Source: a bacterium
GTDB taxonomy: Bacteria; Sumerlaeota; Sumerlaeia; MVZB01
Length of the DNA: 40,340 nucleotides
Direction: 5' to 3'
NCBI GenBank assembly: GCA_021372575.1
Contig: JAJFUE010000123.1
Coordinates: forward strand, 1 to 40,340
Shown here: positions 1-40,340 of the stretch, in pieces
Position numbering within the stretch: position 1 is the first letter of the stretch
How the letters are laid out: every line of letters begins with the position of its first letter
The notes under the pieces: model-generated
Databases searched by the model: none
What the model was told of the DNA's origin: nothing
What the model saw: the letters and a program-made list of their open reading frames with translations, nothing else
Program-made: the position numbers and the translations under genes

Positions 1-11
1 GGGCGGGAGAC

Positions 12-2237
12 ATGTCTCTGGCATCAGGTACGGGCCTGATTTCGGGCATCGATGACAGTTCGCTGATCTCAAAGCTGATCCAGGCCGATTCGCAGCCGAT
101 CTACCTTGCCCAAAACAAGGAATCGAAGATCAAGACCAAGCAATCGGCGATGCAGGGGATCAACCGGTTGCTGCTCGAGTTCAAAACCAAGGTCGAGGCG
201 ATCGGCAAGCCTTCCAACTTCATCAAGATGAACGCCTCCAGCACCGACGCCAACATGCTGATGGCGAACGCCTCCACCGACGCCGTGGCCGGGACCTACA
301 CGGCACGCGTCAGGCAGCTCGCGCAGGCCGAACGGATCGCGTCGCAGGGCTATGCCACGATGGACAAGACCTCCATCGCCGAAACGAGCGGCTCGTTCAC
401 GTTCAATGTCGGCGGCGACACCGCCACGTCGATCGACGTGACCAGCGGGATGAGCCTGCAGGACCTGCGCGACGCCATCAACAACGCCGACGCCGGCGTG
501 CGCGCCAGCATCGTCAACGACGGCACCGCGACCAACCCCTACCGGCTCGTGCTGACCAGCTCCGAAACCGGCGCGTCCAACACGATCAACATCACCCGGA
601 ACGACACGACGGTCAATTTGCAGACCTCGACCATCGAGGCCGCGGCCGCCGCCGACGGCAACCAATTCGACGGCACCGTCACCAGCAGCGGAACCTATAC
701 CGGCACGAGCACGCGCAACACGGTCGTGCAGATCACGACCGCCGGCGACGTCGGCACGGCCAAATACAAGGTTTCACTCGACGGCGGCCTCACGTGGACC
801 GCCTCCGACGCCTTCACGACCAGCGCCACCGCGACCGACATCACAGGAACGGCGGCCGAGGGCATCCAGATCGCGTTCGGCGCCGGCACGCAGTCGTTCG
901 TCGTCGGCGACCGCTTCACCATCGACGCCTTCGCGCCGCAGTTGCAGAAGGCCCAGGACTCGATCATCGAGGTCGATGGCATCCAGGTCAGCCGCGACAA
1001 CAACACGTTCGAGGACGTGATCCCCGGCGTCACGCTCACGGCCAAGCAGGTCACGGCCACGGATGACGACCCCGTGACGATCACCGTTGCCAACCAGAAG
1101 GCCACCATCTCCGGCGCGGTCCAGGAATTCGTGACGGCCTACAACGCGCTGGTCCAGGAAATTTCGACGCAAACGGCTTACAACACGAAAACGCAGACCG
1201 CGGCGGCGCTGTTCGGCGACTCGGGGCTGCGCAACCTCGTCAGCAGCTTCCGCCAATCGATCACTCAGTCGGTCAAGGGCCTCTCCAGCAACAACTCCCT
1301 CAGCTCCGTCGGCATCACCTTCGGCAAGGACGGCAAGCTGTCGCTCGACCTGACCAAGCTCACCAAGGCGCTCGACAACGACAGCGACGCCGTGATGCGG
1401 CTGTTCGTCGAGTCGGGCAAGTCGGCGTATTCGACGGTCCAACTGAACACGACAACCAGCAAAACCCAGATCGGCACGTATAACGTCGTCGTCACGACCC
1501 CCGCCAGCCAGGCGACCGTGACCGGAACGCAAACGGTCGCCACGAGCGGCATCAGCGCGGCCGAAACCCTGACGTTCGCCTACGGCGAGGAGTCCATGAA
1601 CGTCACGCTTTCGGCCGGAATGACGCTCAGCCAGGTCATCACGAAGCTGAACGACCAGTTCGAAGCCAACGGCTACGACCTCGAGGCCACCGACGACGGC
1701 GGCAAGCTCAAGGTTCACACGCGCGAATACGGCGACGAGGAAAAGTTCTCGATGTCCTCCCCGATGGACGCGGCCGCCGCCGGGCAGCTCGGCATCGGGA
1801 CCACGAAGATCGACGCCGTCGGCGTCGATGTGGCCGGGACGATCGCCGGGGTCAAGGCCACGGGCAAGGGCCAGGTGCTGACATCGGCAAGCAGCGGCGC
1901 CTCGAGCGGGCTCGCGCTGACGATCACCGCCACGGCCCCACTGACGACCTCCTTCACCGTCAGCCGCGGCGTCGCGTGGGACGTCCTCAACCAGATCACG
2001 AACGCGACGGACAGCGACACGGGCCTGTTCTCGGTGCGCGACAAGAGCTACGACACCCAGATCGAGGACATCGAAAAACAGATCGAGACGCTACAGTCGC
2101 GGCTCGACACCGAGGAAACCAACCTCAATGCCACGTTCACGGCCTTGGAGCAGAAACTGGCCTCGCTCCAGCAGCAGGGCAACTCGCTGACGAGCCAGCT
2201 CTCGAGCCTGATTTCGACGACGAGCAGCAGTTCATAA
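12..2237 (+). CDS. fliD: Flagellar hook-associated protein 2 (filament cap) FliD
   Basis: FliD forms the cap at the tip of the growing flagellar filament and helps exported flagellin fold into place. The N-terminus has the FliD_N pattern (SGIDDSSLISKLIQ near residues 11-24, then a helix and the ASTDAVAGTYTARV segment near 88-101). A hook-IN-like stretch lies near residues 125-200. The last 75 residues form a heptad-rich coiled coil rich in Gln, Leu and Glu, as in FliD C-termini, ending in a Thr/Ser tail. At 741 residues it is long for the family (many are 450-500), with extra Thr/Ala-rich domains in the middle. The ATG at 12 has a purine-rich stretch (GGGCGGGAG) at the window edge. fliS follows 32 bp downstream, the usual fliD-fliS order. 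The upstream neighbour is outside the window. Confidence 0.95.
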   Translation: MSLASGTGLISGIDDSSLISKLIQADSQPIYLAQNKESKIKTKQSAMQGINRLLLEFKTKVEAIGKPSNFIKMNASSTDANMLMANASTDAVAGTYTARVRQLAQAERIASQGYATMDKTSIAETSGSFTFNVGGDTATSIDVTSGMSLQDLRDAINNADAGVRASIVNDGTATNPYRLVLTSSETGASNTINITRNDTTVNLQTSTIEAAAAADGNQFDGTVTSSGTYTGTSTRNTVVQITTAGDVGTAKYKVSLDGGLTWTASDAFTTSATATDITGTAAEGIQIAFGAGTQSFVVGDRFTIDAFAPQLQKAQDSIIEVDGIQVSRDNNTFEDVIPGVTLTAKQVTATDDDPVTITVANQKATISGAVQEFVTAYNALVQEISTQTAYNTKTQTAAALFGDSGLRNLVSSFRQSITQSVKGLSSNNSLSSVGITFGKDGKLSLDLTKLTKALDNDSDAVMRLFVESGKSAYSTVQLNTTTSKTQIGTYNVVVTTPASQATVTGTQTVATSGISAAETLTFAYGEESMNVTLSAGMTLSQVITKLNDQFEANGYDLEATDDGGKLKVHTREYGDEEKFSMSSPMDAAAAGQLGIGTTKIDAVGVDVAGTIAGVKATGKGQVLTSASSGASSGLALTITATAPLTTSFTVSRGVAWDVLNQITNATDSDTGLFSVRDKSYDTQIEDIEKQIETLQSRLDTEETNLNATFTALEQKLASLQQQGNSLTSQLSSLISTTSSSS

Positions 2238-2269
2238 TCAACTCATCGACCGCATAAGAGAGGAACACC

Positions 2270-2683
2270 ATGCGTCCGTACCAGATGTACCAGCAGGTCA
2301 AAATCACGACGGCCGATCCGTTGCAGATCGTGGTGCTGCTGTATGAGGGGGCGATCAAGAACCTGAACCAGTGGCTGATGCTGATCGACTCGGACATGGA
2401 GCTGGCGACGGCCAAGCTGGTGCGCACGCAGGAAATCATCAATTATTTGCGGACCGCGCTCGACCATGAGCAGGGCGGCGAAATCGCGTTCAACCTCGAG
2501 CGCCTTTACAACTACATGCGCGACCGCCTCAGCGAGGCCAACCTCGACCGCAGCAAGGCCAAGGTCCAGGAAGTGATCGGCCTCATGCAAACATTACTCG
2601 AGGGCTGGCACGGCATCAGCAACCGCCCGGCGCCGGTCAGCGACATGAACCCGACGGCCGAACCGGTGAGCGCGGTGGGGTGA
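2270..2683 (+). CDS. fliS: Flagellar export chaperone FliS
   Basis: FliS is a small cytoplasmic helical chaperone that binds the C-terminus of flagellin and stops it polymerising before export. The 137-residue protein starts MRPYQMYQQVKITTADPLQI and continues VVLLYEGAIKNLNQW, the family's N-terminal signature, followed by four helices. The length is normal. An AGAGAGG-type ribosome binding site lies about 8 bp before the ATG. It directly follows fliD and probably shares its transcript, which would end at the terminator just downstream. Confidence 0.95.
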   Translation: MRPYQMYQQVKITTADPLQIVVLLYEGAIKNLNQWLMLIDSDMELATAKLVRTQEIINYLRTALDHEQGGEIAFNLERLYNYMRDRLSEANLDRSKAKVQEVIGLMQTLLEGWHGISNRPAPVSDMNPTAEPVSAVG

Positions 2684-2686
2684 TGG

Positions 2687-2740
<54 letters not shown>

Positions 2741-2741
2741 G

Positions 2742-2776
2742 GGGGCGGTCCGGGTTGGGCCGCCCCTCGTTTTTTT
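2742..2776 (+). terminator. Rho-independent terminator of fliD-fliS
   Basis: GGGGCGGTCC (2742-2751) pairs with GGGCCGCCCC (2757-2766) around the loop GGGTT, with one G-U pair. TCG and seven T residues follow (2767-2776). This is a canonical intrinsic terminator for the plus strand. It lies between fliS and the converging pseudopilin gene. Confidence 0.85.
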
Positions 2777-2823
2777 GTACGCGGTGGGGTGTTCTGCCGG
2801 CCCTTCTTTGGGCCAGTTCCCGG

Positions 2824-3426
2824 TCAGCTTGTCGGATTGCGCATGATGTTGCCGTCGCTGATCGTGCCGTTGGTGGGGTCGTAGGCGATCATCGGGTTCC
2901 ATGAGCGGTCGGGGCCGATGCACAGGACGCGCCACGGGCCGATGCGCTCGAGCGCACGCTGCGCGGGGCCGTATTTGCCCTGCAGCACCGGATACGCCGC
3001 GGCTTTCTCCCCCAGCTCCGCGATATTTTCGTAACTGAACCGCCGCCAGATTGTGTCGGGGAAATCCCCGCTGCGCGCGATGTCGCCGCCGAACGGACAC
3101 CGCAGGTCGGCCGTGGCGAGGTAGGAGACCGGCGTGCTGAGCGAGTCGGGAACATACCACCACTTGAGGTCGCTGCCGGCCAGGGGCATCACGCCGCCGG
3201 CAAATCCGGGAGAAATCATTGTCGGGTAGGCGTTGAAATCGATGTGGTAGGACTCGATCGCGGCGGCGACCGCGCGCAGGTCGGCCTGCGCCCGGGAAAC
3301 GCGCGCGCGCATTTGCGCCTCGAGCATGTTGGGAACGGCGATGGCCGCCAGGATCGCGATGATCGCGACGACGATAAGGAGTTCGATGAGGGTGAAGGCC
3401 GAATGAATGGGTCTTATCTGTCCCAT
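2824..3426 (-). CDS. Type II/IV pseudopilin-like protein with prepilin N-terminus
   Basis: The protein begins with a short basic leader, then AFTLIELLIVVAIIAILA, the class III prepilin signal and hydrophobic spine, followed by VPNMLEAQMRARVSRA. Prepilin peptidase would cut before Phe; residue -1 is Ala rather than the usual Gly. The C-terminal part holds YDPTNGTISDGNI, which recurs in the pseudopilin at 6255-6932. At 200 residues it fits a minor pseudopilin or secreted pilin-like protein anchored in the inner membrane. The start ATG lies 5 bp after the stop of the upstream HEAT-like gene, with AGAGAAGGGG inside that gene's end, so the two genes are probably co-translated. Its pilus or secretion system is not in the window. 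Confidence 0.85.
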   Translation of the reverse strand: MGQIRPIHSAFTLIELLIVVAIIAILAAIAVPNMLEAQMRARVSRAQADLRAVAAAIESYHIDFNAYPTMISPGFAGGVMPLAGSDLKWWYVPDSLSTPVSYLATADLRCPFGGDIARSGDFPDTIWRRFSYENIAELGEKAAAYPVLQGKYGPAQRALERIGPWRVLCIGPDRSWNPMIAYDPTNGTISDGNIMRNPTS

Positions 3427-3431
3427 GGCGA

Positions 3432-5954
3432 TCAGCCCCTTCTCTCTTTTCTTGCACGGAATGCGGCACGGCGGCGCTCGAGCTCGTTGGTCCAGGAGCT
3501 GCCCTGGGCCGGCGGAGGCGCGGGCTGCTCGCCCGCCGGGCCCGAATCCAGCGGAGCCGGCTCGGCCTTGAGAATCATGTTTTCGTACTTCTGGTCAGAC
3601 GTGGGCGCGGAACCGGGCGCGGGTTCGGGCTCGGCGGCGAACGCGCCGCGCAGGTAGTGGGCAAGCTCCTCGTCCTCGACGCACGCCGCGATCTGGCGAT
3701 CGAACAGCTTGTCGTAAGGGGCGCGCTTGGGCAGCTCGCGCCGGATGAATTCGACGATCCGCTCCAGCAGCACGCCCTCGAGCCGGTCCGGGTCCTCGAG
3801 CAGCCTGAGCATGAACTCGTCGAACTCGACGTCGCCCGGCAGCGGGTGGAAATACGCCGCGAGCGCCGCATACGCCGCGCCGGCGACGAGCTGATTCTTA
3901 TTCGCAAGCTGCCCGACGATGACCGGAACGGCCTCAGCCTGGCGCATGCGCCCGAGCGTGGCCAGCGCGGCGATCTGCGTCTTGTGGCTGGTGAGCAGGC
4001 CGCCCTTGGCCCGGCTCATGGCCTGGCGCAGCTCCCGCTCATCGACCTTGACCGCCTTGGCGCGCCGGCTGAACGAATGCAGGCTGCCGAACTTGAGCTT
4101 CGTGTCGAGCAGGATCTTCGTCGTGCTGTCGCCCGGCGAAACGATGCGGCCGGCCTGGACTTGGTCGGCGAAATCGAGGACGACGCCCCGGCCGGCATCG
4201 CCGCCGATCTTGAGGAGCGTGTAGAGGTGCGTGTTGACGAGGTCGTCGCGGTCCAGATCGACGAGCTTGTCGGTGGCGATGTCGCGCACCTTTTCGCGGA
4301 AAATCTGCGACTGCTTCGGATCCTCGACGTAGGTGATCGCGATGCGCGTCATGGATTCCAGCAACGGCACGGCACGCTCGTCGCCGATGGCCTGCAGCGC
4401 CTCGGCGAACGAGCCCATCGCGCCGCTGAAGCGCGTGGCGTGCTTCGTCGCTTCGTCGAGCATGTCCGGGAGGGCTTCCGGCCCGAACTTCTTGAGCGCG
4501 TTGACCATCGGGACGCGCCAGCCGCTGTCGGCGGTGGCCCCGGCCGGGGCCGCCGACCAAAGCGCAGCCACGACCTTGCGCGCGGCGAGCGCGCGAAGGT
4601 CCGGGTCCAGGTCGTCGAGCTTCATGCTGAACATTTCGCTCGCCGCGGTAAACGAGAGCTGGCGGGCCTCGTTCTCGACAAGCTCCATCACGCGGCGGAC
4701 AATCTGGTTGCGCGTCCTGGCATCGAGCCCGCGGCCGCGCGCAAGCCTGCCGAGCCCCGTCAGCAAAACATACGCCCGGCGCTCGTTGGCGGGGTCGGCA
4801 ATGCGACGGATGCAGTGCTGCAGGCGCTTGGTGAGAATTTCGCCCGCGTCGGGATTGGCGATCCGGCCGAGCGCATCGACGATCAGCTCCTCCTCGCGCT
4901 CGACGTCGGTTTTCTCATACCACGCGCGAAGCTGCTCAAAAAAGTCCTCGTGGCGCAGCCCACCCATGATGCCGGCGAGGAGCTGAAGCCGATTCTTGCC
5001 GCCCTCGGGCGCGCGCGCCAGCTCCAGGACCCCCTTGCGCAGCGTCGGGTTCTGGCCGAGGCTGACCATGGCGCGCACGGCGCACAACTTGGCGCGCGGG
5101 CCGAGCCTGGTGAAGATGCGGTCCTCGACTCCGGCGGCGTTGGCGATGCGCGAGGGGTCGGACGGGCAGTAATCATAGATGACGGTCAGTGCGTCGATGA
5201 AGAGCTCGATGCGGCCATGGGCCAGGCTGGCGCGCAGGATCGCCATGCACTCGCCGGCGAAACGTTCCACCTGCTCGGGGGTCGGCTCGTCGGCCTCCAT
5301 CGGCCCGGGCAGCCACGACTGCATGTGCACGATCGCCTGCGTAAGGCGTTGGCGCCACTCGCGCTCGCCGGTCTCGAAGGCACTCTGCCCGGTCTGGCGC
5401 GAGATCGCGGCGAAATGCTCGGATATGAAACGCGCCCCGGCCGTGGCCTTGCCCCCGCTCTTGGCGATCAGCCCGATGATCTGCGGGACGCGATCCCGGT
5501 CGTGGTAAAGCGTCGCCAGCGCCAGCGACAGGTAGCGCGCCTGCTGGACAAGCTCTTCCTGGTTGCCCGCGAGCTCGAGCATGGCCGCGCCCAGGCGGCC
5601 CGCTTCCTTGTAGTCGCGCGTCACGATCGATCGGCGGCACTCGCGCGCGAGGCGCTCCTGGGTGATGCCGGGCAGTTCGCCGAGCCAGAACTTCGTCCGC
5701 TCGATCGGTTGCTTCAGGCGGCGCTCGATTGCGTTGGCGATCGGCTCGGGCAGGTCCAGCTCCATGTCGGCGCAAAAGGCGTGCACCGGCTCCACGCGGA
5801 AGCGGTCATAAACGGCCGCGACCATGTCGGCCGCATCGGCGGCGATGCGGTCCATCTGGTCGGGCTGCGAACGCGCGATGGTGCAGAGCCGGGCGCGTGC
5901 GGCGGCTGCTTGACCATCGAGCAAAAGGGCTTGAAAATCTTTCATGACAAACAT
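3432..5954 (-). CDS. Large HEAT/ARM-like helical repeat protein, function unknown
   Basis: I recognise no enzyme family. The 840-residue protein is almost all amphipathic helices rich in Ala, Leu and Arg. Several helix pairs resemble HEAT repeats, such as LIVDALGRIANPDAGEI near the middle and VPVIVGQLANKNQLVAGAAY near the C-terminus. There is no signal peptide or membrane segment, so it is probably a cytoplasmic scaffold. The last 60 residues are Pro/Ala rich and then basic (RRRAAFRARKERRG). Start choice is uncertain: ATG 5954 (MFV) and ATG 5945 (MKDFQALL) both lack a good ribosome binding site. It sits 5 bp upstream of a pseudopilin gene on the same strand, hinting at a role linked to pilus or secretion assembly, but that is inference from position only. 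Confidence 0.75.
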   Translation of the reverse strand: MFVMKDFQALLLDGQAAAARARLCTIARSQPDQMDRIAADAADMVAAVYDRFRVEPVHAFCADMELDLPEPIANAIERRLKQPIERTKFWLGELPGITQERLARECRRSIVTRDYKEAGRLGAAMLELAGNQEELVQQARYLSLALATLYHDRDRVPQIIGLIAKSGGKATAGARFISEHFAAISRQTGQSAFETGEREWRQRLTQAIVHMQSWLPGPMEADEPTPEQVERFAGECMAILRASLAHGRIELFIDALTVIYDYCPSDPSRIANAAGVEDRIFTRLGPRAKLCAVRAMVSLGQNPTLRKGVLELARAPEGGKNRLQLLAGIMGGLRHEDFFEQLRAWYEKTDVEREEELIVDALGRIANPDAGEILTKRLQHCIRRIADPANERRAYVLLTGLGRLARGRGLDARTRNQIVRRVMELVENEARQLSFTAASEMFSMKLDDLDPDLRALAARKVVAALWSAAPAGATADSGWRVPMVNALKKFGPEALPDMLDEATKHATRFSGAMGSFAEALQAIGDERAVPLLESMTRIAITYVEDPKQSQIFREKVRDIATDKLVDLDRDDLVNTHLYTLLKIGGDAGRGVVLDFADQVQAGRIVSPGDSTTKILLDTKLKFGSLHSFSRRAKAVKVDERELRQAMSRAKGGLLTSHKTQIAALATLGRMRQAEAVPVIVGQLANKNQLVAGAAYAALAAYFHPLPGDVEFDEFMLRLLEDPDRLEGVLLERIVEFIRRELPKRAPYDKLFDRQIAACVEDEELAHYLRGAFAAEPEPAPGSAPTSDQKYENMILKAEPAPLDSGPAGEQPAPPPAQGSSWTNELERRRAAFRARKERRG

Positions 5955-6254
5955 CCAGGACCACGGAACGGCTTGCGAAAGGATCGCAAAACGCAGAACG
6001 AACCTCGCCCCATGATATTAAATTCGGAATGTGAACGGGGCAAGGGATTAGTGCGATATGCGGAGTTGACTGGACGGGCACGTCACCGGTGAACGATGCC
6101 GTTTAAAGGCAACTTATGCATGCTTCTTGTCCCTGCGTCTTCGTGGTTCCAATTTGTGAAAATCAAGGTGTTCAGTTTGCTCTGGAAACTCTTTCCTATG
6201 GTTTGTTACATTCGCACGCGAAGTGGACGTTCAATTAAATCGGGATCTAACACG

Positions 6255-6932
6255 ATGCGTCCTGGCGCTTCCTCATTCCGCATTCGCAAGGGTTTCACCC
6301 TGATCGAACTGCTGATTGTCGTGGCCATCATCGGAATCCTCGCGGCGATCGCGGTGCCGAATTTTCTGGAGGCGCAGACGCGGGCGAAGATTACGCGCGT
6401 GCGCGCCGATCACCGCGCGTTCCGCACCGCGATCGAGGCCTATCACGTCGATGAGCTTGCCTACCCCTGCGCCGAGAGCAACGGCACCCTCAAATGGCTT
6501 CACCCGCTCACGACGCCGATCGCTTACCTCGCCGACATCAAAATCCTCGAGGACCCGTTCAGCGTGGGCGCCGACGCCAAGGACCTGCAAACGCTGCGCA
6601 GCTACCGCAATTACCGATATTTCGGCTTCAACGAAATGGGGTTCGTGAACACGGACAAATACACTGGCAAGATGATTCCCGTTTATTCGCCAGCGGGGAC
6701 GATGAAGGTGTTTTACTATGTCTTGTTCAGCGCCGGACCGGACAAGATCCGGAGCATCGGCAGCAACGGCGGGACGTTTTTGCAAAGCGAAAACCTGTTT
6801 GCCCCCGACCGGTTTATCGAGTTCATCTACGACCCGACGAACGGGACGGTAAGCAACGGGGAGATTCTTTCGGCCGGCGGAGAAATCATTGGCCGAGCAG
6901 AGAAATCCGTTCGGCTGATTCAGGTGAATTAA
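6255..6932 (+). CDS. Type II/IV pseudopilin-like protein with prepilin N-terminus
   Basis: This 225-residue protein has a textbook prepilin start: a basic leader ending IRKG, cleavage before FTLIELLIVVAIIGILA, then VPNFLEAQTRAKITRVRAD. The body has the aromatic and Gly-rich pattern of G-type pseudopilins and ends with YDPTNGTVSNGEI plus about 20 residues. That motif is shared with the pseudopilin at 2824-3426. I chose ATG 6255 because it gives a normal 13-residue leader; the frame stays open upstream to 6096, but that extension is Leu/Phe rich with no pilin character. The gene is transcribed away from the HEAT-like/pseudopilin pair across a gap of about 300 bp with no other gene. Confidence 0.87.
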   Translation: MRPGASSFRIRKGFTLIELLIVVAIIGILAAIAVPNFLEAQTRAKITRVRADHRAFRTAIEAYHVDELAYPCAESNGTLKWLHPLTTPIAYLADIKILEDPFSVGADAKDLQTLRSYRNYRYFGFNEMGFVNTDKYTGKMIPVYSPAGTMKVFYYVLFSAGPDKIRSIGSNGGTFLQSENLFAPDRFIEFIYDPTNGTVSNGEILSAGGEIIGRAEKSVRLIQVN

Positions 6933-6962
6933 AATCCGAAATCATCCGCTTTAATCCGCAAG

Positions 6963-6986
6963 ATCCGCGTTTCTTTGGACGCGGAT
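6963..6986. repeat. ATCCGCG hairpin in intergenic spacer
   Basis: ATCCGCGT (6963-6970) pairs with ACGCGGAT (6979-6986). It lacks a T run, so it is not a classic terminator. The surrounding 6933-7103 spacer (AATCCGAAATCATCCGC, AACACGCGGATAC) looks like degenerate repeat sequence and contains no gene. Confidence 0.5.
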
Positions 6987-7103
6987 GGGTACTGATGAAC
7001 ACGCGGATACAACAAAGAGCAAACTGAAGTTTGAACTCCTGACTTGTTCCGACATCGTATTTTCGCTGTTCTCTGCGCTGGGCGTGTGACATTTTAGTCG
7101 CGG

Positions 7104-7949
7104 GTGACGGCGATGGGCGTTTGGGCAAAAGCGCGCGCGGGGTGGGAGCGGTGGGGCTGGATCGTCCCGGCCGTGATCCTTGCCGTGCTGGTGTTGATCG
7201 CGATCGCCGCGCCCCTCATTGCGCCTTTCAATGTTTACAAACTCGAACAGATCCGGCTCGAGGACAGCGCGCTGCCGCCTTCAAACCATTACCTGCTCGG
7301 CACCGACGTGCAGGGGCGCGACATCCTTTCGGCGGTGATGTTCGGGCTGCGCGTGTCGCTTCTGGTTGGCGTGTGCGGGACGATTTTGGCCGCGCTCGCG
7401 GGCGTCGCGCTGGGGCTTGCGGCGGGGTGGCGCGGCGGCTGGACGGAGTCGGTCGTTATGCGCGCGGCCGACGTGCAGCTTGCGTTCCCGTCCATTCTGA
7501 TCGCGCTGTTCATGATGGCGATCTGGGGCTCGGGGCTCATGAAGATCATCGTGGCGGTGGCGATCGCGCACTGGGTGATCTACGCGCGCATGACCCGCGC
7601 GGCGGTGCTGACCGAGCGCGAGAAGGAATACGTCGCGGCGGCCGTCTCGCTCGGGGCGCGGCCATCCCGCGTCGTGCTGCGCCACATCCTGCCGAACATC
7701 ATGGCGCCGGTGGTGGTGATCTCGGCGATCCAGTTCGCGTCGATCGTGATGCTCGAGGCGACGCTGAGCTTCCTCGGCCTCGGCGTGCCGATCACGCGCC
7801 CCTCGCTGGGGATGCTGATCAAGTTCGGATTCAACGAGTTTTCGAGCGGGGCGTGGTGGATCTGGCTTTTCCCCGGCCTCACGCTCATGGTATTAATTTT
7901 TTCACTCAACTGGCTCGCGGACAGAATGCGCGATCGCGAGATCGTCTAA
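7104..7949 (+). CDS. ABC transporter permease, DppC/OppC (peptide/nickel) family
   Basis: This is the inner-membrane permease half of a binding-protein-dependent importer for peptides, nickel or related solutes. Family marks are the N-terminal membrane helix (VPAVILAVLVLIAIAAPLIA), the segment HYLLGTDVQGRDILS, the EAA loop that docks the ATPase (EYVAAAVSLGA...GARPSRVVLRHILPN, near residues 176-199), LEATLSFLGLGV, and six predicted membrane segments. The length of 281 residues is normal. The start is GTG 7104; ATG 7113 is possible and neither has a strong ribosome binding site. The usual partners (DppB permease, ATPases, binding protein) are not adjacent: upstream is repeat-like spacer and downstream, after 22 bp, a membrane protease. 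It is an orphan here and its substrate cannot be told. Confidence 0.9.
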   Translation: MTAMGVWAKARAGWERWGWIVPAVILAVLVLIAIAAPLIAPFNVYKLEQIRLEDSALPPSNHYLLGTDVQGRDILSAVMFGLRVSLLVGVCGTILAALAGVALGLAAGWRGGWTESVVMRAADVQLAFPSILIALFMMAIWGSGLMKIIVAVAIAHWVIYARMTRAAVLTEREKEYVAAAVSLGARPSRVVLRHILPNIMAPVVVISAIQFASIVMLEATLSFLGLGVPITRPSLGMLIKFGFNEFSSGAWWIWLFPGLTLMVLIFSLNWLADRMRDREIV

Positions 7950-7971
7950 CACTTTTTTCAGGAGCGCTCTC

Positions 7972-9858
7972 ATGAGTAAGGCTGACACCCAATTCTCCAA
8001 GGTCGGCTTCGTCGGGCGTTATCTGCTGCCGTTGTTCCTGATCTTTCTCATCCCCGGGTTCAGCCTGTGGTTCTTCATGCACGTGCAGAACTACTACGAC
8101 AAGCAGTTCCTGAGCATGGCCGAACGGGAAATCCAGAACGACAAGCGACTGACCCAGGCCGAGCGCGAAAAGGGCCTGAACTTCTACCGCAAGGTGCCGC
8201 TGTCGAAGATGCTTGCGTCGAACCGCGCCGAGGCCAGGGAATTCCAGAACGGCTTCGAGCCGAAGATCCGCCGCGATTACATGACGTTCCGCTGGATGAT
8301 CCGCATCGCGCGGTTCTGCATCTGGACCGGCATCGCCGCGTTCATCATCGCCGGCATCAGCGTCCTGTTTTCGCTCCGCTCGCAACTGGCGCAGTATTAC
8401 AGCCTGCTGACCGGCTGGCATGTGCTGCGCATTTTTGCGACGCTGCAGGTGATGGGCCAAGGCGTCCTTTTGTTTGCGCTTTCTTACTGGGTGACCGCGT
8501 TCTTCATGGAACAGTATTGGCCGAAACTGGTCATTTGCGGCGCCGTGCTCGCCGTCGGCGGCATTTTCGTTGTGATCGTGGCCATCTTCAAGCGCATCGA
8601 CCAGACGTTTAACGTCGAAGGCCGGGTTCTTGACCATGCAGGCGCCGGGCCGCTGATGCAGCATTTGACCGCCGTCGCGGCCAACCTCGGCATCGAGCCG
8701 CCCCACCAGATCATCGCCGGCATCGACGACAATTTCTTCGTGACCGAGCACACGGTGACGGCCGGCGACAAGACGGTGAGCGGCAAGACGCTGTTCGTCA
8801 GCCTGTCGCTGCTGCGCAACTGCACGCGCGACGAGGCCAACGCGGTGCTGGCGCACGAGATGGCGCATTTCAGCGGCAGCGACACGGTGTATTCGAAGAA
8901 GATTTCGCCGCTGCTGAGCCGGTATTTTGAATATCTCAAGGCGCTCTACAACGGCGGCGTGTCGCGGCCGGTGTTCTATTTCATGCACGCGTTCTGGAGC
9001 CTGTACCAGCTTTCGATCCAGCGCCTGAGCCGCCAGCGCGAGTTCCGCGCCGACGCCATCGCCGCGCAGCAGACGTCGCCGGCCAGCCTCGCCAATGCGC
9101 TCGTCAAGATCGCCGCGTTCTCGCGCTACCGCGGCAAGGTTGAGGAGGACCTGTTCAAAAGGGAAGAAGTCCACGAATCGGTGAACATTCCGGCGCAGGT
9201 CGCGAGCGGCTTCCCGGAGTTCGTCCGCGGCTGCATCGCGGCGTCGGACCTCGGCGAGTCCAAGACGACGCACCCGTTCGATTCGCACCCGACGATGCGC
9301 GAGCGGTTCCAGGCGGTCGGCATCGGCGAGGTCAATCTCGACGAAAAAACGCTGCTCGAACCGGTGGCCGACAGCTGGTACGGCGAGATTCCCGGCGCCG
9401 ACAAGATCGAGGCGGAGCTCTGGGAAGAATATCAAAACGAGTTCAAGAAGGCGCACGAGCTGTCGCTGGCGTATCGCTACATGCCGGCGGGGGAGCAGGA
9501 AACCGCGATCGTGCTCAAGCATTTCCCGGCGCTCGAGTTCATCGACAAGAAGGGCAACAAGCTCGTCATCGACTACCGGCACATTCACTTTTCGAAATGG
9601 CCCGAGCCGATCCGCTACGAGGAGATCGCGAAGTGCACGGCCAGCGAGAGCTTCGGCAGCAAATACCTGAAAATCGAATACAACCGCGGTGGAAAAAAGG
9701 CCGACGAGAAGTTCTGCCTGAGCGGCTTCAAGGACGCCGCCGAGGTTTTGATGGAGCATTTCAAGAAATACTACACGCGTCACCTGGCCTCGCGCGAGTT
9801 CCAGAAGGAAAAAGAAAAAGAGGCGGCGGAAAACGCGGCGGCCGGGAACCAGAATTAA
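7972..9858 (+). CDS. M48-family membrane zinc metalloprotease (HtpX/Ste24-like) with C-terminal PH-like region
   Basis: Membrane-bound zinc peptidases of this family act in envelope protein quality control. The motif HEMAH at residues 295-299 supplies two zinc-binding His and the catalytic Glu. REFRAD, with Glu357, supplies the third ligand. There are four hydrophobic segments: near residues 15-36, around 115-140, and two between 160 and 210. At 628 residues it is about twice HtpX length. The extra C-terminal 130 residues contain KLVIDYRHIHF and IRYEEIAKCTASESFGSKY, which look like a bacterial PH-like fold, followed by a charged tail. CAGGAG lies 7 bp before the ATG, a strong ribosome binding site. 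It may be co-transcribed with the permease 22 bp upstream. The substrate is unknown. Confidence 0.9.
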   Translation: MSKADTQFSKVGFVGRYLLPLFLIFLIPGFSLWFFMHVQNYYDKQFLSMAEREIQNDKRLTQAEREKGLNFYRKVPLSKMLASNRAEAREFQNGFEPKIRRDYMTFRWMIRIARFCIWTGIAAFIIAGISVLFSLRSQLAQYYSLLTGWHVLRIFATLQVMGQGVLLFALSYWVTAFFMEQYWPKLVICGAVLAVGGIFVVIVAIFKRIDQTFNVEGRVLDHAGAGPLMQHLTAVAANLGIEPPHQIIAGIDDNFFVTEHTVTAGDKTVSGKTLFVSLSLLRNCTRDEANAVLAHEMAHFSGSDTVYSKKISPLLSRYFEYLKALYNGGVSRPVFYFMHAFWSLYQLSIQRLSRQREFRADAIAAQQTSPASLANALVKIAAFSRYRGKVEEDLFKREEVHESVNIPAQVASGFPEFVRGCIAASDLGESKTTHPFDSHPTMRERFQAVGIGEVNLDEKTLLEPVADSWYGEIPGADKIEAELWEEYQNEFKKAHELSLAYRYMPAGEQETAIVLKHFPALEFIDKKGNKLVIDYRHIHFSKWPEPIRYEEIAKCTASESFGSKYLKIEYNRGGKKADEKFCLSGFKDAAEVLMEHFKKYYTRHLASREFQKEKEKEAAENAAAGNQN

Positions 9859-9916
9859 TAATGCCACACGCTGATTGAACGGATTGAACGGACTTCCGCT
9901 GATTTGGATTCATCCT

Positions 9917-10160
9917 TACTACTATCCGTCAGAATCTTGTTTTCCTGACAAGATTTTTGAACAGGAGGCAACGGAGGTAACAGAGATTTCGGCCAAAAGA
10001 AATTACTCCGTTTCCTCCGTTTCCTCCTGTTCAATTCTTCAGTTCAGAAATATTCTCTGCCTCTCTGCCAAACTCTGCTTCTCTGCGACAAAAATCTTTT
10101 TCGTGTTTTTTCGTGCTCTTCTTTCGTGTGTTTCGTGTTTGCATTTTTGGGTTGCGGCTC
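9917..10160. repeat. 244-bp dispersed repeat, copy A
   Basis: This stretch matches 27193-27435 over its full length with about 12 differences by eye. Inside it is a hairpin: GAACAGGAGGCAACGGAGG (9959-9977) pairs with CCTCCGTTTCCTCCTGTTC (10015-10033). A run of CTCTGC units and TTTCGTGTTT units follows. It fills most of the 358-bp gap between the converging protease and glycosyltransferase genes. The remaining part of the gap (9866-9916, GATTGAACGGATTGAACGG) is also repetitive. No gene is present. Confidence 0.9.
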
Positions 10161-10217
10161 CGCTGCGCCAAGTTCATCGGTTCAAGTCGTGCCATTCGCG
10201 CGCGGATTTTTGAATTT

Positions 10218-11702
10218 CTATTTCTTTTTCTCGGCGATCCAGAGCGTGACGTCGCCGTCGATCCGCCTGGCGAGGGCATAGCCGTTTTTTTCGAAAACAC
10301 TCATCGTTTGGGGACTCGGGTTCCTGGCCGCAAGGAGCCAGATCGCGCCGCTTGCGGCGGGCATTTTATTTGTAAGCGCGAAATATTTCGCGGGCGGCGG
10401 CGTGCCGGCGTTGACGGCGAACGCATACTTGATCTCGTCGGGGTCGAACGTGTAAAGGTCGCCCGGGCGGACGTTTTGCGTGAAGTCCCGGATGGCCGGT
10501 TTCCACACCTGGCGGGTCGGGTGCACCAGCATGAACACGTTCATCACCAGGCTGATCATGAACAGGATCGCGAGCGCGGCCGAGGGCCGGCGGTGCCATC
10601 CCGAATCGTCGTCGCTGATCTCGCGCGCCAGCCACGTCGCGAACATCAGCCAGCCCGGCAGGCTGAACGTGGCATACCTGATCGAAAGCGGCGCGTGGAT
10701 CGCCGCGTGCGCGATGAGCATCAGCGCCAGCGGCCCGAGCCACAGCATCAGCGAGATCCAGCCGACGTGCGCGCGCCGCGAGCGCGGCAGGCGCGCCAAG
10801 CCGTAAAGGACCAGCGCCAGCATCGGCAGGCACGTCGCAATCCAAAGGGCAATGGCGATCGGCCGCAGCTTCGGCATGGTCGTGTTGAACGGCCCCGCCA
10901 CCGGCAGCACCATCATGCGGACGATCGTCTCGAAGTCCGCCGGGTCCGTCTTGACCGTCGCGGCCATCGAGAGGTTCTTCCACTGCGGCGCCACCGCCGC
11001 GAGGGCGCATGCCGACCCGATGATCAGTCCGGCAAGACTCGCCAGCGCGCCCGTGCGGCTGAACGGTCGGCGCGGCTTGACGGCAATCACGCACAATGCG
11101 CCCGCGAGCGCGATGACGAGCCACGCGAAATGATAATTCATGAGGCTGCCGGCGAGGCTCATCACGAGGCAAATGAAAAAAAGCCGCCACGGCCGCGCGG
11201 CCTGCGACCAAATCAGGCCCATCCCGAGCATAGCCACGCTGATGGGAAGCATGTACGGGCGCCCCTCGTGGCCGTAAAAAATCAACGCCGGCGACAGCAC
11301 ATACAGGAGCAGCAGGAACGGCCGCGTTCGCAGGCCGACGGCCCGTCGCGCCCACCACATCAGGCCAAACAGGCCGATGAAAAACGCGGCGATCGACGCG
11401 GCGCGGACCATGACAATCGCTGGATTCGCGCCCAGGATCACGCGCAGCAGCGCGAAGTAAAGCGGCGGGTTGTAATCGATCGTGAAGCGGCGGTCGAATG
11501 GGTCGGCGTGCCAGTCCAGGCCCGGGGCGAAAGGATTATAGAGACGCTCCCAGGGGCTGCCGATGCGGCGCACGGTGAAGCCCTCGTCCTCCCAGCAGTC
11601 GTGGCGGACGGCGAGGAACACAAGGAACAGCGCCGCAGCCGCGACGACGATGATCGTCAGTTTGCGAAACAGATCGGGGGTCTGGCGCCGACTATGAACC
11701 AT
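10218..11702 (-). CDS. Membrane glycosyltransferase of the GT39/GT83 (ArnT/PMT-like) type
   Basis: Multi-pass glycosyltransferases of this superfamily move sugars from polyprenyl-phosphate donors outside the inner membrane. The protein has an N-terminal helix (KLTIIVVAAAALFLVFLAV), then an acidic pair in the first external loop (WEDEGFT), which is the family's catalytic position, then NPPLYFALL, and about ten more hydrophobic segments. A soluble C-terminal domain of about 100 residues follows (DLYTFDPDEIKYAFAV). I chose ATG 11702; GTG 11732 would add ten residues and neither has a clear ribosome binding site. It diverges from the creatininase gene and faces repeat copy A at its 3-prime end. 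Acceptor and donor sugars cannot be predicted. Confidence 0.8.
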   Translation of the reverse strand: MVHSRRQTPDLFRKLTIIVVAAAALFLVFLAVRHDCWEDEGFTVRRIGSPWERLYNPFAPGLDWHADPFDRRFTIDYNPPLYFALLRVILGANPAIVMVRAASIAAFFIGLFGLMWWARRAVGLRTRPFLLLLYVLSPALIFYGHEGRPYMLPISVAMLGMGLIWSQAARPWRLFFICLVMSLAGSLMNYHFAWLVIALAGALCVIAVKPRRPFSRTGALASLAGLIIGSACALAAVAPQWKNLSMAATVKTDPADFETIVRMMVLPVAGPFNTTMPKLRPIAIALWIATCLPMLALVLYGLARLPRSRRAHVGWISLMLWLGPLALMLIAHAAIHAPLSIRYATFSLPGWLMFATWLAREISDDDSGWHRRPSAALAILFMISLVMNVFMLVHPTRQVWKPAIRDFTQNVRPGDLYTFDPDEIKYAFAVNAGTPPPAKYFALTNKMPAASGAIWLLAARNPSPQTMSVFEKNGYALARRIDGDVTLWIAEKKK

Positions 11703-11827
11703 CCAGTTATTGTCGCCAACGGGCGTGGGCACTGTCCATCATTTTGCGGTTTCGCTTGCCAACGCCGGTCCGATCTGAACAATCGGTTCAAGAAGCGTTG
11801 CGCCATCACGGGAAAGGGGAGCCTTTC

Positions 11828-12601
11828 ATGGGGATCGATCCGTGGGATTTGACCTCGACGAACCTGGGCCGCCTGCAGGGGCAGAAGTTTGAAGTCGCCG
11901 TGCTGCCGACCGGCGCGATCGAGGCGCACAACCGGCACCTGCCGGAGGGTCAGGATTTCCGGCACACCACATATGTGGCGCGGACGAGTTGCGAAATGGC
12001 GTGGCGGCGCTCGCCGAGCGTGATCTGCCTGCCGGCGCTGCCGTACGGCGTCGATTGCAATCTGCTCGATTTCCCGCTGACGATCCACGTCTCGCAGGCG
12101 GCGCTCGACGCCATGATTCGGGACATCGTGGTCTCGCTCCGGCGGCATGGGATCAGGAAAGTGGTTATTGTGAATGGCCATGGGGGCAACGATTTCACGC
12201 CACTGATTCGCCAGATCCAGTGCGACATGGACGTGCACGTGTTCGTCGTGAACTGGTGGCTTGTCGGCATGGACCGCTACGGCGAAATTTTTGAAAAGCC
12301 CGACGATCACGCCGGCGAATGGGAAACCTCCGTCGCGCTGGCGCTTTATCCTGATCTGGTCGAAATGGAGCGTGCGGGCCACGGCATTCCCACACCGTTC
12401 AGGCTTGAAGGATTGCGCAAAGGCTGGGCGCACACGAGCCGCCGTTTCTCGCGCATGATCGACCACTGCGCCGCCGGCGACCCCTCGCGCGCCACCGCCG
12501 AAAAAGGGCGCAAATATTTGGAATTGGTATGCGGAAGGATCAGTGATTTTTTAGTCGAGCTGGCCGAAGCGAAAATCGACGAAACATTCCCGCAGGTTTA
12601 G
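11828..12601 (+). CDS. Creatininase-family metal-dependent amidohydrolase
   Basis: The family hydrolyses cyclic amides and amides (creatinine, formamidopyrimidines, mycofactocin precursor) using two metal ions. Signature motifs in this 257-residue protein are PTGAIEAHNRHLPEGQD (residues 28-43, metal ligands Glu32, His34 and Asp43), VNGHGGND in the middle, and DDHAGEWETS with the catalytic/metal Glu. The start ATG 11828 has AAGGGGA 9 bp upstream; the frame continues 28 codons further up without family similarity. The last 47 codons recur, diverged, at 12934-13083 beyond a small AT-rich gene, so this locus once held two copies. The true substrate is unknown. Confidence 0.9.
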   Translation: MGIDPWDLTSTNLGRLQGQKFEVAVLPTGAIEAHNRHLPEGQDFRHTTYVARTSCEMAWRRSPSVICLPALPYGVDCNLLDFPLTIHVSQAALDAMIRDIVVSLRRHGIRKVVIVNGHGGNDFTPLIRQIQCDMDVHVFVVNWWLVGMDRYGEIFEKPDDHAGEWETSVALALYPDLVEMERAGHGIPTPFRLEGLRKGWAHTSRRFSRMIDHCAAGDPSRATAEKGRKYLELVCGRISDFLVELAEAKIDETFPQV

Positions 12602-12655
12602 AATATGATACGTTCGATTTATGTTTGATATACATTTCATCAGATGGAGAGAAAA

Positions 12656-12931
12656 ATGGAATGTCCGTTTTGCCACCACAGAATCGGTTATTTTAGCAAG
12701 GCGGTGAATAGTTTGAACCAACGCGCCAGAAAGTGCCCTGCTTGCGGGAAAGCATTCATACTGAAATTGAATAAAAAGAAATACTGGGCGTTTGCGATTC
12801 CTCTGCTGATTGTTGCACTCACGGCTTTGCAGTTATTGCCGCCACATTGGTTAAACCTTCCGGTTGCCGTGGGCATCGTGGTTGGGATTTCCATGTTCTT
12901 TTCACTTAAACCCATCGAACCCGAGGGTTAA
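12656..12931 (+). CDS. Small zinc-ribbon membrane protein, AT-rich
   Basis: The 91-residue protein starts MECPFCHHRIGYF and has a second pair of Cys in CPACGKAF, giving a CxxC-x~23-CxxC zinc ribbon. A basic segment (LKLNKKK) and two hydrophobic helices follow (YWAFAIPLLIVALTALQLL and LPVAVGIVVGISMFFSL). It is probably an inner-membrane protein with a cytoplasmic zinc ribbon. GGAGA lies 5 bp before ATG 12656; the in-frame ATG at 12644 has none. Base composition is clearly lower in GC than its neighbours. It sits exactly between the creatininase gene and a detached second copy of that gene's tail, which suggests arrival by insertion or recombination. Function unknown. Confidence 0.7.
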   Translation: MECPFCHHRIGYFSKAVNSLNQRARKCPACGKAFILKLNKKKYWAFAIPLLIVALTALQLLPPHWLNLPVAVGIVVGISMFFSLKPIEPEG

Positions 12932-12933
12932 TT

Positions 12934-13083
12934 CTGGACCACTGCGCCGCCGGCGATCCGTCGCGCGCAAGCGCGGAAAAGGGAAGGCAATACCTGGAGC
13001 TGGTTTGCGGCCGGATCAGCAAATTTCTAGTCGATCTTGCCTCAGCCGAAATCGACGACACGTTTCCGCAGCAAGCGGGCTGA
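12934..13083 (+). pseudogene. Remnant 3-prime end of a second creatininase-family gene
   Basis: Fifty in-frame codons ending in TGA encode LDHCAAGDPSRASAEKGRQY and continue to a DDTFPQQAG ending. They match the last 47 codons of the creatininase at 11828-12601 at 38 of 47 residues. About 20 of the conserved residues use different codons, so the two copies diverged while both were translated. No start codon or upstream domain is present; the frame begins right after the stop of the zinc-ribbon gene. This is a truncated paralogue, not a duplication made during recent assembly. Confidence 0.85.
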
Positions 13084-13089
13084 TGGGGT

Positions 13090-13515
13090 TCAGGCCTTGT
13101 GCCTGCTTGCCCGAATCAGCACGATCTCGAACGGCCAATCGATTCGCGCCCAGGCCTGTTCCGCCGTATAGACAACGATCGGAATTCCCGTCATGCGGCA
13201 GTAGTGCGCGAGGGCAAGGCAAGCCCGATCGCCGAGCGACGCGCCGATTTTCCTGGTCCGCGCCCGCAGGTCGGCGGCGGTGCGCGTGTGGTCCCAATCG
13301 AATTCGAGAACTTTCAAGCCCAGCTCGTTCACCGCGAGTTCGGCTTCCTTGATGGGGACGCCATGGTCGCATAGTTTGCCGAGGACCTCGCATATATTGA
13401 CGGTTGAAACCCAGCATTGGCCGCCGTCGAGCGCGGCTTCGACCAATTCATGGCCTTTTTCCCGCTGGAGGAAGGCAAGGATCGCGGAGGCGTCGAGGAT
13501 CGAGAGATTATTCAT
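13090..13515 (-). CDS. PIN-domain ribonuclease toxin, VapC-like
   Basis: Type II toxin that cleaves RNA with a Mg-dependent PIN active site. Acidic residues fit the fold: Asp8 in ILDASAILA, Glu43 in NICEVLGKL, Asp96 in SLGDRACLALA, and Glu119 in VYTAEQAW, where many relatives have Asp. Length 141 residues is normal. Its ATG overlaps the end of the antitoxin gene by 8 bp (ATGAATAA), giving translational coupling in the usual antitoxin-then-toxin order. The 3-prime end faces the creatininase remnant 6 bp away. Confidence 0.9.
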   Translation of the reverse strand: MNNLSILDASAILAFLQREKGHELVEAALDGGQCWVSTVNICEVLGKLCDHGVPIKEAELAVNELGLKVLEFDWDHTRTAADLRARTRKIGASLGDRACLALAHYCRMTGIPIVVYTAEQAWARIDWPFEIVLIRASRHKA

Positions 13516-13762
13516 GCCGGGCCTCCGCCTTCCTTTCGGCCAACAGTTCCTTGCTGAGGCTCACGCCCGGCTTGATGTATTTCTGGATTCTTTCCTGGGC
13601 TTTCCGGCGCGCGGCGCGAGCGTTCATGAGCGTGGCGTGATCATTTTCAAGCGTCAGGATCACTTCGTCCCCGATGTCGATCCCGAGGCGTTCGCGAACG
13701 GCCGCCGGGATGACGATGCGCCCGCCCTCGGCGACTTTCAGGATGGTGCGATTGACATCCAT
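13508..13762 (-). CDS. AbrB/SpoVT-type antitoxin, VapB-like
   Basis: The 84-residue protein has the swapped-hairpin AbrB DNA-binding domain: MDVNRTILKVAEGGRIVIPA then VRERLGIDIGDEVILTLEND. A basic C-terminal arm (KAQERIQKYIKPGVSL) would wrap the toxin. AAGGAGA sits 7 bp before ATG 13762, which decides this start over an in-frame ATG at 13786. It likely represses its own promoter together with the toxin at 13090-13515. The promoter would lie in 13763-13890, which has no other gene. Confidence 0.9.
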   Translation of the reverse strand: MDVNRTILKVAEGGRIVIPAAVRERLGIDIGDEVILTLENDHATLMNARAARRKAQERIQKYIKPGVSLSKELLAERKAEARHE

Positions 13763-13891
13763 GACATTTCTCCTTGAGTGTGCCATCTATTTCGATATTG
13801 CCATAAAAAGCACAAAATGGCAACAACGCAGTTCAGCCCCAGAGTTTTGGCGTGCGCAAGCCGATTTCAATTGAAAGGCGTGAGCACCTGA

Positions 13892-14090
13892 GCGCCGAAG
13901 GCGCGAAAGAATAAAACCTGGGGCGGAGCGTAGCGCAGCCCCAGGACAGCGATCCAAGTCAGTCGCGAGCGCTGAAGGCGCAAGAGAAATCGGTTTCTTT
14001 CGCGCTTTCAGCGCTCCGGTTTTCATTGACTCACAACCTGGGGCTGCGCTGCGCTCCGCCCCAGGCTAAATTCCCTTGCGCTTTCAGCGC
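13892..14090. repeat. Compound palindromic repeat: 54-bp inverted arms around a long hairpin
   Basis: The left arm (13892-13945) and right arm (14037-14090) are inverted copies with about 9-10 mismatches. Each contains its own palindrome, CCTGGGGC...GCCCCAGG (13917-13945 and 14037-14065; 28 of 29 positions match when inverted), plus a GCGC-GAA-GCGC mini-hairpin. Between them, AGCGCTGAAGGCGC (13968-13981) and the following purines pair with a stretch ending TTTCAGCGCT (14015) as a 22-bp stem with three mismatches and loop TCGG. The cluster lies upstream of vapB and mmsA and codes for nothing I can support. Confidence 0.85.
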
Positions 14091-14101
14091 AGAAATTCGG
14101 A

Positions 14102-14235
14102 TTAGCCGCGCTAAACACATACACCGGTAAACCGGTCCTGAATTAATGGCGCATGTGTCCGGGGGTTGGGGATCGAACCACTTCGTGGTTCAAAACCGTC
14201 ATCGACTCCACTTATGAGGCACGATGCCGGCGGCT
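14102..14235. other. Palindrome-rich spacer upstream of mmsA
   Basis: This follows the compound repeat. It holds TTAGC-CGC-GCTAA (14102-14114), ACACAT/ATGTGT arms (14115-14120 and 14153-14158) enclosing ACCGGT-AA-ACCGGT (14123-14136), and AACCAC-TTC-GTGGTT (14176-14190). It could be part of the same mobile repeat or a structured RNA. It does not fold as a tRNA. No promoter for mmsA stands out. Confidence 0.4.
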
Positions 14236-14355
14236 CCCTGAAAACTCAATTGCCCATATGAAAATGAATCTCTTTACGATCCGGATCGCCTGTGGTATTT
14301 TCCACGGGTTTTGATGACAGGCCCAGGCCTTGGAGACAGTAACAGGGGAGAAATC

Positions 14356-15867
14356 ATGGCAACTTTGAGCGAGGTTCAGACGGTCAAGCTTTTGCTCGAC
14401 GGCGAGTTCCGCGAGAGCGCGGGGACGCAGTTCCATGAGGTCAAGGACCCGGCCACGCAGGAGGTCCTGGCGCGCGTTCCGTTCGCGACCGATGGCGAGC
14501 TCGACGCCGCGGTCAAGTCCGCGCAGGCCGCGTTTCTCGAGTGGCGCGACCGGCCGCTTTCCGACCGCGCGCGCCTGTTCATGAAATTTCAGGACCTGCT
14601 CAAGGCGCACAAGACCGACATCGCGAAGACGCTGTGCCGCGAAAGCGGCAAGCTCCTTGCCGACGCCGAGGGCGACCTGTGGCGCGGCATCGAAGTCGCC
14701 GAGCACGCGTGCGGCATCGCGACGCTGCTCATGGGCGAGACCGCCGAAAACGTCGCGCGCAATATCGACACGATCAGCATGCAGCAGCCGCTCGGCGTCT
14801 GCGCCGGCATCACGCCGTTCAACTTCCCCGGCATGATCCCGCTGTGGATGTATCCGATGGCGATCGCGTGCGGCAACGCGTTCGTCCTGAAGCCGTCGGA
14901 GCAGGACCCGATGACGGTCATGCGCGTCGCGGAACTGTTCGTCGAGGCGGGGTTCCCCAAAGGCCTGCTCAATATTATTCACGGCGGCCGCGACCAGGTC
15001 GACGCGCTCATCCGTCACCCGCTCGTGCGCGCCGTTTCGTTCGTCGGATCGGTCCCGGTGGCGCAGCATGTCTATAAGACCGGCGCCGACGCGCTCAAGC
15101 GCGTGCAGTGCCTCGGCGGCGCGAAAAACCACATGGTCATCATGCCCGACGCCAATCGCGCGCAGACCATTTCGGCGCTCGTCGGCGCGGCGTGCGGCGC
15201 CGCCGGCCAGCGCTGCATGGCGATCAGCGTCGCGGTGTTCGTCGGCGATTCGGACGCGATCATTCCCGAACTCGTCGAGGCTTTCAAAAAAGTCCGCCCC
15301 GGCCGCTGGGACAACGCCGACGCCGCCTACGGCCCGCAGATTAGCCCGCGCGCGAAACAACGCGTGCTGGATCTCATCACGTCCGGCAAGAAGGAAGGCG
15401 CCAAGTGCCTTGTGGACGGCTCGGGGTTCGTGATGCCCGGCTACGAGCAAGGCAACTTCGTCGGTCCGACGCTCTTTGACAACGTCACGACCAACATGTC
15501 GATCTACAAGGAAGAAGTTTTCGGCCCGGTCCTGTGCATGATGCGCGCGAAGACGCTCGACGAGGCGATCAAGCTCATCAACGCCAACCCGTACGGCAAC
15601 GGCACGTCGATCTTCACGCGCTCGGGCGCGGCCGCGCGCAAGTTCCAGCACTCGATCGAGGTCGGCCAGGTCGGCATCAACGTCCCGATCCCCGTACCGC
15701 TGCCGTTCTTCTCGTTCACCGGCTCGCGCGGATCGTTCTACGGCGACCTGCACGTCTATGGCAAGCAGGCCGTGCGTTTCTACACTCAAACCAAGACGAT
15801 CACCTCGCGCTGGTTCGAAGACGAAGGCCCCGCCGCCGGCCCGAACATGACAATATCGTTGAAATAA
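14356..15867 (+). CDS. mmsA: CoA-acylating methylmalonate-semialdehyde dehydrogenase
   Basis: This NAD- and CoA-dependent aldehyde dehydrogenase converts methylmalonate or malonate semialdehyde to propionyl- or acetyl-CoA in valine, thymine or inositol breakdown. The 503-residue protein has the ALDH fold with [20 protein letters not shown] (residues about 137-156), [12 protein letters not shown], and the catalytic Cys287 in [16 protein letters not shown] and the MPDAN segment are typical of the MmsA/IolA branch rather than of other ALDHs. AGGGGAG lies 6 bp before ATG 14356; a 15-codon upstream extension has no such site. No inositol or valine pathway partner is adjacent. The enzyme is cytoplasmic and probably tetrameric. 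Confidence 0.95.
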
Positions 15868-15880
15868 ACGAATACATATT

Positions 15881-15948
15881 CACCACAGAGACACGGAGGC
15901 ACGGAGAATGTGAAATTTTGTATTCTCCGTGTCTCTGTGTCTCAGTGG
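15881..15948. repeat. CACGGAGA-type hairpin repeat
   Basis: CACCACAGAGACACGGAGG (from 15881) and its extension to 15909 pair with ATTCTCCGTGTCTCTGTG (from 15922) to 15948, with a few mismatches. Cousins occur at 22224-22354, 23590-23660, 27147-27194 and 35353-35564. The rest of the gap to glyQS (15949-16076) holds only a weak CCCTG/CAGGG hairpin near 16027 and no gene. Confidence 0.75.
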
Positions 15949-16076
15949 CTCAATTCCGTTTCCGCGCCTGCTTGCATCCATTCTTCGCGTGTGATAACCA
16001 TATTGGGATTACACCCGCCCGCTCCCTGTTCGCATCAGGGCACGCGGGGCTGAAAACCTTACCAAAGGCTTACGTC

Positions 16077-17579
16077 ATGGTCGTCTCGCTTGATACCGTC
16101 ATCTCCCTGTGCAAACGGCGCGGGATCATCTTCCAGTCCAGCGAAATCTACGGCGGGATGGCGGCATGCTACGACTACGGCCCGCTCGGCGCCGAGATCA
16201 AGCGCAACGTGCGCAACGCCTGGTGGCGCGCCATGACGCAGGAGCGCGACGACGTCGATGGCATCGAGTGCTCGATCCTGATGAACCCGGAGGTGTGGCG
16301 CACGTCGGGCCACGTCGAGAACTTCACCGACCCGCTCGTCGATTGCAAAAGCTGCCGGGCGCGGTTCCGCGCCGATCATCTGGACGGCTATCGCGCGCGC
16401 TACAAGGTGACCGGCGTCGTCGAGGGCAGCGGCGAAGGCCAGTATGAAGTCGAACTCGGGCCAGCCATTCCGGGCAAGGTCATCCTTGCCGGCCACAAAG
16501 TCGATGACCGCATGTTCGAGCGCGTCGATAAGATCGAATACACCGGCTCGCCGCTGGCCTGTCCGACGTGCGGCAACAAGGCCCTCACCGAGCCGCGCCT
16601 CTTTAACCTCCTCTTCCGTACGCACGTCGGCCCGATCGAGGACGCGGCCTCGACCGTGTTCCTGCGCCCCGAGACGGCGCAGGGCATGTTCGTGAACTTC
16701 GAGAACTGCCGCGGCACGATGCGGCGCAAGCTGCCGTTCGGCCTCGCGCAGATCGGCCGCAGCTTCCGCAACGAAATCACGACCAAGGCGTTCGTCTTCC
16801 GCACGCTCGAGTTCGAGCAGATGGAGATGGAATATTTCTGCAAGCCCGGCACCGACGAGGAGCATTACAGGCACTGGGTCGCCGAGCGCTACAACTGGTA
16901 TATCCGCTACGGCATCAAGCGCGAAAACCTGCGCCTGCGCCAGCACGACGCGGACGAGCTCGCGCATTACAGCCGCATGTGCCACGACGTCGAATACAAC
17001 TTCCCGATGGGCTGGGGCGAGCTCGAGGGCATCGCGCACCGCGGCGATTACGACCTCACCAAGCACATGGAGGCCACGCACAAGGACCTCCAGTATTTCG
17101 ATCCCGAGACGAACACGAAATACACGCCGTACGTCATCGAGCCGGCCGCCGGCGTCGATCGCACCGTCATGTGTTTCCTCATCGACGCCTATGACGAGGA
17201 GACCGTGCTCGACCGCCAGCGCGTCGTGCTGCGGCTTCACCCGGCGCTCGCGCCGATCAAGGTCGCGGTCCTGCCGCTCCTCAAGAAGCGCCCCGAAATC
17301 GTGGAAATCTGCCACAAGCTGACCGGCGACCTGATGAGGCACTGGAAGGCGGTTTATGACGACACGGCCGCGATCGGCAAGCTCTACCGGCGCCAGGACG
17401 AAGTCGGCACGCCGTTCTGCGTCACGGTCGATGTCGAGTCGCTGGAGGACGGCAAGGCCACCGTGCGCGAGCGCGACCAGATGACCCAGGAACGCGTCGA
17501 GCTTGATAGAATGGAAGAGTACCTCGTCGAGAAAGTCGTGATGGTTCCGCCGAAGGTCGAAGAACCCGTCGCGATTTGA
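16077..17579 (+). CDS. glyQS: Glycyl-tRNA synthetase, homodimeric class II type
   Basis: The enzyme charges tRNA-Gly. The 500-residue single chain is the alpha-2 type (eukaryote/archaea/Firmicutes-like), not the alpha2-beta2 type of Proteobacteria. Visible marks are RRGIIFQSSEIYGGMAACYD at the N-terminus, a zinc site from DCKSCR and ACPTCGNK, FLRPETAQGMFVNF, class II motif 2 (IGRSFRNEITTKAFVFRTLE), and motif 3 (IEPAAGVDRTVMCFL). A C-terminal anticodon-binding domain follows (LAPIKVAVLPLLKK). I chose ATG 16077, where the family N-terminus starts; AAAGG is 9 bp upstream. The open frame runs much further up, through mmsA, but without similarity. Confidence 0.95.
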   Translation: MVVSLDTVISLCKRRGIIFQSSEIYGGMAACYDYGPLGAEIKRNVRNAWWRAMTQERDDVDGIECSILMNPEVWRTSGHVENFTDPLVDCKSCRARFRADHLDGYRARYKVTGVVEGSGEGQYEVELGPAIPGKVILAGHKVDDRMFERVDKIEYTGSPLACPTCGNKALTEPRLFNLLFRTHVGPIEDAASTVFLRPETAQGMFVNFENCRGTMRRKLPFGLAQIGRSFRNEITTKAFVFRTLEFEQMEMEYFCKPGTDEEHYRHWVAERYNWYIRYGIKRENLRLRQHDADELAHYSRMCHDVEYNFPMGWGELEGIAHRGDYDLTKHMEATHKDLQYFDPETNTKYTPYVIEPAAGVDRTVMCFLIDAYDEETVLDRQRVVLRLHPALAPIKVAVLPLLKKRPEIVEICHKLTGDLMRHWKAVYDDTAAIGKLYRRQDEVGTPFCVTVDVESLEDGKATVRERDQMTQERVELDRMEEYLVEKVVMVPPKVEEPVAI

Positions 17580-17584
17580 TGTTT

Positions 17585-17610
17585 GTAGTCCCGCCTTCAG
17601 GCGGAATAGG
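17585..17610. repeat. CCGCCTTCAGGCGG hairpin
   Basis: GTAGTC is followed by CCGCCTTCAGGCGG (17591-17604), a perfect short hairpin, just after the glyQS stop. The same 14-mer is at 22385-22398 and a half copy (GTAGTGCCGCCTTC) is near 22195. The AGG at its right edge may serve as ribosome binding site for the next gene. Confidence 0.65.
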
Positions 17611-17618
17611 TGCATTGA

Positions 17619-18590
17619 ATGATTGAGTTGCCCACGAATTCCCGCGTTATGATCACCGGCCTGACCGGGCAGGACGGCTATTATCTCGCCAAGCTGCTCA
17701 TGCCGCGCGGATGCGAGATCGTGGGCCTCATTCATGAAGCCGAGATGGAGGTCGCGCGCAAAATTCGCGACGAGCTCGGCCCGATCGAGCTTCATCCGTG
17801 CGACCTCAAGGACCGGTCCGCCGTTGAGGAGGCGATCGCCTCGCGCCGGCCGCAGATCGTATATCACCTCGGCGCGCAGAGCTCCGTGCGCCGCGCGTGG
17901 GAGAACCCGCTCGAGACCGCGCAGGTCAACACAATGGGGACGATTTTCATCCTCGACGCGATGCGCCGCCACTGCCCCGGGTCGGCGTTCGTTCTTGCCG
18001 GCTCGTGCGACTGCTTCGACCACGAGGCGGCCCCGAACGGCCTCACGCCGCAGACGCCCTTCAAAGCCACCAACCCCTACGCGACAAGCAAAGTGATGGC
18101 GATCCAATACGCGCAGTATTACCGCAACGAATTCGGCGTGCGCGCCTCCGTCGCGATCTTTTTCAACCACACCTCGCCGCGCCGGCAGGAGCATTTCGTC
18201 GAGATGGGGGTCGTGGCCAACGCCGTGCGCGTCAAGCGCGGCCAGCTCGACGCGCTCACGATCGGCTCGATGGAAACGCGCCGCGACTGGTCGTGGGCTC
18301 CCGAGATCGTCGATGCGTTCGCGCGCATGGGCGCGATGCCCGACGCGATGGACCTGGTCCTTGCCTCGGGCCACACGATGACCGTCGGCGACTGGGTCCG
18401 CGAGTCATTCGCGCAGCTCGGCCTCGACATCACGCGCCACGTCCGGATCGATCCCACGCGCTGCCACCCCGGCGACCGCCCGCACACGTTCGGCAACATT
18501 GAGGAAACCAAAAGAATTTTAGGCTGGCAGCCCAAAATGGGCCTCCGCGAGATGGTCAAGGAACTCATCGCCAGCCGAGTTGAAGGGTAG
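17619..18590 (+). CDS. GDP-mannose 4,6-dehydratase-like SDR enzyme
   Basis: Extended short-chain dehydrogenases of this type make GDP-4-keto-6-deoxymannose for fucose, rhamnose or perosamine surface sugars. The protein has the NADP Rossmann motif ITGLTGQDGYYLAKLL (residues 12-27), LGAQSSVRRAWENP, the catalytic YATSK (Tyr154, Lys158), and FNHTSPRR, a hallmark of Gmd. Two active-site positions are changed: where Gmd has Thr-x-Glu (as in STSELYG), this protein reads Ser129-Cys-Asp131 in AGSCDCF. At 323 residues it is slightly short. It may therefore act on a related nucleotide sugar. The stop codon TAG is the first triplet of a dispersed hairpin repeat. No other GDP-sugar gene is adjacent. Confidence 0.85.
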   Translation: MIELPTNSRVMITGLTGQDGYYLAKLLMPRGCEIVGLIHEAEMEVARKIRDELGPIELHPCDLKDRSAVEEAIASRRPQIVYHLGAQSSVRRAWENPLETAQVNTMGTIFILDAMRRHCPGSAFVLAGSCDCFDHEAAPNGLTPQTPFKATNPYATSKVMAIQYAQYYRNEFGVRASVAIFFNHTSPRRQEHFVEMGVVANAVRVKRGQLDALTIGSMETRRDWSWAPEIVDAFARMGAMPDAMDLVLASGHTMTVGDWVRESFAQLGLDITRHVRIDPTRCHPGDRPHTFGNIEETKRILGWQPKMGLREMVKELIASRVEG

Positions 18591-18611
18591 GTCGGGTCTT
18601 CGACCCGACTC
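18588..18611 (+). repeat. TAG-starting hairpin repeat, copy 1
   Basis: The 24-bp unit starts TAGGTCGGGTC and ends GACCCGACTC; GTCGGGTC pairs with GACCCGAC around TTC. It is identical to 37064-37087 and differs at two positions from 26696-26719. Its first three bases are the stop codon of the Gmd-like gene. It fills most of the 38-bp gap to the converging App1-like gene and may act as a bidirectional terminator. Confidence 0.9.
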
Positions 18612-18628
18612 TGAAACCTAAAATACGT

Positions 18629-19759
18629 TTAATTTTCCAGGATCGCCACTCGATCGCGGCATTCCGCCGGGTCCCTGAACAGGACCACCCGATCGTTCGC
18701 GATGCCGCGCATCGCGCGCTGAAAACGCGCATCCGACAGGTTGCTGCCTTCGACTTTTCTGATGAATATGAATCCGATTTGCCGCGGGTGTTTGCGCGCG
18801 ATGGCTCCGTAAATCTCGGGATCTTTCTCGCCTGAATCCCCGACCAGAATGAATGTTCGCCTTGGAAACCTTTTCAGGACCTCCTCGATTTGCTTTGTTT
18901 TATAGGACGAAACGTCCCCGGCAAGTAATTCGATGAGGTTGTGGTCCGTCACCCTGAAATCGCGGAATCGCATCGAGCCCGCGGGGAAACCATGCGTCGC
19001 GATGAATTCGCCGAGCGGCTCGTAAAGCTGCCACGGCGAGCCGGAAATGTAATGAAACGCCGCGCCGGATTTTCCCAACGAGCGATACAGGTCGGCCATG
19101 CCGGCGACCGGCTGCGCCGGCAGCCAGAACGTGTTTGCGAGCATTCGCTTGCGGTTCAGCACTTCCGTGTGCTTGATCGTGTCGTCGATATCCGAGATGA
19201 CCGAGATGCCCGTGGGCGGGATGAGCTGGATGCGCGCCTCGAAGTTCCGCGTCTGCCCGTGCGGCAGGATCGCCTTGGCTGTGATCCATTTCAGGCAGTC
19301 CGCATTGTCTTTCACGTCGGCCGCGGCGAATTGCGCGAGCAGCATTGCGTGCCCGTTGCGGCCGGTCTTGCCCATGGCCATTTCGCGGCCCGCGAGGTTG
19401 AGCCGGATGCGTTGGTTGCGCTCGTGATCGACAAGGAACAGCCGCAGCCGTTTGTCGAGCGTCAGTGATTCGGTTGTGGTCAGCTTGTCAAGCCCGGTCG
19501 TCGCGGCGACCTCATGCACGAACGCCTTGCGCCATTTCGAATCGGGCTCGGGCTCGAACACGCACGCATGCACCTCGACGGTCCACGTCGTTCGCGTGTC
19601 GTCGAGCCAGCCGAACGTCGGGTAAAAAAGAATTTCCTCGTCGCGATGAATGTGCCCCGCCGGCAGCAGGCCGGCCCGCGCATCGGCAGCCAACATCACC
19701 CATCCGATTGCAATCAGCAAGCGAATGGTCTTAGGCAGCACCGCTTCGGAGAAACTCAT
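18629..19759 (-). CDS. App1-like (DUF2183) phosphatidate phosphatase family protein, exported
   Basis: The C-terminal half is a HAD-type phosphatase of the APP1/DUF2183 family: DIDDT at residues 190-194 holds the nucleophile Asp190 and acid Asp192. FHYISGSPWQLYEPL, MRFRDFRVTD and TFILVGDSGEKDPEIYG follow, the last containing the metal-binding Asp. Yeast APP1 acts on phosphatidic acid; bacterial members are little studied. Starting at ATG 19759 gives a signal peptide (TIRLLIAIGWVMLAADARA), so the protein should be periplasmic or lipid-facing. A start at 19795 would translate a GCGGAGT minisatellite and is unlikely. No good ribosome binding site is visible because that minisatellite occupies the leader. 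Confidence 0.85.
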   Translation of the reverse strand: MSFSEAVLPKTIRLLIAIGWVMLAADARAGLLPAGHIHRDEEILFYPTFGWLDDTRTTWTVEVHACVFEPEPDSKWRKAFVHEVAATTGLDKLTTTESLTLDKRLRLFLVDHERNQRIRLNLAGREMAMGKTGRNGHAMLLAQFAAADVKDNADCLKWITAKAILPHGQTRNFEARIQLIPPTGISVISDIDDTIKHTEVLNRKRMLANTFWLPAQPVAGMADLYRSLGKSGAAFHYISGSPWQLYEPLGEFIATHGFPAGSMRFRDFRVTDHNLIELLAGDVSSYKTKQIEEVLKRFPRRTFILVGDSGEKDPEIYGAIARKHPRQIGFIFIRKVEGSNLSDARFQRAMRGIANDRVVLFRDPAECRDRVAILEN

Positions 19760-19766
19760 GCGTTTA

Positions 19767-19801
19767 TTCCGCACTCCGCACTCCGCATTCCGCATTCGGC
19801 A
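19767..19801. repeat. GCACTCC/GCATTCC minisatellite, copy 1
   Basis: TTCCGCACTCCGCACTCCGC and the following ATTCCGCATTC are seven-base units. A close copy lies at 22011-22046, and both are followed by ACTCAGG. Here it forms the leader of the App1-like gene on the minus strand. Confidence 0.75.
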
Positions 19802-19804
19802 GAC

Positions 19805-20296
19805 TCAGGCTTTTTCGCGAATCTGTTTCATGATCGTCTTGCTGGCGTTGACCTTCGGCGCGCCGGTGATCGCCACGCGAATCCCGAGTTCGTCGGCGAT
19901 CGCGCGCTCGGGCACGCCCTCGGCCGTGTAGTCGGTTCCCTTGGCGTGGACGTTCGGGCGGATCGTGCGCAGGCAGCGCTCGGCCGTCGGCTCTTCAAAA
20001 ATCACGACGCGATCGACGGCTTCCATCCCGGCGAGCAGTTCCGCGCGTTCGACGCCCGGCATGATCGGCCGACCCGCGCCCTTGATCTCGCGCTCGCTGG
20101 CGTCGGAATTCACGCCGACGATGAGCACGTCGCCCTCGGCCTTCGAGTCGTTGAGGTAAGAGACATGCCCGGCATGCAGGATGTCGAAGCAACCGTTGCA
20201 GAACACGACGGTCTTGCCGGCGGCTTGCTGCTCGCGCGCAAACGCCGCGGCCTGGTCAAGCGTGACGATCCGGTCGGAGGGTTGGTAATCAGGCAT
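19805..20296 (-). CDS. rfaE2: D-glycero-beta-D-manno-heptose 1-phosphate adenylyltransferase, stand-alone (RfaE domain II)
   Basis: It transfers AMP to heptose 1-phosphate to make ADP-heptose for LPS core or related glycans. The 163-residue nucleotidyltransferase has the cytidylyltransferase motif FCNGCFDILHAGH (His41 and His44), VGVNSDASEREIKG, and KGTDYTAEGV followed by a late Ser/Thr-rich segment (NASKTI). I chose ATG 20296, which overlaps the upstream gene by 8 bp (ATGCCTGA), implying translational coupling. GGAAGGAATTCGGAAC lies just upstream inside that gene. The same activity is also encoded in the second half of hldE (35579-37045), so the genome carries two such domains. Confidence 0.9.
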   Translation of the reverse strand: MPDYQPSDRIVTLDQAAAFAREQQAAGKTVVFCNGCFDILHAGHVSYLNDSKAEGDVLIVGVNSDASEREIKGAGRPIMPGVERAELLAGMEAVDRVVIFEEPTAERCLRTIRPNVHAKGTDYTAEGVPERAIADELGIRVAITGAPKVNASKTIMKQIREKA

Positions 20297-20750
20297 AGTT
20301 CCGAATTCCTTCCAAATACCTGTTTTCCTCTGCGGGATTCTCACCCAAAAACATGATTAGATAATGCTTGGGGGTTTCCTCAGCAATCAAGGGCAGAATG
20401 AAAATGAAATTCAATGTCTCATCGGCTTCTTCATCGTCATGCCAGGTTGTCATTAAAAAATACTTGTCTTCGTCGGCATCGGGATCTTGTGTCTGAAGCC
20501 AAACTGCGATTTCGTCGATGCTATCGTGCCAATGTTCGCTTTCAATGCCCGCACAGCAAACATAATCGCAATTGCTTAGAATGAGTTGTTTGGCAAACTC
20601 GGACTCGAATTCATCGTCCACATGGTAGTGAAAATTTACCAGCAGGCAGAGATAAGGCTCGCCGTTAAATGGAAGCTCGGGAAAACAGGTTTGTTCAGGA
20701 AGCGAATGGACCCAAACGGAAACGTTATTGATGGATTGAATAAATTTCAT
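20289..20750 (-). CDS. Small acidic protein, possibly DUF7684 family
   Basis: I do not know its function. The 153-residue protein is acidic and Trp/His rich: LCLLVNFHYHVDDEFESEFA, NCDYVCCAGIESEHWHD, then TTWHDDEEADETLNF and a hydrophobic strand (FIFILPLIA). The Cys-Trp-His pattern with TWHDDE resembles the DUF7684 domain, seen in small proteins of unknown role; this match is from memory. It has no signal peptide. Its base composition is more AT-rich than its neighbours. AGG is 6 bp before ATG 20750. The end overlaps rfaE2 by 8 bp, so the pair is one transcript. An immunity-protein-like role is possible but unsupported. Confidence 0.7.
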   Translation of the reverse strand: MKFIQSINNVSVWVHSLPEQTCFPELPFNGEPYLCLLVNFHYHVDDEFESEFAKQLILSNCDYVCCAGIESEHWHDSIDEIAVWLQTQDPDADEDKYFLMTTWHDDEEADETLNFIFILPLIAEETPKHYLIMFLGENPAEENRYLEGIRNYA

Positions 20751-20768
20751 GATCGGCCTGGGTTCATC

Positions 20769-20827
20769 CGTCCCTACGGGACTCGCGTTTATTTTTTACC
20801 AATCTACCCCGCCATTATCATGGCGGG
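20769..20827. repeat. Paired intergenic hairpins (GTCCC-TAC-GGGAC and CCCGCCAT-TATC-ATGGCGGG)
   Basis: Two perfect hairpins (20769-20781 and 20808-20827) are separated by a T-rich stretch (GTTTATTTTTTACC). They lie in the 170-bp gap between gmhB and the 20289-20750 gene, both on minus. The arrangement looks like a mobile intergenic repeat and may also end transcription from gmhB. No gene is present in the gap. Confidence 0.65.
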
Positions 20828-20900
20828 CTGAAGGCGGTCGTCCATCCGGGACTTGGTAATCGACGTTGTATGTTGCGTGCGTATGCTCGGAGCAGCCCAT

Positions 20901-20924
20901 GTCGCTTCGGGCCGAAGCGACCTA
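20901..20924 (-). repeat. TAG-starting hairpin repeat, variant copy
   Basis: On the minus strand this reads TAGGTCGCTTCGG then CCCGAAGCGAC. It shares TAGGTCG and the overall layout with the copies at 18588, 26696 and 37064, but its stem sequence differs (GTCGCTTCGG with compensating pairs). Its TAG (20922-20924) is the stop codon of gmhB. Confidence 0.75.
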
Positions 20925-21512
20925 CCGTTTTAAGATCCACTCGACCGCTTCGACGATGTCCTCGACGATCACGGTCGGCTCGACTTTCCATTCGTGGCGC
21001 TTGTATTGAATCTCGCCGAGGCCGTAGCCGGTTTTGACCATGATGCCGGGGATGCCGGCGTTGTGCGCGAATTCGATGTCGGCCGGCTTGTCGCCGATCA
21101 TCCACGCGCGTTTCATGTCGATCGGGAATTCCTTGCACGCCTTGCGGATCATGCCGATGCCGGGCTTGCGCATCTGGTGCGGGTCGTCGCGGTATTTCGG
21201 GTCGGCCGCGGATTTATGGAACGGCGCGTAATAGAGCGCATCGACGCGCGCGCCGCCGGCGGCCAGCAGTTCATACATGCGCTCGTGGATCTTCGCCAGG
21301 ACTTCCTCGGTGAAGATCCCGCGCGCCACGCCGGACTGGTTCGTCGTCACGATCGTAAGGTAACCGGCGTTGTTGAGGCGTTTGACGGCCGCGGCCGCCC
21401 CGGGCAACAGCTCCAGCCGGTCGGGGTGGTTGCAGTAGCCGACGTCGAGCGTGATGACCCCATCGCGATCGATGAACACGCACGGCAGCTTGGGATTGTA
21501 GTCGTCGGGCAT
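20922..21512 (-). CDS. gmhB: D-glycero-beta-D-manno-heptose-1,7-bisphosphate 7-phosphatase (HAD, GmhB-like)
   Basis: It removes the 7-phosphate of heptose bisphosphate, between the kinase and adenylyltransferase steps of ADP-heptose synthesis. The 196-residue HAD protein has FIDRDGVI (Asp15 and Asp17), GYCNHPDRLELLPGAAAAVK, TIVTTNQSGVARG, KPGIGMI and WMIGDKPADIEFAHNAG. The zinc loop seems lost: where relatives have a Cys-x-His and Cys-x-Cys pair before RKP, this reads YAPFHKSAADPKYRDDPHQM with no Cys. Histidinol-phosphatase is the alternative, but nearby rfaE2 and hldE favour heptose. The frame is open to 21788, but that part is SRP RNA and repeat. The start 21512 lacks a clear ribosome binding site. 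Confidence 0.85.
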   Translation of the reverse strand: MPDDYNPKLPCVFIDRDGVITLDVGYCNHPDRLELLPGAAAAVKRLNNAGYLTIVTTNQSGVARGIFTEEVLAKIHERMYELLAAGGARVDALYYAPFHKSAADPKYRDDPHQMRKPGIGMIRKACKEFPIDMKRAWMIGDKPADIEFAHNAGIPGIMVKTGYGLGEIQYKRHEWKVEPTVIVEDIVEAVEWILKR

Positions 21513-21530
21513 GGTGATTATCAGGCGTTT

Positions 21531-21605
21531 GGGTGTTCGATTACGATTCCAGCCTTCGCCAAGGCTTCGGCTGGCAAGACGATTACGAGCACGAGCACGA
21601 AAGAT
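21531..21605 (-). repeat. GTGCTCG/GTAATCG dispersed repeat, copy 1
   Basis: On minus this reads TTCGTGCTCGTGCTCGTAATCG, then a 30-bp core (21550-21579), then ATCGTAATCG. The core is identical to 40243-40272 at the far end of the window. It contains an inner hairpin (CCAGCC...GGCTGG, GCCTTCGCCAAGGC). It separates gmhB from the SRP RNA gene. Confidence 0.85.
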
Positions 21606-21625
21606 AGCACATCGGACGAACGGAA

Positions 21626-21900
21626 GTGGTCGTGCACCCGCCTCTGTGTGAAAGGACAACCGAGCTCGCGGTTCCAGCAAGCTCCCCACAGTTGACCCCG
21701 ACGCACAAGAACCGCACCTCTTAGGGCTGCTACCGCCAGGTCCTGACCCGGTTCGAAGCCGTTCCTTGCATCGGGAACCGCGGATCAACGCCGCACGGTC
21801 CCACTTGACCGACCATCCCCACCCTCGGGCGGGAGTTCAGCCCTGCTAAAGCGGATTGCAGGTGACAGGGCACCGCTGGCTCCCCACCTAGCACGACCAA
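21626..21900 (-). ncRNA. ffs: Signal recognition particle RNA, large bacterial form
   Basis: SRP RNA with Ffh targets membrane proteins to the translocon. On minus, the 5-prime part reads GTGCTAGGTGGGGAG, GCGGTGCCCTG, CCTGCAATCCGC and TTAGCAGGGC. These match the Alu domain of the large SRP RNA known from Bacillus. The S domain has GTCAGGACC-TGGC-GGTAGCAGC, which aligns with the usual GTCAGGTCC-GGAA-GGAAGCAGC but with a TGGC tetraloop (21735-21738). GGTCGTGC at the 5-prime end pairs with GCACGACC at the 3-prime end, fixing the limits at about 21898 and 21626. A weak -10 (TACGAT, 21905-21910) lies just upstream. Confidence 0.93.
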
Positions 21901-21910
21901 GACCATCGTA

Positions 21911-22046
21911 AAGAAAAGAGATGAGATATGAAAGATGAAAGATGAGAAATGAAGAAATGAGCGATGAGAAATGCGCGATGAGAATTGAATCCTGCATGGG
22001 TCAGGAAATATTCCGCACTCCGCACTCCGCATTTACTCAGGACTCA
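21911..22046. repeat. GATGAAA-type and GCACTCC-type short repeats
   Basis: From 21911 to about 21987 the sequence is GATGAAA/GATGAGAAATG units like those at 2688-2740. From 22011 it becomes TTCCGCACTCCGCACTCCGC and ATTTACTCAGG, matching the minisatellite at 19767. Both lie between tRNA-Gln and the SRP RNA gene. No gene is seen. Confidence 0.7.
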
Positions 22047-22061
22047 GCACTTAACAAAAAT

Positions 22062-22136
22062 TGGCTGGGGGTGAAGGATTCGAACCTTCGAATGCCGGAA
22101 CCAAAATCCGGTGCCTTACCACTTGGCGAACCCCCA
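22062..22136 (-). tRNA. tRNA-Gln (anticodon UUG)
   Basis: The minus strand folds as a tRNA: acceptor TGGGGGT (22136-22130) pairs with ACCCCCA, D arm TCGCCAAGTGGTAAGGCA, anticodon stem CCGGA-TTTTGGT-TCCGG with anticodon TTG, and T arm GAAGG-TTCGAAT-CCTTC. Discriminator G and an encoded CCA end the gene. Length is 75 nt including CCA. Confidence 0.97.
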
Positions 22137-22223
22137 GCGACAGACCACACATCATAGCCAGCCCGCAAGGATTCTGTCAATCGGCTGTTGTTCGTAGTGC
22201 CGCCTTCCTCGATCTTCATGAAA

Positions 22224-22354
22224 CTGAACCACGAAGACACAAAGGCACGAAGCATTCTTCAAAATCGATTCAGGACACGTCACCTGCAATTTGTTTGATG
22301 ACAGCATGAATTTTCAAAATTGCCTTCTTCGTGCCTTCGTGTCTTCGTGGTTCA
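22224..22354. repeat. 28-bp inverted repeat pair (CACGAAGACAC type)
   Basis: TGAACCACGAAGACACAAAG and the next eight bases (22224-22251) are repeated inverted at 22327-22354 with one mismatch, separated by 75 bp. The spacer has weaker inverted parts (TTCAAAAT / ATTTTCAAAAT). It lies in the divergent gap between tRNA-Gln and the DUF2089 gene, which otherwise holds no gene. Confidence 0.85.
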
Positions 22355-22384
22355 ATCAATCCGGGTCGCGCTCAAGCATCAAGG

Positions 22385-22398
22385 CCGCCTTCAGGCGG
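22385..22398. repeat. CCGCCTTCAGGCGG hairpin, second copy
   Basis: Perfect 14-bp match to 17591-17604, here about 70 bp upstream of the DUF2089 promoter. Confidence 0.65.
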
Positions 22399-22466
22399 AG
22401 CAAATGCCGCCCCGAGCTTGCGTCCGAATAAAATTAACGCGAAAGCCCGCTACACCAAAATAATAT

Positions 22467-22495
22467 TTGACCAAGAAGGCGATTCTGCTTAATTT
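22467..22495 (+). promoter_or_regulatory. Predicted sigma-70 promoter giving a leaderless DUF2089 transcript
   Basis: TTGACC (22467-22472), 17 bp, then TAATTT (22490-22495), then 7 bp to ATG 22503. No ribosome binding site precedes the ATG. The spacing puts the transcription start at or next to the A of ATG. The -10 matches only at the key TA...T positions. Confidence 0.45.
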
Positions 22496-22502
22496 ATCAT
22501 TT

Positions 22503-22865
22503 ATGGATTCAACCCGCAAGAGCCCGGATTGCCCTTACTGTGGCGCGCCGATGCGCACGGCGGTCATGGTCTGCGACCGCTGCGAGGTCGAAATCCGCGG
22601 CCGTTTTCGCCAGAGCCAGTTCTCGCGTCTCCCCGCCGAAGACCAGGAGTTCCTCGAACAATACCTCCTCGCCGGCTTCAGCATCAAGGCTCTCGCCGAG
22701 GAGTCCGGCCTCGGTTACGTCGCGATCCGCAACCGCCTGGATCACCTGATTGAGACTTACCGCAGGCTGCAGGCCAACGAAGAAGCCAAGCGCGCGATCC
22801 TCGAGCGCCTCGCCAAAGGCGAGATCACCCCCGCCGCCGCAGCCAAGCAAATCGAAAGGCTTTAA
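22503..22865 (+). CDS. DUF2089-like zinc-ribbon protein
   Basis: The 120-residue protein has an N-terminal zinc ribbon (CPYCGAP, then MVCDRCEVEIRG), a helix-turn-helix-like middle (LPAEDQEFLEQYLLAGFSIK then ALAEESGLGYVAIRNRLD), and a C-terminal helical tail ending GEITPAAAAKQIERL. This layout matches DUF2089, small putative regulators. It is followed after 1 bp by a PspC-domain gene, so the two are co-translated; DUF2089 next to PspC-type membrane proteins suggests control of an envelope-stress function (inference). ATG 22503 is chosen because the zinc ribbon begins right after it. Confidence 0.85.
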   Translation: MDSTRKSPDCPYCGAPMRTAVMVCDRCEVEIRGRFRQSQFSRLPAEDQEFLEQYLLAGFSIKALAEESGLGYVAIRNRLDHLIETYRRLQANEEAKRAILERLAKGEITPAAAAKQIERL

Positions 22866-22866
22866 C

Positions 22867-23583
22867 ATGGAATCGGCTGACATCTCGTCCCAAGAAATGC
22901 TCGATCAGCTTATGCGCGACGGCAAGATCAGCGACGACGAATATCTGCGGCTTTCGAAAGCGATGCAGCGCAAACCCGAACCGGCGCCGCAGCCCCCCGA
23001 GCAAACGCCCGGTCAGCGCATCCAACGCCCGCCGCTCCACAAAAGCCGCAACCGCCTGATTGGCGGGGTTTGCGCCGGGTTGGCCGAGCATTTCGGCTGC
23101 GACCCGATCATCGTGCGCGTGATCGCGATCATCCTGCTTCTGACCATCCCGCCGGTCGCGCTCATTAGTTATTTGGTTTTGTATTTCATGCTGCCATGGG
23201 GCGGTGAGGCGGTTGTTGAAGTGGATGCACCCAAAAAGCCGTGGCGGTTCGCGTTCTGGTCGGCGATGTTTCTCACCATCGTTCCGATGCTCATCATCAA
23301 ACTTTTGATGATCAGGATTTTGGATCTATATTCGCAAATCGGGGCTGAATTGCCATTCTTCACGATAGTCGTCGTCGCAATCAGCGATGCCTACCTGCAT
23401 TGGGCCGCGTATGCCTCGGTCGTCGTTGTGATCCTGGCAACGGCCATCTATCTGGTGTGCGGTCCGACTCTCAGAAAACCATACGCCACCGTGTTCCTGC
23501 TGATCTCCTTCATGTGGTCGCTTATGTTCGCAGTTGGCTATTACACGGCCGTGCTCGGTCTGCCCAAAATAGTCGTCCGCTGA
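22867..23583 (+). CDS. PspC-domain membrane protein with N-terminal short helical domain
   Basis: Residues 1-40 are an acidic helical SHOCT-like segment (MLDQLMRDGKISDDEYLRLS). A Pro-rich linker follows, then a PspC domain: LHKSRNRLIGGVCAGLAEHF, GCDPIIVRVIAIILLL and SYLVLYFMLPW. Three further hydrophobic segments fill the C-terminal half. PspC proteins sense or respond to membrane stress in the phage-shock system. At 238 residues this one is longer than minimal PspC. It begins 1 bp after the DUF2089 stop, and its own ribosome binding site would lie in that gene's end. No PspA or PspB is nearby. Confidence 0.88.
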   Translation: MESADISSQEMLDQLMRDGKISDDEYLRLSKAMQRKPEPAPQPPEQTPGQRIQRPPLHKSRNRLIGGVCAGLAEHFGCDPIIVRVIAIILLLTIPPVALISYLVLYFMLPWGGEAVVEVDAPKKPWRFAFWSAMFLTIVPMLIIKLLMIRILDLYSQIGAELPFFTIVVVAISDAYLHWAAYASVVVVILATAIYLVCGPTLRKPYATVFLLISFMWSLMFAVGYYTAVLGLPKIVVR

Positions 23584-23589
23584 TATTTC

Positions 23590-23660
23590 AACCACGGAAG
23601 GCACTGAATACATGGAAAAGTTGAATTTGTCCTTCCGTGTATTCGGTGTATTCCGTGGTT
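23590..23660. repeat. Hairpin repeat between convergent genes
   Basis: AACCACGGAAGGCACTGAAT (from 23590) pairs with GTGTATTCCGTGGTT ending near 23660, with scattered mismatches and a short loop. It fills the gap between the converging PspC and gamma-glutamyltransferase genes and may terminate both. Confidence 0.75.
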
Positions 23661-23672
23661 TAGAATTCTCCA

Positions 23673-25337
23673 TCAATACCCCACCGCCATCCCGTCCTTG
23701 CGCGGGTCGCTTCCCGCGATCCATCCCGGCCCGAGCGGGTTGCGCATGACGCCCTGGTAGCCGCCGAAGCTCGTGGGCGGCGTGTTGCCGATCATCGTGT
23801 GGCCCTTCGCGGCCAGCGCCTTGCGCACGTCGTCGCCGATCAGCGATTCCAGCCACACGCCCTTGGTTTCGTGGCGCCACCTCGGCGCCTCTCCGGCCTG
23901 CTGGATGTTCATCCCGAAATCGACGAGGTTGCACAGCACCTGCGCGTGCCCCTGCGGCTGCATCGTGCCGCCCATGACGCCGTAAGCCACCCACGGCTTG
24001 CCGTCCTTCAGCGCCATCGCCGGGATGATCGTGTGGAACGGCCGCTTGCGCGGCGCGAGCACGTTCGGGTGCTTCGGGTCGAGCGTGAACCCGAAGCCGC
24101 GGTCCTGCATCAGGATCCCCGTTTCGCCGGCCATCACCCCCGACCCGAACTGCCCGGCGATGCTGAAGATCATCGAGATCATGTTGCCGTCCTTGTCGGC
24201 CGCACAGAGATACACGGTGTCGCCGTCGGACGAAATCCCCGGCATCGGTTCGGCCATCGCGCGGTTCGGATCGATGAGTGCGCGCCGCTTGGCCGCGTAT
24301 TCCTTGGAGAGCATCTCCTTGACCGGCACCTTGGCTTTTTTGGGGTCGGCAACAAGCGCGTAAAGGTCGGCGTAGGCGAGGCGCTTGGCTTCGACCTGCA
24401 AATGAATCGCCTCGGCCGAGTTCTGGCCGAGAGATTTGAGATCAAATCCCTCGAGGATATTGAGCATTTCGAGCGCGGCGATGCCCTGGCCGTTGGGCGG
24501 CAGCTCGAACAGCTCCACGCCGCGATACGTCGTCGAGATCGGCTCGATCCACTCGGCGTGGTAATCGTTGAAATCGGCGAGCGTCAGCATCGCCCCCTGC
24601 TTCTCCATCGACTCGGCGATCTCCTTCGCGATGTCGCCGCGATAAAAACTGTCCGGCCTAGCCGCCAGCCGCTTGAGCGTCTTGGCCAGCTTCTCGTTCT
24701 TGAACAGTTCGCCGGGTTTCGGCAACCGGCCGTCGATCAAGAACGCGGCCTTGGCCTCGGGCGTGACGAGGTTTTTTGCGTTGTTTTTCCAGTTCTCGAG
24801 GATGACCGGCTCGACCGGCACGCCGCCCCCTGCGTAGTCGATCGCCGGCGCCAGCGCGCGCTTCATCCCGATCGTGCCGAACTTCTTCATCAATTGATTG
24901 AACCCATCGACCGCGCCGGGCACCGTGATCGACAGCGGCCCCGTGCTGGAGAGCTTCGTGACCCCCTTGCTCTTCACGAACTCGAGCGTGGACTTCGATC
25001 CCGACCACCCGCTTGCGTTGATGCCGTAAAGCTTCTTGTCCTTCGCCGACCAGACGAGTGCGAACATGTCGCCGCCGATCCCGGTCATCATCGGCTCGAC
25101 CACGCCGAGCGTGCAGGCCGCGGTGACGGCCGCGTCGATGGCGTTGCCGCCATCAGCGAGGACCTTGAAGCCGGCGGCCGAGGCCATCGGATGGCTCGTT
25201 GCAATGACGCCGTGCGGGGCCATGACTTCCGAGCGGGTCTGGTGAATGTTCGGCGCGGGGCGGTCAAACGCCGGGGCGGCCTGGGTCACGAACCCGCATA
25301 TCGCCATCGCGATCGCGACGGGGAAACTTTTCTTCAT
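23673..25337 (-). CDS. ggt: Gamma-glutamyltransferase (glutathione hydrolase), periplasmic
   Basis: GGT cleaves the gamma-glutamyl bond of glutathione and related peptides outside the cytoplasm and self-cleaves to two subunits. The 554-residue protein starts with a signal peptide (KKSFPVAIAMAICGFVTQAA), then MAPHGVIATSHPMASAAG, GGNAIDAAVTAACTLGVVEP, GIGGDMFALVW and PGAVDG. The autoprocessing nucleophile is Thr374 in GDTVYLCAADKDGNMIS. GSGVMAGETGILMQDRG and GMRNPLG-type C-terminal segments follow. Tandem ATG codons occur at 25340 and 25337; GGAGG is 4 or 7 bp upstream, favouring 25337. A GGT-like hydrolase of other gamma-glutamyl compounds is possible. Confidence 0.93.
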   Translation of the reverse strand: MKKSFPVAIAMAICGFVTQAAPAFDRPAPNIHQTRSEVMAPHGVIATSHPMASAAGFKVLADGGNAIDAAVTAACTLGVVEPMMTGIGGDMFALVWSAKDKKLYGINASGWSGSKSTLEFVKSKGVTKLSSTGPLSITVPGAVDGFNQLMKKFGTIGMKRALAPAIDYAGGGVPVEPVILENWKNNAKNLVTPEAKAAFLIDGRLPKPGELFKNEKLAKTLKRLAARPDSFYRGDIAKEIAESMEKQGAMLTLADFNDYHAEWIEPISTTYRGVELFELPPNGQGIAALEMLNILEGFDLKSLGQNSAEAIHLQVEAKRLAYADLYALVADPKKAKVPVKEMLSKEYAAKRRALIDPNRAMAEPMPGISSDGDTVYLCAADKDGNMISMIFSIAGQFGSGVMAGETGILMQDRGFGFTLDPKHPNVLAPRKRPFHTIIPAMALKDGKPWVAYGVMGGTMQPQGHAQVLCNLVDFGMNIQQAGEAPRWRHETKGVWLESLIGDDVRKALAAKGHTMIGNTPPTSFGGYQGVMRNPLGPGWIAGSDPRKDGMAVGY

Positions 25338-25516
25338 CATGAAGCCTCCAGCCGGGGGTATGAATGGCACCATAAAAAACAAACGCAAGAAAGCCGTGTT
25401 GCTCACGGACCGAAGGCGCGTTTCAAAAAAATGCGAGTTGGGCAATCGATTAGGATTGCGCCCCCGATATATATCTTGAGAGGATAATTAGTAAACGGTT
25501 TGCCCGGTGATTCAAC

Positions 25517-26698
25517 ATGGCATTTTCCGAAGAACACATCCCGACGTATTTTGCTCCGGCCGAGCGCGCGACCGAAGCCCGGATTCGCGAGCTCCACAAT
25601 TTCGTCCTTGGCCACCCGCTGTTCCAGGCCATCATCGAGTCGATCGACGGCTACATGATGATCCTCAACCCCGAGCGGCAGGTGTTGGCGATGAACCCCT
25701 CATTGCTGACGGCGCTCGGCATCGACTCGGTGGATTGCCTGCTTGGCGAGCGGCCCGGCGAAATTCTCGGTTGCGTGCACTCGCATGAAATGCCCGGCGG
25801 CTGCGGCACGTCGAAGGCCTGCTCCACATGCGGCGCGGTCATTTCGATCCTCGCCAGCCAGCAGGAAGGCCGCGCCCACAGCGGCGAATGCATGATCAGC
25901 GTGCGCGACGGCAAGGACGTCAAGTCGTTCGATTTCCGTGTGCGCGCCACGCCGATCACCCTCGGCAAGAACCGCTTCACGGTCGCCGTGTTCAACGACA
26001 TCAGCGGCGACAAGCGCCGCCAGACCCTCGAGCGCGTGTTCTTCCACGACCTGCTCAACACGGTCGGCGGCCTCGAGGGCTGGAGCAACATGATCATGCG
26101 CTACAAGGATCTGGACCCGGCCGAGGCCGCCGCGCGCATCCTCGACCTGTCGCAACGCCTGCGCCAGGAGATCGAGGACCAGCGCCGCCTCACGATGGCC
26201 GAGCAGAACCAGCTCGTCGTCCGCCCGCATGACATTCTCGTCAGCAACATGCTCGAGAAGCTGCGCGGCGTGTTCAGCGCCAACGACGCCACGCACGAGC
26301 GCAACCTGCACATCGACTCCGCGCCGCTCCAGGAAGAAATCTTCACCGACGCCGCGCTGCTCGAGCGCGTGCTCGTCAACATGGTCAAAAACGCGCTCGA
26401 GGCCGTGCGCAAGGGCCAGACCGTGCGCGTGTGGTTCGAGCGCCGCAACGGCAAACCGGTGTTTTGCGTGAACAACGAGGGCGTCATCCCCGAGCCCGTC
26501 GCGTTGCGCATTTTCCAGCGCTCGTTCAGCACGAAGCCCGAGCAGGGCCGCGGCATCGGCACTTACAGCATGAAACTGTTCGGCGAAAAATACCTCGGCG
26601 GCAAGGTCGATTTCACGACGACCACCGACGGCGGCACGACGTTCTGGATCGAGCTCCCCCCCGAAGGCCCGCCCGAACCCGCAGCCAAGGAAGAGTAG
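25517..26698 (+). CDS. Soluble PAS sensor histidine kinase with a cysteine cluster
   Basis: The 393-residue kinase has no membrane segment. Residues about 34-165 form a PAS domain with an inserted cysteine cluster: GCVHSHEMPGGCGTSKACST places Cys86, Cys96 and Cys102, followed by Cys105 (C-x9-C-x5-C-x2-C). This could hold an iron-sulfur cluster or zinc, or act as a redox switch. A dimerisation helix has His177 in FFHDLLNTVGGLEGW, the likely phosphorylation site. The ATPase domain has NMVKNALEAV (N box) and GRGIGTYSMKLFGEKYLGG (G box). No response regulator is adjacent; the single-domain regulator at 37117 is too far off to assign. The stop TAG is the start of a dispersed hairpin repeat. Confidence 0.9.
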   Translation: MAFSEEHIPTYFAPAERATEARIRELHNFVLGHPLFQAIIESIDGYMMILNPERQVLAMNPSLLTALGIDSVDCLLGERPGEILGCVHSHEMPGGCGTSKACSTCGAVISILASQQEGRAHSGECMISVRDGKDVKSFDFRVRATPITLGKNRFTVAVFNDISGDKRRQTLERVFFHDLLNTVGGLEGWSNMIMRYKDLDPAEAAARILDLSQRLRQEIEDQRRLTMAEQNQLVVRPHDILVSNMLEKLRGVFSANDATHERNLHIDSAPLQEEIFTDAALLERVLVNMVKNALEAVRKGQTVRVWFERRNGKPVFCVNNEGVIPEPVALRIFQRSFSTKPEQGRGIGTYSMKLFGEKYLGGKVDFTTTTDGGTTFWIELPPEGPPEPAAKEE

Positions 26699-26719
26699 GT
26701 CGGGTCTCCGACTCGACTC
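26696..26719 (+). repeat. TAG-starting hairpin repeat, copy 2
   Basis: Matches the unit at 18588-18611 at 22 of 24 positions. The differences weaken the stem (CTCCGACTCGAC). Its TAG is the stop codon of the histidine kinase gene. Confidence 0.85.
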
Positions 26720-26753
26720 GTAACAAGAGAGTTTCAACCACGGCGGGATGCCC

Positions 26754-27083
26754 ATGGATAATCCTTTTTCAAATTATGTAATGGCAAATCCTGTTGGTGT
26801 TATGATTGTCATCATAGTTTCAGGAATATTCGCATGGCTTTGGTGTTTTCTTGGGTTCCATATCTTCTATCGACGGGTATTGGTTTTATCTATTCCATTG
26901 ATTTTATCGTATTATGCTTATTGGATTCCAATTGAGAATAGTGGCTCTACCGATCCAGAGTATCTTGGATATGCATTTATATTGATTCCGTTCATGGCCT
27001 ATCTTGGCTATGCATCCTCAGGAATTGCAATTTGGATACATAGAATAGTGTTTTCAAAAAGAAATATCCCGGTGGATAAGTGA
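26754..27083 (+). CDS. Small AT-rich membrane protein, unknown
   Basis: I do not recognise a family. The 109-residue product has three hydrophobic segments (VGVMIVIIVSGIFAWLWCFL, VLVLSIPLILSYYAYWI, LIPFMAYLGYASSGIAIWI) and a basic C-terminus. Codon use and composition are very different from its neighbours: AT-ending codons dominate and GC is roughly 40 percent against 60-65 percent around it, suggesting recent transfer. ATG 26748 (two codons upstream) is also possible; GGCGGG lies 6 bp before 26754. It is flanked by a TAG hairpin repeat and repeat copy B. Confidence 0.6.
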   Translation: MDNPFSNYVMANPVGVMIVIIVSGIFAWLWCFLGFHIFYRRVLVLSIPLILSYYAYWIPIENSGSTDPEYLGYAFILIPFMAYLGYASSGIAIWIHRIVFSKRNIPVDK

Positions 27084-27146
27084 CACTCGCCTTCGTCGGT
27101 GGGCTACATGCGGCGGGTTTTGAAGGATTCGATTTCCAAGCGGAAA

Positions 27147-27194
27147 ACACGGAATACACGGAATCAGGAATAAATTTTTTCCGTGTATTCCGTA
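27147..27194. repeat. ACACGGAATACACGGAA hairpin
   Basis: ACACGGAATACACGGAA (27147-27163) pairs with TTCCGTGTATTCCGT (27179-27193) across a short AT loop. It abuts repeat copy B in the gap between converging genes. Confidence 0.7.
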
Positions 27195-27435
27195 CTACTA
27201 TCCGTCAGAATCTTGTTTTCCTGACAAGATTCTTGAACAGGAGGCAACGGAGGTAACAGAGATTTCAGCCAATAGAAATTACTCCGTTTCCTCTGTTTCC
27301 TCCTGTTCAATTCTTCAGTTCAGAAATATTCTCTGCTTCTCTGCCCAACTCTGCATCTCTGCGACAAAATCTTTTTTGTGTTTTTTCGTGATCTTCTTTC
27401 GTGTGTTTCGTGTTTGCACTTTTTGGTTGCGGCTC
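27193..27435. repeat. 244-bp dispersed repeat, copy B
   Basis: Same orientation as copy A (9917-10160), with about 12 substitutions and one single-base gap by eye. It too lies between converging genes. With the neighbouring hairpin it accounts for the 27084-27461 gap; no gene is seen. Confidence 0.9.
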
Positions 27436-27461
27436 GACCGCGCTCAGTTTTCCGTGGTTGA

Positions 27462-29030
27462 TTAATCCTGGAATTCCAAAGAATAAATCAATATTCCCAA
27501 ATATCGCGAATCACCCGCGGTCTTATATGTACGATCGACATCGATCGCAAACTCGACCTGTTTTCCTTCCATGCCCGCGACCTCAAACGTTTCCGTGACG
27601 CCGCCTTTTCGGGTGTAACGGCGCTCGAATTGTTTTCCGTTGAGCGAAAACTTCACGACGAGAGGCCGCTGTTCCGAAACGTCCTCATTCCCAATGTAAA
27701 CCGGCACGAGCATCGTCTTTCCGTGCGGCTCGACGAGCATGCTCGCCTTCTTCCCGGTCCAGTTCATCCGTCTCCCGTCGTGCCGCTCCGGCCTGTAAAA
27801 TCCCTTCCCCGTCATCTGCCGCAGGCACATGTTGCCGGCCCACGCGGCCCGCTTCTGCGCCAGTTCTTTTCCAAGCTCTTTCTCAATCAGCGCCGGCGCC
27901 ATGCGCGGAATCATCGCGCGAGTCATGAGCGCGTGACGTTCGGGAGTCGGGTGCCAGTCGCCGGGCGAAACGGCCATGTCGGCCGCGCCGATGTGCCGTT
28001 TGACCGCCCATTTTTGCGTGATCGGCAACGTGTCGATGACCGGCATCCCGATCTGGCCGCACAGCTTTTTGATCTTGTCGTATTTCTCGTCGCTCATTTT
28101 ATCGGGCCAATAGGGGAACACTTCGTTCGCCGGCAGCACGACCCAGTTCGGGATGTTCCGCTGCCTGCACCACACGGCCAGCTCGCGGTAGGAGTTCTCG
28201 AGCACCGGCCACCCTTCCAGCACGGAGAATCTTTTCCCCGGCTTGAGTTCGCGACCGAGGAATTTCAGCACCTGCTCCGTCGCGTCGCGCCCGCGCATGA
28301 ACGTCGGCAGCCAAAGCAGGTAAACCTGCCGGCTGAACAGGAAATTCGGCTGCAGGACGATGTCCTCGTCGAGCATGAATGTCGGCACCTGCGCGTCGTT
28401 GAGGTCGTATTGGATGAAGACGGCGTCGGGCTGGATCGCCGGCGCCAGCAGCTTGAGCGTCTCGACCTCCTGCACGGCCATGTAGCCCGGTACGCCGCTG
28501 TTGATCGCCTCGACGCGCCCCTTGCCGTCGAGCATCCAGTTCATCTCGTCCTCGAGGAGCTCGATGTAGGTTTCCTCGGAGTTGACCGCCCAGCCCCACA
28601 GCGTCGAATCGCCGAGCCCCAGGATGCGGATCGTTTTCGGCGGCTTGATTTTTTCGACCTCGTCGTCGCGCAGGCCGAGCGCATTGATCGAGACCGTCGA
28701 TTTCCGGAACGTCCCGCGCGCGCCTTCCTTGAAACGGTACACGATTTTGGGGTCCGGGTCCGTGCGCAGCAACTGCGAGAGCGTGACCTCGACCCAAAGT
28801 TTCTTGGGCGTTTGCGGCGACAGGTCCGCCAGCGAGCCGTGGATCGTCATCGCGAGCATGACGCGGATCATCATCTCGACAATGAACAGCCCCCCGAGCA
28901 ACCCGATCAGGATCGCGCCCAGGCGAAACGCGCGCCGGCGGCGGGGCGAAATGGGCTTGTGGGGTTTTCGTGTCAATGGAGTCGCGCGGCAAATCCGAAC
29001 GTCGGGGGTTGATCGTGGTCCGCCCATCAT
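27462..29030 (-). CDS. Membrane-anchored SGNH-fold hydrolase (AlgJ/AlgX-like acyl esterase or transferase type)
   Basis: The 522-residue protein has a basic N-terminus, one membrane helix (residues about 36-60, LGAILIGLLGGLFIVEMMIR), and a periplasmic SGNH domain. Block I is LGLGDSTLWGW with Ser142, block II is NSGVPGYMAVQE, block III is QYDLNDAQ with Asn211, and block V is GDWHPTPERH with Asp358 and His360. A C-terminal beta-rich domain of about 130 residues follows and may bind sugar. Such proteins add or remove O-acyl groups on cell-surface glycans. ATG 29030 begins 2 bp after the stop of the upstream glycosyltransferase, so the genes are coupled. ATG 29027 is the next codon. Substrate is unknown. 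Confidence 0.82.
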   Translation of the reverse strand: MMGGPRSTPDVRICRATPLTRKPHKPISPRRRRAFRLGAILIGLLGGLFIVEMMIRVMLAMTIHGSLADLSPQTPKKLWVEVTLSQLLRTDPDPKIVYRFKEGARGTFRKSTVSINALGLRDDEVEKIKPPKTIRILGLGDSTLWGWAVNSEETYIELLEDEMNWMLDGKGRVEAINSGVPGYMAVQEVETLKLLAPAIQPDAVFIQYDLNDAQVPTFMLDEDIVLQPNFLFSRQVYLLWLPTFMRGRDATEQVLKFLGRELKPGKRFSVLEGWPVLENSYRELAVWCRQRNIPNWVVLPANEVFPYWPDKMSDEKYDKIKKLCGQIGMPVIDTLPITQKWAVKRHIGAADMAVSPGDWHPTPERHALMTRAMIPRMAPALIEKELGKELAQKRAAWAGNMCLRQMTGKGFYRPERHDGRRMNWTGKKASMLVEPHGKTMLVPVYIGNEDVSEQRPLVVKFSLNGKQFERRYTRKGGVTETFEVAGMEGKQVEFAIDVDRTYKTAGDSRYLGILIYSLEFQD

Positions 29031-29032
29031 GT

Positions 29033-30133
29033 TTATCGCACGAGGGAACGATACAAATCCAGTGTTCGCCGCGCCGTTTCGCCGGCCGTGTAGCGGCGGC
29101 TGAGCGCGAAGGCCTCCGCGCCCATCGCCACGATGCGCGCCCGCTCGCGCGCCAGCCCCGCGATCGCGGCGGCCCAGTCCTCGACGCGGTCGCCCATCAG
29201 CAGGCCGGCGCCGCTCGAGGCGAGCAGCTCGCGGTGCGGCGGGATGTCGCTCGCCAGGAATCCCCGCCCCGCCGCGCACGCCTCGATGAGCGCGTTCGGG
29301 AATCCCTCGCGGTCGCTGGTCGAAATGAACAGGTCGGCGCGCCCGAGAAACGGCCTCACGTTTTGCTGCATCCCGGCGAACCTCACGCAATCGACCAGCC
29401 CGTGGTCGGCCACGCGGTGGATCGCCTTGTAGAGCATCGGCCCCTCGCCGAGCAGCATCAGGTTGACCCCCACCCCCTGCCGCTTGCATTCCTCGATCAC
29501 GTCGAGCATGAACAGGTTGCGTTTCTGGCGCACGAACCGGCCGGCCCACACCAGTTCAATCGGCGCGTTCTCCGGGCGCTCCTGAAACGGCTCCGGCTCG
29601 GGCGGCTCATCGATCCCGTTATAAATAATGTGGATCTTTTCCTGGGGAATGCCGAGCCCGACGAGCGGCTCACGCACGCATTCGGAAACCGCCACCCACG
29701 CCGTCGGGATCCCGCACGTCCACCGCACCAGATGCCCCTGCCACGCATGCACAACCGGCATCTGGTTGTGGTAGCTGTTGATCAGGACGCTTCCGTTGCG
29801 CCACGCCAGCGCCAGGTTGACCGCGATGTTGGCCGGATACATGTGCCCGTGCACGATGTCGTAGTTGCGCGTCGAAACCAGTTGCCTGAGCCGCCACACG
29901 CCTACCGGGTTGATGCGCGGCGTGTAGGGCACGTGCATGATCGCCGGGATGTGGTGAATCGGGATGCCACGCTCGCGGAACCGGTCGGCCATCGCGCCGA
30001 CGTCCGTCCCGACGCAGCAGATTTCGGTCTCTATCTCCTCGTCCGCCAGTTTCCCGAGCGTGCGCAGCAGCATGCGCTGCACGCCTCCCATGTGCAGTTC
30101 CGGTATCACGCGCAGCAATCGGAGCCTGGCCAT
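29033..30133 (-). CDS. Glycosyltransferase family 4 (GT-B fold)
   Basis: A retaining glycosyltransferase that uses nucleotide sugars on the cytoplasmic face. The 366-residue protein has the N-terminal acceptor motif VIPELHMGGVQRML, then DIVHGHMYPANI. The C-terminal donor half has LVWAGRFVRQKRN, LLGEGPM, VRFAGMQQNVRPFLGRADLF, and the Glu-x7-Glu motif in DREGFPNALIEACAAG. ATG 30133 gives the normal length; the open frame to 30364 runs through the divergent promoter region and is not homologous. It forms a pair with the SGNH hydrolase gene, suggesting making and then acyl-modifying a surface glycan. Confidence 0.92.
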   Translation of the reverse strand: MARLRLLRVIPELHMGGVQRMLLRTLGKLADEEIETEICCVGTDVGAMADRFRERGIPIHHIPAIMHVPYTPRINPVGVWRLRQLVSTRNYDIVHGHMYPANIAVNLALAWRNGSVLINSYHNQMPVVHAWQGHLVRWTCGIPTAWVAVSECVREPLVGLGIPQEKIHIIYNGIDEPPEPEPFQERPENAPIELVWAGRFVRQKRNLFMLDVIEECKRQGVGVNLMLLGEGPMLYKAIHRVADHGLVDCVRFAGMQQNVRPFLGRADLFISTSDREGFPNALIEACAAGRGFLASDIPPHRELLASSGAGLLMGDRVEDWAAAIAGLARERARIVAMGAEAFALSRRYTAGETARRTLDLYRSLVR

Positions 30134-30153
30134 CCTCGCAAAACCCCCGCTTT

Positions 30154-30182
30154 CTTTTATGCGGATCGCGGCCAAACTGCAA
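30154..30182 (-). promoter_or_regulatory. Predicted promoter of the GT4-SGNH pair
   Basis: On minus, TTGCAG (30177-30182), 17 bp, then TAAAAG (30154-30159). This leaves a leader of about 15-20 nt with GGGGG before ATG 30133. The match is moderate. Confidence 0.35.
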
Positions 30183-30288
30183 CCCGGATTTAAGATCAGA
30201 AAATCCCGATATCCTAATATAAAAACGAAATCAATTTTATTGTGATTTGAGATAAAATATTTTGAGAGCGAGGAAAGGAGCAACCGAA

Positions 30289-30645
30289 ATGCCCAAACGC
30301 GTGTTTTTCCCGGCCATGGCGCTCCTGCTTGGCCTCGGAATATTGCTTGCTGCGCCGACGGCAAAGGCGGATAACACGCCTCCCGTGAAGGCGTGGGTGC
30401 AGCCGGTTGACGTGCATTGGGGAATCAACCTGAACCTGTCGCCATACCCATACAGGTATTATGATTACGGTTATCGCTACCGCTACTATGCGCCGTACCC
30501 GTACTACGATTACGGCCCCTACTATTATCATCGCCCCTATTATTACCGTTTTGACGAGCCGATATATCCATACCGGCATTATGATTTCCGCCATCACGAT
30601 TGGGACCGCCATCATCACCACCGCCGTCATCACGATCGGCACTAA
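30289..30645 (+). CDS. Secreted Tyr/His-rich low-complexity protein
   Basis: After a signal peptide (FFPAMALLLGLGILLAAPTA, cut after AKA) the mature protein is about 90 residues. It has a short conserved-looking start (VKAWVQPVDVHWGINLNLSP), then Tyr-rich sequence (YPYRYYDYGYRYRYY), and a His/Arg/Asp tail (RHHDWDRHHHHRRHHDRH) that could bind metal. GGAG is 8 bp before ATG 30289; an upstream in-frame ATG at 30262 lacks a site. A second protein of similar design follows 72 bp downstream. Function unknown; a surface, matrix or metal-binding role is inference. Confidence 0.75.
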   Translation: MPKRVFFPAMALLLGLGILLAAPTAKADNTPPVKAWVQPVDVHWGINLNLSPYPYRYYDYGYRYRYYAPYPYYDYGPYYYHRPYYYRFDEPIYPYRHYDFRHHDWDRHHHHRRHHDRH

Positions 30646-30716
30646 TGATGCCTGAAGAGAGATTGGGGGGCGACAAAGCTCCCCAGTCGCTCATGTTCGA
30701 AAGTGGAGCGGATCAA

Positions 30717-31100
30717 ATGAAACAGCTTCTCCTGGCATTCGCGCTTGCATCCGTGTTCGGCCTCGCGGCCATTCCCGCGCATGCGGCCGGCGACACGAGT
30801 TATCCATCGATCAGCCAACTGGCGCAACCGGTCGGCTGGGCCGTCGTGCCCAGATGGGACACCTATCCTTATAACCCGTATGGATACGGTTCCTCTTATG
30901 ACTATGGCTACCCGTATGGCGGCTATTATCCGTATGGCTACTATGGTTACCCGTACGGGTATTACGGATATCCTTACGCCAATCCGTACGGCTACTACGG
31001 CCCGTCGCGTTATTACCGGTATTATGAAGGCCCGATCAATCCGTGGCGCTACAACAATCGTTCGTTGAACCCGAATCGATACATGCGCCCTTTGCGGTAA
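30717..31100 (+). CDS. Secreted Tyr/Gly/Pro-rich repeat protein
   Basis: The 127-residue precursor has a clear signal peptide (KQLLLAFALASVFGLAAIPA, cut after AHA), then SISQLAQPVGWAVVPRWDTY and a repeat region built of YPYG, YYGYPYG and NPYGYYG units (about residues 55-100), ending RYYRYYEGPINPWRYNNRS. It lacks the His tail of its upstream neighbour but shares the signal peptide, QPV-W segment and Tyr-rich body, so they may be distant paralogues. GGAG lies about 9 bp before ATG 30717. It converges on uvrB with a 30-bp gap and no visible terminator. Confidence 0.75.
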   Translation: MKQLLLAFALASVFGLAAIPAHAAGDTSYPSISQLAQPVGWAVVPRWDTYPYNPYGYGSSYDYGYPYGGYYPYGYYGYPYGYYGYPYANPYGYYGPSRYYRYYEGPINPWRYNNRSLNPNRYMRPLR

Positions 31101-31130
31101 TCGGAAAGCCGGCGTTGACAGGTTTTTTGA

Positions 31131-33137
<2,007 letters not shown>

Positions 33138-33144
33138 GCAAACC

Positions 33145-33173
33145 ATTATAGAATGTGTGTCAATCCCTGTCGA
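33145..33173 (-). promoter_or_regulatory. Strong sigma-70 promoter for uvrB, leaderless arrangement
   Basis: On minus: TCGACA (33168-33173), 17 bp spacer, TATAAT (33145-33150), then GGTTTGC and ATG 33137. A start 7 bp after the -10 falls on the A of the ATG, so the mRNA would have no leader. No ribosome binding site is present. A TTGACA also occurs but only 7 bp from the -10, too close to be the -35. Confidence 0.75.
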
Positions 33174-33181
33174 TTCGCGAT

Positions 33182-34210
33182 TCAGCTGAACACCACGACC
33201 CACGTCACAAAGAGCAGAACGTACAAGACCCCGAGCGCTAAAAACAAGCTCACCGGGAGGTGTGCGATGTTCGGCGTCGCGCCGACCCCAAAGCGCTTCT
33301 CGACCCACAGCGCCGGATCGTCCGGGTTATTGTAAAAGAACCAGTGCCAGTAGCGGTCGTCCTCGCGATTGATCTCGGCGGGCGTCGGCGGCGCCTCTTC
33401 ATCCAGGCGAGACGAAACCTTCAGCCAGATCACGAAAAAGATCAGGAAAATCACGAACTGGCCCACCGTCGCAAGCAACACGATGATCGCGACGAGGGCC
33501 TTGATCGGAATGAACGGCGACAGCAGGTGCGCCGTGCAGAGCGTCAGCACGATGTCCCACATGATCCCCGCGAGCACCAACTCGAACCCGAACCGCCGCC
33601 GCGGCGCCATATACGCGAAAGGTTTCGCCAGCCAACTGCCGATCATCGGCAGGCACGCAAGCAGCGCCATCGTCGGCATGCGGAACAGCGTCTTCCAGTC
33701 GCGGTTGCCCCAGTTGTCAACGACCCCGCGCGCGTTGATGTGAATCGGAAACCGCTCCGGAATCCGGTTGTAGTTCAGCGCGAGCACGACGGTCGCGACA
33801 ACGATCACCGCGAGCGGTCCCCACATCAGCACGCGCACAAGATTGCGGCTCGGGTCCGGCGGCCGCTTCAAAACCGCGCTGCGCACATTCATGTCGATCG
33901 GCGCGGGCTCAACCGGCTTGAAGCGCGCCCTCATCACCGCCCACGCGGTCAGAAACCCGCATCCTTGGACGAAGCTGAGCGATACCCACCACAAAGCGCG
34001 CGTCGGCCCGGCAATGAGCGTCGCGCCCATGCAGGCGAGCGTGATCAGGATGACCGACCACCGCCACTGGCTTCTGATCCTCGCGATCTGCGGCGTGTCC
34101 GCCGTCCGCTTCCCAAAAAAGAACCCCCGGCGCCCCATGCGCGGCAGGCACAGCATGACGATCCCTGTTTGCAACTGGATGAGGACGACAAGGGCCAATA
34201 TCCACCACAT
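33182..34210 (-). CDS. DUF1648/DUF5808 multi-pass membrane protein
   Basis: The 342-residue protein has about eight hydrophobic segments. Near residues 140-172 is a DUF1648 block ([20 protein letters not shown] then DNWGN), also found in SdpI-type immunity proteins. Near residues 285-310 is a DUF5808 block ([20 protein letters not shown] then RFGVG). Proteins of this layout commonly sit beside GntR/YtrA-type regulators, as here: the regulator gene ends 76 bp upstream on the same strand. The role is unknown; protection against membrane-active compounds is inferred from SdpI. Its stop is 36 bp before the uvrB promoter region. Confidence 0.85.
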
Positions 34211-34286
34211 GATTCCACTCCATTCGTGATCGAAATCGTCGGGCTCGTGATCGTTCAGCGCGCTTCTCGAAAACCGGCTTCAGCCC

Positions 34287-34667
34287 TCAGCCCAATATTT
34301 TGCCGGCCATTTTCATCATTTCTTCGGCCGTGAACCCATCGGCCTGTCCCTGTGCCAGCAACTGTTCCAATCGCAGAAAAAATTTCTTCTTCGACTGCGG
34401 CCGCGGCTGGGGGGCGGCGTCTTTTTCAATGACGGTTGCCCCGCGGCGGCGGCCAAGATCGAGCCAGCCTTCGGCAGCGAGGCGACGATAGGCCTCGGCC
34501 ACCGTGTTGTGATGCACGCCCAGCTCCGCCGCCAGCTCGCGCACGGTCGGCAGCAAATCCCCCGGCGCAAGCTCGCCGTTGACGAGCCACACGCGGATGA
34601 CATCGGCGATCTGCCGGTAAACCGGCCGGGTGGCATCGGCCAGGTCGATCGTGATTTTCACAGACAT
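34287..34667 (-). CDS. GntR-family transcriptional regulator, YtrA subfamily
   Basis: The 126-residue protein has an N-terminal winged helix: RPVYRQIADVIRVWLVNGEL, PGDLLPTVRELAAELGVHHN and TVAEAYRRLAAEGWL. A short C-terminal helix (MMKMAGKILG) replaces a ligand domain, as in YtrA-type regulators. AGGAG lies 8 bp before ATG 34667; an ATG at 34673 is only 2 bp from it. A near-perfect 24-bp palindrome (34683-34706) overlaps its -10 box, so it should repress itself and the downstream DUF1648 gene. Confidence 0.92.
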   Translation of the reverse strand: MSVKITIDLADATRPVYRQIADVIRVWLVNGELAPGDLLPTVRELAAELGVHHNTVAEAYRRLAAEGWLDLGRRRGATVIEKDAAPQPRPQSKKKFFLRLEQLLAQGQADGFTAEEMMKMAGKILG

Positions 34668-34682
34668 GAGCATGTCTCCTAT

Positions 34683-34706
34683 GTCTATTGTATAGATACA
34701 ATATAC
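34683..34706. promoter_or_regulatory. Palindromic operator for the GntR/YtrA regulator
   Basis: Left arm GTCTATTGTAT (34683-34693) and right arm ATACAATATAC (34696-34706) are inverted copies matching at 10 of 11 positions around AG. The site covers the gntR -10 box (34698-34703) and ends 16 bp before the gntR start codon. It also lies 14 bp beyond the mntP -35. Confidence 0.8.
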
Positions 34707-34726
34707 AAACCGGCGCCGCTTGTCAA
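34698..34726 (-). promoter_or_regulatory. gntR promoter overlapping the operator
   Basis: On minus: TTGACA (34721-34726), 17 bp, TATTGT (34698-34703). Perfect -35 and optimal spacing; the -10 matches 4 of 6 and lies inside the palindrome. Confidence 0.7.
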
Positions 34727-34748
34727 CGGCAATCTTCAATTGTATGCT
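34720..34748 (+). promoter_or_regulatory. Divergent mntP promoter sharing the -35 region
   Basis: TTGTCA (34720-34725), 17 bp, TATGCT (34743-34748). Its -35 overlaps the opposing gntR -35 by five bases, so the two promoters compete for polymerase. The predicted leader is about 20 nt with GGAGG. Confidence 0.5.
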
Positions 34749-34776
34749 GGGACCCGATTATTTGGAGGCGCGCCGC

Positions 34777-35337
34777 ATGTCGCTGTTTGTCATCTCCGGA
34801 ATCGCCGTCGGTCTCTCGATGGACGCCTTTGCCGTGGCCGTCGCGTGCAGCCTCACGCTTCGAGAAATCCAGCTGCGGCAGGTATTCCGGCTCGCGTTCC
34901 ACTTCGGGCTGTTCCAGGCGATGATGCCGATGATCGGCTGGATCATCGGCCAGGGCGCCGCGCATTACATCATCAACTACGACCACTGGGTCGCGTTCGG
35001 CCTGCTCGCCTTCGTCGGCGGCAAGGCCATCTATGAAGCCGTCTATGGCGAGGACGAGGCCGCCAACCGCGCCGACCCCACGCGCGGCATGTCGCTCATC
35101 ATCTTCTCGCTCGCAACCAGCGTCGACGCGCTCGCCGTCGGCCTGAGCCTCGCCATGATCGGTGTCGATATCATCTACCCGGCGGCGTTGATTGGCATCA
35201 TCTGCGCGGCGATCACGACGCTCGGCATGCTGATCGGCACCAAAGTCGGCGCGCACTTCGGCCAAAGAATGGAAATCGCCGGCGGCCTCGTCCTCATCGC
35301 CATCGGCGCCAAAATCCTCTTCTCGCACCTGTTCTAA
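34777..35337 (+). CDS. mntP: Manganese efflux pump MntP
   Basis: MntP exports Mn2+ across the inner membrane. The 186-residue protein has the six-helix fold with two repeats: GIAVGLSMDAFAVAVACSL (residues 7-25) and SLATSVDALAVGLSLAMI in the second half. The conserved Asp in each repeat is at the transport site. GGAGG lies 8 bp before ATG 34777; the frame is open to 34720 but that part is promoter. No yybP-ykoY manganese riboswitch could be seen; the leader is too short. It diverges from gntR. Confidence 0.93.
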   Translation: MSLFVISGIAVGLSMDAFAVAVACSLTLREIQLRQVFRLAFHFGLFQAMMPMIGWIIGQGAAHYIINYDHWVAFGLLAFVGGKAIYEAVYGEDEAANRADPTRGMSLIIFSLATSVDALAVGLSLAMIGVDIIYPAALIGIICAAITTLGMLIGTKVGAHFGQRMEIAGGLVLIAIGAKILFSHLF

Positions 35338-35352
35338 TAAAATATTTCTTAT

Positions 35353-35564
35353 CGCGGAGACGCAGAGATTTCGCAGAGAACGCGAAGAAGAATATTTTAA
35401 CGCCAAGACGCCAAGTCCGCCAAGAATCCCGAATTATTATTTCCGTGTATTCCGTGTATTCCGTGGTTAAAAAATCTGGAAAAATCTCTGCGCTCTCCGC
35501 GCATTCTCTGCATCTCTGCGACAAGGCATGAATTAAATTTCTTGGCACTCTTGGCGTCTTGGCG
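35353..35564. repeat. Interleaved inverted repeats between convergent genes
   Basis: Four blocks occur in the order A-B-A'-B'. A is a CGCGGAGACGCAGAG block (35353-35384), B is CGCCAAGACGCCAAG and nine more bases (35401-35424), A' is 35490-35522, and B' is 35541-35564. A pairs with A' and B with B' (21 of 24 positions). A direct TTCCGTGTATTCCGTG block (35441-35467) lies between. Both stems cannot form as simple nested hairpins. It fills the gap between mntP and hldE; no gene is seen. Confidence 0.8.
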
Positions 35565-35578
35565 TAAAAAATCCGGAA

Positions 35579-37045
35579 TCACGACCCCAGCGCGCCGGCG
35601 ATTCTTTCCAGCATCGAGTCGGTCGTGACCGCCCCCATCAGCGGCAGCACCTCGACTTTTCCGCCGTAGTTCTCCACAATATCTCTGCCGACCACCCCGC
35701 TCACGCCCGGCACTTTGCCTTTAACCAGAATGTCCGGTTTCAGCCGCTCCAATAATTTCTCCGGCGTGTCCTCGTCGAACACGACGATGAAATCGACCGC
35801 GTCGAGCGACGCGAGCAACGCCGCCCGTTCTTCTTCGCCAAGGATCGGCCGCGGCGGCTTCTTGAGCCTGCGCACGCTGGCATCGCTGTTGATCGCCACG
35901 ATCAGCACGTCGCCGAGCGCCCGCGCGCGCTCCAGGAATTTCAAATGCCCGATGTGCAATAAATCAAAGCAGCCGTTGGTGAACACGATGCGTTTGCCGG
36001 CCGCGCGCAGCGCCTCGATCTCGCTCGCGATCTGCTCCGCCGAGCGCAGCTTCCACCCGGCGTGCCCCGGCCGCACCGCCGCAAGCAGCTCCGCGGGGTC
36101 GGCCGTCGCCGCGCCGAGCTTGCCGACCACGATCGACCCGGCCGCATTGCCGAGCCGCGCCGCTTCGGCGATGCTGGCGCCGGCCGCCAAAGCCAGCCCC
36201 AGCGTCGCGATAAACGTGTCGCCGGCGCCTGTCACGTCAAAAACCGCGCGCGCCTGCGCCGGCACGTGCGTCGCCGCGCGCCCGCGCTCGAAAACGGAAA
36301 CCCCCTGCGCCCCGCGCGTGATCACGACGGCGCGCCCCTTGACGACCCTGCGCAGCTCCGCCGCCGCCTCGACCAGCGCCGGCTCGCCGTCGATCTTGAT
36401 CCCCGACGCCGCCTGCGCCTCTTTCTGGTTCGGCGTGATGACGTCCGCGCCACGATACTTGCGGTAATCGACGCCCTTCGGATCGATGACGACCATCTTC
36501 CCCGCCGCGCGCGCCTTCTCGATCATCTCCGCGCAAAGCTTCGGCGCGAGCACGCCCTTGTCGTAATCGGAAAGGATCACCAACTCGGCCCGCGCAAGCA
36601 GCTTCTCGAACCGCTCGATCAGCCTTTTCCCAAGCGCCTCGCCGAGCTTGCCGTCGTCTTCGCGGTCGAGCCGCAACAGCTGCTGGCCCTGGCTCATGAT
36701 GCGGGTCTTGATCGTCGTCGGCCGCTCGCGATCGGCGACGAGCCCCCGGTCGCTGACGCCCAATTCCTTCAGTTTCGCGCGGAATTCATCGGCCGCCTCA
36801 TCATTGCCGACCAGGCCGACCAACTCCGGCGTGCCGCCCAGCGCGCACAGGTTGGCGACGACGTTCGACGCGCCGCCGAGATTGGTCGATTGCCGCCGCC
36901 ACTTGACGACCGGCACCGGCGCCTCGGGCGAAGTGCGCTCGACGTCGCCCCACACGTATCTGTCGAGGATCACGTCGCCGGCCACCAGCACGCGCCGCCC
37001 GGCAAATGAATGGATGATTTTTTCGAGCCGCTCGGGAGAAGTCAT
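35579..37045 (-). CDS. hldE: Bifunctional heptose kinase/adenylyltransferase HldE
   Basis: HldE phosphorylates heptose 7-phosphate at C1 and later adenylylates heptose 1-phosphate, two steps of ADP-heptose synthesis. The 488-residue protein has an N-terminal PfkB-type kinase: GDVILDRYVWGDVERTSPEA, LGGASNVVANLCALGG, and catalytic Asp276 in DVTGAGDTF. The C-terminal nucleotidyltransferase has FTNGCFDLLHIGH (His364 and His367) and INSDASVRRLKK. Near residues 441-455 the usual KGGDY-like stretch is replaced by KGKVPGVSGVVGRD, so this second activity may be changed. ATG 37045 gives the standard length. A TAG hairpin repeat lies 19 bp upstream. gmhB and rfaE2 are 14-17 kb away. Confidence 0.93.
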   Translation of the reverse strand: MTSPERLEKIIHSFAGRRVLVAGDVILDRYVWGDVERTSPEAPVPVVKWRRQSTNLGGASNVVANLCALGGTPELVGLVGNDEAADEFRAKLKELGVSDRGLVADRERPTTIKTRIMSQGQQLLRLDREDDGKLGEALGKRLIERFEKLLARAELVILSDYDKGVLAPKLCAEMIEKARAAGKMVVIDPKGVDYRKYRGADVITPNQKEAQAASGIKIDGEPALVEAAAELRRVVKGRAVVITRGAQGVSVFERGRAATHVPAQARAVFDVTGAGDTFIATLGLALAAGASIAEAARLGNAAGSIVVGKLGAATADPAELLAAVRPGHAGWKLRSAEQIASEIEALRAAGKRIVFTNGCFDLLHIGHLKFLERARALGDVLIVAINSDASVRRLKKPPRPILGEEERAALLASLDAVDFIVVFDEDTPEKLLERLKPDILVKGKVPGVSGVVGRDIVENYGGKVEVLPLMGAVTTDSMLERIAGALGS

Positions 37046-37063
37046 GGTTTTCGCCAGAAATGG

Positions 37064-37087
37064 TAGGTCGGGTCTTCGACCCGACTC
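37064..37087 (+). repeat. TAG-starting hairpin repeat, copy 3
   Basis: Identical to 18588-18611. It lies between the response regulator and hldE, both on minus, and here its TAG is not used as a stop codon for any gene I support. Confidence 0.9.
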
Positions 37088-37116
37088 TTTGGATTGGCCT
37101 GCTTGTTTCGCGCGCG

Positions 37117-37494
37117 TCACGCCTCGGCGCCGCTCAGCACGTCGTTGACCTTGTTGATCAGGTCGGCCATCTCGAACGGCTTGACGATGTAGTAGTTGGT
37201 TCCGCCGACGAGCGCTTCCTGGATCTTTTTGCGCTCGGAAAGCCCCGTCAGCATGATGATCGGGATGGTCGCGGTCGCGTCGTCGGCCTTGAGCGCGTGC
37301 ATGACGTCGAACCCCGACATCCCGGGCATCATCACGTCGAGCAGGATCAGGTCCGGCTTCTGCTCGTGCACGGCGGCCAGCGCGTCGCGGCCGTTTGAGG
37401 CCGTATCGACCTCGAACCCTTCGCACTGCAGGGCGGTCTTCACGATCAGGACGACATCGGTTTCGTCATCGACTGCCAGAATTCTTTTGCTCAT
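37117..37494 (-). CDS. Single-domain response regulator (CheY-like receiver)
   Basis: The 125-residue protein is one receiver domain with no output domain. It has LAVDDETDVVLIV (acidic pocket near residues 9-11), the phosphoacceptor Asp53 in DLILLDVMMPGMSGFDVM, IIMLTGL, and the switch Lys in IVKPFEMADL. Such proteins pass signals by protein contact, for example to flagellar motors, phosphorelays or kinases. AGGA is 3-4 bp before ATG 37494; the frame is open ten codons further up. hldE follows on the same strand 72 bp downstream with a repeat between. The partner kinase is unknown. Confidence 0.92.
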   Translation of the reverse strand: MSKRILAVDDETDVVLIVKTALQCEGFEVDTASNGRDALAAVHEQKPDLILLDVMMPGMSGFDVMHALKADDATATIPIIMLTGLSERKKIQEALVGGTNYYIVKPFEMADLINKVNDVLSGAEA

Positions 37495-37836
37495 GGTTCC
37501 TGCCGCTCCCCCGGGTGTCTGCATTGACGGTTTGACGCGGTTGACTCGGTTTCGATTATGCGGCAGAAGCCGGATTTGTCAAACGGAATGCGGCGCGAGC
37601 GCAAAATGCGGAACGAATTGAAGATGTAATGAACGATGAGAACTGTCATTAAAACGAATTTCGCCGCAAGGCTTCAATCTGGCCTTTCTTGGCGGCTTCG
37701 TGTCTTCGCGTTTCAATTCTTCGCGCCGTCTTGAATCAACACGCATCTCCAAACTGGAATTCCGGCCTCGAACACGAATGGGGAATGGTGATATGGTATG
37801 GCGTCCGGGTTTGCCGGCGCATGCTTGAGGTGATCG
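37495..37836. other. Divergent intergenic region, no gene
   Basis: This holds promoters for the response regulator (minus) and rimO (plus). A weak plus-strand candidate is TTGACG near 37530 with GATTAT 16 bp later. There are scraps of the dispersed repeats (AATGCGG near 37580-37612, GAACGATGAGAA near 37631, and an imperfect GCCGC...GCGGC hairpin near 37662-37700). Confidence 0.4.
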
Positions 37837-39237
37837 ATGGCCTCCACGAAAAAAACCGCTCGCTCATCCCGCCCGCTTCGCGTCGGCATCGTCACGCTCG
37901 GCTGCGACAAGAACACCGTCGATAACGAATACCTCGCCGGCCTCCTCGACGAGGCCGGCTGCGAGATCGTCACCACGCGCCGCGATGGCGACCCGCCGCT
38001 CGACGCCGTCGTCGTCACCACGTGCGGATTCATCGGCGACGCCCGCGAACAGTCGGTCGATGCCATCGTGCAACTCGCCGAGGACAAGCGCCTGCGCGGC
38101 AACCCCCGCCGCCTGTTCGTCGCCGGCTGCCTCAGCCAGCGCTGCGGCGAGGAACTCATGACGGAGATCCCCGAGATCGACGGCCTCGCCGGCGTCGGAC
38201 AATTTGAACAGCTCGCAAAGATGATCTTGAAAACCGACGGCAGGGCGACGCGTTCGATCGCGGTCAATACCCCGCCGCGCGTCGAAATTGACAAGCTCAT
38301 CAGGCGCCGCCCGCTCGCGCCGCGCCCCTACGCCTTCCTCAAGATCGGCGACGGCTGCGACCACAACTGCTCCTTCTGCTCGATCCCGCTCATCAAGGGC
38401 CGCCTGCGCTCCGTCCCGCCCGAGATCGCGCTGGCCGAGGCCCGCGCCCTCCTCAAGCGCGGCGTCCGCGAGATCAACCTCGTCGCCCAGGACCTCTCCG
38501 CATGGGGCCTCGACCGCTGGCCCAACTGGCGCCTGCCGCGCCTCGTGCGCCAAATCTGCAAAATCCCCGGCGACTTCTGGTTGCGCTGCCTCTACGTCTA
38601 TCCCGGCCCCATCGCCGACGAACTGATCGACGTCATGGCGTCCGAGCCCAAGGTCGTCCCGTACCTCGACATGCCGCTGCAACACCTCGACCCCGACGTC
38701 CTGCACCGCATGAAACGCCCCTTCCTCGAGCGCAATACGTTCGAGATGGTCGGCCGCCTGCGCGCGGCGCTCCCCTCGCTCACGCTGCGCACGACGATGA
38801 TCGTCGGATTCCCCGGCGAGACCGCCGCCGCCCACCGCCGCCTCATCGACGGCATCCAATCCCTGCGCTTCGACCGCCTCGGCGCGTTCGAATATTCGCC
38901 CGAGTCCGACACCCCCGCCTCCACCATGCCCCTGCAGGTCTCCCCACGCACCCGCCGCCGGCGCTGGCATGCGGTCATGGCCACGCAGGCCGCCATCGCG
39001 CTCCAGCTCAACCAGGCCCGCCTCGGCCGCACCGAGCGCGTCCTGATCGAGGGATTCGACCCCCAACGCAAGGCTTACATCGGCCGCAGCGCCGCCGAAG
39101 CGCCCGAGGTGGACGGTAAAATTTACATCTCAAGCTCCCGCCAGCTTGAAACTGGTTTATTTACAGACGTTCACATCACAAAAGCCGAGCCTTACGACCT
39201 GTTCGCAGTGGCCGCGGACGGCATGGCGACCCGCTAA
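37837..39237 (+). CDS. rimO: Ribosomal protein S12 methylthiotransferase RimO
   Basis: RimO is a radical-SAM enzyme that adds a methylthio group to an Asp of ribosomal protein S12. The 466-residue protein has the UPF0004 domain with a first iron-sulfur cluster from Cys23 (TLGCDKNTVDNEYLAG), Cys63 (VTTCGFIGDAREQS) and Cys98 (VAGCLSQR). The radical-SAM triad is Cys174, Cys178 and Cys181 (GDGCDHNCSFCSIPLIKGRL). A C-terminal TRAM domain follows. LGCDKN-x-VD and CGFIGDAREQSVDAI favour RimO over MiaB (which uses GCQMN and NTC). GAGG is 7 bp before ATG 37837. Confidence 0.94.
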   Translation: MASTKKTARSSRPLRVGIVTLGCDKNTVDNEYLAGLLDEAGCEIVTTRRDGDPPLDAVVVTTCGFIGDAREQSVDAIVQLAEDKRLRGNPRRLFVAGCLSQRCGEELMTEIPEIDGLAGVGQFEQLAKMILKTDGRATRSIAVNTPPRVEIDKLIRRRPLAPRPYAFLKIGDGCDHNCSFCSIPLIKGRLRSVPPEIALAEARALLKRGVREINLVAQDLSAWGLDRWPNWRLPRLVRQICKIPGDFWLRCLYVYPGPIADELIDVMASEPKVVPYLDMPLQHLDPDVLHRMKRPFLERNTFEMVGRLRAALPSLTLRTTMIVGFPGETAAAHRRLIDGIQSLRFDRLGAFEYSPESDTPASTMPLQVSPRTRRRRWHAVMATQAAIALQLNQARLGRTERVLIEGFDPQRKAYIGRSAAEAPEVDGKIYISSSRQLETGLFTDVHITKAEPYDLFAVAADGMATR

Positions 39238-39258
39238 AAAATGGCGATTTGTGCAATC

Positions 39259-39341
39259 GCTTGCAACATGCCGCAAGCCCTTTCATCGATCCTGCCACAT
39301 TAAAATATATTAACCTATCGGTAAGCTGTCTATTTTCAGCT
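39259..39341. other. Inverted repeats upstream of the sigma-54 promoter
   Basis: GCTTGC (39259-39264) with GCAAGC (39273-39278), and AGCTG (39324-39328) with CAGCT (39337-39341), lie 30-115 bp upstream of the sigma-54 site, where an enhancer-binding protein would bind. The rest of the 39238-39445 gap is AT-rich and holds no gene. Confidence 0.4.
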
Positions 39342-39372
39342 ATCCGCTGCCAAAATGACATTTTTTGCATCA

Positions 39373-39388
39373 TGGCACGCTCAATGCT
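39373..39388 (+). promoter_or_regulatory. Sigma-54 (-24/-12) promoter for the PEP-CTERM gene
   Basis: TGGCACG (39373-39379), four bases, then ATGCT (39384-39388). The invariant GG (39374-39375) and GC (39386-39387) are exactly 12 bp apart, and only one core position differs from TGGCACG-N4-TTGC. It lies 58 bp upstream of ATG 39446 in the right orientation. Confidence 0.78.
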
Positions 39389-39445
39389 AAGTAGTTGTCC
39401 AATCATCTCTATGGTGATGCAGAGTTTAGTAAGGAACAGCCTCCC

Positions 39446-40168
39446 ATGACGAAGAAATTCGCAGCCGTACTGGCACTGGCACTGTCCGTCTTGGCCATGT
39501 CGCCCGCCATGGCGCTCAGCCTCATTAACCCCGGCGATCATGGAACGATTAACGGGGCGCTGTTCTATCGCTCGGATCCCAATCCGACCGGCACCGGCAC
39601 CATCGACTCGTTCCTGCGCGTTCAGCATAATGACAGCGAGCAGGGTTACAACACCGACGGTGGAAACCCGATGGACGATAAGGGCGGAAATTTCACGCAC
39701 TCGATCAGGCTCAACGGCGTCGGCCGCGTCAGTTTCGACAACGGCCAGACCTACTACCGCGAATTCATGCTCGACGCCAACGAGGTCCAGGCCCATCCGA
39801 CCCTGACGATGACCTCGCTCAAGATTTACCTCGAGTCCACCGGCAACATGTTGGGTTACCCCACCGGTTTCGGGACCCCCATCTATGACTTGGGCGTGGG
39901 TAACTCGATCGATCTCACCGCCGCCCCGGGCAGCGGCCGCGGCGACATGTTCGCTTACATCCCCGACGCGCTGTTCACGGGCCCGATCGCCAATCCGTAC
40001 GTCTATCTCTATTGCAGCTTCACCGGCACTGATGACGGCATTGAAGAATGGGCCGTCCAGGGCAACACGGACGACCCCCCGCCGTCCGTCCCCGAACCGA
40101 TGACGCTCTCGCTGCTCGGCTTGGGCCTCGGATTGGGCGCGCTCATGCGCCGCAGAGTCACCCGCTGA
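39446..40168 (+). CDS. PEP-CTERM sorted exported protein
   Basis: The 240-residue protein has an N-terminal signal peptide (KKFAAVLALALSVLAMSPAM, cut near MAL) and a C-terminal PEP-CTERM sorting signal. The latter starts at about residue 215: VPEP, a hydrophobic stretch LSLLGLGLGLGALM, and the basic end RRRVTR. Exosortase would cleave after the PEP motif and attach the protein at the surface or release it, often with exopolysaccharide. The mature domain is Gly/Asp/Tyr rich with no family I recognise. AAGGA is 10 bp before the ATG. The upstream promoter is sigma-54 type, as reported for PEP-CTERM genes under PrsK/PrsR control. Exosortase is not in the window. Confidence 0.9.
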   Translation: MTKKFAAVLALALSVLAMSPAMALSLINPGDHGTINGALFYRSDPNPTGTGTIDSFLRVQHNDSEQGYNTDGGNPMDDKGGNFTHSIRLNGVGRVSFDNGQTYYREFMLDANEVQAHPTLTMTSLKIYLESTGNMLGYPTGFGTPIYDLGVGNSIDLTAAPGSGRGDMFAYIPDALFTGPIANPYVYLYCSFTGTDDGIEEWAVQGNTDDPPPSVPEPMTLSLLGLGLGLGALMRRRVTR

Positions 40169-40191
40169 TTCTTGTTCGCATCCACCACGAC

Positions 40192-40233
40192 AAGACCCCC
40201 TTCGCCACAACGCGCGAAGGGGGTTCTTCTTTT
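40192..40233 (+). terminator. Rho-independent terminator of the PEP-CTERM gene
   Basis: AAGACCCCCTTCGC (40192-40205) pairs with GCGAAGGGGGTTCTT (40214-40228) with one bulged T, around an 8-base loop. CTTTT follows. Strong stem, short T run; placed 24 bp after the stop codon. Confidence 0.8.
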
Positions 40234-40340
40234 CGTGCTCGGCTTGCCAGCCGAAGCCTTGGCGAAGGCTGGTGCTCGTGCTACTACGAAAATACGTCGG
40301 TAGTCTTCGTGCTCGTGCTCGTAATCGTAATCGTAATCGA
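40234..40340 (+). repeat. GTGCTCG/GTAATCG dispersed repeat, copy 2
   Basis: It contains the 30-bp core (40243-40272) identical to the inverted copy at 21550-21579, GTGCTCGTGCT units, and ends in TAATCG triplication at the window edge. It probably continues beyond the window. Confidence 0.85.

Follow-up and report, generated by a model that had tools for sequence, protein, structure and literature searches.

A second, orphaned end of a creatininase-family gene behind a small AT-rich gene in a Sumerlaeota genome: probable C-terminal displacement

Introduction

How does the end of a metabolic gene come to stand on both sides of a small AT-rich gene? The question is raised by a creatininase-family gene in the window, by which is meant the whole 40,340-nucleotide stretch analyzed here (contig C63 in full; the draft genome comprises 4.63 Mb in 214 contigs). 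The final 46 codons of this gene (12461-12601, here called tail A) are present again at 12937-13083 (tail B), and a zinc-ribbon gene lies between the two (Table 1). An earlier note on this DNA had offered two answers, either that a tandem paralogue had lost its front half or that an element had brought a replacement tail with it. Both are weighed below, together with an origin in assembly and with a rearrangement known mainly from toxin genes, here apparently met in unusual hosts: a metabolic gene and, elsewhere in the same genome, ligA.

Table 1. Features of the creatininase locus and its flank, with the second locus found in the same genome
Feature	Position	Strand	Basis
Creatininase-family gene (PF02633), front part, considered native; catalytic region of the family; G+C 62%	11828..12460	+	Pfam Creatininase, E=5.1e-55
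Shared exact 20-nt run, probable crossover region	12461..12480	+	same letters at 12937-12956
Tail A, attached, completes the gene; judged imported from ~12481-12512 on	12461..12601	+	G+C 45% after codon 13
Low-G+C segment (maximum likelihood): most of tail A and the small gene, up to the junction	12512..12935		change-point fit, log-likelihood gain 23
Cargo gene, 91 codons, CPxC-CPxC zinc ribbon and two hydrophobic helices, TIGR04104-like	12656..12931	+	TIGR04104, 4.5e-6
Junction TTCTG, five bases from cargo stop codon to tail B, non-homologous	12932..12936		sequence
Tail B, orphan of 48 codons, taken to be the native 3' end after displacement	12937..13083	+	no ATG/GTG/TTG start in frame
PIN-domain (VapC-type) protein, flank	13090..13515	-	PF01850, 1.7e-13
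AbrB/MazE-type antitoxin partner, flank	13508..13786	-	PF04014, 2e-9; TIGR01439
ligA with AT-rich 3' part, BRCT gene and orphan native ligA tail	L135 (G000:C182) 154-3125		survey

A gene end present twice

The creatininase-family gene occupies 11828-12601, with the family domain matched over residues 7-241; its nearest solved structure is 3lub (3.9e-40), and its front is 78% identical to that of L006, a relative from the same family and another genus. The direct repeat itself covers 12461-12595 and 12937-13071, with a spacing of 476 and 78% identity over 135 nt. A search of the organism's own genome with the tail returned tail B at E=5.5e-22 and, beyond it, no match above chance; likewise, no further copies of the 476-bp unit were found in that genome. 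Homology to creatininase begins at 12937 and not, as had been supposed, at 12934: the CTG at 12934-12936 is non-homologous, and no creatininase homology lies upstream of 12937. The reading frame of tail B is backed by homologues, and it holds no in-frame ATG, GTG or TTG. The 476-bp unit is flanked by a gene for a membrane protein and by a PIN/AbrB pair; the pair, a PIN toxin with an AbrB/MazE-type antitoxin (13090-13786, minus strand), opens 7 nt past the orphan tail.

The repeat opens with an exact 20-mer, GACCACTGCGCCGCCGGCGA, at 12461 and 12937, which is the longest exact repeat. With three mismatches allowed, 0.03 chance matches to it would be expected in the window. Among 34 pairs of relatives whose tails are otherwise comparably similar, not one matches at all 20 positions; a crossover within the run would produce such an identity. 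Past the run, the two tails differ at about 60% of conserved codons. The codon just before the repeat is Ile (ATC, 12458-12460), a place held by Asn, ahead of Asp-His-Cys, in nearly all of the 37 relatives compared.

Over the 45 aligned codons, 18 are identical, 20 carry synonymous and 7 carry non-synonymous changes, so that the 38 conserved residues and about 20 synonymous changes reported earlier are exact over this length. The corresponding values (dS ~1.5, dN ~0.10, dN/dS ~0.07) bear out the claim that this is not a fresh duplication. Because a dead, drifting fragment would not yield a dN/dS of ~0.07, a dS of ~1.5 with so low a dN indicates that both tails belonged to working genes for most of their divergence. 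A high dS and a low dN/dS also suit an old pair of paralogues, as would be expected if two creatininase genes had long stood in tandem with the small gene between them and a deletion with its endpoint directly behind that gene had removed the front of the second. Deletion alone would suffice for such a history. It leaves unexplained why the exact 20-nt identity sits at the very edge of the repeat.

The small gene between the tails

The small gene can be read as 91 codons from an ATG at 12656, with an SD-like GGAGAG close upstream, or as 95 codons from 12644. Its product has two CPxC pairs followed by two hydrophobic stretches, and it is most likely a small membrane-anchored zinc-ribbon protein. 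The match to the NCBIfam family TIGR04104 ("cxxc_20_cxxc putative zinc finger") is near full-length, with residues 6-84 aligned to positions 2-82 of the 93 in the model; at 26.9 bits it lies below the family cut-off of 45. No relative of the gene was found among 38 other genomes of the class, nor among viral contigs, plasmids and phages, and elsewhere in the class TIGR04104 gives weak matches alone. The interval 12602-12936 has 43.6% G+C against 60.9% for the window; the gene is AT-rich, as the earlier note described.

Base composition of the two tails

Composition offers a way to ask which of the two ends is the newcomer. Within 11831-13789, the best-fitting low-G+C segment is 12512-12935, which opens inside tail A and closes one base before the second copy of the repeat. 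When the G+C of the tail after codon 13 is set against the front of the same gene, 36 homologues give a mean difference of -0.040 (sd 0.047, lowest -0.141); tail A, at -0.168, falls outside this range, whereas tail B, at -0.097, falls inside it. The 45% G+C of tail A after codon 13 is in the lowest 1% of 33-codon gene stretches in the window. In base composition tail A departs from the rest of its gene and matches the small gene; tail B does neither. A codon-usage test of the tails was weak (tail A in the lowest 6%, tail B in the lowest 10%), and the argument from composition therefore leans on G+C and the homologues. Gene ends in this window can be AT-rich on their own.

The change in composition lies past the 20-nt run, a position consistent with a crossover inside the run, because both parents would have been identical there. 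A truncated paralogue offers no account of why most of tail A should share the low G+C of the small gene.

Several other features of the window may be recorded here. Two similar AT-rich intergenic repeats occur at about 9930-10180 and 27200-27440 (GGAGGCAACGGAGGTAACAGAGATTTC...CTCCGTTTCCTCC...), and a shorter palindromic repeat, ACCACAGAGACACGGAGGCACGGAG, is present near 15880. An AT-rich ORF of 111 codons for a membrane protein (26748-27083) follows a histidine-kinase-like gene; no orphan tail of the latter was seen at 26748-27083.

Relatives and phylogeny of the creatininase family

Some 37 members of the creatininase subfamily were compared, all from outside the genus; the same-class relatives are metagenome-assembled genomes (MAGs) of Sumerlaeota/Sumerlaeia. 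The same arrangement was found in none of them: neither a second tail nor the adjoining small gene is present in any of the 37, and in L006, the closest relative, the region downstream lacks both the small gene and the PIN pair. A tandem pair of full-length creatininase genes is likewise absent from all 37, which counts against the tandem-paralogue history. No empty site and no donor were found for the creatininase locus.

The tails themselves are less informative. Protein identity to L006 is 33/46 for tail A and 32/46 for tail B. In the family tree the two tails are weakly sister (91/66), as paralogues would be, and a tree of the 46-residue tails has little resolution. Nearest-relative identity and phylogeny thus appear not to separate a native from a foreign tail at this gene. 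The branch of tail B is long (0.42, against 0 for tail A), and together with the missing start codon this is as expected of a disused end.

A second case at ligA

A survey for genes whose C-terminal end alone recurs nearby covered 2.17 Mb (47%) of the same genome and yielded two clean cases, the creatininase locus and ligA (L135, on contig C182). Applied to 0.76 Mb of loci from other taxa, the scan produced no clean case, but the two rates do not differ significantly. Other matches were set aside on inspection: a flagellar C-terminal motif (L168), full paralogues (L156 and L193), repeats or non-coding frames (L149, L167, L169, L179, L181, L185 and L188), and one match not reproduced under stricter filtering (L133). 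Two further kinds of repetition were noted in passing, namely a row of roughly five long ORFs, paralogous and in tandem (530-830 codons, 48-70% identical), at 8308-19055 of L124 (G000:C170:80001-100000) and many short tandem repeats of the ACGAGC/TACGAT type across G000, where the commonest 16-mer occurs more than 100 times in 2.2 Mb.

The ligA gene (L135:154-2349) has a GC-rich front and is AT-rich from about 1119 onward. It is followed by an AT-rich BRCT gene of 216 codons (2366-3016), with full-length relatives in phages and plasmids (27-46% identity) and none in near relatives of the host, and homology to a second ligA tail then begins at 3021, past the BRCT stop codon. This orphan tail is 84% identical to ligA of G003 and 78% to that of G001, the nearest order and family members, against 60% to the host's own ligA end. 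Judged by these search identities, it is the orphan that is native, and the end now attached to ligA is foreign. The locus provides direct evidence that such an event occurred in this genome, and it is mainly for this reason that displacement is preferred at the creatininase gene also. At both loci the attached 3' end and the downstream gene share a foreign composition.

In both cases the joint falls 4-5 nt past the stop codon of the cargo gene. It is not obviously a truncation artifact, because the cargo lengths look natural: the creatininase cargo aligns along TIGR04104, and the phage PG1 homologue stops a few residues past the aligned end. The position of the joint in the two cases may be due to chance.

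Weighing the explanations

With the ligA locus in hand, the tandem-paralogue history has also to account for the same layout there, where the orphan is the native tail, and it does not. We regard it as unlikely for the creatininase gene, and a replacement tail is favored over it. Of the first answer in the earlier note, the weak sister grouping of the tails speaks in its favor and the missing tandem pair against it; of the second, the replacement tail is retained, given the AT-rich segment, the G+C drop in tail A and the ligA case, and the classical integrative element is not.

That element would be the remnant or miniature of a site-specific integrative element, with the 20-nt run as att core, a replacement 3' end like those of e14 and phage 21 at icd, and all but one cargo gene lost. 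In its favor, the order front, core, new tail, cargo, core, old tail corresponds exactly to attL...attR, the core is exact while the tails are homologous and diverged, and att-like direct repeats (the 20-mer at 12461 and 12937) flank the insert, one of them restoring the gene. Tail-replacing prophages are kilobases long and carry an integrase; those at icd have a replaced 3' end with synonymous differences flanking the insert, a similar outcome reached here with no integrase in view. The present unit is only 476 bp with a single ORF of 91-95 codons, and no tyrosine or serine recombinase/integrase was found in it or in its immediate flanks. Moreover, the exact 20-mer was not found in the viral contig collection, viral contigs, phages and plasmids gave no match to the small gene, and the AT-rich part of ligA starts about 380 codons before the orphan does, which exchange at an att site would not produce. 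An integrative origin is accordingly rated as distinctly improbable.

An artificial join of strains co-occurring in the metagenome has also to be considered. The assembly is a draft in 214 contigs, its close relatives in public collections are MAGs, and the left joint lies in a conserved block where composition shifts. The right joint, however, has no k-mer common to the parts, no exact repeat exceeds 20 nt, and the same kind of structure, with both genes intact, is present on a second contig. We consider an assembly chimera very hard to credit.

How the arrangement may have arisen

The explanation that we hold to be probable, if by no means secure, is that the creatininase gene underwent C-terminal displacement, in which a homologous tail arrived together with a downstream gene and the native tail was left stranded. 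An intact gene with a new 3' end, followed on the same strand by its old 3' end as an orphan, is what the locus presents. At the creatininase gene we infer the direction of the exchange (tail A being foreign), the donor and the route of recombination. The source would be DNA of an AT-richer relative that carried its own creatininase gene end with the zinc-ribbon membrane gene behind it. On one side, the conserved GACCACTGCGCCGCCGGCGA block would have allowed this DNA to recombine with the resident gene; on the other, the DNA would have been joined without homology. The product would comprise the resident front fused to the incoming tail as an intact gene, the cargo gene, and the resident tail as a start-less, untranslated remnant.

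Two routes can be envisioned: a small circle integrated by a single crossover, or a linear piece captured by homology-facilitated illegitimate recombination (HFIR). At the creatininase gene crossover and joint would coincide within the gene, and either route would fit. For ligA the linear route would fit better: counted from the first residue of the orphan, the AT-rich part sets in about 380 codons further upstream.

Some observations sit uneasily with displacement. An exact match of 20 nt is short for a RecA-dependent crossover, and random joining does not predict that both junctions fall 4-5 nt past a cargo stop codon. The weak sister grouping of the tails, their equal identity to L006 and the AT-richness of gene ends by themselves also count against it. 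One might propose instead a lineage with dedicated uptake of "tail plus gene" cassettes, each made of a 3' end and one cargo gene with the stop codon at the joint, by which the resident gene would be restored and its old tail stranded, and conserved genes would be the landing pads, with neither integrase nor integron sites involved; this seems highly improbable.

Relation to known systems

Descriptions of C-terminal displacement have come from polymorphic toxins, in which selection for new toxin tips drives it. The rearrangement was given its name at rhs genes, where the incoming tips are GC-poor and most orphan tips have no start codon; a circular intermediate that integrates by homology was proposed (Jackson et al. 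2009, PMC2935791). The creatininase locus would share with Rhs (and likewise mafB) the joining of an incoming 3' end and its downstream gene to a resident gene, a GC-poor incoming part, and an old 3' end left behind downstream, silent and mostly start-less. Rhs tips, however, are variable domains without homology to one another; they come with core repeats at their flanks and form long arrays. In the present case the two tails share homology (84%), the gene affected codes for a metabolic enzyme, no immunity gene is carried along, and there is one orphan. The host genes in this genome are a creatininase-family gene and ligA, both with homologous tails; the non-homologous tips and immunity gene that mark a polymorphic toxin are not among the parts.

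Other systems offer partial parallels. At T6SS effector-immunity loci of Vibrio cholerae, a homologous anchor on one side and an illegitimate joint on the other have been proposed (PMC5361080), and there too an old 3' end or immunity gene remains; the effector function is swapped in that case, whereas the enzyme here retains a homologous end. In Escherichia coli, a partial duplication of the homologous segment flanking foreign DNA was seen in 56 of 60 clones, with lengths of 109-950 bp in the sequenced ones; these were attributed to a single crossover with a circle missing part of the homology, true HFIR being rarer (PMC3240628). That study used a laboratory plasmid with 1 kb of identical homology, in contrast to about 20-40 nt of high identity here.

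Implications

Signs of displacement at two loci of a single Sumerlaeota genome, one of them a metabolic gene and the other ligA, suggest that recombination of this one-sided kind may serve generally to bring individual foreign genes in behind conserved ones, which are kept. They further suggest that past gene gain can be read from orphan tails, much as from fossils. Orphan gene tails combined with a step in composition would make a simple scan of many genomes for the frequency with which genes arrive in this way.

Follow-up and report, generated by a model that had tools for sequence, protein, structure and literature searches.

A short hairpin repeat that begins with TAG recurs in the window, the whole stretch of 40,340 nt of DNA analysed here, and at three of its four positions this TAG is the stop codon of a gene. 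The question raised by this locus is how a dispersed element comes to end unrelated genes in exact phase: whether it is placed at stop codons, kept there for a function, or makes the stop codons itself.

Hairpin units of the window and the genes they end

The original prediction described plus-strand units at 18588, 26696 and 37064 and a minus-strand variant at 20925-20901. All four were found with the sequences described and all of them fold, the hairpins having RNA folding energies of -13.8 to -15.7 kcal/mol (z -2.1 to -3.4). When up to three mismatches were allowed, the 22-mer of family A matched the window three times, with 0 matches expected from shuffled sequences. The units and the genes ended by them are as follows.

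17619..18590, plus strand: Gmd-like NAD-dependent epimerase/dehydratase gene, ending …SRVEG-TAG, stop from the unit
18586..18612, plus strand: family A REP GGTAGGTCGGGTCTTCGACCCGACTCT; its TAG (18588-18590) is the stop codon of the Gmd-like gene
20901..20925, minus strand: family B REP GTAGGTCGCTTCGGCCCGAAGCGAC; its TAG (20924-20922) is the stop codon of the gmhB-like gene
20922..21512, minus strand: gmhB-like gene, ending …EWILKR-TAG, stop from the unit
25517..26698, plus strand: PAS/HATPase histidine-kinase gene, ending …PAAKEE-TAG, stop from the unit
26694..26720, plus strand: family A REP GAGTAGGTCGGGTCTCCGACTCGACTCG, with one stem mismatch; its TAG (26696-26698) is the stop codon of the histidine-kinase gene
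37062..37088, plus strand: family A REP between two minus-strand genes, ending no gene

The ends of the open reading frames confirmed that the TAG of three units is the stop codon of the Gmd-like, PAS kinase and gmhB genes, and that the copy at 37064 is the only one in the window to end no gene; its neighbours are an hldE-like gene and a gene at 37117-37494, both on the minus strand. The minus-strand copy is present too; it is not a loose variant of the others but a member of a second family, B, although in this copy the usual GTCA prefix of the family has diverged to AAACG. Pfam and NCBIfam confirmed the three host products as a GDP-mannose-dehydratase-like protein, a PAS/HATPase histidine kinase and a GmhB-like HAD phosphatase. 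The gmhB-like open reading frame spans 20922-21788 on the minus strand, but the longer start at 21788 is probably wrong, since homology begins only near 21490.

Two families of GTAG-tagged REPs and a RAYT gene

With up to three mismatches allowed, the 22-mer of family A has 98 matches in the host genome (4.63 Mb in 214 contigs) and the 25-mer of family B has 77; the reversed-sequence controls for the two patterns have none. After collection, 173 distinct copies were obtained (96 A and 77 B). The aligned copies gave the consensus GGTAGGTCGGGTCt.CGACCCGACTCT for family A and GTCAGTAGGTCGCTTCGGCTCGAAGCGACAT for family B, with the patterns GGTAGGTCGGsTC(n3)GAsCCGACTCT and GTCAGTAGGTCGCTTCGGyTCGAAGCGACAT, respectively. 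Each unit is a short palindrome with stems of 8-9 bp and an unpaired GTAG at one end: 139 of the 173 copies begin with TAG, and a G stands ahead of the unit in 168. Compensatory changes are seen in the stems, where pair 6 of A alternates between GC and CG (66/29) and pair 2 of B between TA and CG (59/8). The copies are mostly intergenic; 17 of the 173 lie clearly within genes, mostly in the antisense orientation.

By these features the units are GTAG-tagged REPs and form two new families of a known kind. This superfamily was defined by Di Nocera et al. (2013; PMC3733652), in passages that place such REPs behind ORFs and associate them with RAYTs. What those passages describe is shared by the units studied here: an unpaired GTAG, a stem of 8-9 bp, a loop of 2-4 nt, up to a few hundred copies, sites behind ORFs, head-to-head dimers, complementary stem variants, a RAYT nearby and TAG as an ORF stop. 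The match of A and B to the 24 families in the same passages is by description and not by exact sequence. These passages also state that the termini of GTAG REPs "often provide" a TAG stop to flanking ORFs, so that the phenomenon itself is already published there. In contrast to the described REPs, A and B occur only in this genome among those searched, and B is nearly always single. The family A pattern was not found in 60 relatives, two of them of the same family, or in any of the other genomes of the class that were searched. Viral contigs contained no exact match to family A, and a viral origin was rejected on this ground.

Family A resembles REPINs (Bertels and Rainey 2011; PMC3116915) in having 15 head-to-head pairs, mostly 7-14 nt apart with GTAG on the outside. 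Unlike REPINs, most A units (58 of 96) and nearly all B units (71 of 77) are single, and the B singles, often identical (24 exact copies), do not look like decayed REPINs.

The genome contains 13 Y1 transposase loci. A RAYT (Y1) gene, which the original prediction had proposed to look for, is indeed present.

C168:35359-35979: RAYT gene; 207-aa product with HVH and SYIESNPVKAG motifs

The two motifs fit the HuH motif and the C-terminal catalytic Tyr region expected of a RAYT. Its product matched the NCBIfam model REP_Tyr_transpos (NF047646) at 3.7e-20, with 72.3 bits against a curated cut-off of 80, and was just over the cut-off of Pfam Y1_Tnp (PF01797). Two direct family A units lie just upstream of the gene and one inverted A unit a few bases past its stop, and the gene together with these units is a REPtron. 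As in the published REPtron/RAYT systems (PMC2817692, PMC8266576), a Y1 HuH gene is bracketed by REPs of the same family, a perfect palindrome stands beside GTAG, and CT/CA can be fitted by eye at the flanks (A: GAC-TCT; B: GTCA-GTAG...GACA-T). In those systems GTAG acts in recognition and in the choice of the CT/CA cleavage sites (PMC8266576). The likeness does not extend to family B, beside which no RAYT was found: none of the Y1 genes detected has B flanks, although gaps in the assembly are possible. Some other RAYT-like genes have GTAG-headed repeats of their own. We infer that both A and B units are or formerly were mobilised by RAYT-type HuH transposases.

Stop codons and last residues supplied by the units

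Genes were called with a codon model trained in this analysis against shadow frames, not with a standard caller. The genome-wide search for hairpins and their phase to stops, as the original prediction had recommended, showed that 39 of the 173 copies (20 A and 19 B) supply a predicted gene with its exact stop, and 34 of these 39 genes score at least 40 in the codon model. It is this count that carries the argument that the phasing is unlikely by chance. The three of four copies seen in the window, on which that argument was originally built, are weaker evidence than they look, because a unit that lands in coding DNA in sense and in frame makes a TAG stop by construction; by our own estimate, such landings correspond to roughly 1/6 of coding positions. 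Among the sense copies, the 39 exact stops stand against 8 that are read through or internal (binomial p = 3e-12 against 1/3); the null is frame-blind retention, in which two thirds of sense coding landings are read through.

The codon ahead of the stop is also element-like. CAG is the last codon in 12 of the 19 genes ended by B units and in 11 of 344 control genes, and NGG is the last codon in 18 of the 20 genes ended by A units and in 26 of the 344 controls; thus, the stop and the last residue came with the element. The earlier suggestion that the mobiliser targets TAG is not supported, as the TAG is part of the element's own GTAG head. Two further genes end, in another frame, at a TGA or TAA that lies in an A unit's loop, and at two loci (L003 and L111) a head-to-head pair gives stops to both convergent genes.

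The domains of proteins ended in this way are complete. An informative Pfam domain at the C-terminus is present in 21 of the exact-stop genes, and in all 21 the alignment stops no more than 5 positions short of the end of the profile, as at 148/148 in GatB, two residues ahead of the stop, at 356/357 in TGT and at 167/168 in AMMECR1. Trimmed C-termini, for which a comparison with orthologues had been suggested, were found in part. The Gmd-like protein extends 6 residues past the aligned end, compared with 8 and 11 in its two closest relatives, and so has lost a few residues at most. The GmhB-like protein lacks a tail of 6-18 residues that was found in 7 of 7 relatives compared, and the histidine kinase is not shorter than its relatives; the domains of all three are complete. 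In the closest relatives of these genes the stop codon is TGA or TAA and the hairpin is absent; TAG, again with no hairpin, ends one Gmd relative and two GmhB relatives that are more distant. Among the relatives, the best of which share just 58-60% protein identity, an empty site was not encountered, and no coding signal of a displaced gene tail was detected in any frame behind the exact-stop units.

These observations are very probably explained by a lineage-specific GTAG-tagged REP/REPtron system, whose units, each with an unpaired GTAG head ahead of a perfect 8-9 bp hairpin, land in frame in gene ends and are filtered by selection. A sense landing in the G-TAG frame, one of three, within the last dispensable codons would replace the natural stop by TAG, and the last residue would also be encoded by the element, as Q for B and as either G or R for A. 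Units in the two remaining frames would be read through and mostly purged, as would landings deep inside genes, with purifying selection presumably acting as the filter. Any post-transcriptional effect, from a hairpin that lies within the terminating ribosome's footprint, would be mild at most. To explain the exact phasing it is enough that units land in frame in C-terminal tails that are dispensable and that purifying selection acts, since every in-frame landing collapses to offset zero by construction.

Polarity behind existing stops and the rival explanations

Beyond the 39 exact stops, 42 copies lie 1-20 nt behind a stop on the same strand. The units that face a stop within 20 nt do so with their GTAG side in 34 cases and with their blunt side in 2 (p = 2e-8), as counted on strict gene calls after removal of similar contexts. 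The same polarity is seen in unpaired units and in both families, including the mostly single B. The spacing between stop and unit is tight in A (2-7 nt); in B it peaks at stops directly adjoining GTCAGTAG.

Several sources of this polarity were considered and rejected. A decayed second REPIN arm would be expected to leave CTAC/CCTAC behind, which is not enriched at the expected distance. A general strand bias does not fit, as units far from stops have no sense bias and those within genes are mostly antisense. The TAG does not act as a second, tandem stop either, the offsets having no bias to multiples of three. Neither neutral tolerance nor selection on a palindromic RNA hairpin accounts for the polarity, because symmetric placement would be expected from both. 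The original prediction is supported in that the element is dispersed and gives real stops much more often than it is read through in sense; its idea of placement or retention at stops may still apply in one respect, the one-directional docking of GTAG at existing stops. A polarity of single units at stops was not found in the passages of the REP literature that were examined.

This polarity, its presence in single units of both families, the tight spacing and the lack of sense bias away from stops are what insertion directed to stops or 3'-end contexts with a fixed orientation would produce, TAG as stop being then one outcome. The stop would receive, or retain, the GTAG head at its 3' edge in one orientation, and single REPs would be portable translation-stop cassettes instead of passive intergenic repeats. 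We regard directed insertion, and the cassettes with it, as unlikely but worth keeping in mind: the sequences upstream of the element show no common target, about half of the copies are away from stops, RAYT work points to CT/CA dinucleotides and not to stop codons (PMC8266576), and the same picture would result from selection on some effect of the head at the RNA or DNA level. Somewhat less likely still is that the hairpin is kept behind stops for a function, as a 3'-end stabiliser or a tuner of translation through ribosome stalling, with TAG plus hairpin as a selected cassette. Hairpins stand at or close behind 81 stops, and PMC12306157 cites a report that translation in E. coli is lowered by REPs lying no more than 15 nt from a stop; mild translational down-tuning is accordingly plausible where the unit is the stop, since the terminating ribosome would then cover the hairpin with its footprint. 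However, a palindrome should work equally in either direction, yet the placement is strongly polar, the host genes are functionally mixed, and the absence of both families from all relatives tested speaks against deep conservation. The proposal of stop and terminator in one cassette is not supported: a terminator scan found none of the window copies terminator-like, and a T-rich tract follows the hairpin in just 31 of the 173 copies. Although they resemble intrinsic terminators in having a GC-rich hairpin near the stop, the units are not typical ones, because most of the hairpins have no U tract.

The insertion site of IS200/IS605 elements lies behind a short target, TTAC in the case of IS608. 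By this precedent, the hairpin could have been inserted behind a pre-existing G-TAG stop serving as a tetranucleotide target, and the exact phase would follow directly. This reading is already disfavoured and has very little probability, as GTAG is present in nearly all copies, even far from genes, and the GTCA (B) or GG (A) ahead of it, from which the last codon comes, belongs to the conserved unit. Only 65 of the 344 control genes, about one fifth, end in TAG, and the TGA or TAA stops in the closest relatives of the window genes also count against it. Furthermore, GTAG matches the guide motif and not the cleavage site of the RAYT systems (PMC8266576). Least probable of all is a chance coincidence of three of four copies in one window. 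A sense landing in coding DNA does create a stop in one frame out of three, but the excess of exact stops over sense read-throughs across the genome, at complete protein ends, refutes it.

The findings extend GTAG REPs and the REPtron to a bacterial class that is sparsely sampled, with 39 genomes in the collection searched. The published remark on TAG stops is now given in numbers, by the frame asymmetry, the element-encoded last residue and the complete protein ends. A polarity behind existing stops that held generally would allow targeted insertion and selection to be told apart in the biology of REPs.

Variant use of REP units as stop codons

At convergent gene pairs, both stop codons can be provided by one head-to-head pair of REP units, with each outer TAG ending one gene. 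Two such pairs lie on contigs C45 and C78:
L003:1471-1580, head-to-head REP pair ending two convergent genes
L111:2031-2140, head-to-head REP pair ending two convergent genes

Read in a second frame, the loop variants TATGAC and TTTAAC of family A, one of the two GTAG-tagged hairpin families, include a TGA or TAA codon. At an offset of -13, this loop codon ends the gene upstream (L169:5278, L118:2108). In some family B copies the head is tandemly duplicated (TAGGTCAGTAGGTCGC; L064, L067, L090:9248), and in such cases the gene stops at the first TAG.

A family B TAG is also the stop of an ftsZ gene (L141:564-2000, contig C127). As a DIPALQRRRR-like tail shortly precedes this TAG, FtsZ seems to keep its usual C-terminal peptide.

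Other repeats in the window

The window carries a direct repeat of 198 nt with 92% identity (9913-10174 and 27189-27449), which continues for a further ~60 nt. Together with its short relatives at other places (TTCCGTGTATTCCGT, CTCTGCATCTCTGCGACAA), it forms a second class of dispersed intergenic repeat. The segment 21513-21788, which precedes the part of the ORF homologous to gmhB, has several matches elsewhere in the genome at 56-88% identity (ORF residues ~56-110); it is a putative translated dispersed repeat outside gmhB proper.

REP copy number and transposase genes

On several contigs a REP unit lies no more than a few dozen bases from the contig start (e.g., C42:3, C77:4, C58:25, and C94:29 of G000, the host genome), so the real copy number may exceed 173.

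The RAYT transposase gene on C168 (L169:5360-5980) was missed by the codon model that found its neighbours; its codon usage is therefore unlike that of the host. Besides this gene, about 12 more Y1/RAYT-like genes are present on C11, C118, C127, C111, and other contigs (L176-L187). Those on C118 and C127 are each bracketed by their own GTAG-headed repeats (GTAGCCCCCGGCGAAGC and GTAGCTGTCACCGAATT, respectively), which suggests that the genome holds several independent REPtrons.

Follow-up and report, generated by a model that had tools for sequence, protein, structure and literature searches.

PEP-CTERM protein genes in a bacterial family outside the Proteobacteria are best read, from their upstream sequences, as a sigma-54 regulon that uses an enhancer of its own. 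The analysis centres on a window of 40,340 bases (by which we mean the whole stretch of DNA analysed), which is contig C63 of a 4.63-Mb draft genome (G000, 95.6% complete). It contains a -24/-12 box that is probably the working promoter of a single-gene PEP-CTERM unit, itself part of a small family-wide regulon in which a Fis-type AAA+ activator would bind a dyad further upstream. The features of the locus are as follows.

37837-39237, + strand: RimO-like radical SAM protein gene with a TRAM domain, the upstream neighbour
39252-39265, + strand: proposed enhancer (UAS) dyad, TGCAATCGCTTGCA, put forward on the de novo motif, its controls, the cross-genus test and the spacing
39259-39278, no strand assigned: GCTTGC-N8-GCAAGC inverted repeat, its left arm overlapped by the proposed enhancer dyad
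39324-39341, no strand assigned: AGCTG-N8-CAGCT inverted repeat, private to the window gene
39373-39388, + strand: sigma-54 -24/-12 promoter box TGGCACG-CTCA-ATGCT, assigned by sequence and by its equivalents before 11 of 12 PEP-CTERM genes
39399 (+/- 2), + strand: predicted transcription start
39446-40168, + strand: PEP-CTERM protein gene (P0001, 240 aa)
40088-40156, + strand: PEP-CTERM sorting signal, a TIGR02595 match

The original prediction of a TGGCACG-N4-ATGCT element with exact GG/GC spacing was borne out: GG occupies 39374-39375 and GC 39386-39387, with ten bases between them, and inspection of the sequence confirmed that this sigma-54 box stands in front of a PEP-CTERM gene. The box agrees with 11 of the 12 positions of the consensus used for scoring. 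It has the GG-N10-GC frame and a TGGCA-type -24 element, with ATGC in place of TTGC at -12. On both strands of the window it is the sole site that reaches at least 11/12, the runners-up at 2606 (+) and 2934 (-) having 10/12. Its end is separated from the ATG at 39446 by 57 bp, one base fewer than the 58 bp initially given. Transcription from sigma-54 promoters usually starts 12 bases after the GC, the geometry from which the predicted start at 39399 was derived.

The product of the downstream gene, P0001, has a hydrophobic stretch at its N-terminus and a tail composed of VPEP followed by hydrophobic and basic segments. TIGR02595 recognizes it above the cut-off of 16, at 27.5 bits when the genome is searched and at 22.9 bits on the protein, and it aligns end to end with the PepA model at a score below the cut-off (19.4 of 80 bits). 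P0001 has no match in Pfam and no homologue among 60 relatives at an E value of 0.001. The RimO-like gene ends with a stop codon 208 bp ahead of the PEP-CTERM ATG, and the best matches of its protein are in MAGs named Candidatus Hydrogenedentota or candidate division BRC1, with at most 62% identity over most of the length; the uncultured bacterium behind the window accordingly belongs, in all likelihood, to Candidatus Hydrogenedentota. At 36 named RimO loci no credible adjoining PEP-CTERM gene was found, a regular expression returning one implausible ORF. Elsewhere in the window, at 12-2683 and 2824-6932, ORFs resembling flagellar FliD and FliS, as judged by eye, are followed by two ORFs whose N-termini look prepilin-like, again by eye.

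The box recurs before PEP-CTERM genes in related genomes. Matches to TIGR02595 above the cut-off numbered 15. The window genome has four, and the two further family members searched, G001 and G002, have six and two; the remaining three come from other parts of the class, in which 6 of 39 genomes have a match. Twelve genes, spanning three genera, had a readable upstream region; L041 and L042 were dropped because the ORF runs off the contig start and thus lacks an upstream region, and L043 because its long VIT-type ORF runs off the locus. A VIT-type gene on contig C42 (L004, recognized by Pfam only) and the matches below the cut-off (L005 and L008-L012) were also excluded. The start codon was taken as the first plausible ATG ahead of a signal-peptide-like stretch, and a box was counted when it combined the GG-N10-GC frame with at least 9 of the 12 consensus positions and lay at most 120 bp from the start codon. 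Eleven of the 12 genes carry such a box, eight of them scoring at least 10 and three at least 11, whereas dinucleotide-shuffled sets averaged 0.31, 0.06 and 0.01 at these three thresholds and none of 1000 reached the real counts. Among 208 native upstreams of other ORFs in the three genomes, a non-random genome sample because the predicted ORFs come mostly from activator-gene loci, the corresponding counts were 9, 2 and 2 (11/12 vs 9/208, Fisher p 1.7e-12). The scan of PEP-CTERM genes for -24/-12 sites that had been proposed as a check therefore turned out in favour of the idea. Between the end of the box and the ATG there are 31 to 96 bp, and the boxes of the window genome read TGGCACAGAAATGGCT, TGGCACGCGGGTTGCT, TGGCACGCTCAATGCT and, more weakly, CGGCACGAGATTGGCG. 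The exception is L039, which has the dyad described below but lacks a box in the interval from there to the ATG; its only box, with 10/12, is 289 bp upstream, on the far (upstream) side of the dyad. The sole controls scoring at least 10 were L032 and L144, activator-locus ORFs with 11/12 boxes located 43 and 55 bp upstream.

A second element is common to these genes. Expectation-maximisation over the regions from -330 to -85 of the 12 genes, on both strands, produced a de novo 17-bp motif with a TGCAA-N4-TTGCA dyad at its core. The motif scored 91.8. In 23 shuffled sets, run with fewer starts than the real set, the score was 54.7 +/- 2.6; in 60 control sets, each made of 12 native regions and given as many starts as the real set, it was 58.8 +/- 3.6 and never exceeded 67.8. 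Under equal starts, four runs on the real set gave 87.9-91.8. In the window the dyad lies 107 bp upstream of the box, and wherever a gene has both elements (11 genes) its end falls 105-151 bp ahead of the box. The dyad of L006 is weak, TGAAA-N4-TTTCA, while its box is the best of the set. When a matrix trained on G001 and G002 was applied to the window genome, none of the 208 controls beat or equalled the window site, and 1, 1 and 3 controls were as good as the sites of the genome's other three genes. In the reverse test, which had three training sites only, the sites were matched by 1, 1, 4, 5, 5, 9, 22 and 29 of the 208 controls, and those of L039 (9), L040 (22) and L049 (29) did not stand out. 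Training and testing across genera thus partly confirm that the dyad is shared, and this test is free of the circularity that affects the matrix used to scan activator genes, which was trained with the window site included.

The 12 upstream regions show no general homology, their pairwise alignments being short and not significant, which argues that box and dyad were not simply inherited with copied promoters. As a composite pattern, dyad plus box gave three matches in the window genome, two of them PEP-CTERM genes; over the class it was no commoner than its reversed control (49 vs 44 matches), so that it is valueless as a genome-wide detector.

Both of the inverted repeats that the original prediction had placed further up from the box exist, at 39324-39341 and 39259-39278. 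The first had been suggested as a motif to look for at other PEP-CTERM genes, where it did not materialize: AGCTG-N8-CAGCT is missing from all 11 other upstreams, even with one mismatch allowed, and is ruled out as a common enhancer, as is CTTGC-N8-GCAAG, likewise found in 0 of the 11. Other genes have repeats of their own. L001, the PEP-CTERM gene of contig C103, has a perfect 25-bp inverted repeat with 11-bp arms and a 3-bp centre at -255 from the start codon, and L006 has CTGTAACA-N9-TGTTACAG at -172.

We then turn to the machinery that such promoters would need. The window genome holds one copy of rpoN (G000:C12:1840-2316, 197.8 bits), in agreement with what had been anticipated, and the gene was found in 39 of the 41 genomes searched, though not in G002, a genome that is 71% complete. 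The expected exosortases are there as well, at C156:1575 (211.5 bits) and C42:69941 (76 bits); the former has glycosyltransferase and peptidase genes nearby, with no regulator among the annotated ORFs of its neighbourhood. Together with the boxes before 11 of 12 genes, the presence of rpoN and exosortases is the reason why sigma-54 control of PEP-CTERM genes appears to extend beyond the groups studied previously. The genome also encodes 25 matches to the sigma-54 activator domain PF00158, 22 of them strong. The pair that was to accompany them, PrsK and PrsR, did not emerge. Among the 19 of 22 strong activators that were scanned, in a genome 95.6% complete, the best score on the PrsR model (TIGR02915; cut-off 502.6 bits) was the 445.7 bits of L018, and all 19 score higher on AtoC, NtrC, NifA or other models. 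No PrsK equivalog (TIGR02916) was detected among the kinases of three genomes, where the best reached 137.2 of the required 300. In the window itself, a histidine kinase-like ORF at 25517-26698 matches the PrsK model weakly (46.3 bits), in its kinase part only. The notion that this lineage follows the same logic as Zoogloea therefore holds for RpoN and for the boxes at PEP-CTERM genes, and finds no support where PrsK-PrsR and the AGCTG motif are concerned.

In sigma-54 systems in general, RpoN polymerase forms a closed complex that an upstream activator opens at the expense of ATP. The components of such a circuit can be read directly in these genomes, namely the boxes, the dyad, the spacing between them, rpoN, activator genes and exosortases, and from them we infer how it might operate. 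A Fis-type AAA+ enhancer-binding protein would bind the TGCAA-N4-TTGCA dyad, which as a rule lies 105-151 bp ahead of the box. At the box, RpoN polymerase would wait closed until contacted. The dyad-bound activator would reach the polymerase by DNA looping, with which the spacing between dyad and box is compatible, and would hydrolyse ATP to open the promoter. The outcome would be joint, signal-dependent production of the PEP-CTERM proteins, which the exosortase of the genome would process on their way to the cell surface.

Which activator recognizes the dyad can be narrowed only in part. A single protein probably serves most of the PEP-CTERM genes, since the dyad is the one element found common to them. 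A search for autoregulation revealed mostly weak or intragenic dyads near activator genes. The activator-like response regulator represented by L034 and L152 is conserved, occurring in two of the three genera. Neither copy has a recognisable Walker A or GAFTGA motif, and for that reason they are poor candidates; three dyad-like sites lie upstream of L152, the G002 copy. The phylogenetic profile rules out L013 and L022 as activators specific for PEP-CTERM genes, because at the threshold used they occur in 33 and 29 of 39 class genomes while PEP-CTERM matches occur in only 6 of 39, and most class genomes with L013 have no PEP-CTERM match. L013 (contig C45) is nevertheless the best scorer on the AtoC model (510.6 of 714). 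The operator sites of E. coli AtoC, itself a sigma-54 activator, are GCTATGCAGAAATTTGCACA and GCTATGCAGAAAATTGCGCA (PMC3118216, Table 5), which follow TGCA-N6-TGCA/TGCG; the dyad has the same TGCA-N6-TGCA frame, a likeness between short sites compared by sequence. This makes the AtoC-like L013 a lead, although a protein distributed so widely in the class would need further targets.

The closest precedent for the arrangement is the proteobacterial regulon of Haft et al. 2006 (PMC1569441), who describe a sigma-54 motif, with another motif upstream of it, at 99 of 167 PEP-CTERM genes from Proteobacteria. As in that regulon, the genes here are single units with long upstream regions, carry a -24/-12 box (there at a mean of 71 nt from the start codon, here at 31-96) as well as a further element upstream, about 17 nt long, and are found in a genome with enhancer-binding activators and an exosortase. 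The upstream elements differ: motif 1 of Haft et al. ends in TTTACA and averages 62.8 nt upstream of the box (32-92 nt), whereas ours is TGCAA-N4-TTGCA at 105-151 bp. TTTACA at the published spacing is absent from 11 of the 12 genes, including the window gene, in a comparison that scored only the TTTACA end of motif 1; in L006 it precedes the box by 44 nt, which is the proteobacterial arrangement. A -24/-12 promoter has also been mapped before pepA of Aquincola tertiaricarbonis (TGGCAC / CTGCTT), for which RpoN dependence was shown (PMC9850573); the window gene, unlike pepA, belongs to a different phylum and is known from sequence alone. The control of Zoogloea PEP-CTERM genes by PrsK-PrsR, part of the background to the original prediction, is indeed reported in PMC9012009. 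In Desulfovibrio vulgaris, a DNA-binding assay of the response regulator DVUA0057 showed enrichment of its predicted PEP-CTERM gene targets; these are the targets predicted by Haft et al., and the regulator, unlike the window system, sits in a plasmid exopolysaccharide operon (PMC3333781). PMC12188702 names RpoN in the reference list only, and we found no paper on PEP-CTERM control in Candidatus Hydrogenedentota in the open-licence PMC literature.

These parallels raise the question of whether the proteobacterial system itself was carried over, with PrsR binding its own site and driving RpoN-dependent PEP-CTERM genes. The target class and box type are identical and the layout is similar, sigma-54 control of such genes is experimentally supported in Aquincola and reported for Zoogloea, a Desulfovibrio relative of PrsR binds PEP-CTERM promoters, and L018, the closest activator, scores 445.7 bits on the PrsR model. 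We nonetheless consider a carry-over quite improbable: none of the 19 activators scanned attains 502.6 and all prefer other models, no kinase of the three genomes reaches the PrsK cut-off, TTTACA at 32-92 nt occurs in only one gene of 12 (L006), and the common dyad is a different element placed further upstream. Our regulon thus departs from that of PrsK-PrsR in the absence of an equivalog of either protein from the sets scanned.

It is also conceivable that the boxes are real but that the dyad serves an ordinary repressor or a nucleoid protein, each gene having its own activator and a private inverted repeat, such as those of the window gene, L006 and L001. Sigma-54 promoters require an upstream activator site, however, and the dyad is the only common element found, 105-151 bp ahead of the box wherever both occur (11 of 11 genes), so we regard this arrangement as unlikely. 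Mere coincidence of the window box, with a sigma-70 promoter or transcription running on from the RimO-like gene accounting for expression, deserves very little credence. That gene is codirectional with the PEP-CTERM gene, and the AT-rich segment at 39290-39320 could house a sigma-70 promoter; yet a simple scan found no sigma-70-like site on the + strand from 39100 to the gene start, the sole + strand match lying at 39603, within the PEP-CTERM gene, and a box that recurs in 11 of 12 unrelated upstreams can hardly be coincidental.

The preferred reading, a sigma-54 regulon with an enhancer of its own, bears on PEP-CTERM gene regulation outside Proteobacteria, which Haft et al. had left open, their motifs being, according to the authors, common to Proteobacteria only (PMC1569441). 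The same promoter type combined with a different enhancer and no PrsK/PrsR equivalog found suggests that a tie between sigma-54 and surface-protein export is favoured more widely. Tentatively, this control may have arisen independently of PrsK-PrsR: an activator already common in the class would have been co-opted for a novel enhancer, TGCAA-N4-TTGCA, and the enhancer would have spread among unrelated PEP-CTERM genes; if so, the same circuit logic would have been built from different parts. The analysis also supplies some 22 activators and a short DNA motif that are directly testable for binding.

A final observation concerns contig C42 (L094, with L004 and L011), home of the fifth PEP-CTERM gene of the window genome, for which no sigma-54 box was seen at the six starts tested. 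This long VIT-type gene adjoins the exosortase gene of C42, which is exosortase-Q-like (161.9 of 270 bits), and the two are likely a dedicated pair. The VIT label was given by eye, and a similar long protein is present in G015 (L043).
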